From Futiania mangrovi (GTDB lineage: Bacteria > Pseudomonadota > Alphaproteobacteria > Futianiales > Futianiaceae): a DNA stretch of 64,000 bases. The DNA lies in NCBI RefSeq assembly GCF_024158125.1, contig NZ_JAMZFT010000001.1:1116001-1180000 (forward strand). The letters are read 5' to 3'. The notes beneath the pieces are model-generated. The model was given only the letters and a program-made list of their open reading frames with translations, had not been told where the DNA came from and did no database searches. Of the stretch, positions 1-64,000 are shown in pieces (the stretch's first letter is position 1; each line of letters opens with the position of its first letter). Position numbers and translations under genes: made by a program.

Positions 1-2678
<2,678 letters not shown>

Positions 2679-2743
2679 CGATGCCGCCTCCCCCGTCACA
2701 GACCCGGCCTCATCGCCGGGCCGGACCGGCGTGTCCGGACACC

Positions 2744-2860
2744 CTACCCGGCGCCCAGGACCGCGCCCCAGAGCGAAGCTACCCAAACAAGGGACGCGAT
2801 GGCCAGTACCCCGACGATGTCGCCCGCCCGCGGACCGCGGTCTGACCGATGATACTGCAT
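2744..2860 (-). CDS. 38-aa single-pass membrane protein under a LexA-type promoter
   Basis: A short ORF of 38 aa: a charged N-terminus ([14 protein letters not shown]), then one hydrophobic stretch of about 22 residues ([19 protein letters not shown]) to the C-terminus. The ATG at 2860 has an excellent Shine-Dalgarno (GGGAGGGG, about 6 nt upstream). A -35/-10 pair overlapped by a GTTC-N7-GTTC box lies 35-60 nt upstream. Known: Caulobacter SidA is a tiny SOS-induced inner-membrane inhibitor of cell division. Inference: this ORF may play a similar role. There is no sequence-level proof of homology, and the identification rests on size, topology and promoter. It lies 65 nt upstream of dnaE and may be co-transcribed with it. 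Confidence 0.72.
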
Positions 2861-2873
2861 GGCTGCCCCTCCC

Positions 2874-2923
2874 GTTCTTGCTGTGTTCACAAGAACGATA
2901 TGAGAACAAATGCCCTTCGTCAA
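2874..2923 (-). promoter_or_regulatory. SOS promoter with two LexA boxes
   Basis: Read on the minus strand: -35 TTGACG (2918-2923), a 17-bp spacer, -10 TATCGT (2895-2900). The box GTTCTCATATCGTTC (2893-2907) covers the -10, where bound LexA would block RNA polymerase. A second box, GTTC-N7-GTTC read on the plus strand, lies at 2874-2888 between the -10 and the ribosome binding site. GTTC-N7-GTTC is the established alphaproteobacterial LexA site. It points toward the 38-aa ORF and dnaE, and starts just after the lolD stop. Confidence 0.85.
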
Positions 2924-2939
2924 GCGCCTCGCGCCGCGC

Positions 2940-3623
2940 TCAGCTCACCGGAACGATTCGGCCGGCAGACAGTGTCACCGCCCGGTCCATCTGCCGGGCG
3001 AGCGCATGGTTGTGCGTGGCGATCAGCGCGCCCAACCCCTCCTCGCGCGCGAGGCGGACGAGTTCCGCGAAGACCTTGTCGGAGGTTCTCGGGTCGAGGT
3101 TTCCGGTCGGCTCGTCACCCAGAAGCAGGGCCGGCCGGTTGGCGATGGCACGGGCGATGGCGACGCGCTGCTGCTCCCCGCCGGAAAGCTCTGCAGGCCG
3201 GTGGGTGAGCCGCGCCTCGAGCCCCAATGCGGTCAGCAGGGAGATGGCGCGCGTCTCCGCCTCCTCCTCCGGCTTGCCCGCCAGCCGCAGCGGCATCATG
3301 GCGTTCTCGAGCGCCGTGAACTCCGGCAGGAGGTGATGGAACTGGTAGATGAAGCCGATGCGGTCCCGCCGCAGCGCCGTTCGCTCCCGGTCGCCCAGGT
3401 GCGTGGCATCGACGCCCCCGATCCGTACCTCTCCGGAATCGGGCTGTTCGAGCAGGCCCGAGACGTGCAACAGCGTGGACTTGCCCGACCCCGATGGGCC
3501 GACGAGCGCCACAAGTTCGCCCGCGCGGATGTCGAGATCGGCCCCGCGCAGCACCTCCAGCCGCGCCTCGCCCGAGCGATAGCCGCGCTGGATGCCGCGA
3601 AGCACGAGAACGGGCTCACTCAT
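2940..3623 (-). CDS. lolD: Lipoprotein-releasing ABC transporter ATP-binding protein LolD
   Basis: ATPase of the Lol system, which extracts outer-membrane lipoproteins from the inner membrane and hands them to LolA. 227 aa, the normal length. It has Walker [10 protein letters not shown] (about residues 42-50), the signature [14 protein letters not shown], and Walker [13 protein letters not shown], typical of the MacB/LolD branch. Its ATG overlaps the stop of the permease gene by 8 nt (ATGAGTGA), so the two are translationally coupled. The stop codon lies 17 nt from the -35 of the downstream SOS promoter. Confidence 0.97.
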
Positions 3624-4872
3624 AGCGCAGCGCCTCTACCGGATCGAGGCGGGCCGCCCGCCAGGAGGGATAGAGCGTGGCCAGGAAGGACAGCGACAGC
3701 GCCATGACGAGCACGCCCAACACGTCGCCCGCCACGAGTTCGGCCGGCATGCGCGCGAGGAAGTAGATCGTCGGATCGAACAGCGTCACGCCCAGCAGGC
3801 GCGAGATGGCCTGCCGGATCTCCTCGATGTTCCAGCAGAACAGCACGCCGATGACGAGGCCGGCAAGCGTGCCCACAACGCCGATGGCCGCACCGGCGAT
3901 GAAGAAGACACGCATCACCGCGCCGCGCGTCGCCCCCATGGTGCGCAGGATGGCAATGTCGTGCCCCTTGTCCTTCACCAGCATGATGAGGCCCGCGATG
4001 ATGTTCAGCGCGGCCACCAGGATGATGAGGCTGAGGATGAGGAACATCACGTTCCGCTCGACTGCCAGCGCCGCGAAGAAACTCGCGTTCGCCTCCTTCC
4101 AGGTGGTGACGCCCGCGTTGCCGCCGATCGTGTCGTAGACGGAGGGCATGTAGCGTTCGACCTGGTCGGGATTGTCGACCATCAACTCGATGCCGGTGAC
4201 CTCACCCGCCGCCTGGAAATAGACCTGCGCGGGCCCGAGCCCCATGAACACGAGGCTGCCGTCGTACTCCGACATGCCCATCTCGAAGATGGCTGCAACG
4301 GGATAGCCCTTCACGCGCGGCGCGGTGCCGAACGCGGTCTGGCGGCCCTGCGGCGAGATGAGCGTCAGGGTGGAGCCCACACGCAGGCCGAGCCGCTGCG
4401 CCAGGCGGGAGCCCACGGCAACACCGCCCTCCCCAAGGCCCTCGAGACTGCCAGCCAGCACATTGCCGGCGACGAGGTCGAGGCGGGCGAGACTGTCTTG
4501 CGGCATGGCGCGTACAAGGACGCCGCTGTTGACCCCGTTGGCCGAGGCCATGACCTGCCCCTCGACAATGGGGGTCGCGGACACGATGCCGTCGATGCTG
4601 CCGAGCCGCTCCGCCAACGTCTCGTAGTCGTCGATCCGTCCGCCGTAGACCGACACCATGGCATGACCGTTCACGCCGAGGATGCGCTGAACGAGTTCGA
4701 TCCGGAAGCCGTTCATCACCGCCATGACGATGATGAGTGTGGCCACCCCGAGCATGATCCCGAGGAAGGAGAACCCGGCGATGACGGAGATGAAGCCGTC
4801 GCGCCGGCGCGAGCGCAGGTAGCGCAGCGCAAGCTGCCACTCCAGTGCGCCGAAGGGACGGCTTGCGCTCAC
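3616..4872 (-). CDS. lolC: Lipoprotein-releasing ABC transporter permease (LolC/LolE family)
   Basis: Membrane partner of LolD, 418 aa. It has the MacB-type layout: a first transmembrane helix near residues 25-50 ([18 protein letters not shown]), a large periplasmic domain of about 220 residues, then three C-terminal helices. The N-terminal [17 protein letters not shown] is typical of LolC/E. The GTG start at 4872 overlaps the proS stop in a GTGA, which fixes the start; an open frame running on upstream lies antisense-free inside proS and is not used. Whether this is LolC, LolE or a single LolF-type permease cannot be told from this window, because no second copy is present. Confidence 0.93.
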
Positions 4873-6191
4873 GCCGAGAGCCGCGCGATGGCGGCCTCGA
4901 GCGTCATTTCCTCCGCCTGGCCGGTCTTGCGGTTCTTCAGTTCGACGACGCCCGCGGCAAGTCCCTTGGGTCCGACGACGAGTTGCCAGGGCAGGCCAAT
5001 CAGGTCCATGACCGCGAACTTGGCGCCCGCCCGCTCCGCCTCGTCGTTGTAGAGCACTTCGACACCGGCGTTTCCAAGCTGGGCGTAGGCCTGCTCGCAA
5101 GCCGCGTCGACCGCCGTGTCGCCCTGCTTCAGATTGACGAGGCCGACCTTGAAGGGGGCCACCGGCTCCGGCCAGACGATGCCGCGCTCGTCGTGGCTCG
5201 CCTCTATGATGCCGCCCACGAGACGCGACACACCGATTCCGTAGGAGCCCATCTCGAGCGGCACGGGCTTGCCGTCGGGGCCCTGCACGCTCGCGCCCAT
5301 CGGCTCGGAATACTTGGTGCCGAAATAGAAGATGTGCCCGACCTCGATGCCGCGGCCAGCAACGCGGCGCGCTTCCGGCACGGCGGCGAAGGCAGCCTCG
5401 TCGTGCATCTCGTCCGTCGCGGCATAATTCGCCGTGAACCCGTCGATGGCCTTTTGCAGACCGCCGACGTCGTCGTAGTCGACGCCCGAAGCCATCCAGT
5501 CCATCTCCAGATAGGCGCGGTCGAAATAGACCTGGCTCTCGCCGGTCTCCGCCAGGATCAGGAATTCGTGGCTCATGTCGCCACCGATGGGACCGCTTTC
5601 CGCGCGCATCGGCACAGCCGTCAGCCCCATGCGCTGGAAGGAGCGCAGATAGGCGAGGAACTGCCGGTTGTAGGTGTGGCGCGCGGCCTCCTTCGAGACG
5701 TCGAAGGAATAGGCGTCCTTCATCAGGAACTCGCGGCCCCGCATCACGCCGAAGCGCGGGCGTACCTCGTCGCGGAATTTCCACTGGATGTGGTAGAGGT
5801 ACTTCGGCAACTCCCGATAGGTGACCGACGCGGCGCGGAAGATGTCGGTGATCATCTCCTCGTTGGTGGGGCCGTAGAGCATGTCGCGGTCGTGCCGGTC
5901 GGTGATGCGCAGCATCTCCTTGCCATAGTCGTCGTAGCGGCCGGACTTGCGCCACAGGTCGGCGGGCTGGATCGTCGGCATCAGCATCTCGACCCAGCCG
6001 GCGCGGTCCTGCTCCTCGCGCACGATCTGCTCGATCTTCTTCAGCACGGCGTGACCCAGCGGCAGCCAGGAATAGATCCCCGCCGCCTCCTGCCGGACCA
6101 TGCCGGCGCGCAGCATGTAGCGGTGCGAGGCGATCTGCGCCTCGGCCGGGGTTTCCTTGAGCGTGGGCAGGAAATAGCGGGTGAGTCGCAT
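4869..6191 (-). CDS. proS: Proline--tRNA ligase, short alphaproteobacterial type
   Basis: Class II aminoacyl-tRNA synthetase charging tRNA-Pro, 440 aa. It lacks the long editing insertion of the E. coli enzyme, as usual for the alphaproteobacterial form. Motif 2 is seen around [16 protein letters not shown] and motif 3 around GIGVSRLV, followed by an anticodon-binding domain. The start [13 protein letters not shown] at 6191 is the conserved N-terminus; the 23 codons upstream in frame do not resemble the family. It is the first gene of proS-lolC-lolD, with a 4-nt overlap to lolC. Confidence 0.97.
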
Positions 6192-6533
6192 GGAGTGAGC
6201 CTGTCCGTGACGAAACCGATGTCCGCCGGCGTTCTTATGGCATGGACCGCGCGAAGGCAATGCGACGCCTGCGGGACGGAAATGCGGCGGCCCCGGATAG
6301 CCTTGCGCCAGCCCAGATCGTGTCGCGCGAACCGTCGCGCGCGCACGAAAATGCAGGCTGACAGACCCGTCACGAAATGATAGTTTCCGTCCGCTGGGTC
6401 AGGCGACGAGATGGGTGGCCTCAGTCTAGGGAAGAACGCCGGGGACAAACAACAAGCAACCGGCGGCCGATAAACTCGGAAACGCGCGCGGGCCTTCGGG
6501 CAATTACCGCGCGCGTTTGCCTTCGGGCCCGGC
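6192..6533. other. Intergenic region without a supported gene
   Basis: This 342-nt gap lies between proS and the DUF1467 gene, both on the minus strand. It must hold the proS promoter. I see only a weak candidate (TTGCCT then ATAAGA, about 16 nt apart, some 60-90 nt before the proS ATG). The right part holds the hairpin annotated at 6480-6518. Short open frames here have no ribosome binding site and no recognisable protein signature. Confidence 0.6.
6480..6518 (-). terminator. Hairpin after the DUF1467 gene, probable terminator
   Basis: A perfect 12-bp inverted repeat, AAACGCGCGCGG (6480-6491) with CCGCGCGCGTTT (6507-6518) and a 15-nt loop. It lies 15 nt past the stop of the DUF1467 gene. 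The minus-strand transcript ends the stem in UUU but has no longer U-tract, so termination may be only partial. Confidence 0.6.
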
Positions 6534-6803
6534 TCACCTTGCGACCGGATCGAAGCCCGGAATCGAGTCGAGCGTCAGGATCCCCGACGTCGTGAGCCAG
6601 GCATAAAGCCCCCAGATGACGAGGGCTATGAGGGTCGTTGCAATCGCCTTGCGCGCCATGTGCGCGGCGACCGGCGCGCCGGGCTCGGTCCCCTCATCCA
6701 CGGTTCCCTGTTCATGCTGGCTGCGCACGCCCCAGGGCAGCACGGCGAACAGTACGACCCACCAGATGATGGCGAAGGAAACGATGCCTTCGACGATGGA
6801 CAT
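6534..6803 (-). CDS. DUF1467 family membrane protein
   Basis: 89 aa with two predicted membrane helices: residues about 5-27 (GIVSFAIIWWVVLFAVLPWG) and about 53-72 (AIATTLIALVIWGLYAWL). The WWVVLFAVLPWGVR motif after the first helix is the hallmark of DUF1467, a family common in alphaproteobacteria and of unknown function. It lies 27 nt downstream of the methylmalonyl-CoA epimerase gene in the same direction, an arrangement I recall as common in the class, so the two are probably co-transcribed. Nothing in it suggests an enzymatic role. Confidence 0.88.
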   Translation of the reverse strand: MSIVEGIVSFAIIWWVVLFAVLPWGVRSQHEQGTVDEGTEPGAPVAAHMARKAIATTLIALVIWGLYAWLTTSGILTLDSIPGFDPVAR

Positions 6804-6830
6804 GGGCGGCCTCGCTCCCCCGCGCGTGCG

Positions 6831-7235
6831 TCAGACCTGCTCGATCTCGACGAGCGTGCCGCAGAAGTCCTTCGGATGGAGGAACAGTACCGGCTTGCCG
6901 TGCGCCCCGATCTTCGGCTCGCCGTCGCCGAGGACGCGCGCGCCCTCCGCCTTCAGCCGGTCGCGGGCGGCATAGATGTCCTCCACCTCGTAGCAGACAT
7001 GGTGCATGCCGCCGGAGGGGTTCTTTTCCAGGAACTTCGCGATCGGGGAGTTGTCGCCCAGCGGCTCCAGCAGCTCGATCTTGGTGTTCGGCAGTTCCAC
7101 GAACACCGTGGTCACACCGTGGTCCGGTTGCGGCGTCGCCTCCGACACGGTGGCGCCGAGCGCACCGCGATAGACGGCGGCCGCGGCCGCGACATTGGGA
7201 ACGGCGATGGCGACGTGGTTCAGCTTCCCGATCAT
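6831..7235 (-). CDS. mce: Methylmalonyl-CoA epimerase
   Basis: Interconverts (R)- and (S)-methylmalonyl-CoA in the propionyl-CoA to succinyl-CoA route. 134 aa, the usual length. It is a vicinal-oxygen-chelate fold with two beta-alpha-beta-beta-beta modules. Metal ligands are seen as His7 in KLNHVAIAV, the His of GGMHHVCYEV, and the C-terminal Glu of TLVEIEQV. PKDFCGTLVE near the end is strongly conserved in the family. It probably shares a transcript with the DUF1467 gene. No mutase genes are in the window. Confidence 0.94.
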   Translation of the reverse strand: MIGKLNHVAIAVPNVAAAAAVYRGALGATVSEATPQPDHGVTTVFVELPNTKIELLEPLGDNSPIAKFLEKNPSGGMHHVCYEVEDIYAARDRLKAEGARVLGDGEPKIGAHGKPVLFLHPKDFCGTLVEIEQV

Positions 7236-7284
7236 CCCGTGTGGTCCTCTCGAATGCCGTTTCAGGTCTTGATGGTCATATAGG

Positions 7285-8628
7285 TCAGGCGGTGCGGCCG
7301 TGCAGGCGGGCGCGCGCCCGATCCTGTTCGATCAGCGGCAGGAGGCGGTGCATCTCGGGCCCGGCCTCGCGCCCCGTCAGCGCCTTGCGCAGCGGCAGGA
7401 AAAGCGCCTTGCCCTTGCGGCCGGTCTTCGCCTTGAGCGCGCCCGTCAGCGCGCCCCACGTCTCCTGGTCCCAAGGGGTTTCCGGCAGCAGACTAGCGGC
7501 GAGCGCCAGGAACTCCCGGTCCTCCTCCGCGATCTGCGGGGTCACGGGCTCGTTCACCACCGCCCACCAGTCGAGCACGCCGTCGATCCGGGTGATGTTC
7601 TCCCGCACCGTTTCCCAGAAGGCGACGCCGCCGAGCACACCCATCCGCTCCAGCCGCTCCGCCACCGCTGCATAGGGCGTCTCGGACAGGAGCTTTGCGT
7701 TCAGCGCCTCAAGCTCCCGCATGTCGAAGCGGGCAGGCGCGCGGCCGATCTTGCCGATGTCGAACTCCCCGATCAGCGTCGCGAGGTCTCCCCGCACCTC
7801 GACCGCGTCGGACGTGCCGAGCTTGGCAAGCAGCGACAACAGCGCCATCGGTTCCACCCCTTCCTCCCGCATGGAGGCGATGGAGAGCGAGCCGAGCCGC
7901 TTGGACAAGGGGCCGCCGTCGGCGTTCACGAGCAGCGGGTGATGGCCGAAGGCCGGCGGCGCGGCACCCAGCGCGCGGAAGATCTGGATCTGCACACCGG
8001 TATTGGCGACATGGTCCTCGCCCCGGATCACATGGGTGATCTTCTTGTCGACGTCATCCACGACGGAGCAGAGCGTGTAGAGATAGGTGCCGTCAGCGCG
8101 GATCAACACCGGGTCCGACAGCGAAGCCGCGTCGATGGTGACGTCGCCGCGGATCATGTCGGCCCAGCCTGTCGCCTCCTGGTCGAGGAGGAAGCGCCAG
8201 TGCGGGGTGCGCCCCTCCGCCTCGAACGCGGCCTTCTCCTCCGCCGTCAGCTTCAGCGCGGCGCGGTCGTAGACGGGCGGCAGGCCGCGGGCAAGCTGGC
8301 GCTTGCGCTTGCGCTCAAGCTCGTCGGCGGTCTCGTAGCAGGGATAGAGACGCCCCCCCGCAATCAGCAGGTCGCGCACCTCGTCATAGCGCGCCATGCG
8401 GTCCGACTGGCGCATGAAGTCGTCGTGCGAAAGCCCCAGCCATTCGAGGTCGCGCTCGATCCCCTTGGCGAACTCCTCCGTCGACCGTTCCCGGTCGGTG
8501 TCGTCGAGCCGCAGCAGGAAACCGCCGCCGGCGGCGCGCGCGAACAGCCAGTTGAGCAGCGCCGTGCGGACATTGCCGACGTGGATGCGCCCTGTCGGGC
8601 TCGGCGCGAAGCGGACGGTCACGGTCAT
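7285..8628 (-). CDS. gltX: Glutamate--tRNA ligase
   Basis: Class I synthetase charging tRNA-Glu (and possibly tRNA-Gln in organisms that use the amidotransferase route), 447 aa. The HIGH-type motif is RIHVGN in [16 protein letters not shown]. The KMSKS-type motif is PLSKRLGS near residue 240. Many alphaproteobacteria carry two gltX copies of differing specificity; which one this is cannot be read from the sequence alone. Its N-terminus needs no adjustment: [13 protein letters not shown] starts directly on the catalytic fold. nadE lies 88 nt upstream. Confidence 0.96.
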
Positions 8629-8716
8629 CGGTCAGGCATCCGGTGTGCGAGCAAAGGAAGACGTTCGTGCCGCCTTATAGCGGCTTCGCGCGGGCAGCGC
8701 GAGGGGGCGCGCCCGC

Positions 8717-10384
8717 CTAGCCCTGCCGCGCGTCGCGGAAGGCGTTGGTGATCGGGTAACGGCGGTCGCGGCCGAAGTTGCGCGGGGAGATCTTGACCCC
8801 CGGCGCGGCCTGGCGGCGCTTGTACTCGGCGATGTAGACCAGGTGCTCGATACGCGCGACGGTCGCCCGGTCGAACCCACGCGCCGTCACCTCGTCGACC
8901 GAGCGATCCTCGTCCACCAGCCCGCGCAGGATCGCGTCCAGCACGTCGTAGGGGGGAAGCGAATCCTCGTCCTTCTGGTTCTCGCGCAGTTCCGCGGTGG
9001 GCGGCTTGTCTATGATCCGCTGCGGAATGACGCGGCCCGCGGGGCCGAGTGCGCCTTCGGGACGGTTCTGGTTGCGCCACTCCGACAGCGCGAAGACCTG
9101 TGTCTTGTAGAGGTCCTTCAGCGGATTGAAGCCGCCGCACATGTCCCCGTAGAGCGTGGCGTAGCCCACCGCGACCTCGGACTTGTTGCCGGTCGTGAGC
9201 AACATGGAGCCGAGCTTGTTGGAGACGCCCATCAGCAGGAGCCCGCGCATCCGGCTCTGCAGGTTCTCTTCCGTCACGTCGCGCGGCCGGTCGCCGAAGA
9301 GCGGCGCGAGCGCGGCCTCCGCCGCCGCCACGCCCTCGGCAATCGACACCGTGTCGTAGTGCACGCCCAGCGCGTCGGCGCAGGCCTGGGCGTCCTCGAG
9401 GCTCACCCCGCTCGTGAAGCGCGAAGGCAGCATGATCGTGTGGACCTTGTCGGGGCCAAGCGCGTCCGCCGCGATGGCCGCGGTCAGCGCGGAATCGATG
9501 CCGCCCGAGAGGCCGAGGACGACCGAGGGAAAACGGTTCTTGCGCACATAGTCGCGCAGGCCCCGCATGCAGGCCTGGTAGATCGCGGCATTGCCCTCCG
9601 GCACCGCCGGACGCTCTCCCGTCTCGCAGATCCAGCCGTCGCCCGACCGGCGCCAGTCGGTGATGCGGATCGCGTCGGTCCATGCGGGCATCTGGTGCGC
9701 GAGGCTGCAATCGCCGTTCAGCACGAAGCTGCCGCCGTCGAACACAAGCTCATCCTGGCCGCCAAGCTGGTTGACGTAGACAAGCGGCAGGCCGCTTTCG
9801 GTCACGCGGGCGATGGCCTGCTGCAGGCGGCGGTCGTGCTTCATCACCTCGAAGGGAGATGCGTTGATGGAGACGAGGATTTCTGCGCCCGTCTCCTCCA
9901 GGCACTCCGTCACGTCTGGGGCCCACATGTCCTCGCAGACCATGACGCCGACGCGCACGCCGCGCACGCCGACGGGTCCGGGCAAGGGCCCCTGCGCGAA
10001 CACCCGCGGCTCGTCGAACACGCCATAGTTCGGCAGTTCGTGCTTGAAGCGCCGCGCCTCGATCCCGCCGCCCGCGAGGTGCAGCGCGGCGTTGAACACC
10101 TTGTCCTTCTCCGCCCACGGCACGCCCACGACGACGTCCGGCCCGCCGTCCGCGGTATCCGCCGCCAGCGCCTCGACCGCCGCCATGCACGCCTTCACGA
10201 AAGCGGGCTTGAGGACAAGGTCCTCCTGCGGGTAGCCGCTCAGGAAGCACTCCGTCAGGACCACGAGGTCGGCACCGGCCGCCGCGGCCTCGGCCCTCGC
10301 CGCGCGTGCGAGCGCCAGATTGCCCGCGAGGTCGCCGACGGTCGGATCAGCCTGGACGAGCGCGATACGGAGATGGTCTGTCAT
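8717..10384 (-). CDS. nadE: Glutamine-dependent NAD+ synthase
   Basis: Last step of NAD biosynthesis: amidation of nicotinate-adenine dinucleotide using ammonia from glutamine. 555 aa in two domains. The N-terminal nitrilase-type glutaminase (about 1-265) has catalytic Glu45 (VLTECFLSGYPQED), Lys114 (FKHELPNYG) and Cys150 (VMVCEDMW). The C-terminal ATP-pyrophosphatase domain has the PP-loop SGGIDS at about 293-298. I chose ATG at 10384 (MTDHLRIALVQADPTVGD); the open frame extends 17 codons further but without family similarity. Confidence 0.97.
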   Translation of the reverse strand: MTDHLRIALVQADPTVGDLAGNLALARAARAEAAAAGADLVVLTECFLSGYPQEDLVLKPAFVKACMAAVEALAADTADGGPDVVVGVPWAEKDKVFNAALHLAGGGIEARRFKHELPNYGVFDEPRVFAQGPLPGPVGVRGVRVGVMVCEDMWAPDVTECLEETGAEILVSINASPFEVMKHDRRLQQAIARVTESGLPLVYVNQLGGQDELVFDGGSFVLNGDCSLAHQMPAWTDAIRITDWRRSGDGWICETGERPAVPEGNAAIYQACMRGLRDYVRKNRFPSVVLGLSGGIDSALTAAIAADALGPDKVHTIMLPSRFTSGVSLEDAQACADALGVHYDTVSIAEGVAAAEAALAPLFGDRPRDVTEENLQSRMRGLLLMGVSNKLGSMLLTTGNKSEVAVGYATLYGDMCGGFNPLKDLYKTQVFALSEWRNQNRPEGALGPAGRVIPQRIIDKPPTAELRENQKDEDSLPPYDVLDAILRGLVDEDRSVDEVTARGFDRATVARIEHLVYIAEYKRRQAAPGVKISPRNFGRDRRYPITNAFRDARQG

Positions 10385-10468
10385 GGGCGGGCGGTCATGT
10401 ACCCGGATTTGGGGCCTGTGCCGGGACGAAGGCAAGCCCCCGCCCCGGCGTGGATGGATGGTTCGGCC

Positions 10469-11839
10469 TCAGCTCGCCTTTGCGATCTGCCGGCGTTCCT
10501 CGACAAGGCCTTCCGCGATCAGGAACGCGAGGTCGAGCGACTGGCTGGCATTCAGGCGCGGGTCGCAATGGGTGTGGTACCGCTTGCTCAGGTCGCCTTC
10601 CCCGATGGCCTGCGCGCCGCCCAGACATTCGGTGACGTTCTGCCCCGTCATCTCGAAATGCACGCCGCCTGCATGCGTGCCTTCCGCCTGGTGGACGGCG
10701 AAGAACTGCTGCACCTCGCGCAGGATGCGGTCGAAGGGCCGCGTCTTGTAGCCGGTCGACGCCTTGATCGTGTTGCCGTGCATCGGGTCGCACGACCAGA
10801 CGACGTGGCGCCCCTCGGCCTTGACCTTGCGCACCAGCTTCGGCAGGCCGTCGGTCACCTTGTCGGCGCCGAAGCGCGCGATCAGCGTCATGCGGCCCGG
10901 CTCGTTCTCCGGGTTCAGCAGGTCGATCAGGCGGATCAGTTCGTCCGGCTCCAGCGACGGGCCGCACTTCATGCCGATGGGGTTCTTCACACCACGGCAA
11001 TACTCGATATGCGCGCCGTCCGGCTGGCGGGTGCGGTCGCCGATCCAGATCATGTGGGCCGACGTGTCGTACCAATCGCCGGTCGTGGAATCGACGCGCG
11101 TCATCGCCTGCTCATAAGGCAGCAGCAGCGCCTCGTGCGAGGTGTAGAAGTCCGTTTGCCGAAGCTGCGGCACCGTCGACGGGCTGACGCCGCAGGCTTC
11201 CATGAAGTCCAGCGCCTCGGAAATCTCGTCGGCGAGCTTGCGGTAACGCTCGGCCTCCGTGCTCTTGTCGACGAAGCCCAGCGTCCAGCGGTGGACGTTG
11301 TGCAGGTCGGCATAACCGCCCTGCGCGAACGCGCGGATCAGGTTCAGCGTCGCGGCTGCCTGGCTGTAGGCCTGGAGCATGCGCGCGGGGTCCGGCTGGC
11401 GGCCGTCATCCTCGAAATCCATCGAGTTGATGATGTCGCCGCGGTAGCTCGGAAGCTCCCGGTCGCCCTGCGTCTCCGTCGGCGCCGAGCGCGGCTTGGC
11501 AAACTGGCCGGCCATGCGGCCGACCTTCACGACGGGGCACTTGGCCGCATAGGTCAGGACGACCGCCATCTGCAGCAGCACGCGGAACGTGTCGCGGATG
11601 TTGTCCGGGTGGAACTCGGCAAAGCTTTCGGCGCAGTCGCCGCCCTGCAGCAGGAACGCCTTGCCCGCCGCAACCTCCGCGAGGCTTGCCTTGAGCTTAC
11701 GCGCCTCGCCGGCGAAAACGAGCGGCGGATACTTCGCAAGCGTCGCCTCGACCTCCGACAGACGCCCGGCGTCCGGATAATCGGGAACCTGCTGGATCGG
11801 CTTGCTGCGCCAGCTTGCGGGAGACCATTGTTCAGCCAT
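10469..11839 (-). CDS. aroG: 3-deoxy-7-phosphoheptulonate synthase, class II
   Basis: First committed step of aromatic amino-acid synthesis: phosphoenolpyruvate plus erythrose 4-phosphate gives DAHP. 456 aa of the class II (plant-like) type. Recognisable stretches are [45 protein letters not shown]-like [23 protein letters not shown] and [12 protein letters not shown]. The start [13 protein letters not shown] (11839) is the usual N-terminus. It has its own promoter (11897-11926), and the leader carries a 9-bp GC hairpin just before the ribosome binding region. The upstream gor gene points the same way. Confidence 0.96.
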
Positions 11840-11849
11840 GCCACGATCA

Positions 11850-11870
11850 CGGGCGCGTGGCACGCGCCCG
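11850..11870 (-). promoter_or_regulatory. GC-rich hairpin in the aroG leader
   Basis: A perfect 9-bp inverted repeat, CGGGCGCGT (11850-11858) and ACGCGCCCG (11862-11870), around a 3-nt loop. It ends 10 nt before the aroG start codon, so it covers the place where a ribosome binding site would sit. It could be a terminator for gor read-through, a translation-limiting structure, or both. There is no U-tract. Confidence 0.5.
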
Positions 11871-11896
11871 CCCTTTCACTTGTCCTACCTCTTCTG

Positions 11897-11926
11897 CTTA
11901 TAGTCCGAAGCGCCCGGCAATCTCAA
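11897..11926 (-). promoter_or_regulatory. Probable sigma-70 promoter of aroG
   Basis: On the minus strand, -35 TTGAGA (11921-11926), an 18-bp spacer and -10 TATAAG (11897-11902) lie in the short gap between gor and aroG. The predicted transcript start is about 50 nt before the aroG ATG. The assignment is by consensus match only. Confidence 0.55.
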
Positions 11927-11943
11927 ACGAAACGCGCCCTCCG

Positions 11944-13329
11944 CTACTCCGCTGCTTCGGCGCGGATCCTCTCGCTGGGCTCGTACATGGTGACGAGTTC
12001 TTCCGCGGCCGTCGGGTGCACGGCCATGGTCCGGTCGAAGTCCGCCTTGGTCGCGCCCATCTTGACCGCGATGCCGAGGCATTGCGCCATCTCGCCCGCA
12101 CCGTCGCCCAGGATGTGCAGGCCGACGACGCGGTCCGTCTTCGCGTCCACGACGATCTTCATGAGCATCCGCTCCTCGCGGCCCGACAGCGTGTGCTTCA
12201 TCGGCCGGAAGCGTGCGCGGTAGATGTCGATGTCGCCCAGCGCCTGGCTGGCCTCGGCCTCCGTCATGCCGACGGTGCCGATCTCGGGCGTCGAGAAGAC
12301 CGCGGTCGGGATCAGCTCGTGATCGGGGCGGGTCGGATTGCCGTTGAAGGCGGTCTCGACCATGCACATCGCTTCGTGAATGGCGACGGGGGTGAGGTTC
12401 ACGCGGTCCGTCACGTCGCCCACGGCCCAGATGTTTGCCTGCGAGGTCCGCGAATATGCGTCGACCACGATGGCGCCCTTGTGGTTGGTCTCGACGCCGG
12501 CCGCATCGAGGCCGAGGCCAGCCGTGCGCGGGTCCCGCCCCAGCGCGAGCATGACCTGGTCGGCCATCGCCACGTCGCCGCCGGAAAGGTGGACGCGCAG
12601 GCCCTTCTCCGTTCTCTCGATCTTCTCGAACACCTGGTGGCAGAGGATGCGGATGCCGCGGGCCTCCATTTCCTGGTGCAGCATGTGGCGCACGTCGTCG
12701 TCGAAGCCGTTGAGGATCTCCATCCCGCGGTAGACGAGCGTGACCTCGCACCCCAGCCCCCGGAAGATGCCCGCGAACTCCACCGCGATGTAGCCGCCGC
12801 CGGCGATCATAATGTGCTTCGGCAAGGCGTCGAGGTGGAAAGCCTCGTTCGAGGTGATGCAGTGCTCGTGCCCGGGAAGCGCCGCGTGCGGATTGGGGAT
12901 ACCGCCCGTCGCAATCAGGATCTGGTCGGCGGTCACGGTCTTGCCGAGGCCCACGAGCCGAACCGTGTGCGCGTCCACGAGTTCGGCCCGGCAATCGAAG
13001 ACCTCAGCCCCCGCCTTGCCGAGATTGCCCTTGTAGAGCCCTTCGAGCCGCGCGATCTCCTTGTCCTTGTTGGCGATCAGCGTCGGCCAGTCGAACGATC
13101 GCTCCCCCACGGACCAGCCATAGCCCGCCGCATCCTCGAACGCATCGGCGAAGTGGGAGGCGTAGACGAACAGCTTCTTCGGCACGCAGCCCCGGATCAC
13201 GCAGGTTCCGCCGTAGCGATACTCCTCCGCGATGGCGACGCGCTTTCCGGCCTTCGCCGCCATGCGCGCCCCACGCACGCCGCCGGAACCGCCGCCGATC
13301 ACGAAGAGATCGTAGTCGTAAGACACCAT
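11944..13329 (-). CDS. gor: Glutathione-disulfide reductase
   Basis: NADPH-dependent FAD enzyme that keeps glutathione reduced, 461 aa. It has the N-terminal FAD-binding GGGSGGVRGAR, the redox-active disulfide Cys43/Cys48 in GGTCVIRGCVPKK, an NAD(P)-binding fold around IMIAGGGYIAVEFAG, and the C-terminal catalytic motif VHPTAAEE. The pattern CVIRGCVPKK fits glutathione reductase rather than lipoamide dehydrogenase or mercuric reductase. rpiA lies 39 nt upstream in the same direction. Confidence 0.95.
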   Translation of the reverse strand: MVSYDYDLFVIGGGSGGVRGARMAAKAGKRVAIAEEYRYGGTCVIRGCVPKKLFVYASHFADAFEDAAGYGWSVGERSFDWPTLIANKDKEIARLEGLYKGNLGKAGAEVFDCRAELVDAHTVRLVGLGKTVTADQILIATGGIPNPHAALPGHEHCITSNEAFHLDALPKHIMIAGGGYIAVEFAGIFRGLGCEVTLVYRGMEILNGFDDDVRHMLHQEMEARGIRILCHQVFEKIERTEKGLRVHLSGGDVAMADQVMLALGRDPRTAGLGLDAAGVETNHKGAIVVDAYSRTSQANIWAVGDVTDRVNLTPVAIHEAMCMVETAFNGNPTRPDHELIPTAVFSTPEIGTVGMTEAEASQALGDIDIYRARFRPMKHTLSGREERMLMKIVVDAKTDRVVGLHILGDGAGEMAQCLGIAVKMGATKADFDRTMAVHPTAAEELVTMYEPSERIRAEAAE

Positions 13330-13368
13330 CGCCCGCTTCTCCTGCCTGAAAAGAGCCTGCTGGCCTAC

Positions 13369-14067
13369 CTAGGCTGTCAGCACGCGGGTTTCACCCCCCG
13401 CCCCGATCACGACCGTGTCGCAGAGGCCGAGGAAGAGCCCGTGCTCCACGACGCCCGGAATGGCAACGAGGGCATCCGCCAGCGCCTCGGCGTCCGGGAT
13501 CGCCTCGCACGCGCAGTCGAGGATGTAGTGCCCGCCATCGGTCACGAAGGGCGCGCCCTCGGTATCGGTGCGCAGGATCACGGGCGCGCCGTCGATGCCG
13601 CAGTCGCTCAGCGCGCGGCCGACGAGGATGCGCGTGGCGCCGAGCCCGAAGGGCACCACCTCGACCGGCAGGGGAAACTTGCCCAGCCGGTCTACCAGTT
13701 TCGATCCGTCCGCGATCACCAGCATGGAGGTCGAGGCCGCGGCCACGATCTTTTCGCGCAGCAGCGCGCCGCCACCGCCCTTGATCAGGCGCAGCGCCCC
13801 GTCCACCTCGTCCGCGCCGTCCACGGTGAGGTCGAGTTGCGGCGTGTCCTCCAGCGTGGTCAGCGGGATGGAGAGGGCGGCGGCCTGCGCCGCCGTCCGC
13901 TCCGACGTCGGGACGCAGACGACGTCGAGGCCCTGGGCCACCTTATCGCCCAGGGCGGCCACGAACTTCTCCGCCGTGGAGCCGGTGCCGAGGCCGAGGC
14001 GCATGCCCGGCTTCACCCACTCCAGCGCGCGGCGCGCCGCGGCCTTCTTGTCGTCGTCTGCGCTCAT
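13369..14067 (-). CDS. rpiA: Ribose-5-phosphate isomerase A
   Basis: Interconverts ribose 5-phosphate and ribulose 5-phosphate in the pentose phosphate pathway. 232 aa. It has the phosphate-binding [12 protein letters not shown] (about 24-35), the catalytic-site stretch [10 protein letters not shown], and [11 protein letters not shown] with the conserved Glu-Lys pair. It is just 3 nt downstream of gabD and 39 nt upstream of gor, so gabD-rpiA-gor is probably one operon that links NADPH supply, pentose metabolism and redox defence. Confidence 0.97.
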
Positions 14068-14070
14068 GTG

Positions 14071-15537
14071 TCAGATCCCGCCCATGCAGAGGTATTTCAC
14101 CTCCAGATAATCCTCTATCCCGTAGTGGGAGCCCTCGCGGCCCACACCCGATTCCTTCACGCCGCCGAAGGGCGCGACCTCGGTCGAGATGATGCCGGTG
14201 TTGATGCCGACGATGCCGTACTCGACCCCCTCGGCCACGCGCCAGACCCGCCCGATGTCGCGGGCGTAGAAATAGGCGGCAAGGCCGAATTCCGTGTCGT
14301 TGGCGAGGCCGATCACCTCCTCGTCCGTCTCGAACCGGAAGAGCGGCGCGACGGGGCCGAACGTCTCCTCGCGCGCGACCTTCATGTCCTGGGTCACGCC
14401 GGTGAGGACCGTCGGTTCGAAGAAGCTGTGGCCGAGGTCGCTGCGCTTGCCGCCCAGCACGATCTTGGCGCCCTTGGAGGTGGCGTCGGCGATATGCTCC
14501 TCCACCTTCTCCACGGCCGCCATGTCGATCAGCGGACCTTGCGTCACGCCCTCCTCGAAGCCGCTGCCGACCTTGAGCTTCTTCACGGCCGCCGAAAGCT
14601 TCTCCGCGAAGGCGTCGTAGACACCCGCCTGCACATAGATCCGGTTCGCGCACACGCAGGTCTGGCCCATGTTGCGGTACTTCGACGCAATCGCCCCCTC
14701 GACCGCGGCGTCGAGGTCGGCATCGTCGAACACGATGAAGGGCGCGTTGCCGCCAAGCTCCATCGAGACCTTCTTCACGGTCGCCGCGCATTGCTCCATC
14801 AGCACCTTGCCGATCTCGGTCGAGCCGGTGAAGGTCAGCTTGCGCACGGTGGGGTTGCCGGTCATCTCCGCACCGATCTTGCGGGCCGAACCCGTGACGA
14901 CGGAGAAGATGCCCGCAGGCACACCCGCCCGTTCCGCGAGTTCTGCAAGCGCCAGCGCCGACAGCGGCGTCGCGGAGGCGGGCTTCAGCACCATCGGGCA
15001 GCCCGCGGCGAGCGCAGGACCCGCCTTGCGCGTGATCATCGCGGCGGGGAAGTTCCACGGCGTGATCGCGGCACAGACACCGATCGGCTGCTTGATGACG
15101 ACGATGCGCTTGTCGGCCTGGTGGCCGGGGATCGTGTCGCCGTAGACGCGCTTTCCTTCCTCGCCGAACCACTCGATGAAGGAGGCGGCGTAGGCCACCT
15201 CGCCCTTGGCTTCGGCCAGCGGCTTTCCCTGCTCCGCCGTCATGATGGCGGCGAGGTCGTCCTGGTTCGCCATCATCAGGTCGAACCAGCGGCGCAGCAC
15301 GACCGCGCGCTCCTTCGCGGTCTTCGCGCGCCATGCGCCCCACGCGGCGTCGGCAGCCGCGATGGCGCGGCGCGTCTCGTCAACGCCCATGTCCGGCACG
15401 GTCGCGATGACCTCGCCCGTCGCTGGGTTCGTGACCTCGAAGGTCTTGCCGCTGTCCGCGTCGACCCACTTGCCGTTGATGTAGCACTGCTGGCGCAGCA
15501 GCTTGGGGTCGTTGAGCTTGAGTGTGGTCATCGTCAT
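14071..15537 (-). CDS. gabD: NAD(P)-dependent succinate-semialdehyde dehydrogenase
   Basis: Aldehyde dehydrogenase of 488 aa, oxidising succinate semialdehyde to succinate in 4-aminobutyrate breakdown. General base Glu260 (VSMELGGNAPFIVF), nucleophile Cys294 (GQTCVCANR) and the cofactor-binding FTGSTEIGK are in place. The CVCANR context and the N-terminal CYINGKWVDADSG are characteristic of GabD. The polyamine module further along the window (puuA, puuB) would produce 4-aminobutyrate precursors, so the substrate fits the genome context. A related aldehyde as the true substrate cannot be excluded. Confidence 0.9.
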   Translation of the reverse strand: MTMTTLKLNDPKLLRQQCYINGKWVDADSGKTFEVTNPATGEVIATVPDMGVDETRRAIAAADAAWGAWRAKTAKERAVVLRRWFDLMMANQDDLAAIMTAEQGKPLAEAKGEVAYAASFIEWFGEEGKRVYGDTIPGHQADKRIVVIKQPIGVCAAITPWNFPAAMITRKAGPALAAGCPMVLKPASATPLSALALAELAERAGVPAGIFSVVTGSARKIGAEMTGNPTVRKLTFTGSTEIGKVLMEQCAATVKKVSMELGGNAPFIVFDDADLDAAVEGAIASKYRNMGQTCVCANRIYVQAGVYDAFAEKLSAAVKKLKVGSGFEEGVTQGPLIDMAAVEKVEEHIADATSKGAKIVLGGKRSDLGHSFFEPTVLTGVTQDMKVAREETFGPVAPLFRFETDEEVIGLANDTEFGLAAYFYARDIGRVWRVAEGVEYGIVGINTGIISTEVAPFGGVKESGVGREGSHYGIEDYLEVKYLCMGGI

Positions 15538-15673
15538 CCCTCCCGGTCCGCGTTGGCGGGACCCTTGTCCTTCAAAACTTCGGGCGTGAGCCTAGCCGGG
15601 CCGCGCGCGAAGTCAAAGGCGAAGGCGGGGATAGGCGATGCGACGTTCCCGCACGCCTGCGGAGCCGCACGCC

Positions 15674-15985
15674 TCAGGGCATATCGTCGCGGTTGCCGGG
15701 CAGGTACATGGCCCCGTCGCTGCCGTCGAGGCGGGCGTCGGGCGAGCGCCGCGTGCGCACCGCCTCGGCCTCCAGCCGGGCGACGCGGGCCTGCAGGTCG
15801 GCAAGCTGGCGCATGATCTCGGGATTGGCGCTGTTCGCCATCGCGCCCTGAAGCTGGGCCACGTGGATCGTCACCTGCTTGAGATCCGAAGACAGCCCCT
15901 CGACCTGCTTCGCCTGGTCCTCGATCCGGTCGAACAGGGTCGCGAGCCTCTTGTTGAGCGTGGTGAGACTATCGAGCCAGCCCAC
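15674..15985 (-). CDS. Small coiled-coil hypothetical protein
   Basis: 103 aa from a GTG at 15985 ([18 protein letters not shown]). It is predicted to be almost entirely helical: heptad-like repeats run from about residue 10 to 70, with [15 protein letters not shown] as a second helix. The tail ([15 protein letters not shown]-like) is acidic and unstructured. It overlaps the 3' end of the cold-shock-domain gene by 17 nt, so the two are coupled. A G-rich ribosome binding stretch (GGGGAAGGGGGG) lies 7-18 nt upstream. I do not recognise the family; it resembles SlyX-like helix pairs only in general character. Confidence 0.68.
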
Positions 15986-16562
15986 GCCCGCGCCCCCCTT
16001 CCCCGTCGTCCAACGGCGGCAGGCCCCCGAGAATTGCCGCAATCTCCGCCCGGTTGGCGTCCACGCGCTTCATCGAAAGCCGAAGCGCCTTCTCGGTGCG
16101 TTGCGCGTGCGCGGCGCTGACGCTCAGCAGCAGGGTAGCCATGGCTTCCTCGCCATCGTGCCCGGGCTGCGCGGCGGCGAGCGCGGCCTCCACGGCCTCC
16201 GGCGGGATCGCCTGTTCGCCGCGCGCCCGCGCCAGCTTGGCAACGAGGGTGCGGCCCGGTCCGCGCAGCTTCAAACGGGGCTGATCGTCGCTCGCGGGGA
16301 GCGAGGGGCTGTCATCTTCGTCGCCACCCGCCACGCCCGCGCCGGGAATCATGACACGCGCACCGGGTCGCACTGCGCCGGCGTCGAGCGCGCTCAGATG
16401 GACGAAGACATCCGGCCCGCCGTCGTCCGGCGAGATGAAGGCATAGCCCTTCGCGGCATTGAGGAACTTGATGCGCCCGCGCACGGCGGGACGGTCGGGG
16501 CCACGCGCGGCAGCCCCTCCCGACAGGAACTGCGAAGGGTCTTCCGACCTGGATTTTCCCAT
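15969..16562 (-). CDS. Cold-shock-domain protein with a C-terminal helical extension
   Basis: 197 aa. Residues about 27-73 form a cold-shock domain with a degenerate RNP1 (KGYAFI, residues 38-43) and RNP2 (VFVHLS, 52-57), so nucleic-acid binding is likely. The rest is an acidic linker ([13 protein letters not shown]) and a helical domain of about 90 residues with no family I recognise. I chose ATG at 16562 ([12 protein letters not shown]); an in-frame ATG at 16604 adds 14 residues and is possible. It overlaps the coiled-coil gene downstream. glmS is upstream, 87 nt away. Confidence 0.75.
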
Positions 16563-16648
16563 GTCTGCCCATGCACTCCCATGCAGTCCCAAAGTCTTGC
16601 ACACTATAGACCGTCACAAGGCCGCGCGCAAAACCTTGGGCGCGTGGG

Positions 16649-18472
16649 TTATTCGACGGTGACGGACTTGGCGAGATTGCGCGGCTGGTCCACGTCGGTC
16701 CCCTTCGCCACCGCCGTGTGATAGGCGAGAAGCTGGATCGGGATCGAATAGAGAATGGGCGCCACGAACGGGTCGGCGTCCGGCATGACGATGGTGTGCC
16801 AGGCGCTGTCGCCCGCACGCTCCGCCCCCGTCTTGTCGGTGATGAGGATCACGCGGCCGCCGCGCGCCATCACCTCCTGCATGTTGGAGACGGTCTTGTC
16901 GAACAGCTCGTCCGACGGCGCGAGCACGATCACCGGCACGTTCTCGTCGATCAGCGCGATGGGGCCGTGCTTCAGCTCGCCAGAGGCATAGCCCTCGGCA
17001 TGGATGTAGCTGATTTCCTTGAGCTTCAGCGCCCCTTCGAGCGCCAGCGGGTACATCGCCCCACGCCCCAGGTAGAGCACGTCGCGCGCCTTGGCGAGGT
17101 CGTGCGCCACCTCGCCCATTACCTCGTCGAGGTGCAGGGCCACGTTCATCAGGCGCGGCAGTTCGGCGAGCGTGCGCGTCAGCCGCTTGCGCTCGTCCGC
17201 GTCGATGGACCCGCGCGCCTCCCCCGCAGCGATGGCGAGCAGGGCGAGCGTGGTGAGCTGGCAGGTAAAAGCCTTGGTCGAGGCGACCCCGATCTCCGGC
17301 CCCGCGTTGGTCGGATAGAGCACGTCCGATTCCCGCGCAATCGCGCTTTCCGGCACGTTGACGATGCCGGCGATGTGCTGGCCCTGCTCCTTGGCGAGCC
17401 GCAGCGCGGTCAGCGTGTCGATGGTCTCTCCCGACTGGGAGACGAAGATCGACAGCCCGCCCTTGACGAGCGGCGGGTTGCGGTAACGGAACTCCGACGC
17501 GATGTCGGTCTCGGCGGGCAGGCGCGCCACCTGCTCGAACCAGTATTTCGCGACCGCGCAGGCGAAATGCGCCGTGCCGCAAGCTACCATCGTGACCTTC
17601 GGCAGCGCCGCCCAGTCGTAGGGCGCGGCGGGAAGCTCCACCGTCTCCGTCATCGGGCGGTAGAAGGTCGACAGCGTGTGGCCTACGACTTCCGGCTGCT
17701 CGTGGATTTCCTTCGCCATGAAGTGGCGGTGGTTGCCCTTGTCGACCAGGACGGACGAGACGGAAACCACCTTCACCGGCCGCTCGACCCGGTTGCCGGC
17801 CTCGTCATGGATCACGGCGCCTTCGCGGGTCAGAACCGCCCAGTCGCCATCCTCCAGATAGGTCACGCGGTTGGTCATCGGCGCGAGCGCGAGCGCGTCG
17901 GAACCCACGTACATCTCCCCCTCGCCCCAGCCGATGGCGAGCGGGCTGCCGCGCCGGGCGGCGACCATCAGGTCATGCTCGCCCCGGAAGATGAAGGCGA
18001 GCGCGAACGCCCCTTCCAGCCGCGACAGGGTTGCCGCCGCCGCGTCCTGCGGCGTGAGGCCGGCGTTCAGGTACTTGGTGACCAGGTGGACGACGGTCTC
18101 CGTGTCGGTCTCGCTGGCGAACGCCGCGCCTTCGGCCTCGAGCTCCCGGCGCAGTGCGCGGAAGTTCTCGATGATGCCGTTGTGGACGACGGCTACGCGG
18201 TCCGTGGCGTGCGGATGCGCGTTGCCTTCGGTCGGGCTGCCGTGCGTGGCCCAGCGGGTGTGGCCGATGCCGACCGCGCCGGAGATCGGCGCCTGCTGCA
18301 GCATCCCTGCGAGATTGCCGAGCTTGCCGGAGGCGCGCCGCCGCTCGATATGCCCGTTCACGACGGTCGCCACGCCCGCGGAATCGTATCCCCGGTATTC
18401 GAGCCGCTTCAACGCCTCAACCAGGCGGGGGGCCACGTCACCCTTGCCGAGAATGCCGACAATACCGCACAT
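16649..18472 (-). CDS. glmS: Glutamine--fructose-6-phosphate aminotransferase (isomerizing)
   Basis: Makes glucosamine 6-phosphate from fructose 6-phosphate and glutamine, the entry to UDP-GlcNAc, peptidoglycan and LPS. 607 aa. It has an N-terminal class II glutaminase with Cys2 exposed after Met removal (MCGIVGILG), HTRWATHG and HNGIIENF, then two SIS isomerase domains (SQSGETIDTL, GRGAMYPLALEGALKLKEISY) and the C-terminal LAKSVTVE. The next step, glmU, lies 52 nt upstream in the same direction. No ribozyme is present in the leader. Confidence 0.98.
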   Translation of the reverse strand: MCGIVGILGKGDVAPRLVEALKRLEYRGYDSAGVATVVNGHIERRRASGKLGNLAGMLQQAPISGAVGIGHTRWATHGSPTEGNAHPHATDRVAVVHNGIIENFRALRRELEAEGAAFASETDTETVVHLVTKYLNAGLTPQDAAAATLSRLEGAFALAFIFRGEHDLMVAARRGSPLAIGWGEGEMYVGSDALALAPMTNRVTYLEDGDWAVLTREGAVIHDEAGNRVERPVKVVSVSSVLVDKGNHRHFMAKEIHEQPEVVGHTLSTFYRPMTETVELPAAPYDWAALPKVTMVACGTAHFACAVAKYWFEQVARLPAETDIASEFRYRNPPLVKGGLSIFVSQSGETIDTLTALRLAKEQGQHIAGIVNVPESAIARESDVLYPTNAGPEIGVASTKAFTCQLTTLALLAIAAGEARGSIDADERKRLTRTLAELPRLMNVALHLDEVMGEVAHDLAKARDVLYLGRGAMYPLALEGALKLKEISYIHAEGYASGELKHGPIALIDENVPVIVLAPSDELFDKTVSNMQEVMARGGRVILITDKTGAERAGDSAWHTIVMPDADPFVAPILYSIPIQLLAYHTAVAKGTDVDQPRNLAKSVTVE

Positions 18473-18524
18473 CTTGTATCGTTCCCTTGTTCGTACGCCG
18501 TCTCGATTTTCCTGGTCGGGCCGG

Positions 18525-19892
18525 TCAGCCCGCCTTCTTGCGCTGCTGCTTGCGGGCGCGATGGCGCGCCGCCCAGCCGTCGATGATCTTCAGGTCGGGC
18601 CGCGACACGGCGAGGGCGTCGCGCGGCACGTCCTTCGTCACCACGGTCCCGGAGCCGGTATACGCCCCGTCCGCGATGGCCACCGGCGCGATCAGCAGCG
18701 TGTCGGAGCCGATGAAGGCGCCCGCGCCGATGTCCGTGTGGCTCTTGGTGAAGCCGTCGTAGTTGCAGGTGATGGTACCCGCCCCGATGTTGGCGCGCGC
18801 GCCCACCCGGGCGTCCCCGATATAGGAGAGGTGGTTCACCTTCGCACCCTCCTCGATCCGTGCCTTCTTGATCTCGACGAAATTCCCGATGTGCGCGTCC
18901 ACGCCGATCTCCGCCCCCGGGCGCAGACGGGCGAAGGGCCCGACAGTCGCGCCGGACGCGACGCGCGCACCTTCCAGATGGCAGAACGCGCGGATTTCCA
19001 CGTGATCCTCGATCACGACGCCGGGACCGAAGACCACGTTCGGGCCTATCACCACGTCGCGGCCGATCTGCGTATCCCAGGAGAGGTGCACGGACGCGGG
19101 GTCGAGCATGGTCGCCCCCTCCTCCATCGCGCGACGGCACAGACGCTCCTGCAGGATGCCTTCGGCTTCGGCCAGTTCCACGCGGCTGTTGACGCCCAAC
19201 ACCTCGGTCTCGTCCGCCTCGACCACGGCGCAGGAAAGGCCCTGCTCCCGCGCGATGCCGACGATGTCGGTCAGGTAGAACTCGCCCTTGGCGTTCGCAT
19301 TGCCGACCCGGTCCACTAGGTCCCAGACCTTCGCGCCGTCCACCAGCATGACGCCGGAATTGCAGAGATCGACGGCAAGTTCGTCGGCGTTGGCGTCCTT
19401 CGCCTCCACGATGCGGTCGAGACGCCCCTCGCCGTCGAGGATCAGGCGGCCATAGGCGCCCGGATCGTCGGGACGGAAGCCGAGGACGACGACCGACGCG
19501 CCCGCGGCGCGCTGCACGCGCATGTCCTCGATCGATTGCGCCGTGATGAGCGGGGTATCGGCATAAAGAACCAGCACGTCGCCCGCGGCACCCTTTACCA
19601 GCGGTTCGGCCTTGCCGACGGCGTGCGCGGTGCCGAGCTGCGGCTCCTGCACCGCGGTTTCGGCCGCGACCGGGTGCGCCGCGGCGGCCTGCGCGACGGC
19701 CTCTCCGCCATGCCCCACGACAACCACTGTCCGCTGCGCCTCAAGCGTTCCGCACAGGTCGAGCACATGGTCGAGCATGGCGCGCCCCGCCAGCCGGTGC
19801 AGGACCTTGGGCGTGTCCGACTTCATGCGCGTGCCCTTGCCGGCGGCAAGGACGATGCAGCTGAGCGGCGTGCGGGCAAACTTTGTGTCCAT
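18525..19892 (-). CDS. glmU: Bifunctional UDP-GlcNAc pyrophosphorylase / glucosamine-1-phosphate acetyltransferase
   Basis: Last two steps to UDP-GlcNAc. 455 aa: an N-terminal nucleotidyltransferase with LAAGKGTRMKSDTPKVLH (about 15-32) and a C-terminal left-handed beta-helix of hexapeptide repeats (about 255-430) ending in NYDGFTKSHTDIGAGAFIGS. It is followed by glmS, so the pair encodes the supply of UDP-GlcNAc. A lysine/arginine-rich tail (ARKQQRKKAG) closes the protein. It is divergent from gph across a 169-nt gap. Confidence 0.98.
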   Translation of the reverse strand: MDTKFARTPLSCIVLAAGKGTRMKSDTPKVLHRLAGRAMLDHVLDLCGTLEAQRTVVVVGHGGEAVAQAAAAHPVAAETAVQEPQLGTAHAVGKAEPLVKGAAGDVLVLYADTPLITAQSIEDMRVQRAAGASVVVLGFRPDDPGAYGRLILDGEGRLDRIVEAKDANADELAVDLCNSGVMLVDGAKVWDLVDRVGNANAKGEFYLTDIVGIAREQGLSCAVVEADETEVLGVNSRVELAEAEGILQERLCRRAMEEGATMLDPASVHLSWDTQIGRDVVIGPNVVFGPGVVIEDHVEIRAFCHLEGARVASGATVGPFARLRPGAEIGVDAHIGNFVEIKKARIEEGAKVNHLSYIGDARVGARANIGAGTITCNYDGFTKSHTDIGAGAFIGSDTLLIAPVAIADGAYTGSGTVVTKDVPRDALAVSRPDLKIIDGWAARHRARKQQRKKAG

Positions 19893-20061
19893 GGGGGCGC
19901 GTTTCCGTTCTCAGACCTGTCCTGCGCGAATACACCTTGTCGAAGGCGCCTGCGCTTGCGAAATCAATCTTGGTTTCTCACCGTTTCCGTGACGGTTGCC
20001 AATCGTGCTGTTACCGGAGAATGACAGCATTTCCGTAAATCGGGGTTAATGGAGCACGCGC

Positions 20062-20760
20062 GTGAGCCTTCCAGCAGGCCTGCCCTTTTCCAGCATCGTC
20101 TTCGATCTCGACGGCACGCTGGTCGACACCGCCCCCGATCTCGCGGCGGCGCTGAACCATGTCCTGGATCATGCAGGCCGCCGCCCGGTCGATTTGCAAG
20201 AGGTACGCCAGCTTGTCGGGCGCGGTGCGCGCGTCGCCATCGAGCGGGGCCTGACGCTCACCGGGGCGCCGGAGGAGCGGCCCGAGATCCTCGACGACTA
20301 TTTCGCCCGCTTCCTTGCCTATTATGGCGACAACATCTGCGCGGGCAGCCGCCCTTTCCCCAATGCCGTTGAAACGGTTGAGACTTTCCGGGCACAAGGC
20401 GCGCGCACGGGCATCTGCACCAACAAGCCGCAGGTGCTGACCGACGGGCTGATGCGGGCACTGAACCTCGCCGACCGCTTCGAAGCGATCGTCGGCGCCG
20501 ATTCCGTGCCCGCCCGAAAGCCCGACCCCGGCCACCTGTTCGAAACGATACGCCGCATGGGGGGAGAGCCTGCCTCCGCCGTCCTGATCGGGGACAGCGA
20601 AACAGACGTGAAGACTGCACGCGCGGCTGGAATCCCGGTGATCGCGGTCAGTTTCGGCTACACGGTGACGCCGGCCCATGCCCTCGGCGCCGATGCGGTG
20701 ATCGACGATTTCGCCGAGCTGGCGGACGCATTGGCGCGTCTTGCGCGTTCGGCGGCTTGA
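20062..20760 (+). CDS. gph: Phosphoglycolate phosphatase
   Basis: HAD-superfamily phosphatase that removes 2-phosphoglycolate formed by DNA repair or oxygenase reactions. 232 aa. Motif I is FDLDGTLVDTAPD (nucleophile Asp15), with ICTNKP as motif II, the motif III lysine in ARKPDP, and IGDSETDVKTA as motif IV. The GTG start at 20062 has GGAG 8 nt upstream; the nearby ATG at 20049 is out of frame. The exact substrate is inferred, since HAD phosphatases of this size are promiscuous. Confidence 0.88.
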   Translation: MSLPAGLPFSSIVFDLDGTLVDTAPDLAAALNHVLDHAGRRPVDLQEVRQLVGRGARVAIERGLTLTGAPEERPEILDDYFARFLAYYGDNICAGSRPFPNAVETVETFRAQGARTGICTNKPQVLTDGLMRALNLADRFEAIVGADSVPARKPDPGHLFETIRRMGGEPASAVLIGDSETDVKTARAAGIPVIAVSFGYTVTPAHALGADAVIDDFAELADALARLARSAA

Positions 20761-20797
20761 CGCGGGGCGCGCGCTGGCTTAAAGCACGCGCCGCTGA

Positions 20798-20873
20798 GGG
20801 CGATTAGCTCAGTTGGTAGAGCACTGTGTTCACATCGCAGGGGTCGCTGGTTCGAGTCCAGCATCGCCCACCA
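20798..20873 (+). tRNA. tRNA-Val (anticodon CAC)
   Basis: A 76-nt cloverleaf. Acceptor stem GGGCGAT pairs with ATCGCCC, the D-arm has AGCTCAGTTGGTAGAGC, the anticodon stem CTGTG/CGCAG encloses the loop TTCACAT with anticodon CAC, and the T-arm contains GGTTCGAGTCC. The discriminator is A and the 3' CCA is encoded. Confidence 0.97.
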
Positions 20874-20904
20874 TCCCTCACCCGCGCCGGACCCTACGAC
20901 CCGT

Positions 20905-20927
20905 GCGCCCCCGAAGCGGAGGGGCGC
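20905..20927 (+). terminator. Hairpin downstream of tRNA-Val
   Basis: A 7-bp GC-only stem, GCGCCCC (20905-20911) with GGGGCGC (20921-20927), and a 9-nt loop, 32 nt after the tRNA. It lacks a U-tract, so it may serve in processing or factor-assisted termination before queC. Confidence 0.4.
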
Positions 20928-21027
20928 GGGCGCGGAGCCGTCTTGCACACCGGGGCGCGGGACGCGATATCGCGCCCATGAGCATCGGCCCCGCGGCTGG
21001 GCCAGGAGGCGCGCGAAGGCAGCGAAC

Positions 21028-21780
21028 ATGAGCGAGACAACACCCCAGAAGCATGCCACCGACACCCTCGCCGGGGGATTATCGGCGCACTCGGCGCTGG
21101 TGCTGTTCTCGGGCGGGCAGGATTCGGCGACGTGCCTTGCCTGGGCGCTCGACACCTTCGCGCATGTGGAGACCGTGGGCTTCGACTATGGCCAGCGTCA
21201 CAAGGTCGAGCTTGAGGTGCGCGGGCGCTTTCTCGACGGCCTGAAGCGCGCGTTTCCCGCGTGGGGCCGGAAGCTCGGCCCCGATCACATGCTCGATCTC
21301 GGCGTGCTGGGCGCGGTGAGCGAGACGGCGCTGACCCGCGACCGCGAGATCGAGATGACGGAAGCGGGCCTGCCCTCGACCTTCGTGCCGGGGCGCAACC
21401 TCCTGTTCTTCACGCTGGCGGCTGCACTGGGCTACCGGCGGAGCACCCGGCACCTCGTCGGCGGCATGTGCGAGACGGACTATTCCGGCTACCCCGACTG
21501 CCGCGACGACACGCTGAAGGCGTTGCAGGTTGCCCTCTCGCTGGGCCTCGATGCGCGGGTGACCGTGCACACGCCGCTCATGTGGATCGACAAGGCCCGG
21601 ACGTGGGAGATGGCGGACGCGCTGGGCGGCGCGGCGCTGGTCGCACTGATCGCGGAGGAGACGCACACCTGCTACCTCGGCGACCGCACGACGCGCCACG
21701 ACTGGGGCTATGGCTGCGGAAGGTGCCCGGCGTGCGAACTGCGCGCCGCGGGCTGGGACCGCTGGACGGCTGCGCGATGA
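21028..21780 (+). CDS. queC: 7-cyano-7-deazaguanine (preQ0) synthase QueC
   Basis: Converts 7-carboxy-7-deazaguanine to preQ0 with ATP and ammonia. 250 aa. The PP-loop is [11 protein letters not shown] (residues 27-36). The C-terminal zinc site is formed by Cys residues in [10 protein letters not shown] and YGCGRCPAC. First gene of a four-gene operon in which each start overlaps the previous stop as ATGA. The ribosome binding site is only moderate (GAAGG about 8 nt upstream). Its products serve queuosine tRNA modification. No tgt or queA is in the window. Confidence 0.97.
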
Positions 21781-22412
21781 CCTACCAGGTGAAGGAGATC
21801 TTCTACACGCTGCAAGGCGAAGGCGCGCGCGCTGGGCGTCCCGCTGTGTTCCTGCGCTTTGCCGGCTGCAACCTGTGGTCGGGGCTGGAGCGCGACCGGG
21901 CGAGCGCGGTCTGCACCTTCTGCGACACGGACTTCGTGGGCACCGACGGCCCCGGCGGCGGCAAGTTCCGGTCTGCCGATGCACTCGCCGACGCCGTGGC
22001 GACGGCATGGCCGGGGGAAGCGGGCGGCGCCCCTTACGTCGTGTGCACGGGCGGTGAGCCCCTGCTGCAGCTCGACGCGCCCCTCATCGATGCGCTGCAC
22101 GCGCGCGGGTTCGAGATCGCGGTGGAAACGAACGGCACGATCGCCGCGCCCGACGGCATCGACTGGATCTGCGTCAGCCCGAAGGCCGCCGCACCCGTCG
22201 TGCAGACGCGCGGGCACGAACTGAAGCTCGTCTACCCCCAGGCCGACGCGCTGCCGGAGCGGTTCGAGGGGCTGGACTTCGCGGCCTTCTACCTGCAGCC
22301 CATGGACGGGCCGGACCGCGCGCTTCACACGCAGGCCGCCATCGGCTATTGCCTCGCCCATCCGAAATGGCGCCTGAGCCTGCAGACCCACAAGATCCTT
22401 GGCATCCCATGA
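21777..22412 (+). CDS. queE: 7-carboxy-7-deazaguanine synthase QueE (radical SAM)
   Basis: Radical-SAM ring contraction of 6-carboxytetrahydropterin to 7-carboxy-7-deazaguanine. 211 aa. The cluster-binding cysteines are Cys31, Cys46 and Cys49, a CX14CX2C spacing instead of the usual CX3CX2C; this variant is known from proteobacterial QueE of the Burkholderia type. The N-terminal substrate loop is [18 protein letters not shown] and the SAM-binding CTGGEPLLQ is intact. The ATG overlaps the queC stop (ATGA), and its own stop overlaps queD in the same way. Confidence 0.96.
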
Positions 22413-22807
22413 CCCGCCCCATCGTCGAGATATCGAAGGAATTCCGCTTCGAGGCGGCGCACTTCCTGCCCTATGCGGGGGAGGACAGCCCGAACCGGCG
22501 GATGCACGGCCATTCCTTCCGCGCCGTCATCACGCTGCGTGGAATGCCCGACCCGGAGACCGGATTGCTCAAGCATTTCGGTGAGTTGGCAGCCGCGCTG
22601 GAGACGGTGCGCAGGGAACTGGACCACCGTCTCCTGAACGATGTGGACGGGCTGGGCTACCCGACGCTCGAACTCATCGCCATCTGGATCTGGGACCGGC
22701 TGATCGAGGATTTCGACGCGCTGGTCGCGGTTGCGGTTCACCGCGATTCCTGCGGCGAGTCCTGCATCTTCCGCGGCGAGGAAGAGTACGAGGAGGGCGA
22801 GGAATGA
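22409..22807 (+). CDS. queD: 6-carboxytetrahydropterin synthase QueD, with atypical active site
   Basis: Expected to turn dihydroneopterin triphosphate into 6-carboxytetrahydropterin. 132 aa, from the ATG at 22409 that overlaps the queE stop. The zinc histidines are His18 (FEAAHFLP) and His33/His35 (RMHGHSF). The catalytic cysteine normally found in CxxxHGH is replaced: the residue at that position is Asn29 (NRRMHGH). The C-terminal [12 protein letters not shown] retains the conserved region with the catalytic Glu side. Operon position argues for QueD function, but the missing cysteine leaves the chemistry open. Confidence 0.88.
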
Positions 22808-23265
22808 GCGGCGAGACAATCCGCACCACGCAACTCGGCCACGCGGTCGAGACGCCGGAGAGCCCGGAAAAGGCCGTGCTGGAGGCCGTGCCGGCCCCGC
22901 ACCGCGATGTGGATTACGTCGCGCGCTTCGTGTGCCCGGAGTTCACCTCGCTCTGCCCCGTGACGGGCCAGCCGGATTTCGCGCATCTCGTCATCGACTA
23001 CATCCCGGACGAATTCCTGATCGAATCCAAGAGCCTGAAGCTCTTTCTTCAGTCTTTCCGCAATCATGGCGCCTTTCACGAGGATTGCACCGTCGCGGTC
23101 GGCCGCCGGATCGTCGAGTCGGCCAGGCCGAAATGGCTGCGCATCGGCGGCTACTGGTATCCCCGCGGGGGCATCCCCATCGACGTGTTCTGGCAGACGG
23201 GCGAGCCGCCGAAGGGCGTCTGGATCCCCGATCAGGGTGTGCCGCCCTATCGCGGCAGGGGCTGA
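22804..23265 (+). CDS. queF: NADPH-dependent 7-cyano-7-deazaguanine reductase QueF
   Basis: Reduces the nitrile of preQ0 to the amine of preQ1. 153 aa, the short (YkvM-like, unimodular) form. The thioimide-forming Cys51 is in [13 protein letters not shown] with general acid Asp58. The NADPH-binding motif is ESKSLK (74-79), and His92 follows in GAFHEDC. It ends the que operon with a 4-nt overlap to queD. Its 3' end overlaps the convergent hydrolase gene by 19 nt. Confidence 0.97.
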
Positions 23266-24224
23266 AGGCCGGGCCCCACTTCCGCGCCCGACGGCAGCGG
23301 GGCACCGGGCGCCCCGATCCAACCGAGAATATCCTGATAGACCGTCTCGCGCTGCAGGTCGCGCAGCAGCATGTGCCAGCCGTCGGGGTAGAGCGCGATG
23401 CGTGCACCTTCTGGCAGGCGTTCGGCGACCTGTGCTACCGCCTCCTTCGGGATCAGCGCGTCCTTCTTCCCATAGAGCAGCAGCACCGGGGGCTTCACCT
23501 CGCCCGCGGCCTTCTGCGCGGCATCCATCAGGCGGACCAAACCGAACACCACGTCGGCGCGCGTCTGCTTGAGGAACAGCGGGTCGCGGCCGTTCTCGAT
23601 CAGGGCTTCCATGTTGTCGCTCGCCCGGATGCCGGTGCCGTCCCCGGTCATCGGCCACCAGGGGGCGAGGCGCACCACGAAGTCGAGCGCGGCACGGTAG
23701 AAATCCGGCATCGTCTCCAGTCCCCACACGGCGGGTGCCACGAGGATGAGCCCCTCGACCGGCGGCGCGCCCTCGCCCGACAGCGCGGTCATGGCGACCG
23801 CACCGCCCATGCTGAGCCCCGCGACATGGACCGGCACGCCCGGATGCCGCGCGCGGACGAGCGCGATCACGTCCTGCAGGTCGGCGGCGAGCGCGGCCTC
23901 CCCCGCCCACAGGCCGCGCCCCGGCGCCTGCCCGAAGCCGCGCTGGTCATAGGCGTAAACCGTCACGCCATGCGCCGCGAGCCACGGTCCCGGATAGCGG
24001 AACGCACCCGAGTAATCGTTGAGGCCATGCACACCGATCAGCACGGCGCGGGGGCCCTCCGCCTGCCATGTCCGATAGGGAAGCGCCGCGCCGTCCGGCA
24101 TCACGAAGGCCACGCCATTGGTGCTCGCCGGAACGCTCGGCGTTCCCCGGCCCATGACGACAGGCTGGGCGCAGGCCGCAAGCGCGAGCAGACCGGCGAG
24201 GAAAAGGAGCCTCAGGACCCGCAC
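23247..24224 (-). CDS. Lipoprotein alpha/beta hydrolase (lysophospholipase-like)
   Basis: 325 aa from GTG 24224. It starts with a lipoprotein signal peptide (hydrophobic residues 4-17, lipobox LAAC with lipid-modified Cys18), so the enzyme is probably membrane-anchored. The hydrolase fold carries nucleophile Ser138 (GLSMGG), an Asp in YGKKDALIP and a His in PDGWHMLL. The fold is of the monoacylglycerol lipase/lysophospholipase type; the substrate is unknown. GAGG lies 5 nt before the GTG, which is inside the end of the upstream glycosylase gene, so the two are coupled. Confidence 0.85.
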
Positions 24225-24814
24225 AACCGCCTCACCTCGCGCCGCAGGACGGGCAGAACCTCCGCCTCGAACCAGGGATTGCGCTTGAGCCAGGCGGTGT
24301 TGCGCCAGGACGGATGCGGCAGCGGCAGCGCATCCGGCAGATAGGCCTGCCAGTTCCGGACCGTGTCGGTCAGCGTCGGCCGGGCGGCCTTCCCAAGATG
24401 CCAGGCCTGCGCATATTGGCCGATGACGAGGGTCAGTTGGACGTGCGGCAGCGCCGCCATGATCCGGGCGCGCCAGAGTGGCGCACACTCCCGCCGCGGG
24501 GGCAGGTCGCCGCCCTTCCCATCCTGCCCCGGAAAGCAGAAGCCCATGGGCACGATGGCGATGCGGGAGGTGTCGTAGAACGTCTCCCGGTCCAGGCCCA
24601 TCCAGTCGCGCAACCGGTCGCCCGAGCGGTCGTCGAAGGGGATGCCGCTTTCATGCACGCGCGTGCCGGGCGCCTGCCCCGCGATCAGCAGGCGCGCAGA
24701 GGCTGCGGCGCGCACCACCGGCCGCGGCTCGTGCGGCAGGTCGCAGGCGCGGCAGGCCCGCACCTGCGCCAGCAGCGACTCGAATTCCGGATGGGATGCG
24801 TCCGCAACGGTCAT
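24212..24814 (-). CDS. Uracil-DNA glycosylase family protein
   Basis: 200 aa. The motif GQAPGTRVHESGIPFDD (about 46-62) and HPSWRN (about 167-172) place it in the uracil-DNA glycosylase superfamily, in a branch that is neither family 1 Ung nor the iron-sulfur families: only a CRAC pair (Cys21, Cys24) is present, not the four cysteines of an Fe-S site. Probably removes uracil or a related damaged base; the exact specificity is unknown. It overlaps the downstream hydrolase gene by 13 nt. Confidence 0.85.
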   Translation of the reverse strand: MTVADASHPEFESLLAQVRACRACDLPHEPRPVVRAAASARLLIAGQAPGTRVHESGIPFDDRSGDRLRDWMGLDRETFYDTSRIAIVPMGFCFPGQDGKGGDLPPRRECAPLWRARIMAALPHVQLTLVIGQYAQAWHLGKAARPTLTDTVRNWQAYLPDALPLPHPSWRNTAWLKRNPWFEAEVLPVLRREVRRLCGS

Positions 24815-24895
24815 GTGCGGGAGACTTCACCCGCCACGCGGCGAAATCAAGACGGCGGGACCCGGCACCCGGCCCCGCCGCCCGTTTGCATGGCT

Positions 24896-25507
24896 TCAGG
24901 CCGCGGCGCTCGGCCGGGCGGCGATCTCGCCCATCCAGCGGGTGAGGTTCTTGTAGGTCTCGTCCGGCTGCAGCTTGACGACCTTGCCGAACTGCACACC
25001 GACGAAGCCCGTGATGTCGGCGATGGAGAAGTTCTCGCCCGCGATGAAGGGACGGGTCGCAAGTTCCCGGTCCATCCACTCCCACGACGCGCGGACCTTG
25101 TCGACGTTCGCCTGGCCCCAGTCCTGGCACTGCGGCACCTCCAGCGGCGCCATGGCCGGGTGCGTGTGGCGGAACACCATGGCGGTGGCGAAGAGAACGC
25201 CGAACTCCATGCGCCGGTTCCACATCTCCACCAGCGCCCTTTCGAGCGGCGTCGCGCCGAACAGTGGCGGCTCGGGCTGCAACTCCTCGAAATAGCGGCA
25301 GATGGCGACCGATTCCGTGATCACCGTGCCATCGTCGAGTTCCAGCGCGGGCAGGAGCGCCTGCGGGCTCTTGGCCCGGTATTCGGGCGTCTTGTGCTCC
25401 TGCTTCATGATGTCGACAGGGACGAGGTCGACCTTGATCCCCTTCTCTGCCAGGAACATGCGCACGCGCCGCGGGTTCGGCGCCATCTTGGAGTCGTAGA
25501 GCTTCAC
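24896..25507 (-). CDS. Glutathione S-transferase family protein
   Basis: 203 aa from GTG 25507 (KLYDSKMAPNPRRVRMF). It has a thioredoxin-like N-terminal domain with the glutathione contact SPQALLPALELDDGTVITES (residues about 49-68) and an all-helical C-terminal domain with FIAGENFSIADI, the conserved N-capping box. GGGGAG lies 10-15 nt upstream. The substrate cannot be predicted. It is divergent from the SDR gene across about 200 nt. Confidence 0.88.
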   Translation of the reverse strand: MKLYDSKMAPNPRRVRMFLAEKGIKVDLVPVDIMKQEHKTPEYRAKSPQALLPALELDDGTVITESVAICRYFEELQPEPPLFGATPLERALVEMWNRRMEFGVLFATAMVFRHTHPAMAPLEVPQCQDWGQANVDKVRASWEWMDRELATRPFIAGENFSIADITGFVGVQFGKVVKLQPDETYKNLTRWMGEIAARPSAAA

Positions 25508-25709
25508 GGCGGCTGGTCTCCCCTTTCGTGCGGCCCCGTTGCCGGGCCGTCTCGCATCCTGGGGCGACGGTAGAGGGCGGCACGTACCCGGGCAAGCCCG
25601 CCCCGCGCGCGGCGGCCTTGCGCGCGGGTTCGATCCGCGCGAGAAACGCTGTCGAAACAATGACGGACGACGGGCGGGAACGCCCGCAGGGCAAGGGAGA
25701 TCGGAACGC

Positions 25710-26618
25710 ATGGGCATCAGGTTCGACGGACGGGTCGCGATCGTCACGGGCGCGGGCGGCGGGCTTGGCCGCGCGCACGCGCTGGCCTTCGCCGGGCGGG
25801 GCGCGAAGGTCGTGGTCAACGACCTGGGCGGCGCGGTCGACGGCACCGGCGGCTCTTCCGACGCTGCGAAGGCCGTGGTGGAGGAAATCCGCGCGGCAGG
25901 CGGCGAGGCGGTCGCCAACGGCTCCTCCGTGACCGACGAGGCAGGCGTCGCGCGGCTCGTCCAGGACGCGATGGACGCCTATGGCCGCATCGACATCCTG
26001 GTGAACAACGCGGGCATCCTGCGCGACAAGACGTTCGCCAAGATGACGCTCGAAGACTTCCGCGCCGTTCTCGACGTGCACCTGATGGGGGCTGCCATCT
26101 GCTCGCACGCGGTGTGGCCGGTGATGCGCGACCAGGGCTATGGACGGATCGTGATGACCACGTCCACGAGCGGCCTCTACGGCAATTTCGGGCAGGCGAA
26201 CTATGGCGCGGGCAAGATGGGCCAGGTCGGCCTGATGCAGACGCTGAAGATCGAGGGCGAGAAGTACAACATCCGCGTCAACGCGGTTGCCCCCGTCGCA
26301 GCGACCCGCATGACGGAGGACCTGCTGCCGGAGGATTTCCTGAAGCTGCTGCAGCCGGAGCGGGTCTCGCCCGCGGTCCTCTACCTCGCGAGCGAGGACG
26401 CTCCCACGGGCGCGATCATGATGGCGGGCGCGGGGCATTTCGCCATGACGCGGCTGCAGGAATCGCCGGGCGTGGTGATCCCCGGCGCGCCGACCGTCGA
26501 CGACGTTGTGGCGAACCTCGACCGGATCTCGGACTTCACGAGCGCGAACAATTTCCGCATCGGGCCTGAGCAGACGGGCCACGTCTTCCAGACGGTCAGC
26601 GCGGCCAACAAGGGCTAA
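25710..26618 (+). CDS. SDR family oxidoreductase, (3R)-hydroxyacyl-CoA dehydrogenase-like
   Basis: 302 aa. Cofactor loop TGAGGGLGRAHA (13-24), NNAG (99-102), active-site Ser152/154 and Tyr165/Lys169 (NYGAGK). The insert VVNDLGGAVDGTGGSSDAA and the overall layout match the dehydrogenase domain of peroxisomal multifunctional enzyme 2 and its bacterial relatives, which act on (3R)-hydroxyacyl-CoA. ATG 25710 follows AAGGGAGA. The open frame continues upstream to 25539 without family similarity. The two acyl-CoA dehydrogenases nearby fit a role in beta-oxidation of unusual acyl chains. Confidence 0.87.
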   Translation: MGIRFDGRVAIVTGAGGGLGRAHALAFAGRGAKVVVNDLGGAVDGTGGSSDAAKAVVEEIRAAGGEAVANGSSVTDEAGVARLVQDAMDAYGRIDILVNNAGILRDKTFAKMTLEDFRAVLDVHLMGAAICSHAVWPVMRDQGYGRIVMTTSTSGLYGNFGQANYGAGKMGQVGLMQTLKIEGEKYNIRVNAVAPVAATRMTEDLLPEDFLKLLQPERVSPAVLYLASEDAPTGAIMMAGAGHFAMTRLQESPGVVIPGAPTVDDVVANLDRISDFTSANNFRIGPEQTGHVFQTVSAANKG

Positions 26619-26627
26619 GACGGCAAG

Positions 26628-26651
26628 GGGGCAGCCGCGGCAGGCTGCCCC
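26628..26651. terminator. Bidirectional hairpin between the SDR gene and terC
   Basis: A perfect 9-bp stem, GGGGCAGCC (26628-26636) with GGCTGCCCC (26643-26651), and a 6-nt loop, placed between two convergent genes. ATTTCC follows on the plus strand. Confidence 0.7.
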
Positions 26652-26675
26652 ATTTCCATGCCCCGGTGCCGGCTG

Positions 26676-27416
26676 TCAGGCGACCGGCATGCGGGGACCG
26701 TTCTTCCTGCGCCGGCGGCGCCGGACGAGCGTGTTGAGCACCTCGACGCCCAGCGAGAAGGCCACCGCGAAGTAGAGGTAGCCCTTGGGGATGTGGAAGT
26801 GCATCCCCTCCGCGATCAGCGCGACCGCGATCAGCATCAGGAAGGCGAGCGCCAGCATCTTCACCGTCGGGTTGCGCTGCACGAATTCGCTGACGGGCGC
26901 GGCCGCGAGCATCATCACCCCGATGGCAATGACGACCGCCGTGATCATCACCGGCAGGTGGTCGGACATGCCGACCGCAGTCAGGATCGAGTCGAGCGAA
27001 AAGACGAGGTCGAGCGCCGCGATCTGCGCGATCACCATGCCAAAGCCCGCATGCACGGTCTGCTCCGCCTTGTGCTCGATCCCCTCGACCATGGAATGGA
27101 TCTCGCTCGTTGCCTTGGCGAGCAGGAAGAGGCCGCCGCCGAGCAGGATGATGTCGCGCCAGGACATGGCATAGCCCTGGACCTCGATCACCGGCTCCTT
27201 CAGCCCGATGATCCAGGCGATGGACGCAAGCAGCGCGATCCGCATGATCAGCGCCAGCGAGAGGCCGATCATGCGCGCCTTCTGCTGCTGCTCCTCCGGC
27301 AGTTTCTGCGCGAGGATCGCGATGAAGATGACATTGTCGATCCCGAGCACGATCTCGAGGATCGTCAGCGTGGCAAGGCTGGCCCACGCCTGGGGGTCGG
27401 ACAGGAGTTCAAGCAT
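26676..27416 (-). CDS. TerC family integral membrane protein
   Basis: 246 aa with about seven membrane helices. The conserved acidic membrane motifs LGIDNVIFI (about residue 25) and FSLDSILTAVG (about 140) are those of TerC/Alx/YoaE proteins, which are linked to metal (notably manganese) export or metallation. The C-terminus is very basic (RRRRRRKNG). I chose ATG 27416 with GGAG 7 nt upstream; a TTG one codon earlier is possible. The ribosome binding site sits at the foot of a strong hairpin (27425-27472). Confidence 0.9.
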   Translation of the reverse strand: MLELLSDPQAWASLATLTILEIVLGIDNVIFIAILAQKLPEEQQQKARMIGLSLALIMRIALLASIAWIIGLKEPVIEVQGYAMSWRDIILLGGGLFLLAKATSEIHSMVEGIEHKAEQTVHAGFGMVIAQIAALDLVFSLDSILTAVGMSDHLPVMITAVVIAIGVMMLAAAPVSEFVQRNPTVKMLALAFLMLIAVALIAEGMHFHIPKGYLYFAVAFSLGVEVLNTLVRRRRRRKNGPRMPVA

Positions 27417-27424
27417 CAATCAAC

Positions 27425-27472
27425 TCCGGGGCGAGAGAGGCTGCCTTCCTTCCTAGCAGCCACCGCCCCGGA
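27425..27472 (-). promoter_or_regulatory. Long hairpin overlapping the terC ribosome binding site
   Basis: Outer stem TCCGGGGCG (27425-27433) with CGCCCCGGA (27464-27472); inner stem GGCTGC (27439-27444) with GCAGCC (27456-27461); 11-nt loop. On the minus strand the 3' arm carries part of the GGAG that serves terC. It could hide the ribosome binding site or act as a terminator for the acyl-CoA dehydrogenase transcript upstream. I do not see the yybP-ykoY consensus. Confidence 0.6.
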
Positions 27473-27499
27473 ATTTAACCCCGGTGGAACGCGGGTCTG

Positions 27500-28648
27500 T
27501 CAGGCGGCCGCCTTCGTCCGCCCCGCTGAGGAGAAGCGCTTGAGGTGCCATTCGGTGTCGCCGAACGCCTGCTCGATTGCGGTAAGGCGCTTGAAATAGT
27601 GCGGCGCCGTCATCTCCCACGTCATGCCCATGCCGCCGTGCACCTGGATCGCCGTCTGGCCAAGCGCGCGACCCGACTTGCCGGCCATGGCCTTGGCCGC
27701 GGACACGGCGCGCGCGCGCTCTCCGGCATTTCCGCCAAGCTTCAAGGTACCCATGTAGGTTGTGGAAATCGCTTCCTCTTTTGCGATCATCATCTCGACA
27801 AGCTGGTGCTGGATGACCTGGAACCGGGAGATCGGCTGGCCGAACTGCTTGCGCTCCTTCGCGTAGTCCAGGGTCAGTTCATGCAGGCGCGTCATGACGC
27901 CGACGGCCTCCCCGCAGACCGCCGCTGTCGCCTCATCCACCACGGCTGCGATGACGTCGGCCGCCTTGCCGGGCGTGCCGAGCACTGCGTCCGCGCCGAC
28001 CTCGACGCCGTCGAGGCGCACTTCCGCCGCCCGCGCACCGTCGACCGTGCGATAGGGCCGCCGGGTCAGGCCCGCCGCGCTGGCGGGCACAAGGAACAGC
28101 CCTATGCCGTCGCGGTCAGCCGTCGCGCCTGAGACGCGCGCGCTCACGATCAGATGATCCGCCGCCCCGCCGAAGGGAACGAAGGTCTTCTCCCCCGTCA
28201 GCCGGTAGCCGTCGCCCGTCTTCTCCGCCTTTGCGGCAACGTGGAAGGGATCGAAGCGCCCCGCGGCCTCATAAAGGCCCGCGGTGTAGACACCCTCGCC
28301 GCCCACGATGGCGCCGATGTGCGCGGCGCGCTGCTCCGCGCTTCCCGCATGGCGCAGCAGGCCGCCCGCCAGCACGACGGTCGCCAGATACGGCTCGATC
28401 ACCAGCGCGCGGCCCAACTCCTCCATCACGACCATAGTGTCGACCGCACCACCGCCGAGGCCGCCGTCCTCCTCCGCGAAGGGCATGGCGAACACGCCCA
28501 ACTCGGCGAGCTTGCCCCAGATCTCGCGGCTGAACCCCTCCTCCGAGGCGACGATCTTGCGGCGCACGTCGAAGGAATAGGCGTCGGCGAGCATGCGCGA
28601 CAGCGACTCGCGCAGCATCTCCTGCTCTTCGGTGAACGAGAAATCCAT
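27500..28648 (-). CDS. Acyl-CoA dehydrogenase, small (PimD-like) subunit
   Basis: 382 aa with the acyl-CoA dehydrogenase fold (helical N-domain, beta middle domain, helical C-domain). It is diverged: the region HGGMGMTWEMTAPHYFKR replaces the GGTNEIQRN catalytic stretch of its neighbour. Together with the gene 55 nt upstream it resembles two-subunit enzymes such as PimC/PimD and steroid-side-chain FadE pairs, in which one subunit supplies the catalytic base. The substrate is unknown; bulky or dicarboxylic acyl-CoA is plausible from the family. Confidence 0.88.
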   Translation of the reverse strand: MDFSFTEEQEMLRESLSRMLADAYSFDVRRKIVASEEGFSREIWGKLAELGVFAMPFAEEDGGLGGGAVDTMVVMEELGRALVIEPYLATVVLAGGLLRHAGSAEQRAAHIGAIVGGEGVYTAGLYEAAGRFDPFHVAAKAEKTGDGYRLTGEKTFVPFGGAADHLIVSARVSGATADRDGIGLFLVPASAAGLTRRPYRTVDGARAAEVRLDGVEVGADAVLGTPGKAADVIAAVVDEATAAVCGEAVGVMTRLHELTLDYAKERKQFGQPISRFQVIQHQLVEMMIAKEEAISTTYMGTLKLGGNAGERARAVSAAKAMAGKSGRALGQTAIQVHGGMGMTWEMTAPHYFKRLTAIEQAFGDTEWHLKRFSSAGRTKAAA

Positions 28649-28703
28649 TTCAATTACCGTCAGTTGGGCGTTGTTGTTGAGGTGCGCAGGGGGTGCCGGG
28701 CCA

Positions 28704-29900
28704 TCACAGGCCCAGCACCATCTTGGCGATGATGTTACGCTGGATCTCGTTCGTGCCGCCGTAGATCGTCGTCTTGCGCATGTTGAAATAGGCGTTCGCC
28801 TTGCCCAGCGCGTGATCGGGGCCGAGCGGCGCGATATTGTCGCCCACGTCCGCCGTACCGTGCGCGTCGACGAGGCCGTAGGGCCCGACCGCCTCCATCG
28901 CCAGTTCGGTAATGCGCTGCTGGATCTCCGACCCGCGGATCTTCAGCATGGAGGACTCCGCCCCCGGCCCCTTGCCCGCCGCTTCCTTGGAGAGGGCGCG
29001 AAGCTCAGTATATTCGAGCGCGAGCAGATCGACCTCGAGTTCAGCCAGGCGGCGCGCAAAGCCCCAGTCGTCGGCCATCGCCACGCCGCCGGGCTGCTCC
29101 AGCGCCGCGATCTCCTTCAGCTTCTCCACCGCCTGCTTGGAGCGCGCGACCGCGGCGATGCCCGTCCGCTCGTGCATCAGCAGGAACTTCGCGTAGGTCC
29201 AGCCCTTGTTTTCCTCGCCGACGAGGTTCTCGACCGGCACCTTCACGTCCTCGAAGAAGACCTCGTTCACCTCGTGCTTGCCATCCATCAGGATGATCGG
29301 CTTCACGGATATGCCGGGCGTCTTCATGTCGATCAGCAGGAAGGAGATGCCCTCCTGCGGCTTTCCTTCCGTCGAGGTACGCACGAGGCAGAAGATCCAG
29401 TCGGCATGCTGGCCGAGCGTCGTCCACGTCTTGGAGCCGTTGACGATGTAATGGTCGCCGTCGCGCACCGCGCGGGTCCGCAGCGAGGCGAGGTCGGAGC
29501 CCGACCCCGGCTCCGAATAGCCCTGGCACCACCAGTCCTCGCCCGAGAGGATGCCCGGCAGGAACCGGTCCTTCTGCGCCTGGTTCCCGAAGGTGTAGAT
29601 GACGGGGCCGACCATGGTCACGCCGAAGGGCAGGATGCGCACGGTGTCGGCGCGGCCCAGTTCCTCCTGGAAGAGGTAGCGCTGCGTCGGCGTCCAGCCC
29701 GTGCCGCCGTACTTGACCGGCCACGCCGGCGCGACCCAGCCCTTCCTGGCAAGCACGCGGTGCCAGGAGAGGTAATCCTCCCGCCCGAGTTCAGCGCCGC
29801 TGTCCTGCTTGGCGCGCAACTCCGCCGGGTAGTTCTCGGCGATATAGGCGCGGACCTCGTCGCGGAAGGCCTGCTCCTCGGGCGTGAATTCCAGATCCAT
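28704..29900 (-). CDS. Acyl-CoA dehydrogenase, large (PimC-like) subunit
   Basis: 398 aa. FAD and substrate motifs WWCQGYSEPGSGSDLASL and GSKTWTTLGQHADW (middle domain) and the C-terminal YGGTNEIQRNIIAK, which carries the catalytic glutamate, are intact. It introduces the alpha-beta double bond in acyl-CoA. It is first in an apparent two-gene operon, followed after 55 nt by the diverged partner. A palindrome TGACGT-TT-ACGTCA lies about 55 nt upstream and may be the operator. Confidence 0.92.
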   Translation of the reverse strand: MDLEFTPEEQAFRDEVRAYIAENYPAELRAKQDSGAELGREDYLSWHRVLARKGWVAPAWPVKYGGTGWTPTQRYLFQEELGRADTVRILPFGVTMVGPVIYTFGNQAQKDRFLPGILSGEDWWCQGYSEPGSGSDLASLRTRAVRDGDHYIVNGSKTWTTLGQHADWIFCLVRTSTEGKPQEGISFLLIDMKTPGISVKPIILMDGKHEVNEVFFEDVKVPVENLVGEENKGWTYAKFLLMHERTGIAAVARSKQAVEKLKEIAALEQPGGVAMADDWGFARRLAELEVDLLALEYTELRALSKEAAGKGPGAESSMLKIRGSEIQQRITELAMEAVGPYGLVDAHGTADVGDNIAPLGPDHALGKANAYFNMRKTTIYGGTNEIQRNIIAKMVLGL

Positions 29901-29953
29901 GAGCGTCGTCGTCCCTTGTTTCTCTCCCCTGCGCAGGAAGGCGGCTGCAGGGG

Positions 29954-29967
29954 TGACGTTTACGTCA
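29954..29967 (-). promoter_or_regulatory. Palindromic operator candidate upstream of the acyl-CoA dehydrogenase pair
   Basis: The perfect inverted repeat TGACGT-TT-ACGTCA lies about 55 nt before the start of the large-subunit gene. ACGT-centred repeats of this shape are typical of MerR-family regulators of acyl-CoA and branched-chain amino-acid breakdown (LiuR type). No regulator gene is nearby, so the assignment is inference. Confidence 0.45.
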
Positions 29968-30048
29968 ACTTAGAGGTGATCCTAGGGTCAGCCGGGACCG
30001 CTGGCAATCCTCAAGCGACGCAATGACGCAAAGCCGGACGCGGCAAGC

Positions 30049-31080
30049 TCAGGGCCGCGTCACCTCTGCCTGCTCATAGGTGGCCATGCCCGCATGCGCG
30101 GCAGCCGCCGCCCGCACCAGCGGGATGGCGAGGGCAGCACCGGCCCCTTCCGGCAGCGTGATGCCGAGGTCGATCAGCGGGGCCTTGCCCATGGCCTCCA
30201 GCAGGCGCGCATGGGCGCTGCCGGGCATCAGGTGGGCGACCATGCAATGGTCGAGCGCGTCGGGCCGTATCTTCTGCAGCACGGAAGCGGCCACGCAGGT
30301 CACGAACCCGTCGAGCAGCACCGGCATCCGCTGGTAGCGGGCTGCCACGATCGCGCCGGCGATGGCCGCAAGCTCCCGCCCACCCAGCCGCGCGAGCGCG
30401 TTCAGCGGATCGGCGAGGTGGCCCGCGTGGGTGTCGAGCGCCTGAACCACGGCCTCCAGCTTGCGCGCGTATCCGGCGTCGTCCTGGCCGGGCTCCCGCT
30501 GTGCCCACGCTTCCGGCGCACCGCCGTGGAGCGCGCACGCGAGCGCGGCAGCGGGCGTGCCGTTTGCCACGCCCCAATCCCCGATGCACAGAAGGTCGCC
30601 GCCTTGCGCCACCGCCTCCATCCCGAAGGCGATGGTTCCGGCGCAGGTCCGCTCGTCCATCGCGGCTTCCACGCAGATGTCACCCGTCGGCACGTCGAGC
30701 GCGAGGTCGAACACCTTCAGCCCAGCTTCGGCCGCGGCAGCCATCTGGTTCACCGCAGCCCCCCCGGCTGCATGGGCGAACACCATCTGCTGCGTGAGGG
30801 CGGGGTCCAGCGGGCTGACCCCGCGCGCCGCGACGCCGTGGGTCCCGGCAAAGACGCAGACCTGCGGCTGCAGTACCTTCGGCGGGTGCGTCCCCTGCCA
30901 GGCCGCCAGCCATTCGGCAATTTCCTCCAGCCGGCCCAGGGAGCCCGCGGGCTTGATAAGTTCCGCCTCGCGCGCGCGCACCTTGTCCACGGCGGCCGAG
31001 TCGGCGCCGGGCATGCCGCGCACCACGTTGCGGATGTCGTCGAAAGGCAGGCCGGTCGGGCCGCGCGTGTCGGTTGTCAT
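30049..31080 (-). CDS. cobT: Nicotinate-nucleotide--dimethylbenzimidazole phosphoribosyltransferase
   Basis: Makes alpha-ribazole phosphate for the lower ligand of cobalamin. 343 aa. Recognisable blocks: KPAGSLGRLEEIAEW near the N-terminus, VFAGTHGVAARGVS, GDWGVANGTPAAAL, VLLDGFVTCVAA, and the catalytic glutamate in ITLPEGAGAAL near the C-terminus. It stands alone without other cob genes and I see no cobalamin riboswitch upstream. It is consistent with B12 use by the methylmalonyl-CoA pathway implied by mce. Confidence 0.96.
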   Translation of the reverse strand: MTTDTRGPTGLPFDDIRNVVRGMPGADSAAVDKVRAREAELIKPAGSLGRLEEIAEWLAAWQGTHPPKVLQPQVCVFAGTHGVAARGVSPLDPALTQQMVFAHAAGGAAVNQMAAAAEAGLKVFDLALDVPTGDICVEAAMDERTCAGTIAFGMEAVAQGGDLLCIGDWGVANGTPAAALACALHGGAPEAWAQREPGQDDAGYARKLEAVVQALDTHAGHLADPLNALARLGGRELAAIAGAIVAARYQRMPVLLDGFVTCVAASVLQKIRPDALDHCMVAHLMPGSAHARLLEAMGKAPLIDLGITLPEGAGAALAIPLVRAAAAAHAGMATYEQAEVTRP

Positions 31081-31211
31081 GCGTTCTTGTCCTCTGCCGG
31101 GCGGTCCCGCGCCTGATAGACCGGCGACGGTCCCGGCACAAGGGAGAGGCCGGGCTTGCCGCCTGCGCCCCTTCGCCCCATCTTCGCGGTTCGGAGCAGC
31201 CGGAGGGGCGT

Positions 31212-31427
31212 ATGAGCCGGATCAAATCCCCATGCGTGAAGATCTGCGTCGTGCACAGCGGCACCGGGTTCTGCGTCGGCTGCCACCGCACGCCGGAGGA
31301 AATCGGCCGATGGGTACGCATGAGCGATGCCGAGCGCGAGGAAATCATGGCCGCCCTGCCCGCCCGCGCACACGCACACAAGGCCGCCCACGCCCGCCCG
31401 TCGCGGCGCCGGCGCGCCCGTGGCTGA
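31212..31427 (+). CDS. DUF1289 family protein
   Basis: 71 aa. Four cysteines, SPCVKIC then GFCVGC, form the CX3C...CX2C signature of DUF1289, probably a metal site. The C-terminus is basic (PSRRRRARG). ATG 31212 has GGAGGGG 4-5 nt upstream. It is divergent from cobT; function unknown. Confidence 0.85.
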   Translation: MSRIKSPCVKICVVHSGTGFCVGCHRTPEEIGRWVRMSDAEREEIMAALPARAHAHKAAHARPSRRRRARG

Positions 31428-31440
31428 CATGGCCAGAAGA

Positions 31441-31465
31441 TTCCGGATTTCGGAAAGTTTTATTT
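31441..31465 (+). terminator. Weak intrinsic terminator after the DUF1289 gene
   Basis: A short stem, TTCCG (31441-31445) with CGGAA (31451-31455), is followed by GTTTTATTT. It starts 14 nt after the stop codon. The T-rich tract could alternatively be part of a promoter for the protease gene. Confidence 0.4.
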
Positions 31466-31486
31466 AATCTGTCCGCGGCATCCTTC

Positions 31487-31511
31487 CCCCTGATTGTACC
31501 AGTATCAGGGG
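31487..31511 (+). promoter_or_regulatory. Hairpin masking the ribosome binding site of the aspartic protease gene
   Basis: A perfect 8-bp stem, CCCCTGAT (31487-31494) with ATCAGGGG (31504-31511), and a 9-nt loop. The 3' arm contains the only purine-rich ribosome binding stretch (AGGGGAT), 8 nt before the ATG at 31519, so the stem would limit translation unless opened. Confidence 0.55.
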
Positions 31512-31518
31512 ATCGGCC

Positions 31519-31989
31519 ATGACACGCCATCAGTTCGCCAGCGCCGGGTTTCTTGCCGTTGCAAGCCTGTTCGCGCTCGGCGCGCATCTGTCCGCGCTTC
31601 CTGTCGAGGCGGCCTCGACCGAGGGGCAGGTCGCCATCGCGCGCGGTGCGAGCGGTCATTTCGTCACGACCGGCCATATCGATGGCGCCCCCGTCGAGTT
31701 CATGGTGGATACCGGCGCCACGCTGGTCGCGCTGACCGCACGCGATGCGCGCCGCGCCGGCCTGGCGCCGCACAGTCTCGTCTACGACCGTATCGCTGTC
31801 AGTCCTGCCGGCGCGATGGCTGTTGCCACGGTCCGCCTGCGGGAATTGCGCATCGGCGAGCTGACGCTTCACGACATCGAGGCAGCCGTCACCCAGGCGG
31901 AGGACGGCCACTCCCTTCTCGGCCTCAATGCACTTGCCGCGCTTGAACGGGTCGAGATCAAGGGCGATACCTTGACGCTCACCCGCTGA
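31519..31989 (+). CDS. Periplasmic retropepsin-like aspartic protease (TIGR02281 type)
   Basis: 156 aa. It has a signal peptide (hydrophobic residues 8-28, likely cleavage near AASTEG) or membrane anchor and a single aspartic-protease lobe with the active-site motif FMVDTGATLVALT (Asp64). One lobe implies a homodimeric enzyme as in retroviral proteases. The second hallmark, an hydrophobic-hydrophobic-Gly, is LLGLNAL. The substrate is unknown. It lies 33 nt upstream of the phosphomannomutase gene in the same direction. Confidence 0.88.
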   Translation: MTRHQFASAGFLAVASLFALGAHLSALPVEAASTEGQVAIARGASGHFVTTGHIDGAPVEFMVDTGATLVALTARDARRAGLAPHSLVYDRIAVSPAGAMAVATVRLRELRIGELTLHDIEAAVTQAEDGHSLLGLNALAALERVEIKGDTLTLTR

Positions 31990-32022
31990 CCGCACATCCG
32001 AGTTTCAGGAGCCTTCCGCCCG

Positions 32023-33516
32023 ATGAAGCCGCGCGCCGATATCCGCCCGAACACGCTGGAAAACGAGGTGGAGGCGCTGGTCGTCCCCACCGGCTTCCGG
32101 GAATATGACGCCCGCTGGCTCTATCCCGAGCAGATCAATCTGCTGGGCATCCAGGCGTTGGGCCTTGGCCTCGGCACACAGCTCCACGAGGCGGGTGTCG
32201 CGCCGAAGATCGTGGTGGGCCACGACTACCGCTCCTACTCGCTCTCCATCAAGCAGGCGCTGACCGTCGGCCTGATGGCGGCGGGCGTCGAGGTGCACGA
32301 CATCGGCCTCGCGCTGTCGCCGACCGCCTATTTCGCGCAGTTCGCGCTCGACGTGCCAGCTGTCGCAATGGTGACGGCAAGCCACAATGCGAACGGCTGG
32401 ACCGGCGTGAAGATCGGCATGGAGCGCCCCCTCACTCACGGTCCCGACGAGATGGCACGGCTGCGGGACATCGTGCTGAACGGCGAGGGCATGACACGCC
32501 CCGGCGGCGGCTATGTCCGCGTCCAGGGCATGCGCGAGCGCCACATCGCCGACGTGGCGGGGTCCGTGCGGATCAAGCGGAAGCTCAAGGCCGTTGTCGC
32601 CACCGGCAACGGCACGGCAGGCGCCTTCGCCCCCGACGTGTTGCGTCGTGTCGGCGTCGAGGTGATCGAGCGGCACACCGCGCTCGACCATTCCTTCCCG
32701 CACTACAATCCCAACCCCGAAGACCTGAAGATGCTGCACGACGTCGCCGAGATGGTGCGTGCGCACGGCGCAGACATCGGCCTGGCCTTCGACGGCGACG
32801 GTGACCGTTGCGGCGTCGTGGACAACGAGGGCGAGGAGATCTTCGCCGACAAGATGGGCGTAATCCTGGCCCGCGACCTCGCCCGCCTGCACGCGAAGCC
32901 GACGTTCGTCGTGGACGTGAAGTCGACGGGCCTCTTCGCCGCCGACCCGGTGCTGCAGTCGCTGGGCGTCACCGCCGACTACTGGAAGACCGGGCACAGC
33001 TACATCAAGCGGCGGGTCAATGCGCTGGGGGCGCTCGCGGGCTTCGAGAAGTCCGGGCACTTCTTCTTCAACGCGCCGATCGGCCGCGGTTACGACGACG
33101 GACTGGTGACGGCGGTCGCGGTGTGCGAGCTGCTCGACCGCAACCCGGACATGACGATGGCCGACCTGCGCCGCGCTCTGCCGCGGACCTGGGGGTCGCC
33201 CACCATGTCGCCCGCGTGCGCCGATACGGAGAAGTATGGGGTCGTCGACCGCGTGGTCGCCTGGTTTCGCGATCTGAAGGAGACGCGCGGAACGCTGATC
33301 GGCCAGCCGATCGCCGACGTGAACACCGTCAACGGCGTGCGCATCACCGTCGCCGATGGCACATGGGGCCTCGTTCGGGCCTCCTCGAACACGCCAAATC
33401 TCGTGGTCGTCGTTGAAAGCCCCGTCTCGGAAGAGAACATGCGCGCGATGTTCGCCGAGATCGATGCGGTCCTGTCGGCGCAGCCCGAGGTGGGAAAATA
33501 TGATCAGAAGCTCTGA
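32023..33516 (+). CDS. Phosphomannomutase/phosphoglucomutase
   Basis: Alpha-D-phosphohexomutase of 497 aa, interconverting hexose 1- and 6-phosphates for cell-surface sugar synthesis. Phosphoserine Ser120 is in VTASHNANGW, the metal loop is AFDGDGDRCGVVD, the sugar-recognition loop is FEKSGHFFF, and the C-terminal phosphate-binding loop is RASSNTPNLVV. The protein is somewhat longer than AlgC (about 460 aa). Substrate preference for mannose or glucose cannot be decided. ATG 32023 has AGGAG about 11 nt upstream. Confidence 0.93.
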   Translation: MKPRADIRPNTLENEVEALVVPTGFREYDARWLYPEQINLLGIQALGLGLGTQLHEAGVAPKIVVGHDYRSYSLSIKQALTVGLMAAGVEVHDIGLALSPTAYFAQFALDVPAVAMVTASHNANGWTGVKIGMERPLTHGPDEMARLRDIVLNGEGMTRPGGGYVRVQGMRERHIADVAGSVRIKRKLKAVVATGNGTAGAFAPDVLRRVGVEVIERHTALDHSFPHYNPNPEDLKMLHDVAEMVRAHGADIGLAFDGDGDRCGVVDNEGEEIFADKMGVILARDLARLHAKPTFVVDVKSTGLFAADPVLQSLGVTADYWKTGHSYIKRRVNALGALAGFEKSGHFFFNAPIGRGYDDGLVTAVAVCELLDRNPDMTMADLRRALPRTWGSPTMSPACADTEKYGVVDRVVAWFRDLKETRGTLIGQPIADVNTVNGVRITVADGTWGLVRASSNTPNLVVVVESPVSEENMRAMFAEIDAVLSAQPEVGKYDQKL

Positions 33517-33617
33517 AAATTTTAGCCGTTTACCAACTCCTTTAGACAAGTGTTGACGCTTCCGGCCCCAATCTTGCGTAACCCGATGGCTGTTGTGTCC
33601 TTTTGGAGTTGCGTATC

Positions 33618-34856
33618 ATGCGGGCCTCACGGTTCCTCCCGAACGATCGTGGCGCTGTTGCGGTCATCTTCTCAATAACGTTCATGGCGGTTGGCGGGCT
33701 CGCGGGTGCGGCGTTCGACTACAGCCGCATGACATCGACCCAGAAACACCTGCAGACGGCTGCTGATGCTGCAGCGCTGGCAGGCGCGCGCGTGGCCGCA
33801 GACGGCGGCGCCACGGGGGCCCAGAAGAAGGCGGCCAGGGAGAGCTTTGCTGCGAACTGCACGATGGCGTTCTGCGACCTGGCCGAAAAGCCGACTGTCG
33901 ACACCAAGGGCGAGGTGATCACCGTCACCGCCAATGCCACGGTCCCCGCAACCCTGCTTCAGCTCGTCGGCATCGAAAGTCTGCGGGCAGACGCCACATC
34001 GCAGGCAACCTTCGGACTGGGCCAGTTCGTGGACGCCCATTTCGTCGTGGACGTGAGCGGCTCGTTCGAGTTCGCCGACGATCTCGCCGAGGCGGACCGG
34101 ATGCGGCTCAACTACCGGCGGACGATCGACTGGGGCGTCGGCTGCTCCTTCGCCTGCCACGACGCGGTCGACATGTTCGGCCTCAACGTCACCTACAACG
34201 GCAAGACAGCGAACCAGATCGCCCGTGACGAGGGCATCTACCTCCGCATCGACCGGGTGCGCGATTCCCTGATCGGTCTTGCGGAAGCCATCGAGGCGAC
34301 CAATTCCGGCGAGCATATCCGGCTCGGCCTCTTCACCTTCGACGACGAGGTCAAGCGGATCGTGACACCGTCGGAAGGCATCCCCGCCCTGAAGATGAAG
34401 CTCGAGGATCTCGACACCCGGTCGCACGCGACCGACTTCGATCCTGTACTGTCCTTCGTGAAGTCGAGGGTAGGCCCGGCGGGCGACGGCACGAAGGCGA
34501 AGCCGAAACAGGTCGTCGTCCTCATCACGGACGGCGTGCAGCACAGCGACGTCACGCTGGAGAACGTGATGCCGATCGACGTATCCAAGTGCACCAACCT
34601 GAAAGATGCCGGCTACGAGCTTTATGTCATGCATATCGAGTACCCGGAGCGGACCGCGATCTATCCGCTCGTGAACTCGGAGATGCCGGTGTTCTACGTG
34701 CTCGATCCGCAGCGCGGCGCGATCATCCAGGCGCTGAAGGACTGCGCCTCGCCGGGCCGTTTCTACGAGGGCAAGTACGCCTCGACGATCACGGACGCAC
34801 TGCTCGACATCGCGGGCGAGATCGCGGGCGACGGCGAGCTTCGGCTGATCAAGTAG
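33618..34856 (+). CDS. TadG-like pilus/von Willebrand factor A domain protein
   Basis: 412 aa. The N-terminus is a TadE/TadG-type anchor: Arg16-Gly-Ala followed by a hydrophobic helix and FDYSRM, with the alanine-rich QTAADAAALAGAR that marks TadG. From about residue 138 a von Willebrand A domain follows, with MIDAS-type DVSGS and a later VVVLITDGVQHSD. Normally part of Flp pilus or surface assembly, but no other tad gene is present here. ATG 33618 has GGAG 9 nt upstream; an in-frame TTG at 33603 overlaps that site and is not preferred. Confidence 0.87.
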   Translation: MRASRFLPNDRGAVAVIFSITFMAVGGLAGAAFDYSRMTSTQKHLQTAADAAALAGARVAADGGATGAQKKAARESFAANCTMAFCDLAEKPTVDTKGEVITVTANATVPATLLQLVGIESLRADATSQATFGLGQFVDAHFVVDVSGSFEFADDLAEADRMRLNYRRTIDWGVGCSFACHDAVDMFGLNVTYNGKTANQIARDEGIYLRIDRVRDSLIGLAEAIEATNSGEHIRLGLFTFDDEVKRIVTPSEGIPALKMKLEDLDTRSHATDFDPVLSFVKSRVGPAGDGTKAKPKQVVVLITDGVQHSDVTLENVMPIDVSKCTNLKDAGYELYVMHIEYPERTAIYPLVNSEMPVFYVLDPQRGAIIQALKDCASPGRFYEGKYASTITDALLDIAGEIAGDGELRLIK

Positions 34857-34860
34857 GTCC

Positions 34861-35691
34861 CTACCAGATGCCGGAGAGCATCCGGAACGCCATCAGCGCC
34901 AGGAACACGGCGAAGGCACGGCGCAGCGCCTTCATGCTGATCTTGTGATTGGCGGCTACACCCAGCGGTGCGGTCAGGATCGTGATCGGCACGATCAGCG
35001 CGAAGGCCACGAAGTTCACATAGCCGAGCGAAAACGGCGGCAGGCCCGGCGCGTCGAGGCCCTGGTACATCAGCACCAGCGCGCCGGGGATCGAGGTCGC
35101 AAGGCCGAGCCCCGCCGCCGTTCCGACCGCGCGGCGGATGTCGATGCCGTAGAGCGTCATCGCCGGCACGCCGAGGCCGCCGACTCCGAGCCCCATCATC
35201 ACCGCGACCCCGCCGACCAGCGTGCCAATGGCCCAGCGCAAGAACTCCGGTAGGCGGGTGGAGATACGCCATTCCTCCTTGCCGAACGCCATGTTGAGCG
35301 CAAGCACGATGGCCACGACGCCGAAAACGCCGCGCAGGCTCGCGCCCGCGATGACGCTGGCGATCACCGCGCCCGCACTCGCCCCGATGACGATCCAGGG
35401 CGCCCAGGCCTTCGCCACCTCCGGGTCGAAGGAGCCGCGCTTGTAGTGGCTGCGGGCCGAGCGGATCGCCGTCACGACGACGGTCGCGAGCGAGGTGCCG
35501 ACCGATAGCCGGATGGCCGTTTCGTCCGGCACGCCGATGGAGGTGAAGATCTTGTCGAGGATGGGCACGAGGATCATGCCCCCGCCGATACCCAGAAGCC
35601 CCGCCATGAAGCCGACGAACGCCGCCGTCACGCCGATGGCCGCGACCGCAAGCGCGATCTCCGGCCCCGTCAGCCCCCCGATGTCGATCAT
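34861..35691 (-). CDS. TSUP (TauE/SafE) family membrane transporter
   Basis: 276 aa with about eight membrane helices and the family repeat: FMAGLLGIGGGMILVP near the N-terminus and LVGGVAVMMGLGVGGLGVPAM in the second half. Members export sulfite, sulfoacetate or other organic anions; the substrate here is unknown. The start overlaps the dusA stop by 4 nt (ATGA), so it is the last gene of a boxR-dusA-TSUP run. It converges with the TadG-like gene with only 4 nt between stops. Confidence 0.9.
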   Translation of the reverse strand: MIDIGGLTGPEIALAVAAIGVTAAFVGFMAGLLGIGGGMILVPILDKIFTSIGVPDETAIRLSVGTSLATVVVTAIRSARSHYKRGSFDPEVAKAWAPWIVIGASAGAVIASVIAGASLRGVFGVVAIVLALNMAFGKEEWRISTRLPEFLRWAIGTLVGGVAVMMGLGVGGLGVPAMTLYGIDIRRAVGTAAGLGLATSIPGALVLMYQGLDAPGLPPFSLGYVNFVAFALIVPITILTAPLGVAANHKISMKALRRAFAVFLALMAFRMLSGIW

Positions 35692-36716
35692 GCGGCGTCC
35701 GCCTCGTCCCGTGCGTTTCTTGGTCTTGCTTGCGCGGGTGTGTCTTCGGGCACGTGGGCGGCGGCGTCAAGGAGCGTCTGGGGCCCTGCATCGCACCCAT
35801 GCATGTGCTCCGACAGGTGGCGGCGGTAGGCGCGCGCGCCGGGCAGCCCCGAGAAGAGGCCCAGCATGTGCCGCCCGATGGCGTTGAGGGGCACGCCGTC
35901 GCCCATCCGCGCCTCGGCATACTCCGCCATGGCGCGCACGACCTCGTGCCGGGTGGGCACGGGCGCGGGATCGGCGAAGATGCGCGCGTCGGCCCCCGCC
36001 AGCATGAAGGGGTCCTCATAGGCCGCGCGCCCGATCATCGCGCCGTCGACGCGGGCGAGGTGCTCCTCCGCCTCGTCCAGCGTGCGGATGCCGCCGTTGA
36101 TGACGATCTCGAGGTCCGGGTTCTCCGCCTTGATCGCGTGCACGAGCGGGTAGTCGAGCGGCGGGATCGTCCGGTTCTCCTTGGGGCTGAGGCCCTTGAG
36201 CCAGGCCTTGCGGGCATGGATCGTCAGCGAGCGCACGCCCGCCCCGCGCATGGCCGCGACGAAGGTGCGCAGCATGACCGAAGGGTCCGCGTCGTCGACG
36301 CCGATGCGCGTCTTGACGGTCACGGGTATGTCGACGGCGGCCTGCATCGCCGCGACGCACCGCGCCACAAGCTCCGGCTCGGCCATCAGGCAGGCGCCGA
36401 AGCGGCCCGACTGCACCCGGTCGGACGGGCAGCCGACGTTCAGGTTGATCTCTGCATAGCCCCAGTCGGCGCCGATCCGCGCGGCCTCGGCAAGCTTCTC
36501 GGGCTCCGACCCGCCAAGCTGCAAGGCGACCGGCTGCTCCACCGGATCGAAGCCCAGAAGGCGCGCGCGGTCGCCCCGGATCGCGGCGTCGGCCACCACC
36601 ATCTCGGTATAGAGCAGCGTGCGGCGCGAGATCATCCGCGCCATCCGCCGATAGTGCCGGTCCGTCCACTCCATCATCGGCGCGACGGAGAGGCGGCGGG
36701 AGAGAGGTGCGCTCAT
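35688..36716 (-). CDS. dusA: tRNA-dihydrouridine(20/20a) synthase DusA
   Basis: FMN enzyme that reduces uridine 20/20a in the tRNA D-loop. 342 aa from ATG 36716. It has the N-terminal VAPMMEWTDRHYRR, active-site Cys96 in NLNVGCPSDRVQSGRFGACLM, and FMN-binding INGGI and GRAAYEDPF near the C-terminal half. The C-terminal 50 residues are the helical RNA-binding domain with a disordered end. The gene starts 1 nt after the boxR stop, so it is co-transcribed with the benzoate regulator, an accidental or conserved pairing. Confidence 0.96.
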   Translation of the reverse strand: MSAPLSRRLSVAPMMEWTDRHYRRMARMISRRTLLYTEMVVADAAIRGDRARLLGFDPVEQPVALQLGGSEPEKLAEAARIGADWGYAEINLNVGCPSDRVQSGRFGACLMAEPELVARCVAAMQAAVDIPVTVKTRIGVDDADPSVMLRTFVAAMRGAGVRSLTIHARKAWLKGLSPKENRTIPPLDYPLVHAIKAENPDLEIVINGGIRTLDEAEEHLARVDGAMIGRAAYEDPFMLAGADARIFADPAPVPTRHEVVRAMAEYAEARMGDGVPLNAIGRHMLGLFSGLPGARAYRRHLSEHMHGCDAGPQTLLDAAAHVPEDTPAQARPRNARDEADAA

Positions 36717-36717
36717 C

Positions 36718-37656
36718 TCACGCAACCGCCGGTTCGGTGAGGTCCTCGAGCAAGTTGGCGAGTTCCGCCGCGCTTGCCTCCACGCTCTTGTGGCTCGTGT
36801 CGAGGCGGGCCTCGGCCCGGGAATAGAGCCGCTCGCGGGCGTCGAGGATCGCGCGCAACTCGTCCATGGCCGACGGATTGCCCGCCATCGGGCGGCGGTC
36901 GCCCTGCGCGCGCACCCGCTCCATATGCTCCTCGGGCGTCGCGCGCAGCCAGACCGTGTGGAAGGCGTCGAGGAGCATCTCGAACGTCTCCGGCTCCGCC
37001 ACGATCCCACCCGCGACCGCCAGCACGCAGGCCCGGTGCCGGGCAACGACCAGTTTGAGGCAGCGCTGTTCCAGCCGCCGGTAGCCGTCCTGGCCGTAAA
37101 GCGAGAAGATTTCCGCTATGGCGAGGCCGCTTTCGGCCTCGATCTCCCTGTTGAGTTCGACGAAGGGCAGGCCCATCCGCTCCGCCACCGCGCGGCCCAG
37201 CGTGGACTTACCCGCCCCGCGCAAGCCGATCAGCGCGAACCGTCCGGCCTTCAGGCCGCCGCCGCCGCGCCGCATCTCGGTCAGGATGGCCGACAGCCGC
37301 GCCCGCTCCTCCGGCGTGGCCTGGCGTACCGCGTCGAGGAGGGAGAGAAGCTCCGCATCGCCCGCGCCGCCGGATTCGTCCACGAAATCCTCCAGCCGCC
37401 GCCCGGTCGCGCGCGCCACCTGCCGCAGCAGCAGGATGGAAATGTTCCCCGCGCCGGTCTCAAGCTGCGCGAGGTAGCGTTCCGACACGCCCGAGGCCTG
37501 CGCCAGCATCTTGCGCGACATGGAAAGCCGCGTGCGCGCGGTGCGCACCCGCTGGCCGACGAGCGCGAGGAAGGCCGCATCGTCCGATGCGCCGTCGCCC
37601 GCCCGCACCGATGGCGCGGTCATGCCTGCCGCGGATGTGTTCGCCGGTCTCGCCAC
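36718..37656 (-). CDS. boxR: Benzoyl-CoA-responsive regulator BoxR (HTH plus shikimate-kinase-like domain)
   Basis: 312 aa. Residues about 33-90 are an XRE-type helix-turn-helix (SMSRKMLAQASGVSERYLAQLETG). From about 140 a shikimate-kinase-like domain follows with P-loop GLRGAGKST (144-152), the benzoyl-CoA-sensing module of the BzdR/BoxR family. Such proteins repress benzoate genes until benzoyl-CoA binds. The start is GTG 37656, or possibly ATG 37623. It follows boxA by 101 nt and has its own putative promoter (37676-37703). Confidence 0.93.
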   Translation of the reverse strand: MARPANTSAAGMTAPSVRAGDGASDDAAFLALVGQRVRTARTRLSMSRKMLAQASGVSERYLAQLETGAGNISILLLRQVARATGRRLEDFVDESGGAGDAELLSLLDAVRQATPEERARLSAILTEMRRGGGGLKAGRFALIGLRGAGKSTLGRAVAERMGLPFVELNREIEAESGLAIAEIFSLYGQDGYRRLEQRCLKLVVARHRACVLAVAGGIVAEPETFEMLLDAFHTVWLRATPEEHMERVRAQGDRRPMAGNPSAMDELRAILDARERLYSRAEARLDTSHKSVEASAAELANLLEDLTEPAVA

Positions 37657-37675
37657 TGCTCTCGCCCCTGCCCGC

Positions 37676-37703
37676 CCGGTTCGCGCGTCGAACCGGCACT
37701 ATA
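37676..37703 (-). promoter_or_regulatory. Putative boxR promoter with an 8-bp palindrome at the transcript start
   Basis: On the minus strand a -10-like TATAGT (37698-37703) is followed directly by CCGGTTCG...CGAACCGG (37676-37683 and 37689-37696, 5-nt spacer). The palindrome would cover the transcription start and the first transcribed bases, fitting an operator or a 5' hairpin. The -35 is not recognisable. Confidence 0.45.
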
Positions 37704-37757
37704 TCGCATCCTTGTGGCCCATGCGGCGCGAAATGGCAAGGCAGCGCGGCGCGGACC

Positions 37758-38960
37758 TCAATAGGTCTCGACGTGATAGCGCCCGCTTGCGCGCATCACC
37801 GGCTTGATCGTGGCCCAGTCGAGCCCGTGCTTGCGGCAGATGTCGGCCAGCGCCTCGTCCACGCCCGTCTCCATGCCCTTGAGCCCGCAGATGTAGATGT
37901 GCGTCCTGTCGGAGGTCAGCAGCCCGCTCAACGCCTCACCGTTCACGCGCATCCGGTCCTGCACGTATTCCTTCGGGCTGTCCGGCACGCGCGAATAGAC
38001 GAGGTGCTGCTCCATCAGCGCGGGGGGCACCTTCTTCAGCGGCCCGAAATAGGGAAGCTCGCCGGGCGTGCGCGCGCCGAAATAGAGGATCAGCTTGCCG
38101 GGCGCGCCGGGCATGGCGCGGCGGCGGCGCTCGGTGAACGCGCGGAAGGGCGCCGAGCCCGTGCCCGTGCAGATCATCACGATGTTGGCGGAGGGGTCGT
38201 TCGGCATGAGGAAGGTGCCGCCGAACGGGCCCGTCACCTGCACCTCGTCGCCCTTCTTCAGGTCGCAGAGGTAGTTGGAGCACACGCCCCCTTCCTCCCG
38301 CTTCACGGTGAGGGCGAGGTTGTTGGCGTTGCGCTTCTCCCCGTCGCGCGCGCTCGCCACGGAATAGAGGCGGATGTCGTGCGGGCGGCCGTCGGGCTTC
38401 GTCCCCGGCGGCACGATGCCGACGCTCTGCCCCTCCAGAACGGGAAACACCTGCTCCCCGAAGGACAGGATGATGTGGCGGACGTCGCTCCCCGTCCCCT
38501 CGTCGGTGATGCGGTAGTTGCCCTGCACCCTGGCGACCGCGGGCCGGGTGCGGGAATAGAGGTTGATCGAGGGCTTGTCGGCGCTGGCGGGCGCTGCGGG
38601 CTTGCCGCCGGTCCCTTCGTGCGCGCGGGCGAGCAGCGAGCTGATCTCGTCCTCCATCGCCTCGGCGAGCGCGCCGGTGTCCGCCTCGCCCAGGTCCTGT
38701 TGCTCCGGCAGTTCGTCCCAGGAGAACTGGTCCTGGAGCGAATAGGGCTCCATCACCATGCGCCAGTTGTCGATGGAGCCCGTCGGGCACGGCGCGATGC
38801 AGTCCATGCAGTAGTTGCACTTGGCCGCGTCCACGACGACGTTGTTGTCGTCGTGGGTGATCGCGTCGATCGGGCACATCTCCTCGCAGGTGTAGCACCG
38901 GATGCAGATTTCCGGGTCGATCAGGTGTTGCTTGATCGGGGTCTTCTGTGGCGCGTTCAT
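37758..38960 (-). CDS. boxA: Benzoyl-CoA 2,3-epoxidase reductase subunit BoxA
   Basis: Electron-transfer subunit that passes NADPH electrons to BoxB. 400 aa. The N-terminus binds two [4Fe-4S] clusters: Cys19/22/25/29 and Cys48/51/54/58. A linker of about 90 residues rich in Ala and Pro follows, then an FNR-type reductase domain with RLYSVASAR (FAD), MICTGTGSAPFRAF and IYICGLKGMETG (NADP), ending VETY. ATG 38960 is 29 nt downstream of boxB. The long frame upstream lies within boxB and is not real. Confidence 0.96.
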   Translation of the reverse strand: MNAPQKTPIKQHLIDPEICIRCYTCEEMCPIDAITHDDNNVVVDAAKCNYCMDCIAPCPTGSIDNWRMVMEPYSLQDQFSWDELPEQQDLGEADTGALAEAMEDEISSLLARAHEGTGGKPAAPASADKPSINLYSRTRPAVARVQGNYRITDEGTGSDVRHIILSFGEQVFPVLEGQSVGIVPPGTKPDGRPHDIRLYSVASARDGEKRNANNLALTVKREEGGVCSNYLCDLKKGDEVQVTGPFGGTFLMPNDPSANIVMICTGTGSAPFRAFTERRRRAMPGAPGKLILYFGARTPGELPYFGPLKKVPPALMEQHLVYSRVPDSPKEYVQDRMRVNGEALSGLLTSDRTHIYICGLKGMETGVDEALADICRKHGLDWATIKPVMRASGRYHVETY

Positions 38961-38989
38961 CGCAAGGTGTCCCGCTCGGTCCGGCAAGG

Positions 38990-40438
38990 TCAGGCGTGCA
39001 GCCGCACGTACTCGAAATCGCCGGGCTGGTTGTCGATGCCGACCTTCGGCGCGGCGATCCAGCCCGCGTACTGGCCGGGCTTGGACACCGGCGTCATCAG
39101 CGAGTGGATGAAGTCGCCGTCGGCCTTCGACGGCAGCCACTTGTCGCGGTTTGCGTCCCATTCGGCCTTGGTGATCACCTTGCCCTCGGGCGAGACGTGC
39201 ACGTTCGCGAAGGCGCCGATGTGGCGGTGGAACGCCTCGTGCGGCAGGGTCAGGCGGAAGTTGACGCCCGCCTTCTCGATGATCTTGTTCCAGCGCTCCA
39301 CGCCCTTGGCGGCGTCCTTCGCATAGTCGTCGCGCAGGCGCATGTTGAGCGCGGTGAGCGCCGGCTCCTCCACCAGCTTCACCTCGCCGTCCACCAGCTT
39401 GAGAACCGGATAGGTCGCGTTCAGCAGGCGGTGGTCGTCGTCGATCTTCGTCTCCTGGTAGCGGCCCTTGAGGCCAGCGTTGAAGGCGTTCGCGGCGTTC
39501 GTCGAAACCTCGGACCCGAAGAGGTCGAGCGACAGCGTGTAGTGCAGGTTCGCCTTCTTCTGGATCGTCGGCAGGTCGATGACACCCAGCGCGCGCACCC
39601 TCTCGATGTCGTAGGGGTCGGCGATACCCGCCTCGTTCATCGCCTCGCAAGTGCGCTGGATGGTGCGGCCCACGCCCGTCTCGCCCACGAACATGTGGTG
39701 GGCCTCCTCGGTCAGCATGAAGCGGCAGGTGCGCGACAGCGGGTCGAAGCCCGACTGCGCGAGGCTCTCCAGCTGCATCTTGCCGTCGCGGTCGGTGAAA
39801 TAGGTGAACATGAAGAAGGACAGCCAGTCCGGCGTCTCCTCGTTGAAGGCACCGAGCATGCGCGGCTTGTCCACGTCGCCGGAGCGGCGCTTGAGCAGTT
39901 CGTTCGCCTCCTCCCGGCCGTCCGAGCCGAAATACTTCTGCAGCAGATAGACCATGGCCCAGAGGTGGCGGCCCTCCTCCACGTTCACCTGGAAGAGGTT
40001 GCGCATGTCGTAGAGCGACGGCGCGGTCTTGCCGAGGTGGCGCTGCTGCTCGACCGAGGCGGGCTCCGTATCGCCCTGGATCACGATGAGGCGGCGCAGC
40101 ATGGCGCGGTACTCGCCCGGCACCTCCTGCCAGGCGGGCTCACCCAGATGCGCACCGAAGGGGATCTTGCGGTCCTGCTCCTGCGGGGCGAGCAGGATGC
40201 CCCAGCGGTACTCCGGCATGCGGACATAGTCGAACTTCGCCCAGCCCTTCGGATCGACGCCGACGGCGGTGCGCAGGTAGACGAGGCTCTCCTGGAAGCC
40301 TTCCGGCCCCATGTCCTTCCACCAGTCGAGGTAGCCGGGGTGCCAGCGCTCCAGCGCCTTCAGCACGCGGCGGTCTTCCGACAGGCCGACATTGTTGGGG
40401 ATCTGCGTGTCGTAGCTGACGTTCATCTGGTCGAACAT
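38990..40438 (-). CDS. boxB: Benzoyl-CoA 2,3-epoxidase subunit BoxB
   Basis: Diiron oxygenase that epoxidises benzoyl-CoA. 482 aa, the usual size. Likely iron ligands are Glu125 (GDTEP), Glu154/155 and His158 (VEEGRHLW) and Glu244/245 and His247/248 (LTEEAHHMF). It needs BoxA for electrons. ATG 40438 (MFDQMNVSYDTQIPNNVGL) is the normal start. The gene lies 37 nt downstream of boxC. Key residues are all in place, so the enzyme should be active. Confidence 0.97.
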   Translation of the reverse strand: MFDQMNVSYDTQIPNNVGLSEDRRVLKALERWHPGYLDWWKDMGPEGFQESLVYLRTAVGVDPKGWAKFDYVRMPEYRWGILLAPQEQDRKIPFGAHLGEPAWQEVPGEYRAMLRRLIVIQGDTEPASVEQQRHLGKTAPSLYDMRNLFQVNVEEGRHLWAMVYLLQKYFGSDGREEANELLKRRSGDVDKPRMLGAFNEETPDWLSFFMFTYFTDRDGKMQLESLAQSGFDPLSRTCRFMLTEEAHHMFVGETGVGRTIQRTCEAMNEAGIADPYDIERVRALGVIDLPTIQKKANLHYTLSLDLFGSEVSTNAANAFNAGLKGRYQETKIDDDHRLLNATYPVLKLVDGEVKLVEEPALTALNMRLRDDYAKDAAKGVERWNKIIEKAGVNFRLTLPHEAFHRHIGAFANVHVSPEGKVITKAEWDANRDKWLPSKADGDFIHSLMTPVSKPGQYAGWIAAPKVGIDNQPGDFEYVRLHA

Positions 40439-40475
40439 GGGCGTGCTCCCTTGAGGCGTATTTCGGACGGGCGCG

Positions 40476-42128
40476 TCAGACGCGCTCCATGTTGAAGGCG
40501 GCTTTCCGGCCGGTGCCGTAGCGCTTGAGCGCACCCTCGGCGCCGACCGCGTTGGGGCGCTGGAAGATCCAGTTCTGCCAGGCGGTCAGGCGCCCGAAGA
40601 TCTTGGTCTCCATCGTCTCGGGCCCGGCGAAGCGGACGTTGGCTTCGAGGCCGACGAGCGCGTCGGGGGAGAAGCTCGCCCGCTCCTCCAGGAAGATGCG
40701 CACCTCGTCCTCCCAGTCGATGTCGTCATAGGCTGCGGTGACGAGGCCAAGCTCTTCGGCCGCCTCCGCGTCAAGCTCCTCACCCTGCCGCTCCTTCGCG
40801 GCGGCGACCGTTTCGGGTTCGCCCAGGAAGCGGGTTTCGAGGCGGGAAAGGCCGTTCGACATCTTGTGCCGGCCGAAGTTCGCGGCACTCAGCATCATCA
40901 GCGCCTCGGGCCGGTTGTCACCCTCGAACGCGCCGAGCGCCATGTAGGCGCGGTCGGAGGCAAACGCGAGTTCGGCAAGTGTGCCCGCGAAACAGCTTCC
41001 CGGCTCGATCAGTGCGACGAGCGAGCGCGACGTCATGTCCACCCGCTTCAGCACGCGCGACCAGTTCAGCAGGATCTCGCGCGCGAGCCAATGGTCCGCG
41101 TTCGCCTCCAGGAAGGCGTCGTGGGCGAGCAGCTTCGCCGCATCCCCCTCGGTATGGAAGGCGATGACGCCGATCTCCGGCTCGTTGAAGCGGAGGTACA
41201 GCAGCGCGTCGTCAAGTTCCCGCGCCGCGCGCAGCGGCCAGAACGCATCGCCCTCCCCTTGCATCGCGGCGGCATCGGCGGGCGCGTCCGTGTCGGGGCC
41301 GGTGACGGTGAGGTTCGCAACCCGCCCCTCCCGGTCGATCTCCACCCGCACGGTCGAATAGCGGATCGTGTCGCCCGCGATCTCCCGCGCGAGGGGGCCC
41401 AGCGTGATCCCTTCCGCGTCCGACGGGCGGTCGGAGGTGGCGGCGAGCGCGAGCGCACGTTCCCTTACCGCGTCCTCGAAACGGGAGTTGGGCACAACCG
41501 CGTCGACGAGGCGCCATTTCACCGCCCGCTCGCCCCGCACCCCCTCCTCCGTCGAGCAGAAGATATCGGCACGGTCGCGGCGCACCTTGCGCTTGTCGGT
41601 AACGCGCGTGACGCCGCCGGTGCCGGGCAGCACGGCCAGCAGCGGCACTTCCGGAAGCGAGACCGAGGAGGAGCCGTCGTCCGTCAGCACGATTTCGTCG
41701 CAGGCGATGGCAAGCTCGTATCCGCCGCCCGCGCACGCCCCGTTGACCGCGGCCAGGTACTTCTGGCCGGAGTTCTGGCTCGCATCCTCCATGGAGTTGC
41801 GCGTCTCGTTGGTGAACTTGCAGAAATTGACCTTGTGGGCGTGCGAGGCCCCGCCCAGCATCCGGATGTTCGCGCCTGCGCAGAAGACGCGGTCCTTGCC
41901 GGAGCGCAGCACGACCGTCTTGACCCCCGGATGCTCGAACCGCAGACGCTGGATGGCATCGTAAAGCTCGATATCCACGCCGAGGTCGTAGGAATTGAGC
42001 TTCAGTTCGTAGCCCTCGAACAGGCCGCCCTGTTCGTCCACGTCCATGACGAGGTTTGCGATCTCGCCATCCACCTCGACCCGCCAGTGGCGGTATTTCG
42101 ACGGATCGGTCTGGAAATCGATGCGCAT
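40476..42128 (-). CDS. boxC: 2,3-epoxybenzoyl-CoA dihydrolase (ring-opening) BoxC
   Basis: Crotonase-fold enzyme that hydrolyses the 2,3-epoxide of benzoyl-CoA, opening the ring and losing formate. 550 aa, typical for BoxC, which is about twice a normal crotonase. Blocks: VVLRSGKDRVFCAGANIRML, YLAAVNGACAGGGYELAIACDE (oxyanion hole) and LPEVPLLAVLPGTGGV. The C-terminal half is a second, diverged crotonase-like domain. It is the first gene of boxC-boxB-boxA. An operator-like motif and AT-rich promoter lie 70-145 nt upstream. Confidence 0.96.
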   Translation of the reverse strand: MRIDFQTDPSKYRHWRVEVDGEIANLVMDVDEQGGLFEGYELKLNSYDLGVDIELYDAIQRLRFEHPGVKTVVLRSGKDRVFCAGANIRMLGGASHAHKVNFCKFTNETRNSMEDASQNSGQKYLAAVNGACAGGGYELAIACDEIVLTDDGSSSVSLPEVPLLAVLPGTGGVTRVTDKRKVRRDRADIFCSTEEGVRGERAVKWRLVDAVVPNSRFEDAVRERALALAATSDRPSDAEGITLGPLAREIAGDTIRYSTVRVEIDREGRVANLTVTGPDTDAPADAAAMQGEGDAFWPLRAARELDDALLYLRFNEPEIGVIAFHTEGDAAKLLAHDAFLEANADHWLAREILLNWSRVLKRVDMTSRSLVALIEPGSCFAGTLAELAFASDRAYMALGAFEGDNRPEALMMLSAANFGRHKMSNGLSRLETRFLGEPETVAAAKERQGEELDAEAAEELGLVTAAYDDIDWEDEVRIFLEERASFSPDALVGLEANVRFAGPETMETKIFGRLTAWQNWIFQRPNAVGAEGALKRYGTGRKAAFNMERV

Positions 42129-42270
42129 GGCGCTGGCGTCCCTCCGCTGGCCCTCGCGAGCCGCGATGCGTGCGACTCGACCCTCTGTCCTTGATTGAGA
42201 ACGACTCTAACCGAGCGGGCGTGAAACGCAATGGATTTATGCGCTAAAACTCACATTAATACACATATAA

Positions 42271-42284
42271 AGCATTATTTTGCA
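42271..42284 (-). promoter_or_regulatory. Candidate BoxR operator upstream of boxC
   Basis: On the minus strand TGCAAAATAATGCT, matching at 11 of 14 positions the element in front of the livK promoter. TGC triplets repeat at a 10-bp interval and a further ATAATGC lies one turn upstream. TGCA direct repeats are the reported operators of BzdR, the relative of BoxR. It overlaps the stop codon of the DUF309 gene and lies 143 nt before boxC. Confidence 0.6.
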
Positions 42285-42739
42285 TTATTCGTGATCAGAA
42301 GCGCTCGATACGCGGCATCGGAGACACCCATGCAGGGCGCTGACGGTTCGCCCTCGGGCCACACCTCCGACCCGTGACGCCCGGCGATGGCCATCAGACG
42401 CTCATGCGCCCGTGCCGATCCCATCCGCGCCTTCAGCCGCGCGTTCGCCACCTGGATGAGGCCGGCGAGCAGGGAGCGCTCCCGCGAATTGGGTTCCGCG
42501 CGCATCCAGACGGCTTCCCAGACCTCGTGCGCCTCCCAATGAAGGCCCGCGTCGAACAGCGCCCAGCCATAGCGGTAGGCCGCGTTCTCCCGCCACGCGA
42601 CGTCGCGCGTCCGGGCGGGCGCGAGGGCCTTGGCGGCGTCGAGCGGCGCGGGATCGGGCACGCTTCCCGAACCCGGCAGGTGCGCGCGGGCGGGCAGCGG
42701 CAGCCCGCAGGCGTCGGCAAGCGCCTCCTCCCCGCTCAG
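42275..42739 (-). CDS. DUF309 family protein within the box operon
   Basis: Up to 154 aa. The DUF309 signature FDAGLHWEAHEVWEAVW and LIQVANARLKARMG is clear; function unknown, probably an all-helical metal or nucleotide binder. The family-like N-terminus (LPLPARAHLPG) begins before any ATG, GTG or TTG. The only start with a ribosome binding site (GGAGGG, 6 nt upstream) is a CTG at 42739 that overlaps the boxD stop as CTGA. The first conventional start is GTG 42661, giving 128 aa. It sits between boxD and boxC. Confidence 0.78.
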   Translation of the reverse strand: MSGEEALADACGLPLPARAHLPGSGSVPDPAPLDAAKALAPARTRDVAWRENAAYRYGWALFDAGLHWEAHEVWEAVWMRAEPNSRERSLLAGLIQVANARLKARMGSARAHERLMAIAGRHGSEVWPEGEPSAPCMGVSDAAYRALLITNNAK

Positions 42740-44304
42740 ACCGTACCCTCCGCCGCCATGCTGCGCAGCCGCTCCAGGATGACCGGGGAGCCCTGCACCG
42801 CCGTGCGCTGCATGTAGAAGCCGAGCCCGCGCAGACCGCCCAGCTCCTGCCCGTTTCCGGCGCGGCCCGGCCCGCCGTGGACGCACTGGGGCATGACGAT
42901 CGCGTGGCCGGTGTGCGCCTTGCCGACGCTCTCGTCCACGATCAGCACCCGGCCGTGATAGGGCGCGATGTCGCCCGCGACGCCCGCCGCGAACTCCACA
43001 TCGTTCGTGAACACGCTGGCCACCAGCGAGCCGCCGCCGCGCGCCGCGAGTGCCGCGGCGTCCGCCTGCGCCTCATAGGGCATGACCGTCAGGACGGGGC
43101 CGAACACCTCCATCTCGTGAATGAAACGGGCCTGGTCGGGATGCTCGCACACGAGCAGCGTGGCCGCGACGAACGCGCCCCGCTCCCGGTCGCCGCCTGC
43201 CAGGCGATCCGGCACGCCGCCGCCGCGGATGACGCGCGCCTCCTCCGTCAGCCGGGAAAGCCCGTGCAGCGCAGCATGCTGCTGGCGGGCGTTGACGAGG
43301 GGGCCTAGGCTCACCCCCTCCTCTGCCGGGTCGCCCACGGCGATCTGGTCGATGCGCGCGGCGAGCGCATCGCGCACCGCGTCGAGCAGGGGTGCGGGCA
43401 CGAACACGCGCCGGATATTGGTACAAAGCTGCCCGGCCTTGACCGAGAGCGCCTTGTCCGCCTCCTGCACCAGCAGGTCGAAGACGGCCGTGCCGGGCCG
43501 CGCGTCGGGGCCGAGGATCGTGGCGTTGACGCTGTCGGCCTCGATATTGATGCGCGGGGCCGCCGCCAGCACGTTGGGGTGCGCGCGCAGCCGTGCCGCC
43601 GTGCCGGACGACCCGGTGAAGGCCAGGTGGTCGAAGGGCTGGAGCGCGTCGAGCAACTCTTCCCCCGCACCGCAGACGAGCGAGAGCGCGCCCTGCGGAA
43701 GGATCCCCGCCTCCACCACGTCGCGCACCATCTGGTGCGACAGCCAGGCCGTTGCGCTTGCGGGTTTGGCGACCGCGCCGACGCCGGAGAGGAGTGCCAC
43801 CGCCACCTTCTCCCACAGGCCCCAGGCCGGGAAGTTGAAGGCGTTGATGTGCAGCGCAGCGCCCGTCCGCGAGGTCAGGATGTGGCCCGCTCCGAAGCCG
43901 CCGTCGCGCGAGAGCGCCTCGTGCCCCGGCTCCATGATGAGGCGCACGTCGCCCAGCGACTTGCCGATGCGGGCATAGACCTTCAGCGTCCCGATCGCGC
44001 CATCAATGTCGATGGCCGCATCGACGCCGGTGTTGCCGGAGTTGAGGCGCGCAATCTCCGCGTATTCGGCGCGGTTGGCGCTCAGCACCTCGGCAATCTG
44101 GCGCAGCAGGTCGCCCCGCTGCGCGAAGGTCAGGGCGCGCAGGGCAGGCCCGCCCACGTCGCGTGCATGGGCGAGGGCCGCGTGCGGGTCGATCCCGGTT
44201 GCGTCCACCTGCCCCAGCACGTCGCCGTTCGTCGGGTTCATCAGGTCGCGGCCAACCCCGCGCCCCTTGACCCAGCGCCCCCCGACATAGCTTTCGAGCT
44301 TCAT
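42736..44304 (-). CDS. boxD: 3,4-dehydroadipyl-CoA semialdehyde dehydrogenase BoxD
   Basis: NADP-dependent aldehyde dehydrogenase that oxidises the ring-opened product of BoxC. 522 aa. It resembles the aldehyde dehydrogenase half of PaaZ: KPASATAWLSHQMV, FTGSSGTA, Glu255 (NIEADSVN) and nucleophile Cys294 (GQLCTNIRR), ending in the family motif HGGPGRAGNGQELGGLRGL. Position among box genes supports BoxD rather than a phenylacetate enzyme, and the hydratase domain of PaaZ is absent. Its ATG overlaps the stop of the hydrolase gene. Confidence 0.93.
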   Translation of the reverse strand: MKLESYVGGRWVKGRGVGRDLMNPTNGDVLGQVDATGIDPHAALAHARDVGGPALRALTFAQRGDLLRQIAEVLSANRAEYAEIARLNSGNTGVDAAIDIDGAIGTLKVYARIGKSLGDVRLIMEPGHEALSRDGGFGAGHILTSRTGAALHINAFNFPAWGLWEKVAVALLSGVGAVAKPASATAWLSHQMVRDVVEAGILPQGALSLVCGAGEELLDALQPFDHLAFTGSSGTAARLRAHPNVLAAAPRINIEADSVNATILGPDARPGTAVFDLLVQEADKALSVKAGQLCTNIRRVFVPAPLLDAVRDALAARIDQIAVGDPAEEGVSLGPLVNARQQHAALHGLSRLTEEARVIRGGGVPDRLAGGDRERGAFVAATLLVCEHPDQARFIHEMEVFGPVLTVMPYEAQADAAALAARGGGSLVASVFTNDVEFAAGVAGDIAPYHGRVLIVDESVGKAHTGHAIVMPQCVHGGPGRAGNGQELGGLRGLGFYMQRTAVQGSPVILERLRSMAAEGTV

Positions 44305-45137
44305 CCCTGTCCCCTCCTGGCGGTGTTCATGGGCGCGGCACGGGGCTGCAGCACGCGCGCCACGAACCGCGCGGTTTCGGCAAGCGTGCGCTCAGGGCGC
44401 TCCTTGAAGGGCGCGTGGCCGCAAGCCGGCAGCATCACGGTCTCGACCGGGCTGCCCGATTGCCGCGCGATGGCGTCGACCTGCGCGCACGTGCCGTACT
44501 GGTCGTCCTCACCCTGCAGGACGAGGACAGGCACGCGGATGTTCCCGAGATAGCCCTCGATGTTCCAGTCCCGGAAGCCCGGGTCGAGCCAGGCGCCGTT
44601 CCAGCCGCGAAACGCGCAATCGACATTGGCCCCGTGATACTTCGCGAGCTTTTCCCGCAGATCCGTCGTCTCGAAGGCGGCCCGCGCTGCCGCGATGGAG
44701 GCGAGCCCCATCTCCTCGGTGAAGACGTGCGGCGCCATGAGCACGAGGCCCTTCACGCGGGCATCCGCGTGTGCGCCCGCGTGCACGATCGCGATGGACG
44801 CCCCGTCCGAATGGCCGACGAGGACAACCTCGTCCGCGCCGATGGCGTCCAGCACCTTGGGCAGCACGTCCTCGCCTTCCTCGTGCATGTAGGTGAGCGG
44901 GCGCGGCAGATCGCACGGATCAGAGCGGCCGTATCCCGCGCGCGAATACGCCACGACGGCACAACCCGTCGCCTCCGCCAGCCGCTCGGGGAAGTCGCGC
45001 CACATGGCGACGCAGCCCAGCCCCTCGTGCAGCAGGAGGAGCGTCGGCGCATCCCCCGGCGGCGGCCCGGCCCGCCGGTATTCGAGGGCCCTGCCCCCCG
45101 CCCGGATCGTGCCCGCCTCGGCCAGCGCCCGCGCCAT
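44301..45137 (-). CDS. Alpha/beta hydrolase of the box cluster
   Basis: 278 aa from ATG 45137. Alpha/beta-hydrolase core: LLLHEGLGCVAMW near the N-terminus (oxyanion hole), nucleophile Ser in VGHSDGAS (about residue 120), Asp in LQGEDDQYG and His in CGHAPFKE. Its position between benzoate-CoA ligase (5 nt) and boxD (4-nt overlap) argues for a role in benzoate degradation, perhaps hydrolysis of a lactone, ester or dead-end CoA thioester. No direct evidence of substrate. Confidence 0.85.
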   Translation of the reverse strand: MARALAEAGTIRAGGRALEYRRAGPPPGDAPTLLLLHEGLGCVAMWRDFPERLAEATGCAVVAYSRAGYGRSDPCDLPRPLTYMHEEGEDVLPKVLDAIGADEVVLVGHSDGASIAIVHAGAHADARVKGLVLMAPHVFTEEMGLASIAAARAAFETTDLREKLAKYHGANVDCAFRGWNGAWLDPGFRDWNIEGYLGNIRVPVLVLQGEDDQYGTCAQVDAIARQSGSPVETVMLPACGHAPFKERPERTLAETARFVARVLQPRAAPMNTARRGQG

Positions 45138-45142
45138 GCCCC

Positions 45143-46678
45143 TCAATCCCGCAGCTTGAAGCGCTGGATCTTGCCAGTCGCGGTCTTCGGCAGCCCCTCC
45201 ACGAAGACGATCTCGCGCGGGTACTTCCACTTGCCGATGCCGGCCTTCACATGCTCCTTCAGCACGTCGTAGAGGCCGTCTTCCTCCACGCCCTCCTTCA
45301 GGACCACGAAGGCCTTGACCTTGGTCAGCCCCTCGGCGTCCTCGAAGGACACGCAAGCCGCCTCAAGCACGCTCTCGTGCGAGATCAGCGCGGATTCCAC
45401 CTCGAACGGCGAAACCCAGATGCCGCTCACCTTGAACATGTCGTCGGTGCGCCCGCAGTAGTGATAGCGCCCGTCCGCATCGCGCGTGTACTTGTCGCCC
45501 GTGCGGGTCCATTCGCCGATGAAGGTCTGGCGCGTCTTCTCCCGCTGGTTCCAGTAGCCGACGGGCTGGGTCGACCCGCGCACCAGCAGTTCGCCTACCT
45601 CTCCCTCGGCCACGTCCTTGCCGTGCTCGTCGACGAGGCGCAGGTCATAGCCCGGCACGCCCACGCCGGACGTCCCGTAGACCACGTCGCCCGGCGCGTT
45701 CGACAGGAAGATGTGCAGCATCTCGGTCGAGCCGACGCCGTCGAGAATGTCGACGCCGAAGCGGCGCTTCCACCGCTCCCCCACCTCCTTGGGCAGCGCC
45801 TCGCCAGCCGAGACGCACAGCCGAAGCCGGTTCGAGGCGATCTCCGGCCCCGCGCCGGCGTGCGCCAGCATCGCGGCATAGAGGGTCGGCACGCCGTAGA
45901 AGATCGTCGGATTGTGCTTCTTCAGGAGCGCATAGACGTCCGCCGGCGTCGGCCGCGCCGGCCACAACACCGCGGTGGCGCCGACCGACATGGGAAAGCT
46001 CATCCCGTTGCCGAGACCATAGGCGAAGAACAGCTTGGCTGCAGAAAAGACCACATCGTCGCGGCGGATGCCCATGACCGGCTGGGCATAGAGGCGGCAG
46101 GTCTCCATGAGGCTCGTGTGGACATGCTGCACGCCCTTCGGCATGCCCGTGGAGCCGGAGGAATAGAGCCAGAAGGCCACCTCGTCGGCGCAGGTGTCGG
46201 CGGGCGCGAAGCTGTCGGGCTGGCCCGCCAGTTCGGCGGCGAAGTCGCGATATCCGCCCGCATCGCCTCCGACCACGAACACATGCTCCAGGTGCGGCAT
46301 GTCCGCCAGCACCGGCGCGACGGTCGCAAGCAGCGGTGCGGAGACGAAGAGCGCGCGCGCCCGGCTGTCGGCGAGGATGTAGCGGTACTGCTCCGCCGCC
46401 AGCAGGGTATTGAGCGCGACCGGAACGATGCCCGCCCGGATCGCGCCCCAGAAGATCGCGGGGAAGTCGACCGTGTCGAGCACGATCATCGCCACCCGGT
46501 CCTCCTGCCGCAGTCCCGATCCCTGCAGCAGGTTCGCGACCTGGCAGGACGCACCCAGCAACGCACCATAGGTGACCGACCGCTCCGGATCGATGAAGGC
46601 GATCTTGTCGCCCAGCCCTTCTGCCACGTTGCGGTCGAGGAAATCCGTGGCGGCGTTATAGGCGCGCGGATAGCTCAT
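45143..46678 (-). CDS. bclA: Benzoate--CoA ligase
   Basis: Activates benzoate to benzoyl-CoA with ATP. 511 aa of the ANL superfamily. The phosphate loop is YSSGSTGMPKG (about 170), with VSAGEALPKE, DGVGSTEMLHIF and the C-terminal catalytic lysine in LPKTATGKIQRF. The aromatic-acid pocket residues FFAYGLGNGMSFP match benzoate-CoA ligase. It lies between the livF gene and the hydrolase. Related substrates such as hydroxy- or aminobenzoates are possible. Confidence 0.92.
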   Translation of the reverse strand: MSYPRAYNAATDFLDRNVAEGLGDKIAFIDPERSVTYGALLGASCQVANLLQGSGLRQEDRVAMIVLDTVDFPAIFWGAIRAGIVPVALNTLLAAEQYRYILADSRARALFVSAPLLATVAPVLADMPHLEHVFVVGGDAGGYRDFAAELAGQPDSFAPADTCADEVAFWLYSSGSTGMPKGVQHVHTSLMETCRLYAQPVMGIRRDDVVFSAAKLFFAYGLGNGMSFPMSVGATAVLWPARPTPADVYALLKKHNPTIFYGVPTLYAAMLAHAGAGPEIASNRLRLCVSAGEALPKEVGERWKRRFGVDILDGVGSTEMLHIFLSNAPGDVVYGTSGVGVPGYDLRLVDEHGKDVAEGEVGELLVRGSTQPVGYWNQREKTRQTFIGEWTRTGDKYTRDADGRYHYCGRTDDMFKVSGIWVSPFEVESALISHESVLEAACVSFEDAEGLTKVKAFVVLKEGVEEDGLYDVLKEHVKAGIGKWKYPREIVFVEGLPKTATGKIQRFKLRD

Positions 46679-46762
46679 CGCTCGAACACTCCTCCCAACC
46701 CTGCGGGCGGGTCCGGCGAAACGCCTGCCCCCCGTCCTTGTTCTTCGCCCCGGCCCGCGCCG

Positions 46763-47455
46763 TCAGACGCCCAGCCAGGTGTGCAGCACGCCCGGCTCCG
46801 CCTCGATCTCGGCGGGTGTTCCCGACCATTGCACCGCGCCCTTGCCGAGCACGTAGAGGTGGTCGGCAAGCTGGGTCGCAAACCGGAAGTTCTGCTCCAC
46901 CAGCAGCACGGTCATGCCGGCCTCCTTCACGAAGGCCAGCCGTTCGCGGATGTCGCGCACGACGATTGGGGCGAGCCCCTCCGTCGGCTCGTCGAGCAGC
47001 AGCACCTCCGGGTTCAGCAACAGCGCCCGCGCGATGGCGAGCATCTGCTGCTCGCCGCCCGACAGCTGCGCGCCGCCGTTGCGCCGGCGTTCCCGAAGGC
47101 GCGGGAACAGCTCGTACACCCGCTCAAGCGTCCACCGCCCCTCGCGCCGGCCGGCGACGAGGGTCAGGTTCTCCTCCACGCTCAGCGAGGGGAAGATGCC
47201 GCGCGTCTCCGGCATGTAGGAGAGGCCGAGGCGGGCGAGCCTGTGCGGCCGCGCGCCCGTGATGTCCTCGCCACGGAAGCGCACATGGCCGCGGCGCGGC
47301 GGCGTCAGGCCGATGATGGAGCGCAGCGTCGTCGTCTTGCCCGCGCCGTTGCGCCCCAGCAGCGCGACGACCTTGCCCTCCGGCACCGACAGGCTCACAC
47401 CGTGCAGGATGTGGCTCGGCCCGTAATAGGTGTGCAGGTTCTCGACCTCGAGCAT
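46763..47455 (-). CDS. livF: ABC transporter ATP-binding protein LivF-type
   Basis: 230 aa. Walker A GRNGAGKTTTLRS, signature SGGEQQMLAIARALL, Walker B LLLDEPTEGLAP; the sequence MLEVENLHTYYGPSHILHGV is a typical LivF start. One of two ATPases of the importer, with livG 4 nt upstream. It is the last transport gene before benzoate-CoA ligase, 84 nt away. Confidence 0.95.
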   Translation of the reverse strand: MLEVENLHTYYGPSHILHGVSLSVPEGKVVALLGRNGAGKTTTLRSIIGLTPPRRGHVRFRGEDITGARPHRLARLGLSYMPETRGIFPSLSVEENLTLVAGRREGRWTLERVYELFPRLRERRRNGGAQLSGGEQQMLAIARALLLNPEVLLLDEPTEGLAPIVVRDIRERLAFVKEAGMTVLLVEQNFRFATQLADHLYVLGKGAVQWSGTPAEIEAEPGVLHTWLGV

Positions 47456-47459
47456 GGTC

Positions 47460-48200
47460 TCAGGCCACCTCCCCGCCGAGATAGGTCTCCTGCACGACAG
47501 CGGACCCGCGCACCTCCTCCGGCGTGCCCTCCATCAGCACCTCGCCATAGTTCAGCACCGTGATGCGGTCGGCGTGGGCGAAGACGAGGTCCATGTCATG
47601 CTCGATCAGCAGCACGGCGAGATCGCGCGGCAGATCGTCGACGAGGCGCAGCATCCGCGCCGTCTCTTCCGGGCTCATGCCCGAGGTCGGCTCGTCGAGC
47701 AGCAGGATCTTCGGCTCCGCGACGAGGGCGAGGCCCACTTCGAGCTGGCGTTGCGCGCCGTAGGAAAGCGCGGACACCGTCCGGTCCAGCATGTCGGCGA
47801 GGCCCACCCGCTCGGCGGCGGCCGCGGCGCGGGCGTGCGCGTCCTTGCGCGCCGATAGCCGCGGCCAGAACTCCCACCCGTAACCGCGCGCCGCGATGTC
47901 GGCGAGCACCAGGTTCTCCCGCACCGTCTGGCGGGGGAAGAGGTTGTTCTTCTGGAAACTGCGGGCGAGGCCGAGACGCGCCCGCCCGTCCGGCGCGAGC
48001 CGTGTGACGTCCGTCTCCCCGATCAGGATGCGGCCCGCCGAGGGCTGAAGCTCTCCCGCGATCAGGTTGAAGAGGGTCGTCTTGCCCGCCCCGTTCGGCC
48101 CGATGATCGCGTGGCGCACGCCGATGGGCACATGGATGCTCACCCGCTTCGTCACTTCGAGCGCGCCGAAGGTCTTGACGAGGTTCTCAGCGCGCAGCAT
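47460..48200 (-). CDS. livG: ABC transporter ATP-binding protein LivG-type
   Basis: 246 aa. Walker A GPNGAGKTTLFN, the LivG-specific LARSFQKNNLFPRQTVREN, signature SYGAQRQLEVGLAL and Walker B LLLDEPTSGMSPEE. It starts 14 nt inside the end of livM and ends 4 nt before livF, so the cassette is translationally coupled. Confidence 0.95.
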   Translation of the reverse strand: MLRAENLVKTFGALEVTKRVSIHVPIGVRHAIIGPNGAGKTTLFNLIAGELQPSAGRILIGETDVTRLAPDGRARLGLARSFQKNNLFPRQTVRENLVLADIAARGYGWEFWPRLSARKDAHARAAAAAERVGLADMLDRTVSALSYGAQRQLEVGLALVAEPKILLLDEPTSGMSPEETARMLRLVDDLPRDLAVLLIEHDMDLVFAHADRITVLNYGEVLMEGTPEEVRGSAVVQETYLGGEVA

Positions 48201-49203
48201 CGGCGGCCCCCTTTTCCTCGCCCTGGGTGTTCTCGTCAGCCGGGGCGCCTCGGTTGCCGCCCGGCAGCTTGCGCCACGCCCACTCCGCCCAGCCGATGAT
48301 GCCGTTGCGCCCGCCCATCACGATCAGCACCAGGAAGAGGCCGAGCCAGAAGCCCCAGTACTGCGTCATGTCGCTCAGCTCGTGGCGCAGGAAGACGAGC
48401 GTGGCGGCCCCCACCACCGGTCCCGCCAGCGTGCCCAGCCCGCCGAGGATCACCATGACGAGAACCTCGCCCGATAGCGTCCAGTGCAAGAGCTTCGGCG
48501 AGATGAACATCGTGTGCTGCGCAGTCAGTGTGCCCGCGAACGCCGCTATGGTGCCGGACAGCGCGAACGCGCTCGTCTGGTAGCGGCGCACCGGAAGCCC
48601 GAGCGCCCGCATCCGCGTCGTGTTGTCGTGCAGCCCGTGCAGCACCGCGCCGAAGGGCGACGCGATGAGCCGGTTCAGCGCGAGGTAGATCACCAGCGCC
48701 ACGACGATCAGCGTCATGGAGAAGGTCGCCGGCGTGTTGAGGTCGAGCCCGATCCAGGTGAGGTCCAGCCGCTCGATCCCCGCGAACCCGTCGTCGCCGC
48801 CGAGCGTGCGGTTCTTGAAGAAGAACTCGTGCCCCATCTCGCCGATGGCGAGCGTGATCATGATGAAGAAGATGCCGTGCACGCGCGTCACGACCGAGCC
48901 GACGACGAGCGCGATCATGCCCGTCGCCGCCGTCGCCGCGACCATCGACAGCCCCACCGGCCAGCCCAGCACAACGGAGAAGAAGGCGAAGAGATAGGCA
49001 CCCGTGCCGAAGAGCGCGGCATGTCCCAGGGAGACGAGCCCCGCGTAGCCCGCGATCAGGTCGAGGCTCATGGCCAGGATCGCGAACACCGCGATCTCCG
49101 CCAGGATCTCGTGCCCGAAATAGCCCGCCTGCGTCCAGTAGACCCCGAGCGCGATGAAGGTCGCCGCGGCGAAAAGGTGCCGGAAGGTGGCCCGTCCCGT
49201 CAT
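48187..49203 (-). CDS. livM: ABC transporter permease LivM-type
   Basis: 338 aa with about nine membrane helices, the LivM arrangement. Signature stretches: SLDLIAGYAGLVSLGHAALFGTG and the EAA-like LGLPVRRYQTSAFALSG with VMVILGGLGTLAGPV. The cytoplasmic tail is hydrophilic (GNRGAPADENTQGEEKG). It pairs with LivH and lies 4 nt from it. Confidence 0.94.
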   Translation of the reverse strand: MTGRATFRHLFAAATFIALGVYWTQAGYFGHEILAEIAVFAILAMSLDLIAGYAGLVSLGHAALFGTGAYLFAFFSVVLGWPVGLSMVAATAATGMIALVVGSVVTRVHGIFFIMITLAIGEMGHEFFFKNRTLGGDDGFAGIERLDLTWIGLDLNTPATFSMTLIVVALVIYLALNRLIASPFGAVLHGLHDNTTRMRALGLPVRRYQTSAFALSGTIAAFAGTLTAQHTMFISPKLLHWTLSGEVLVMVILGGLGTLAGPVVGAATLVFLRHELSDMTQYWGFWLGLFLVLIVMGGRNGIIGWAEWAWRKLPGGNRGAPADENTQGEEKGAADAAR

Positions 49204-49207
49204 CCCC

Positions 49208-50077
49208 TCAGCTCCGCGCCGGGAAGAGGCCCTGCGGCCGCACGAGCAGGATCACGACCAGCAGCGCGTACATCAGGATGCCTGCGAACTTCGGCAGGAA
49301 CACCTGTCCGAAGGTCAACGTCGTGGCGATCAGCAGCGAGCCCGCGAGCGCGCCCGTCAGGCTGCCGAGCCCGCCCACCACGACGACCACCAGCGTCGGG
49401 ATCAGGATGGCGATGCCCATGCCCGCCTCTGCCGAGAAGGCCGGCAGCGCAACCGCGCCCGCAAGCCCCGCCAGCGCGCAGCCGATCAGGAACACGATGA
49501 GGAAAGTCCGCTCCACGTTCACGCCAAGGCAGCTCGCCGTTTCCGCGTCGTCGACGCCCGCGCGCACCTCCGCGCCGAGCCGCGTGTATTCGAGCGAGAG
49601 ATAGAGCAGCGCGAAGACGCCCAGCCCCACCGCGATGATGAACAACCGGTATTCGGGGTAGATCTGCCCCAGGATCTCGATAGAGCCGGAGAAGGGCGCG
49701 TTCTGCACGCCCACCTGGTCCGTTCCCCAGATGTAGCGCTGCACGTCCATCAGCACGAAGATCAGGCCGAAGGTCACCAACACCTGGTTCATCGGCCCCG
49801 CCTTGCGCATCCGGTCGATGACGAGACCGTAGAGCGCCCAGCCGAGCGCCATGACCGCGACCGGCGCCAGCAGGTAGGCCCACCACACGCTTCCGGTCCA
49901 CATCGAGACCGAATAGCCGATCAGCGCACCCGCCGCATAGAGCGACCCATGCGCCAGGTTCACGAAGTTCATCAGGCCGAAGATGACGGTCAGCCCCACC
50001 GACAGAAGAAACAGCAGCATGGCGAGCTGCAGGCTGTTCAGGATCTGCACGATCCAGAATCCACCATCGCTGAGCAC
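49208..50077 (-). CDS. livH: ABC transporter permease LivH-type
   Basis: 289 aa from GTG 50077 with about eight membrane helices. LivH markers: IFGLMNFVNLAHGSLYAAGA near residue 30 and the ELGAEVRAGVDD-like stretch RLGAEVRAGVDDAETASCLG with VVVVGGLGSLTGAL. The frame remains open upstream to 50182, but that part lies in the intergenic repeat and hairpin, so the GTG with GGGGGG upstream is preferred. Confidence 0.92.
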   Translation of the reverse strand: MLSDGGFWIVQILNSLQLAMLLFLLSVGLTVIFGLMNFVNLAHGSLYAAGALIGYSVSMWTGSVWWAYLLAPVAVMALGWALYGLVIDRMRKAGPMNQVLVTFGLIFVLMDVQRYIWGTDQVGVQNAPFSGSIEILGQIYPEYRLFIIAVGLGVFALLYLSLEYTRLGAEVRAGVDDAETASCLGVNVERTFLIVFLIGCALAGLAGAVALPAFSAEAGMGIAILIPTLVVVVVGGLGSLTGALAGSLLIATTLTFGQVFLPKFAGILMYALLVVILLVRPQGLFPARS

Positions 50078-50105
50078 CGCGGACCCCCCGTCACGTGCCT
50101 CGACC

Positions 50106-50147
50106 CTGCGCAGATGCGCGATTTTCCTGCGCGGATGCGCGACTTGC
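50106..50147. repeat. Two tandem 21-bp direct repeats between livK and livH
   Basis: Copies at 50106-50126 and 50127-50147 match at 18 of 21 positions (core CTGCGC-N-GATGCGCGA). They lie in the untranslated gap, between the post-livK hairpin and the livH start. Confidence 0.8.
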
Positions 50148-50155
50148 AAAGAGCA

Positions 50156-50195
50156 GTCTGCCGGCAGCGGCATCCCTGACACGCCGCCGGCAGAC
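50156..50195 (-). terminator. Strong hairpin directly after the binding-protein gene livK
   Basis: A perfect 10-bp stem, GTCTGCCGGC (50156-50165) with GCCGGCAGAC (50186-50195), extended internally by GGC/GCC. It begins 10 nt past the livK stop and has no U-tract. The likely effect is to stabilise livK mRNA and reduce read-through into livHMGF. Confidence 0.65.
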
Positions 50196-50204
50196 CGGAG
50201 CCGG

Positions 50205-51383
50205 TTACATCATCTTGCAGCCGTTCGGCGGATCCTGCACGTCCGGGATCGTGTCGAGCACGGTCTGCGTCACCTTCCCGTCCTTGAAGTCGTTGCGGAA
50301 GATGTAGACGTTCTGCACGACGTTGTTCGTCGCCGGATCGATGCTGAGCGGACCGCGCGGGCCGGTGAACTCGACCTTGCGGAGGTTTTCCGCGAGCGCC
50401 TTCTTGTCGCCGCCCGACATCTTGATCGCCTCGATGATCAGGCGTGCGGCGTCATAGCCCGCCACCGCGAACTCCGAACCGAGCTTGCCCTCGTGCTTGG
50501 CCTGGTAGGCCTCCTGGAAGCGTTTGTTCTCGGCCGTGTCGATGGTCGGGACATAGTGCAGCGAGGCCGTGACCCCGTCCGCCGCCTCGCCCTGCACGTG
50601 GACATAGGCCGCCGACGTCAGGAAGCCCGAACCGTAGAGCGGGATGTCCTTGCCGATGCCGAAGTCCTTGTACTGCTTGACGAAGGCGATCGCCGCCGAG
50701 CCCGCGAAGAAGGTGAAGATCGCGTCCGGGTTGGCCGCCTGCGCCGCCGCCAGGTAGGGACCGTAGTCGTTGGTGCCCTGCAGCGGCGGATAGGCCTCGC
50801 CCACGATCTCGCCGCCCGCTTCCGTGAACGACTTGCGGAACGTGTTCATCATCTGGTGGCCTGCCGCATAGTCCGGCGCCATCAGGTAGACCTTCTTGAT
50901 GCCCTTGTTCGCCATCCAGGTGCCCATCGGGCGGTTGACCTGCGCGTTCGAGAAGGACACGCGGATGATGTAGGGCGTGCAGTCCTTGCCCGTCGCCTCG
51001 TCATTGCCGGCGTTCGCCACGACGAGCGGCGTCTGCGACTGGTGCACGAAATCGCGCAGCGCGCCCAGCACCGCCGAGGAGACGATGCCCGTCAGCACGT
51101 CCACCTTGTCCTGCAGGACCATCTTCTTGGCCTTGCCGAGCGTCGAGGCGGGATTGGCCTCCGTGTCCGCCCTCTCGAGCGTGATCGTGTGCTCGCCCAG
51201 CTCCGAACCGAAATGCTCGATCCCCAGGTTGAAGCCGTTCTCGATGTGGTTGCCGAGGCCTGCGTAGACGCCCGAAAGCGGCACCAGCAGACCGACCTTG
51301 TATTCCGCCGCCTTGGCCGGCAGCGCAACCGCCGCAGCGGCCAGCGCGGCCACGAGCGCAGCGCCCGTACGTGTCTTGAGCAC
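50205..51383 (-). CDS. livK: ABC transporter substrate-binding protein, LivK/aromatic-acid type
   Basis: 392 aa from GTG 51383 with GGAGG 5 nt upstream. Signal peptide of about 25 residues ending ALPAKA, then the type I periplasmic binding fold (YKVGLLVPLSGVYAGLGNHIENGF). This class binds branched-chain amino acids, but in box clusters the associated importer is generally assigned to benzoate or related aromatic acids. Operon context therefore suggests benzoate uptake. A TATAAT -10 overlapped by a TGCA element lies about 100 nt upstream. Confidence 0.92.
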   Translation of the reverse strand: MLKTRTGAALVAALAAAAVALPAKAAEYKVGLLVPLSGVYAGLGNHIENGFNLGIEHFGSELGEHTITLERADTEANPASTLGKAKKMVLQDKVDVLTGIVSSAVLGALRDFVHQSQTPLVVANAGNDEATGKDCTPYIIRVSFSNAQVNRPMGTWMANKGIKKVYLMAPDYAAGHQMMNTFRKSFTEAGGEIVGEAYPPLQGTNDYGPYLAAAQAANPDAIFTFFAGSAAIAFVKQYKDFGIGKDIPLYGSGFLTSAAYVHVQGEAADGVTASLHYVPTIDTAENKRFQEAYQAKHEGKLGSEFAVAGYDAARLIIEAIKMSGGDKKALAENLRKVEFTGPRGPLSIDPATNNVVQNVYIFRNDFKDGKVTQTVLDTIPDVQDPPNGCKMM

Positions 51384-51482
51384 CTCGTCCTCCCTCGCTC
51401 CGTTGATCCATCCCGGTTCTTGGTTTTGCCAACCGGTCGCATGTATTTTCGTGCACGTCAAGAGGTTTGTCGTGCGGTAATT

Positions 51483-51496
51483 TGCATTATACTGCA
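51483..51496 (-). promoter_or_regulatory. Candidate BoxR operator overlapping the livK -10 box
   Basis: On the minus strand TGCAGTATAATGCA: two TGCA blocks 10 bp apart with TATAAT (51486-51491) between them. A CGCA follows after another 6 nt, continuing the 10-bp period. Binding here would shut the livK promoter. The -35 is only weakly matched (TTGCGG, 15-bp spacer). Confidence 0.65.
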
Positions 51497-51639
51497 TGGA
51501 CATTCGCCGCAACGCGACAGATTGCGCAGGTGTCCCGGCAGACAGTTAAGGCCCTGTCAACCCTTCGTGCCCCACCTTTCAGCACGGGACAGTGGGTGTC
51601 CTCCCACCTCGCACCGCTTTGACCGTTTGGAGATCCTGC

Positions 51640-52179
51640 ATGGCGAAGGCGCAGTTTCACAAGGGACAGCGCGTGTTCGTGCAACCCGTCGGCACCTGGG
51701 CCACGGTCGAGCACGTCCTGCCGAAATGGACCAAGGGCGTCGAGGAACCGATCCGCATCACCTACGACTGCGGCCTCGGCCGGGAGTTCATTGCCGAGGA
51801 GCTGGACGCGAACCGTGCGCAGGACGAAGACCTCGATGCGCTCGACGGAAGTGTTTGGCGCGTGACGCGCGCCCGCAACCGCTGGCAGGAGCAGTACGAC
51901 GTTTCCCGCCACCCCTACCCCGGCACCTATCCCGTGATCGTGACCGGCGAGAGCGAGTGGGGCGGCTGGCGCGTTCCCGCGGCAGAGTACGACCTCGACC
52001 CGCACCGGATCGAGCGGCAGGCCCAGGTGATGGCGCGTGCGGCTGGCATGCTGAAACTGCTGAAGCGTGTCGTCGAGGTGGCGCGCGCGGCGCCCGAAGA
52101 CCTCAACGACGACATGCACGAGATCGCCCGCGAGGCGGTCGAACTGCTCCGCAAGCCGAAAGCCGGCGCGAAATCCTGA
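51640..52179 (+). CDS. Conserved hypothetical protein
   Basis: 179 aa from ATG 51640 with GGAG 7-10 nt upstream. The N-terminal half (KGQRVFVQPVGTWATVEHV) looks like a small beta-barrel, followed by aromatic-rich RNRWQEQYDVSRHPYPGTYPV, and the C-terminus is helical and ends in a basic tail (KPKAGAKS). No signal peptide or membrane helix. I do not recognise the family. It is divergent from livK and converges with a small membrane-protein gene 2 nt away. Confidence 0.8.
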   Translation: MAKAQFHKGQRVFVQPVGTWATVEHVLPKWTKGVEEPIRITYDCGLGREFIAEELDANRAQDEDLDALDGSVWRVTRARNRWQEQYDVSRHPYPGTYPVIVTGESEWGGWRVPAAEYDLDPHRIERQAQVMARAAGMLKLLKRVVEVARAAPEDLNDDMHEIAREAVELLRKPKAGAKS

Positions 52180-52181
52180 GA

Positions 52182-52376
52182 TCAGCCGATGACGCGGTCC
52201 ACATAGCCGAGAATCGGCAGGTGCATGCGCGATCCGAAGAAGATCGAGAACGCGATCACGGCGAACGATATCCCGATGACGCTCTCGAAGACGGCAGCCT
52301 CGCGGAGGCCCCGCCATGTCATCCAGGCCGCGCCGATGCTCGTCACGCCGAAGGCAAGGACATCAAGCCAGTTCAT
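52182..52376 (-). CDS. Small two-helix membrane protein
   Basis: 64 aa from ATG 52376 (MNWLDVLAFGVTSIGAAWMTWRG). Two hydrophobic helices, residues about 5-20 and 30-48 (FESVIGISFAVIAFSIFFG), joined by a short charged loop. No family recognised and no strong ribosome binding site visible, so it is less certain than its neighbours. It ends 2 nt from the convergent hypothetical gene and is divergent from pepN. Confidence 0.6.
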   Translation of the reverse strand: MNWLDVLAFGVTSIGAAWMTWRGLREAAVFESVIGISFAVIAFSIFFGSRMHLPILGYVDRVIG

Positions 52377-52538
52377 GACGCGGATTACCTCTTTCGCCTT
52401 GCACCGCAAACGCTGCGGACACACCTTGCAGCAAAGACGGTAAAAGCCTGATTAACCGGGGCATCGATTCCCGTCCCGTTTGTGTAAAACCTCTGTTCGC
52501 GCCCGAAATCGCCCGAAATCCGCAAGAAGGTGGCCCCG

Positions 52539-55208
52539 ATGACGTACCGTACCGAGCAGCCCCGCACGATCCGGCTCGCCGAATACAGCCCCCCGGCGTG
52601 GCTGGTGGACGAGGTTGCGCTCGACATCGTGCTCCATCCCGACCGCACGCGGGTTACCGCCCGCCTTTCCATGCGCCGCAATCCGGCCGCGGCGGGTGGC
52701 GCGGACGACATCGTGCTCGACGGGCGCGGCCTGCCCTTGCTGGCGCTGAAGGTCGACGGGCGGGCGCTGAGCCCTGGCGAGATCACCAAGACGGACGAGA
52801 CCCTGACCGTGCCCGGCGGTCTCGTTGCCGGCCGCGACCGCGTCAGCGTCGAGACCGAGACCGAGATCGCGCCCGCCGCGAACACCGCGCTCGAGGGGCT
52901 CTATCTCTCCAAGACCTGTTACTGCACGCAGTGCGAGGCGCACGGCTTCCGCAAGATCACCTTCTATCCCGACCGGCCGGACGTGCTGGCGGTCTTCCGC
53001 ACGCGGATCACCGGTGACCCCGCCAAGACGCCGGTGATGCTGTCGAACGGCAACAAGGTTGGCGAGGGCACGCTGCCCGACGGGCGCGCCTGGGTCGAAT
53101 GGCACGACCCCTTCCCCAAGCCCGCCTATCTCTTCGCTCTGGTGGCGGGGGATCTCGCGCTCGTCGAGGACAGTTTCACCACCATGTCGGGGCGCGAGGT
53201 GGCGCTGCAGATCTATGTCGAACACGGCAACGAGGACCGCACCGCCTACGCGATGGATGCCCTCAAGCGCTCGATGCGCTGGGACGAGGAGGCGTACGGG
53301 CGCGAATACGACCTCGATCTCTTCATGATCGTGGCCGTCTCCGACTTCAACATGGGCGCGATGGAGAACAAGGGCCTCAACATCTTCAACGCGAAATACA
53401 TCCTCGCCAAACCGGACACCGCCACCGACCTCGACTACGCCCTGATCGAGGGGATCATCGCGCATGAATACTTCCACAACTGGACCGGCAACCGGGTGAC
53501 CTGCCGGGACTGGTTCCAGCTCTGCCTGAAGGAGGGGCTGACGGTCTTCCGCGACCAGCAGTTTTCCGCCGACATGCGTTCCGCGCCGGTGAAGAGGATC
53601 GAGGACGTGCGCGCGCTCCGCGCCCGCCAGTTCCCGGAGGATGCGGGCCCCCTCGCCCATCCCGTCCGGCCCGAGGCCTATATCGAGATCAACAACTTCT
53701 ACACGGCGACCGTCTACGAGAAGGGCTCCGAGCTGTGCCGGATGCTGCACCTCCTGCTGGGCGCTGAGGGCTTCCGCAAGGGCACCGACCTCTATTTCGA
53801 CCGGCACGACGGAGAGGCCGCGACGGTCGAGGACTTCATCGCCGCCATGGCCGAAGCGAACGGCCGCGATCTTTCGCAGTTCGCCCGCTGGTATTCCCAG
53901 GCCGGGACGCCCGTCGTGAGCGCGGCCGGAACCTATGACGCGGACGCGCGCACCTACACGCTCGACGTGCGCCAGACCACGCGCCCGACCCCCGGCCAGC
54001 CCGCCAAATCGCCGATGCACATGCCGATGCGCATGGGACTCGTCGGCGAGGACGGTACGCCCCTGCCCCTGCGGCTTCAGGGGGAAGAACAGGGCGACAC
54101 ACCCACCGACCGCGTGCTGGAACTGACGGGGGAGAGCCACCGCTTCGTTTTCGAGGGTGTGGACCGGCGCCCCATTCCGTCGCTCTTCCGTGGCTTCTCC
54201 GCGCCCGTACGGCTCGAAACCGGGCTTGGCGAGGCTGAGGATCTCAAGCTGCTCGCCGCCGATCCCGACCCCTTCAACCGGTGGGAGGCCGGTCAGCGCC
54301 ACGGCCGCCGCCGCCTCCTCGCCCTGATGGGGGAGGCGCTGGTGCAGAAGCCCTTCTCCGGCGATCCCGATTTCTGCGAGGGGCTGGGCGCGGTGCTGGC
54401 CGACGAGGCACTCGACCCGGCGTTCAAGGCGCTGGCGCTGCAGATGCCGACGGCGCATGCCATCGTGCAGGAGGTGACGGACGCGGACCCGGACGCGATC
54501 TTCGCCGCCCGCCAGGCCCTGCAGGCCGAGATCGCGTCACACCTGAAGGCCCCGCTGCTCGCGGCCTACGAGCGGCTGTCGGGCGCAGGCGACTACAGCC
54601 CGGACGCCGCAGACGCAGGCCGCCGCTCGCTGCGCAATGTCGCGCTGCATTACCTGAGCCTGCTCGACGACCCTGACTGCCGCGACCTCGCGGCGGACCA
54701 GTTTCGCGCGGCCGACAACATGACTGACACCATGGCGGCGCTCGCTACTCTCACCAACATGGAGACGCCCGCGCGGGAGGAGGCGCTGGCCGCCTTCTAC
54801 GACCGCTTCAAGGACGACGAGCTGGTGCTCGACAAGTGGTTCTCGGTGCAGGCTACCTCCTGGCGGCCCGACGCACTTCAGCAGGTTCAGACCCTGACCG
54901 GGCATCCGGCCTTCACCATGCGGGTTCCGAACCGCGTCTATGCGCTGATCGGCGGCTTCGCCAGCGGCAACCCGGTGCGCTTCCACGGGTCCGACGGGGC
55001 GGGCTACCGGTTCCTTGCGGACCGCGTGCTGATGCTCGACAAGACGAACCCGATGGTGGCTGCGCGCCTTCTCCCTGCGCTGTCGGCGTGGAAGCGCTAC
55101 GAGCCCGGGCGCCGCGCGCTGATGAAGGCGGAACTGGAGCGCATCGCCGCGACCGAGCCGCTATCCAAGGATGTCTACGAGATTGCGCAGCGGCTTCTCG
55201 CGGCGTAA
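52539..55208 (+). CDS. pepN: Aminopeptidase N
   Basis: M1-family zinc metallopeptidase removing N-terminal residues in cytosolic protein turnover. 889 aa, normal for the bacterial PepN type. The substrate motif GAMEN and the zinc site HEYFHNWTGNRVTCRDW with the third ligand in LKEGLT are intact (HEXXH-18-E). The start ATG 52539 has AAGAAGG 8 nt upstream; an in-frame GTG at 52530 overlaps that site. A 10-bp tandem repeat (GCCCGAAATC twice, 52501-52520) lies just before the ribosome binding site. Confidence 0.98.
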   Translation: MTYRTEQPRTIRLAEYSPPAWLVDEVALDIVLHPDRTRVTARLSMRRNPAAAGGADDIVLDGRGLPLLALKVDGRALSPGEITKTDETLTVPGGLVAGRDRVSVETETEIAPAANTALEGLYLSKTCYCTQCEAHGFRKITFYPDRPDVLAVFRTRITGDPAKTPVMLSNGNKVGEGTLPDGRAWVEWHDPFPKPAYLFALVAGDLALVEDSFTTMSGREVALQIYVEHGNEDRTAYAMDALKRSMRWDEEAYGREYDLDLFMIVAVSDFNMGAMENKGLNIFNAKYILAKPDTATDLDYALIEGIIAHEYFHNWTGNRVTCRDWFQLCLKEGLTVFRDQQFSADMRSAPVKRIEDVRALRARQFPEDAGPLAHPVRPEAYIEINNFYTATVYEKGSELCRMLHLLLGAEGFRKGTDLYFDRHDGEAATVEDFIAAMAEANGRDLSQFARWYSQAGTPVVSAAGTYDADARTYTLDVRQTTRPTPGQPAKSPMHMPMRMGLVGEDGTPLPLRLQGEEQGDTPTDRVLELTGESHRFVFEGVDRRPIPSLFRGFSAPVRLETGLGEAEDLKLLAADPDPFNRWEAGQRHGRRRLLALMGEALVQKPFSGDPDFCEGLGAVLADEALDPAFKALALQMPTAHAIVQEVTDADPDAIFAARQALQAEIASHLKAPLLAAYERLSGAGDYSPDAADAGRRSLRNVALHYLSLLDDPDCRDLAADQFRAADNMTDTMAALATLTNMETPAREEALAAFYDRFKDDELVLDKWFSVQATSWRPDALQQVQTLTGHPAFTMRVPNRVYALIGGFASGNPVRFHGSDGAGYRFLADRVLMLDKTNPMVAARLLPALSAWKRYEPGRRALMKAELERIAATEPLSKDVYEIAQRLLAA

Positions 55209-55275
55209 ACCGTCCCTTCGCCTGTTGCGGGTGCGTTCACCGGTGTGAAACACTCCGCGCGGTATAGGGGATGGC

Positions 55276-56271
55276 ATGAGCAGCTTTCTCGTCACCGGCG
55301 GCGCCGGCTTCATCGGTTCGCATCTCGTAGTGCGCCTGCTCGAGGCGGGCCATGACGTGCGCGTCCTGGACGATCTTTCGACCGGAAAGCGGGAGAACGT
55401 GCCCGCTGGCGTCGAACTGGTCATCGGCTGCGTCAGCGATCCCGCGACCGTGGCCGCGGCGATGGCGGACATGGATGGCTGCTTCCACCTTGCGGCAATC
55501 GCGTCGGTCGCCCGCTGCAACGAGGACTGGCAGTTCTCCCACCGGGTCAACCTCGGCGGCGGGATCAATGTCTACGAGGCCGCATCCGCGCTGAGCGGCG
55601 GCCCGGTTCCTGTGGTCTATGCGTCGAGTGCGGCAATCTACGGCGACACCGACCTGCTTCCGATTGCGGAAGAGACGACACCCCGGCCGCAGACGCCCTA
55701 TGGCGCCGACAAGCTTGGGCTGGAGCATCAGGCCCGCGCCCACGCCCATGTGCGGGGCATGTCCTCGATCGGCCTGCGCTTCTTCAATGTCTACGGGCCG
55801 CGCCAGGACCCCTCGTCGCCCTATTCCGGCGTGATCGCGCGCTTTGCGGACCTTCTGTCGGCGGGCCGGGCCATCACGATCTACGGCAGCGGCGAGCAGA
55901 CGCGCGACTTCGTCTATGTGGGCGACGTGGTGACCGCCTGCGTGGCGGCCATGACCTCGCTGAAGGCGCGCCCCGCCGCGCAGCCGCGCGCCGACGTCTA
56001 CAACGTCTGTACCGGCCGCACGACCAGCGTGCTGCAGCTTGCCCAGACGCTGGGCGCGCTCCTCGGCGTGAACTCGCGGCCGCAGCACGCCCCCGCGCGC
56101 CCCGGCGACATCTTTGCCTCCTACGGCGATCCGGCGGCACTCGCCCGTGCGCTCGGCGTCACGGCGGAGGTCGAGTTGAAGGACGGCCTGGCCCGCCTGC
56201 TCGACTGGTCGGGCCAGCGCGCGGTCGTCACAGATACCACTGATACTCCAAGGGCGAGACGAACGTCCTGA
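55276..56271 (+). CDS. NAD-dependent epimerase/dehydratase (UDP-glucose 4-epimerase-like)
   Basis: 331 aa extended SDR. The NAD-binding loop is VTGGAGFIGSHLV (residues 6-18), the active-site Ser/Thr is in VYASSAAIYG, and the catalytic Tyr-Lys is YGADK. GLRFFNVYGPRQDPSSPYSGVI is typical of nucleotide-sugar 4-epimerases. Which sugar it modifies is unknown. Its last 44 nt overlap the 3' end of the convergent puuA gene, so the C-terminal tail (TDTTDTPRARRTS) is probably not conserved. Confidence 0.9.
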   Translation: MSSFLVTGGAGFIGSHLVVRLLEAGHDVRVLDDLSTGKRENVPAGVELVIGCVSDPATVAAAMADMDGCFHLAAIASVARCNEDWQFSHRVNLGGGINVYEAASALSGGPVPVVYASSAAIYGDTDLLPIAEETTPRPQTPYGADKLGLEHQARAHAHVRGMSSIGLRFFNVYGPRQDPSSPYSGVIARFADLLSAGRAITIYGSGEQTRDFVYVGDVVTACVAAMTSLKARPAAQPRADVYNVCTGRTTSVLQLAQTLGALLGVNSRPQHAPARPGDIFASYGDPAALARALGVTAEVELKDGLARLLDWSGQRAVVTDTTDTPRARRTS

Positions 56272-57622
56272 ACTTCTCCAGTTCCAGGCGCTTGGTCTCC
56301 AGGTAGAGCGACAGGTACCCCTCCTGCAGGTACCCGCGCAGGATCTCGTCCGCGCCCGCCACGTCGAGGGCCGCGTCGATCGTGCCCGGCAGGCTGGGGT
56401 CGTGCCGCTCGCTCGCATTGCCCGCGGTTGCCGGTCCCGGATCGATGCGATTGGTGACGCCGTGGTGCACGCCCGCGAGCAAGGCCGCGAGCGCGAGATA
56501 GGGGTTGGCCTCCGCGCCCGCGACCCGGTGCTCCAGCCGGCGGGCATGCGCCGGTCCCGCTGGGACGCGCACCGCGACCGAGCGGTTGTTGTAGCCCCAG
56601 CACGGCGCCATCGGCACGAACAGGTTGGGCTGGAAGCGGCGGTAGGCGTTCCGGTTCGCGGCGAACACCGCCATGGACGCGGGCATCAGCGCCAGGCAGC
56701 CGCCGATCGCGTGGCGCAGCAGGTCCGCCCCGTCGCGTCCGCCGTCGTCGAACACGTTGCGGCCGCCCGCGCCTGCGAGGCTGAGGTGCAGGTGCAGGCC
56801 GCTGCCCGCCTCCGCCGGGAAGGGTTTCGACATGAAGGTGCAGTCGTAGCCGTGCGCGTCCGCCACGTTCGTGACCAGGTGACGCAGCAGCGCCGCGTCG
56901 TCTGCCGCCTCCACGGGATCGTCGACGTGGCGCAGGTTGATCTCGAACTGGCCGGGCGCGAACTCCGACGTGGCGACCGTCGCCGGGATGCCCTGAAGCT
57001 GCGCCATCCGGTCGACATCGGTCACGAAGGCCGAGAAATTGTCGAGCGAGCGCATGTCATAGACCGACCGGCGCGTCTCCGGCCGGTTGGAGCCCGGCGC
57101 GCGCGGCGGGCGCGGGGAGCCGTCGGCGTTCCGCTCCCGGTCGATCAGGAAGAATTCCAGCTCCAGCGCGCAGACCGGCGTGAAACCCGTCTCCCCGAAG
57201 CGCTCCGCCACGTGGGCCAGAACCGCGCGCGGTTCGATGACCGGCGGGGTCTTGTCCTCGAACTCCATCAGCACCTGGCCGACCACAGGCTCCTTGCCGT
57301 CGGCGCGGAAGAAGCGCGGCGCGAACGTTCCCGCGACCGGCACCGCGGTCACGTCCGGATCGCCGTCGCGGAAGCCGAAGCCGTCCGGGTCCAGGCTGTC
57401 CCCGGTCACGTCGAGGGCGTAGATCGACCGCGGGATCTGCACTGTCCCTCCGGCCATGTTGCGGGCCTCGTCGACCGTCAGCCGCTTGCCCCGCGCGATG
57501 CCGCACAGGTCGATGAACAGCGCGTCGATGAAGCGCATCTCCGGATAGGCCGCGAGAAGCGTTTCCAGGTCCTGCGCCGCCTTCAGCCGTTCGGCTCCGT
57601 CTGTCTGTCCACTGCCGTCCAT
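56228..57622 (-). CDS. puuA: Gamma-glutamylputrescine synthetase (glutamine synthetase family)
   Basis: 464 aa. Glutamine-synthetase-fold enzyme: the C-terminal catalytic domain has LELEFFLID, GQFEINLRH, GSGLHLHLSL and NRNAYRRFQPN with the cation and ATP ligands. It lacks the adenylylation loop tyrosine context of housekeeping GlnA. PuuA glutamylates putrescine as the first step of the Puu pathway. The assignment is supported by the oxidase gene 17 nt upstream and the divergent putrescine importer. Activity on other amines is possible. Confidence 0.85.
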   Translation of the reverse strand: MDGSGQTDGAERLKAAQDLETLLAAYPEMRFIDALFIDLCGIARGKRLTVDEARNMAGGTVQIPRSIYALDVTGDSLDPDGFGFRDGDPDVTAVPVAGTFAPRFFRADGKEPVVGQVLMEFEDKTPPVIEPRAVLAHVAERFGETGFTPVCALELEFFLIDRERNADGSPRPPRAPGSNRPETRRSVYDMRSLDNFSAFVTDVDRMAQLQGIPATVATSEFAPGQFEINLRHVDDPVEAADDAALLRHLVTNVADAHGYDCTFMSKPFPAEAGSGLHLHLSLAGAGGRNVFDDGGRDGADLLRHAIGGCLALMPASMAVFAANRNAYRRFQPNLFVPMAPCWGYNNRSVAVRVPAGPAHARRLEHRVAGAEANPYLALAALLAGVHHGVTNRIDPGPATAGNASERHDPSLPGTIDAALDVAGADEILRGYLQEGYLSLYLETKRLELEKFRTFVSPLEYQWYL

Positions 57623-57639
57623 GATGCAACGATACTCCT

Positions 57640-58983
57640 TCACCTGTCCGTCGCACGGTAATACAGGAACGCGCCGGCGAGGTAGAGCCGCCGCAACTCG
57701 GGAAAGGGAAACCGCGGCGCCCCTCCCCGGTAGATCGCCGGGATCGCGGCCCAGCCATCCTTGCCGAGGGCCAGCGCGCGCGCCAGCGCCCTGCCCGCCC
57801 AGACCGCGCTGTTGACCCCGTTTCCATGATAGCCCATGGCGAAACTCACGCTCTCGTCGCCGTCGAGAAGCCCTAGCGCCGGCACCCGGTTCCGCGTCAT
57901 GCAGATCAGCCCGCGCCAGAAGTGCTCCGTCTTCACGCCGGCCCAGTGCGGAAAGACCTCCGCCAGCCGCCGTTCCATCCAGCCCCGCATGCGCGCCCCG
58001 TCCTCCGCCCGTCCGCTGGTGTCGCCGCGCGCACCGAACAGGAACCGCCCATCGGGCAGCATCCGGTAGTAGAACAGCAGCGTCCGCGTGCTCCACATCG
58101 GGCACAGCGTGCGCCAGTTGTGCGCGGCCCTGAGGTCGGGGCTCAGCGGTTCCGTCACGAGGATGTTGGAGATCACCGGCAGGAACCGCCCGGCAAGACC
58201 GAAGTGCAGCCCTTCGTCCAGAAAGCCGTTGACCGCGACGATCACCCGCTTCGCCCGCACGGTGCCCGTCCGCGTCACGAGCATATGCCCGCCCGCCTCG
58301 CGCCGCCACTCGAGGACGGCGCTTCTCGGGAACAGCCGGGCTCCCGCCGCCGCCGCCGCATGCGCGAGGCCCTGCACAAGCCGCAGCGGATTGATCGCGA
58401 AGCCGCAGTGCACCTTCAGCGCGCCGTGCTGCTCGCGTGCGTCGTAGAACTCCCGCGCGAACGACGCCTGGGTGTAGAGTGTCGCACCGATGCCGTACTT
58501 GCCGTAGCCGTCGCACAATTGGGTCAGCGCCTCGAACCCCTTGCGGTCGTGGGACACCCCGAACTCCGCGTCGCCCACGGCCTCCGCAGCGATCCCGTGT
58601 TCGGCGATCAGGCCGGCGACCAGGTCGACCGCCTCCACCTGGCTGTTCAGGAACGCGCGCGTTTCCGCTTCGCCATAGGTTTCCTCCAGCCCCCGGATCG
58701 TGCGCTTGGTGCAGTTGAGGCCGACGATGCCGCCATTTCGCCCCGATGCGCCCCAGCCTATGTGTCCAGCTTCGAGAACCGCGCAGGACAAGCCGTGGTC
58801 GCGGACGAGGTGCAGTGCAGCGGAAAGTCCCGTATAGCCGCCGCCGATAACCGCGACCTCGGTCTCGACGTCGCCCGCGAGCGGGCGGAGCGCACGCGCC
58901 TCGCCGCCGCCCGATACCGCCTCCCAGAAACTCGGCACCGGCTGATCGAACCGGTACAACGCCGCATCGTAGAGGCCCGCCAT
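57640..58983 (-). CDS. puuB: Gamma-glutamylputrescine oxidase-like FAD-dependent oxidoreductase
   Basis: 447 aa. DAO-family flavoenzyme: FAD-binding VIGGGYTGLSAALHL (residues 43-57), LEAGHIGWGASGRNGGIVG and the C-terminal FAMGYHGNGVNSAVWAG. It is expected to oxidise gamma-glutamylputrescine to the aldehyde. ATG 58983 has GGGGATAAG close upstream; the open frame runs on antisense to potF and is not used. Specificity is inferred from synteny with puuA and pot genes. Confidence 0.86.
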   Translation of the reverse strand: MAGLYDAALYRFDQPVPSFWEAVSGGGEARALRPLAGDVETEVAVIGGGYTGLSAALHLVRDHGLSCAVLEAGHIGWGASGRNGGIVGLNCTKRTIRGLEETYGEAETRAFLNSQVEAVDLVAGLIAEHGIAAEAVGDAEFGVSHDRKGFEALTQLCDGYGKYGIGATLYTQASFAREFYDAREQHGALKVHCGFAINPLRLVQGLAHAAAAAGARLFPRSAVLEWRREAGGHMLVTRTGTVRAKRVIVAVNGFLDEGLHFGLAGRFLPVISNILVTEPLSPDLRAAHNWRTLCPMWSTRTLLFYYRMLPDGRFLFGARGDTSGRAEDGARMRGWMERRLAEVFPHWAGVKTEHFWRGLICMTRNRVPALGLLDGDESVSFAMGYHGNGVNSAVWAGRALARALALGKDGWAAIPAIYRGGAPRFPFPELRRLYLAGAFLYYRATDR

Positions 58984-59083
58984 ACTTATCCCCGCGACTC
59001 CCAATACGTGTATGCTAACCCTCTCGTGCACGTCTGAAAAAGGACGTTTGCGCCGGCCTTGCGCCTTGATACGATTTCGCGGC

Positions 59084-59098
59084 TGCGAACGGTTCGCA
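59084..59098. promoter_or_regulatory. Palindromic operator candidate upstream of potF
   Basis: A perfect 15-bp palindrome, TGCGAAC-G-GTTCGCA, lies 17 nt before the potF start and 100 nt from puuB, immediately upstream of GGAGGG. It is suited to a dimeric repressor that would control the importer, possibly both divergent operons. Confidence 0.5.
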
Positions 59099-59115
59099 TT
59101 GGAGGGTTTTCTGGT

Positions 59116-60219
59116 ATGAGCGAAGGCAAGACGGGCCGCATTCTCGCGCTTGGCGCACTTGCGGTTTTCCTGACCGGCGGCGCGGCAACCGCGCAGGACA
59201 AGGTCGTGAACGTCTACAACTGGTCCGACTACATCGCGGAGGAGGTGCTCGCCCAGTTCGAGGCGGAGACCGGCATCAAGGTCGTCTACGACACCTTCGA
59301 TTCGAACGAGATCGTCGAGACCAAGCTGCTGGCCGGCGGCACCGGTTACGACGTTGTCGTTCCCTCGGCGGAATTCCTGTCCCGCCAGATCAAGGCCGGC
59401 GTGTTCCAGCCGCTCGACAAGTCGAAGCTGACGAATATCGGCAACATGTGGGACGTGGTCTCCACGCGGGTGGCGAAGTACGACCCGGACAACGCCTATT
59501 CCGTCAACTACATGTGGGGCACCACGGGCCTCGGCTACAACGAGGAGAAGGTGACCGCCCTCCTCCCCGACGCGCCGGTCAATTCCTGGGCGCTGCTGTT
59601 CGACCCGGCGAACGCGAAGGTCCTGGCGGAGTGCGGGATCCACGTGCTCGACGCGCCGGCGGAGGCGATCCCCGCCGCCCTCGCCTATCTCGGCCTCGAT
59701 CCCGACAGCCGCGACCCGGCCGACCTGGAGAAGGCCGAGGCCGTCTACAAGGCCATCCGCCCCTACATCCAGAAATTCCATTCGTCGGAGTACATCAACG
59801 GCCTCGCCAACGGCGACATCTGCCTCGCGCTCGGCTGGTCCGGTGACATCTTCCAGGCCCGCGACCGCGCGGACGAGGCGAACAACGGCGTGACCGTCGT
59901 CTACTCGGTGCCGAAGGAAGGCGCGCAGATGTGGTTCGACCAGCTCGCCATCCCGGCGGATGCGCCGCACCCCGACAACGCGCACACCTTCATCAACTTC
60001 CTGATGCGCCCGGACGTGATCGCGCAGGCCTCGAACTACGTCTACTACGCCAACGGCAACAAGGCCTCGCAGGAGCTGCTGGACGAAGAAGTGATCGGCG
60101 ACCCCGCGATCTACCCGGATCAGGAGACGCTGGACCGCCTGTTCACCAAGCTGCCCTACGACGCCCGCACCCAGCGGACCGTCAACCGCATCTGGACGGC
60201 CGTGAAGACCGGACAGTGA
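59116..60219 (+). CDS. potF: Putrescine/spermidine ABC transporter substrate-binding protein
   Basis: 367 aa. Signal peptide (hydrophobic residues 8-24, cleavage near TAQDK), then the family N-terminus VVNVYNWSDYIAEEVLAQFE. The polyamine-binding aspartates and tryptophans lie in ALGWSGDIFQAR and QMWFDQLAIP. ATG 59116 has GGAGGG 10 nt upstream. It is the first gene of potFGHI and is followed by an 11-bp hairpin. Confidence 0.95.
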   Translation: MSEGKTGRILALGALAVFLTGGAATAQDKVVNVYNWSDYIAEEVLAQFEAETGIKVVYDTFDSNEIVETKLLAGGTGYDVVVPSAEFLSRQIKAGVFQPLDKSKLTNIGNMWDVVSTRVAKYDPDNAYSVNYMWGTTGLGYNEEKVTALLPDAPVNSWALLFDPANAKVLAECGIHVLDAPAEAIPAALAYLGLDPDSRDPADLEKAEAVYKAIRPYIQKFHSSEYINGLANGDICLALGWSGDIFQARDRADEANNGVTVVYSVPKEGAQMWFDQLAIPADAPHPDNAHTFINFLMRPDVIAQASNYVYYANGNKASQELLDEEVIGDPAIYPDQETLDRLFTKLPYDARTQRTVNRIWTAVKTGQ

Positions 60220-60230
60220 CCCCCGCCGGC

Positions 60231-60262
60231 GCCGGGACCGCTGTCGGCGCGGCGGTCCCGGC
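60231..60262 (+). terminator. Strong hairpin between potF and potG
   Basis: A perfect 11-bp stem, GCCGGGACCGC (60231-60241) with GCGGTCCCGGC (60252-60262), and a 10-nt loop, 11 nt after the potF stop. It has no U-tract. It probably limits read-through or protects the potF mRNA end. Confidence 0.65.
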
Positions 60263-60301
60263 CCCTGTCTCGCGCGCCGCGAGCCGCTTTCGGGAGGCGT
60301 C

Positions 60302-61465
60302 ATGAGCATCCGGCGCACACCACAGCCACAGCGCGACTACGCCCCCTGGACGGACCCGGCCGCCGTGCCGCTCGTCCGGTTCGAGAGCGTGACCAAGCGC
60401 TTCGGCGACTTCGTTGCCGTCGACGAACTCAGCCTCGACATCTACCGGCGGGAGTTCTTCGCCCTGCTGGGCCCGTCAGGCTGTGGAAAGACTACGCTCC
60501 TGCGCATGCTTGCGGGCTTCGAGACGCCGACGGAAGGCCGCGTCCTTCTAGACGGGGAAGACGTCTCGCGCCTGCCCCCCTACCGCCGGCCCGTGAACAT
60601 GATGTTCCAGTCCTATGCGCTCTTCCCGCACATGACGGTTGCGGCGAACATCGCCTTCGGGCTCCGGCAGGACGGGATGCCGAAGCCTGAGATCAAGACC
60701 CGCGTCGACGAGATGCTGGAGCTTGTGCAGCTTGGCCCCTTCGCGCACCGCAAGCCGCATCAGCTTTCCGGCGGCCAGCGCCAGCGCGTCGCGCTCGCCC
60801 GCTCGCTCGCCAAGAAGCCGAAGCTGCTGCTGCTCGACGAGCCTTTGGGCGCGCTCGACAAGAAGCTGCGCGAAAAGACCCAGTTCGAGCTGATGGACCT
60901 GCAGTACGAGCTTGGCCTGACCTTCGTCATCGTCACCCACGACCAGGAGGAGGCGATGACCGTCTCCGACCGGATCGGCGTCATGAACCAGGGCAAGCTG
61001 ATCCAGGTCGCTCCTCCGGGCGAGATCTACGAGTTTCCCGCGACCCGCTACGTCGCGGACTTCATCGGCGACGTCACGCTGATCGAGGCGCGCGTGACCG
61101 GGACAGCCGAGGGCGAGACGCATCTTTCGCGGCTCGGCGCGGGGGCGGACGACGCACCGCTGCTCTGCCGCCCGGGCAATGGCGCCGCCGCCGCGGGCGA
61201 TGCGGTCGCCGTGGCGATCCGGCCGGAAAAGGTACGCATTTCCAAGCAGAAGCCTGAGGACGCGGCCGTCAATGCGGTCAGCGGCCAGGTGTGGGACATC
61301 GGCTATTTCGGGGATTTCTCGATCTATCACGTCCGCCTTGCAGACGGGACGACCGTCAAGGCGCAGGAACCCAACCAGAGCCGCCTCGCCGCCCGCGAGA
61401 TAACCTGGGAAGACACGGTCTGGCTCAGCTGGGCGCCCGAGGCGGGCGTCGTGCTGACCGGCTGA
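60302..61465 (+). CDS. potG: Polyamine ABC transporter ATP-binding protein
   Basis: 387 aa. Walker A GPSGCGKTTLLR, Q-loop FQSYALFPHMTV, signature LSGGQRQRVALARS, Walker B LLLLDEPLGALD and an H-loop in VTHDQEEAM, followed by a C-terminal TOBE domain of about 110 residues. ATP-driving subunit for potHI. Confidence 0.96.
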   Translation: MSIRRTPQPQRDYAPWTDPAAVPLVRFESVTKRFGDFVAVDELSLDIYRREFFALLGPSGCGKTTLLRMLAGFETPTEGRVLLDGEDVSRLPPYRRPVNMMFQSYALFPHMTVAANIAFGLRQDGMPKPEIKTRVDEMLELVQLGPFAHRKPHQLSGGQRQRVALARSLAKKPKLLLLDEPLGALDKKLREKTQFELMDLQYELGLTFVIVTHDQEEAMTVSDRIGVMNQGKLIQVAPPGEIYEFPATRYVADFIGDVTLIEARVTGTAEGETHLSRLGAGADDAPLLCRPGNGAAAAGDAVAVAIRPEKVRISKQKPEDAAVNAVSGQVWDIGYFGDFSIYHVRLADGTTVKAQEPNQSRLAAREITWEDTVWLSWAPEAGVVLTG

Positions 61466-61488
61466 GCGCACGGGGGAGGCGACAGGCG

Positions 61489-62415
61489 ATGGCGGGCGCA
61501 CAGGCACCGGGCACAGGCGGATGGGGACGGGTCGCGCTGATCCTCGCTCCCTACCTTTGGCTGCTCGTCTTCTTCCTCGCGCCCTTCCTGATCGTCCTCA
61601 AGATTTCGCTCTCCGACATGGCGATCGCCATGCCGCCTTACGAGCCGGTGCTGGACGTCTTCGCCGGGCTCGCGGCGATGGGAGATTTCCTCCGCGCGCT
61701 CGATTTCGAGAACTATGTCTGGCTGACGCAGGACAACCTCTACTGGCGCGCCTACCTGTCGAGCGTTCAGTTCGCTGCAATTGCGACGTTTCTGGCCCTG
61801 CTCATCGGTTACCCGATGGCCTATGGCATGGCGCGTGCGCCGAAGGCGTGGCGCCCGACGCTGCTGATGCTCGTCATCCTGCCGTTCTGGACGTCCTTCC
61901 TGATCCGCGTCTATGCGTGGATCGGCATCCTCAAGAACGAGGGGCTGCTCAACCTGCTGCTCGTTGACATTCTCGGCGTGATCGACACACCGCTGACGAT
62001 CCTCAACACGACGACCGCCGTCTATATCGGCATCGTCTATTCCTACCTGCCCTTCATGGTGCTGCCGCTTTACGCTGCCCTGGAGAAGATGGACGAGAGC
62101 CTGATCGAGGCGGCGCTCGATCTCGGCTGCACACCGGTTCGCGCCTTCTGGCAGGTGACATTCCCGCTGTCTCTGCCGGGCGTTCTCGCAGGCTGCTTCC
62201 TGGTCTTCATTCCTGCCGTCGGGGAGTTCGTCATTCCGGACCTGCTCGGCGGCTCCGATACGCTGATGATCGGCAAGACCCTGTGGACGGAGTTCTTCGG
62301 CAACCGCGACTGGCCGGTCTCGTCTGCGGTGGCGATCCTGCTTCTGCTCATCCTCGTCGTGCCCATCGTGATCTTCCAGCGTCTGCAGGACCGCAACCGG
62401 GAGGCAGGGGCATGA
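61489..62415 (+). CDS. potH: Polyamine ABC transporter permease PotH
   Basis: 308 aa with six membrane helices. The EAA loop is EAALDLGCTPVRAFWQVTFPLSLPG, the coupling helix that contacts PotG. ATG 61489 is 23 nt after potG. Its stop overlaps the start of potI as ATGA. Confidence 0.95.
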   Translation: MAGAQAPGTGGWGRVALILAPYLWLLVFFLAPFLIVLKISLSDMAIAMPPYEPVLDVFAGLAAMGDFLRALDFENYVWLTQDNLYWRAYLSSVQFAAIATFLALLIGYPMAYGMARAPKAWRPTLLMLVILPFWTSFLIRVYAWIGILKNEGLLNLLLVDILGVIDTPLTILNTTTAVYIGIVYSYLPFMVLPLYAALEKMDESLIEAALDLGCTPVRAFWQVTFPLSLPGVLAGCFLVFIPAVGEFVIPDLLGGSDTLMIGKTLWTEFFGNRDWPVSSAVAILLLLILVVPIVIFQRLQDRNREAGA

Positions 62416-63245
62416 ACCGGTCTCTCTCGCCCTTCACCGCGACGGCGCTGACGCTGGGCTTCGCCTTTCTCTACCTGCCGATCCTGCTGCTGGTGATCTA
62501 CAGCTTCAACGAGAGCAGGCTTGTCACCGTCTGGGGCGGCTGGTCGACCCGCTGGTACGGCGAGGTGCTGCAGAACCAGGCCATCCTCGACGCAGCGTGG
62601 GTCACCGTGCGGGTCGCCGCGGCATCGGCCACGGTGGCAACTGTCCTGGGCACGCTCGCGGCCCTCGTCCTCGTCCGGGCGGGCCGGTTTCCTGGCCGTA
62701 TGCTGTTCTCCGGCATGGTCTATGCGCCCCTCGTCATGCCCGAGGTCATCACCGGCCTGTCCCTGCTGCTCCTGTTCGTCGCCATGGATTTCGCGCGCGG
62801 GTTCTGGACCGTGACTCTCGCCCACATCACGTTTTCCATGTGCTTCGTCGCGGTGGTGGTGCAGTCGCGCCTGGTCAGTTTCGACCGCTCTCTGGAGGAA
62901 GCGGCGATGGACCTCGGCTGCCCGCCGTGGCGCACCTTCTTCGAGATCACGTTGCCGGTGATCCTGCCGGCCGTCGTGTCAGGCTGGCTGCTGGCCTTCA
63001 CCCTGTCGCTCGACGACCTGGTCATCGCCAGTTTCACGACGGGGCCGGGTGCCACGACACTGCCGATGCGGATCTACAGCCAGGTGCGCCTTGGCGTCAC
63101 GCCGGAGATCAACGCGATTTCCACCATCCTCATCGCGCTTGTCACTCTGGGCGTAATCGCTGCCTCCATCACCACGAAGCGGCAGGAGCAGCGGCGCGAG
63201 GCGGACATGCGCGCCGCCGTTGCGCGCGAGGCAGCGCAGGCCTAG
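62412..63245 (+). CDS. potI: Polyamine ABC transporter permease PotI
   Basis: 277 aa with six membrane helices. The EAA loop EEAAMDLGCPPWRTFFEITLPVILPA is intact. The start MNRSLSPFTATALTLGF at 62412 overlaps the potH stop by 4 nt; the open frame upstream is inside potH. The last codon overlaps the convergent Spy-like gene by 4 nt. Confidence 0.95.
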   Translation: MNRSLSPFTATALTLGFAFLYLPILLLVIYSFNESRLVTVWGGWSTRWYGEVLQNQAILDAAWVTVRVAAASATVATVLGTLAALVLVRAGRFPGRMLFSGMVYAPLVMPEVITGLSLLLLFVAMDFARGFWTVTLAHITFSMCFVAVVVQSRLVSFDRSLEEAAMDLGCPPWRTFFEITLPVILPAVVSGWLLAFTLSLDDLVIASFTTGPGATTLPMRIYSQVRLGVTPEINAISTILIALVTLGVIAASITTKRQEQRREADMRAAVAREAAQA

Positions 63246-63730
63246 CTGCCCTTGCGTTCACCGCGCTCCTCGGCGCGCTCCCGGACCCTCTCCATGAGGC
63301 GCTCGCGCCTCGCTTCCAGTTCGGCGCTGATCCGTGCGCGCTCTTCCGGTGTCATGAGGCGGACCATGTCGAATACCGTGGCATGAACCGCCTGTTGCGT
63401 CTCCGCCATCCGGGCTTCCAGTACCCCGGCGGCGGCGGCGGCCTTCTCCTGGTCCACCGTTTCCGCGAAAAGGGTCTCGCGCAGACCTTCGCGCGCCTCG
63501 CCCATCGCCCTGTAGCGCCCGCGCAACTCCTCGCGCCGCACCCGCATCTGTGCCCGGATCTCCTCGGCCCGGTCCCCCGGCAACATGCGCAGGATGTTGC
63601 CCGGCGAGATGCTGACCGCATCCCAGTCGAGCCGGTCGCGGCCGAGGTGCTGCCCTGCCATCAGTCCGCCCAGGAACAGGTTCAGGAGGACCGAGGCGAA
63701 AAGTGCAATTCCAAGCCATTTCCGCCGCAT
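63242..63730 (-). CDS. Periplasmic Spy/CnrX-like protein
   Basis: 162 aa. N-terminal membrane anchor (WLGIALFASVLLNLFLGGLMAG) followed by long amphipathic helices rich in Arg and Glu, with LMTPEERARISAELEARR, the TPEERAR motif of heavy-metal-sensor (CnrX/ZraP) and Spy-type periplasmic proteins. It is probably a periplasmic chaperone or sensor. It lies just downstream of a second membrane-protein gene; in similar loci such pairs accompany an ECF sigma factor, which would be beyond the right edge. Confidence 0.82.
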   Translation of the reverse strand: MRRKWLGIALFASVLLNLFLGGLMAGQHLGRDRLDWDAVSISPGNILRMLPGDRAEEIRAQMRVRREELRGRYRAMGEAREGLRETLFAETVDQEKAAAAAGVLEARMAETQQAVHATVFDMVRLMTPEERARISAELEARRERLMERVRERAEERGERKGS

Positions 63731-63731
63731 G

Positions 63732-64000
63732 TCAGAACTCTCCTCCGAAACGATCGACGCCGGTCAGAGGCGCGCTGATCGCCGGGCCGGCCGTGAACGG
63801 GTCGTCTGTCAGCGCGGGGGTGGAGGCGCGCGCCTCGATGAAGCCGATGGTGAGGCCGAGGGCTGCGGCGGCCGCCAGCGCACTGCCTTGTGCCCAAAGC
63901 CCGCGCATCCAGCCCAGCAGATTTCCCCCGGCGGGCTGCTGCGCATCGATCTCAGCCAGGATCCGGCCGTAGAGCGCGGCGCCCGGCTCCGGCACCTCGA
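63732..64000 (-). CDS. Membrane protein, N-terminus beyond window (possible anti-sigma factor)
   Basis: The last 89 codons of a gene entering from the right edge. The visible part ends with a membrane helix (LWAQGSALAAAAALGLTIGF) and a short periplasmic tail (PLTGVDRFGGEF). Preceding residues LYGRILAEIDAQ resemble the linker of small anti-sigma factors. It ends 1 nt before the Spy-like gene begins. The identification is tentative because the cytoplasmic domain is missing. Confidence 0.7.
   Translation of the reverse strand, partial: EVPEPGAALYGRILAEIDAQQPAGGNLLGWMRGLWAQGSALAAAAALGLTIGFIEARASTPALTDDPFTAGPAISAPLTGVDRFGGEF

Follow-up and report, generated by a model that had tools for sequence, protein, structure and literature searches.

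The closest described system is SidA of Caulobacter crescentus. This protein of 29 aa is under LexA control and interacts with FtsW, and it keeps the FtsW/I/N complex in an inactive state but leaves the Z-ring in place (PMC4211646). Its gene is CCNA_02004 (PMC10769358) and the dnaE gene of the same organism is CC1926 (PMC1839093). DidA, also from Caulobacter, resembles it in being a small inhibitor of the inner membrane that is induced by damage and acts on FtsW/I/N, but it has 71 aa, is SOS-independent (DriD) and binds FtsN (PMC4211646). YneA of Bacillus, reported as acting on FtsW (PMC13396833), and SosA of Staphylococcus are SOS-induced membrane division inhibitors too. These two proteins belong, however, to Gram-positive hosts, and they are likened to the present one by description and not by sequence. 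To our knowledge, how division is held after DNA damage is poorly known for most alphaproteobacteria outside Caulobacter.

The window, i.e., the whole stretch of DNA that was analysed (64,000 nucleotides), contains on its minus strand an ORF of 38 codons that is SidA-like in several respects: it encodes a tiny, predicted single-helix membrane protein with a basic N-terminus, has a LexA box in its promoter and is located directly upstream of dnaE. The two proteins also have a core, D/E-x10-W, that can be aligned without gaps. The 38-aa ORF differs from SidA by (i) a longer N-terminus (38 vs. 29 aa for the whole protein), (ii) a sequence lying outside the curated model and (iii) a first LexA box that is inverted with respect to the usual GAAC-N7-GAAC. 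The activity of the 38-aa protein is a prediction. The length of 38 aa and the LexA boxes do not fit DidA.

The small ORF and its control region

The gene order on the minus strand is proS-like, lolC/E-like, lolD, promoter and boxes, 38-aa ORF and dnaE, the names proS and lolC/E being taken from translated ORFs only. The upstream neighbour, a lolD-type ABC ATPase (2940-3623, minus strand), was used as a synteny marker in the comparisons. The small ORF extends from an ATG at 2860 to a stop at 2744. The gene of the replicative DNA polymerase III alpha, dnaE, covers positions 1-2699 on the same strand and continues beyond the window; its start codon is probably the GTG at 2699.

The ribosome-binding site GGGAGGGG (2866-2873, minus strand) is of the GGAGG type and lies 5 nt before the ATG. 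The AlphaFold2 model of the 38-aa protein consists of one helix (residues 12-36, mean pLDDT 84). The original prediction of a 38-aa single-helix ORF with a near-perfect ribosome site is thus confirmed. Residues rich in R/H precede the helix, hence an N-terminus that is predicted to be cytoplasmic (N-in) according to the positive-inside rule.

The promoter scan of positions 2500-3100 yielded one sigma-70-like promoter vs. 0.1 expected. This promoter, TTGACG-N17-TATCGT (2923-2895, minus strand), has its −10 within LexA box 1, GTTCTCATATCGTTC (2907-2893, minus strand), which has the form GTTC-N7-GTTC. LexA box 2 (2874-2888) is separated from box 1 by 4 bp and has the opposite orientation; it reads GTTCTTGCTGTGTTC on the plus strand and GAACACAGCAAGAAC, i.e., GAAC-N7-GAAC, in gene orientation. 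A consensus-like promoter with its −10 under GTTC-N7-GTTC and a second, opposite box at this distance had both been claimed beforehand, and both are present. Position 2923, formerly given as the end of the feature, is in fact where the −35 begins (minus strand); the ORF itself starts at 2860.

Three matches to GTTC-N7-GTTC were counted in the 64 kb vs. 1.34 expected by chance. Since two of them are found within 34 bp before a single ORF, a chance occurrence is very unlikely. The third match (8978-8992, plus strand) is inside an ORF resembling NAD synthetase (8717-10435, minus strand) and is probably due to chance.

The genome contains one LexA and one RecA above family cut-offs. Each of three fetched loci contains the same LexA motif once, in the place where the promoter is expected: recA (GTTCCACACTTGTTC), lexA (GAACCAAACTAGAAC) and the imuA-imuB-dnaE2 cluster (GTTCCTAATATGTTC), in which the names imuA and imuB follow from the position before the second dnaE copy. 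Judged by its sequence, the box at the small ORF is an SOS box of this genome, and the LexA/SOS control proposed earlier gains support from the motifs before these three loci.

The DnaE frame is free of stops from 2909 (minus strand) and thus spans the small ORF, which could be masked if automatic annotation places the start of dnaE too far upstream. A perfect 12-bp palindrome, GTGTCCGGACAC, is located at 2731-2742, directly 3' of the small-ORF stop; the local RNA fold is mildly stable (z −1.7). Rfam gave a single tRNA over the window and nothing else, and Pfam gave no match.

The dnaE upstream region in Caulobacteraceae and other families

Eighty named loci, nearly all from Caulobacteraceae (Caulobacter, Phenylobacterium, Brevundimonas), were compared. 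A tiny SidA-like ORF, most often of 29 aa, is found directly upstream of dnaE in 75 of them, and a strict LexA box at this site in 62. The 29-aa ORF just upstream of dnaE in Caulobacter vibrioides OR37 matches the NCBIfam model NF033228 «div_inhib_SidA» (1.6e-20, 72.7 bits for a cut-off of 35), and a Brevundimonas-type ORF obtains 25.3 bits with the same model and cut-off. The pN/pS ratio is 0.28 over 1101 pairs of Caulobacteraceae ORFs, these pairs not being independent. The 38-aa ORF, with its single TM segment, is immediately upstream of dnaE and thus in the same place as the OR37 ORF. It also agrees with the wider family of SidA-like loci in having LexA boxes, two of them being predicted.

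For a class-wide sample, the dnaE upstream regions were located by means of DnaE N-termini; the DnaE query for finding genomes was an approximate Caulobacter sequence, which served only for locating them. A strict LexA box is present in 26 of the 129 regions (that of the window being excluded) vs. 1.45 in dinucleotide shuffles. The combination of a LexA box with a tiny ORF, defined as an ATG ORF of 25-50 aa with a TM-like stretch and a ribosome site at the right distance, is present in 17/129 regions vs. 0.0 in shuffles. The locus, whose conservation in related genomes the original prediction proposed to look for, is thus conserved in Caulobacteraceae and in further alphaproteobacterial families. 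These 17 regions come from 10 families besides that of the window, Caulobacteraceae being one of them. Many of the sampled families have no such box or ORF, thus the distribution is patchy. Locus L294 has the LexA box and the ORF; none was recognised in L293.

Eight loci (L024, L294, L150, L102, L098, L023, L071, L127) have a LexA box, a ribosome site and an ORF of 33-37 aa at the same place as the 38-aa ORF. In most relatives the promoter is of the canonical type TTGAC-N6/8-GAAC-N7-GAAC-AT, where the LexA box takes up the spacer that separates −35 from −10. The promoter of the 38-aa ORF, on the contrary, contains these elements in a different arrangement. The orientation of its box 2 (gene sense) is that of almost all relatives. 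L024 and L294, the pair with the helix closest to that of the 38-aa ORF, differ by 12 synonymous codons (the stop codon included) and by 1 non-synonymous codon.

Other loci (L031, L121, L040, L067, L051, L073, L093, L065, L022) have tiny TM ORFs and a LexA box at the same position, the ORFs being without clear similarity to the 38-aa ORF. Such dissimilar ORFs may result either from very fast divergence or from replacement by unrelated peptides. None of ten other ORFs taken from this locus in other families was matched by NF033228. In genome G229 a SidA-like ORF is found in L291 (1429-1584, plus strand), and its promoter contains a degenerate box, GAAC-N7-GTAC.

Sequence similarity and probable identity of the 38-aa protein

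The 24-residue core of the 38-aa protein has 11/24 residues identical to those of GDLVALGMMAGSIWLVVLWGAVFG (L024) in an ungapped alignment (p ~0.001, the N-terminus and the helix being shuffled independently). Ungapped comparisons with L150, L098, L102, L023 and L071 give p values of 0.001-0.003. The comparison with SidA of Caulobacteraceae alone is borderline (p 0.02-0.3). The intermediate ORFs (L024, L150, etc.) align to SidA itself without internal gaps in the core.

A PSSM was built without the 38-aa ORF and 300 segments (stop-anchored, TM-like, 38 residues) were scored. Everything that ranks above the 38-aa ORF is a SidA-like ORF by sequence, and all these segments come from the position upstream of dnaE except L291, which is beside lolD. 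The HMMER family profile, applied directly to the 38-aa ORF, gives 7.6 bits in the expected register, a score reached by 39/5000 shuffles. The family profile A3 did not retrieve the ORF from its own whole genome. The HMMs built from Caulobacteraceae only, from diverse ORFs only and from all ORFs did not find it significantly; among the ORFs of the window it ranks third, first (E 0.5) and outside the top ten, respectively. A direct search of 58 genomes with the 38-aa protein gave, apart from itself, noise only. NF033228 does not match it, so the ORF is not filed under this family as curated.

The sequence taken alone would not settle homology. When position, regulation and moderate similarity are considered together, homology is likely. 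The preferred conclusion, to which a probability of about 0.75 is assigned, is that the 38-aa ORF is a highly diverged and probably orthologous sidA, whose product would, once the DNA is damaged, act through FtsW to block the synthesis of the septal wall. A diverged sidA is the most likely identity because a putatively LexA-controlled helix gene is found exactly where Caulobacter keeps SidA, i.e., upstream of dnaE. This position is the strongest argument, and it was absent from the original prediction. The SidA-type identity put forward there is supported by the layout of the locus (lolD - LexA box - tiny TM ORF - dnaE) and by the gap-free alignments. As the sidA locus is kept across families and the alignments are gap-free, the term «functional counterpart» probably understates the relation, an ortholog being likely. 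Its small size and its divergence explain why annotation misses the gene.

The following mechanism can be proposed, mostly by analogy with SidA. LexA, bound to the two boxes that cover the −10 and the start region, would keep the strong promoter shut. When the DNA is damaged, RecA would trigger the cleavage of LexA and the promoter would open. The strong ribosome site would then allow fast synthesis of a tiny inner-membrane protein with its N-terminus presumably in the cytoplasm. Within the assembled divisome, helix 12-36 may contact FtsW (and FtsI/FtsN), so that the FtsW/I/N complex would be held inactive and septal wall synthesis would wait for repair. Mutations at A31, F145 and A246 of FtsW suppress SidA in Caulobacter (PMC4211646). 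The FtsW of the present genome can be aligned to that of OR37 and retains these three residues. This is compatible with the same contact and is not a proof of it, since the residues may be generally conserved for other reasons.

Alternative readings and possible extent of the sidA locus

The LexA boxes could serve dnaE, in an operon under LexA control where the small ORF is translated as a leader or coupling peptide and has no role of its own. Such an arrangement would fit the short gap of 44 bp between the stop of the small ORF and the probable start of dnaE; moreover, no terminator-like site was found, and the interval from lolD to dnaE shows no second promoter. Transcription from the LexA promoter may thus continue into dnaE in this genome. 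In the relatives, however, the spacing between ORF and dnaE ranges from ~50 to >400 bp, a DnaA-box-like site lies between them in some cases, and purifying selection bears on the amino-acid sequence. The same-family ORF of G229, MQIWLKDTLALVSLFALTWMGMAWIAVLDLT, has stayed by lolD with dnaE on another contig (L291 vs. L026), and its retention at lolD although dnaE has moved argues against a leader of dnaE. It is thus unlikely that the ORF is only a leader. That a mere chance ORF follows genuine LexA boxes regulating only dnaE is highly improbable: the ORF is short (38 codons) and is crossed by an open DnaE frame (up to 2909), but a strong ribosome site is combined with a TM helix, ORFs occur at the conserved position in 17/129 other regions vs. 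0.0 in shuffles, and they resemble it without gaps.

The 38-aa ORF could also encode a tiny membrane protein that is SOS-induced but unrelated to SidA by descent (DinQ/TisB-like or DidA-like), is present at this locus by coincidence and does not act on FtsW. SOS peptides with a single helix have evolved several times (DinQ, PMC3567139; SosA, PMC6851548), sequence models do not recognise the 38-aa ORF, and the ORFs of several other families at the locus (e.g., L031, L040, L051, L067, L121) have no clear similarity to it. A coincidence nevertheless appears rather unlikely, given that position and regulation are identical to those of sidA and that the ORF matches, without gaps, several dnaE-upstream ORFs which form a bridge to SidA. 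A diverged sidA is thus retained as the preferred identity.

In a broader perspective, sidA may well be more than a peculiarity of Caulobacterales, namely an SOS checkpoint gene of old standing in alphaproteobacteria. It would have been retained between lolD and dnaE in about ten further families, with a protein that drifts too fast for the kinship to show in anything but locus and promoter; the 38-aa ORF would be among its most diverged forms. The kind, i.e., an SOS-induced tiny membrane division inhibitor, is already known, and what appears to be new is this member. There is also an indication, with reference to the part of the earlier literature that was checked, of a second novelty: the extension of the sidA locus over many alphaproteobacterial families where it is unrecognised by Pfam/NCBIfam. 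Where sequence models fail, the missing inhibitor can be found by a simple rule, the locus together with the LexA box; the natural SidA variants from this locus constitute a set for mapping the contact to FtsW.

Perfect DnaA boxes (TTATCCACA) are found at most 500 bp upstream of dnaE in 22/210 alphaproteobacterial regions vs. 0.35 in mononucleotide shuffles. Several of them sit between the SidA-like ORF and dnaE, and examples of loci with DnaA boxes are L024, L071, L051, L093 and L073. A control of dnaE by DnaA is thus a possibility suggested by these motifs.
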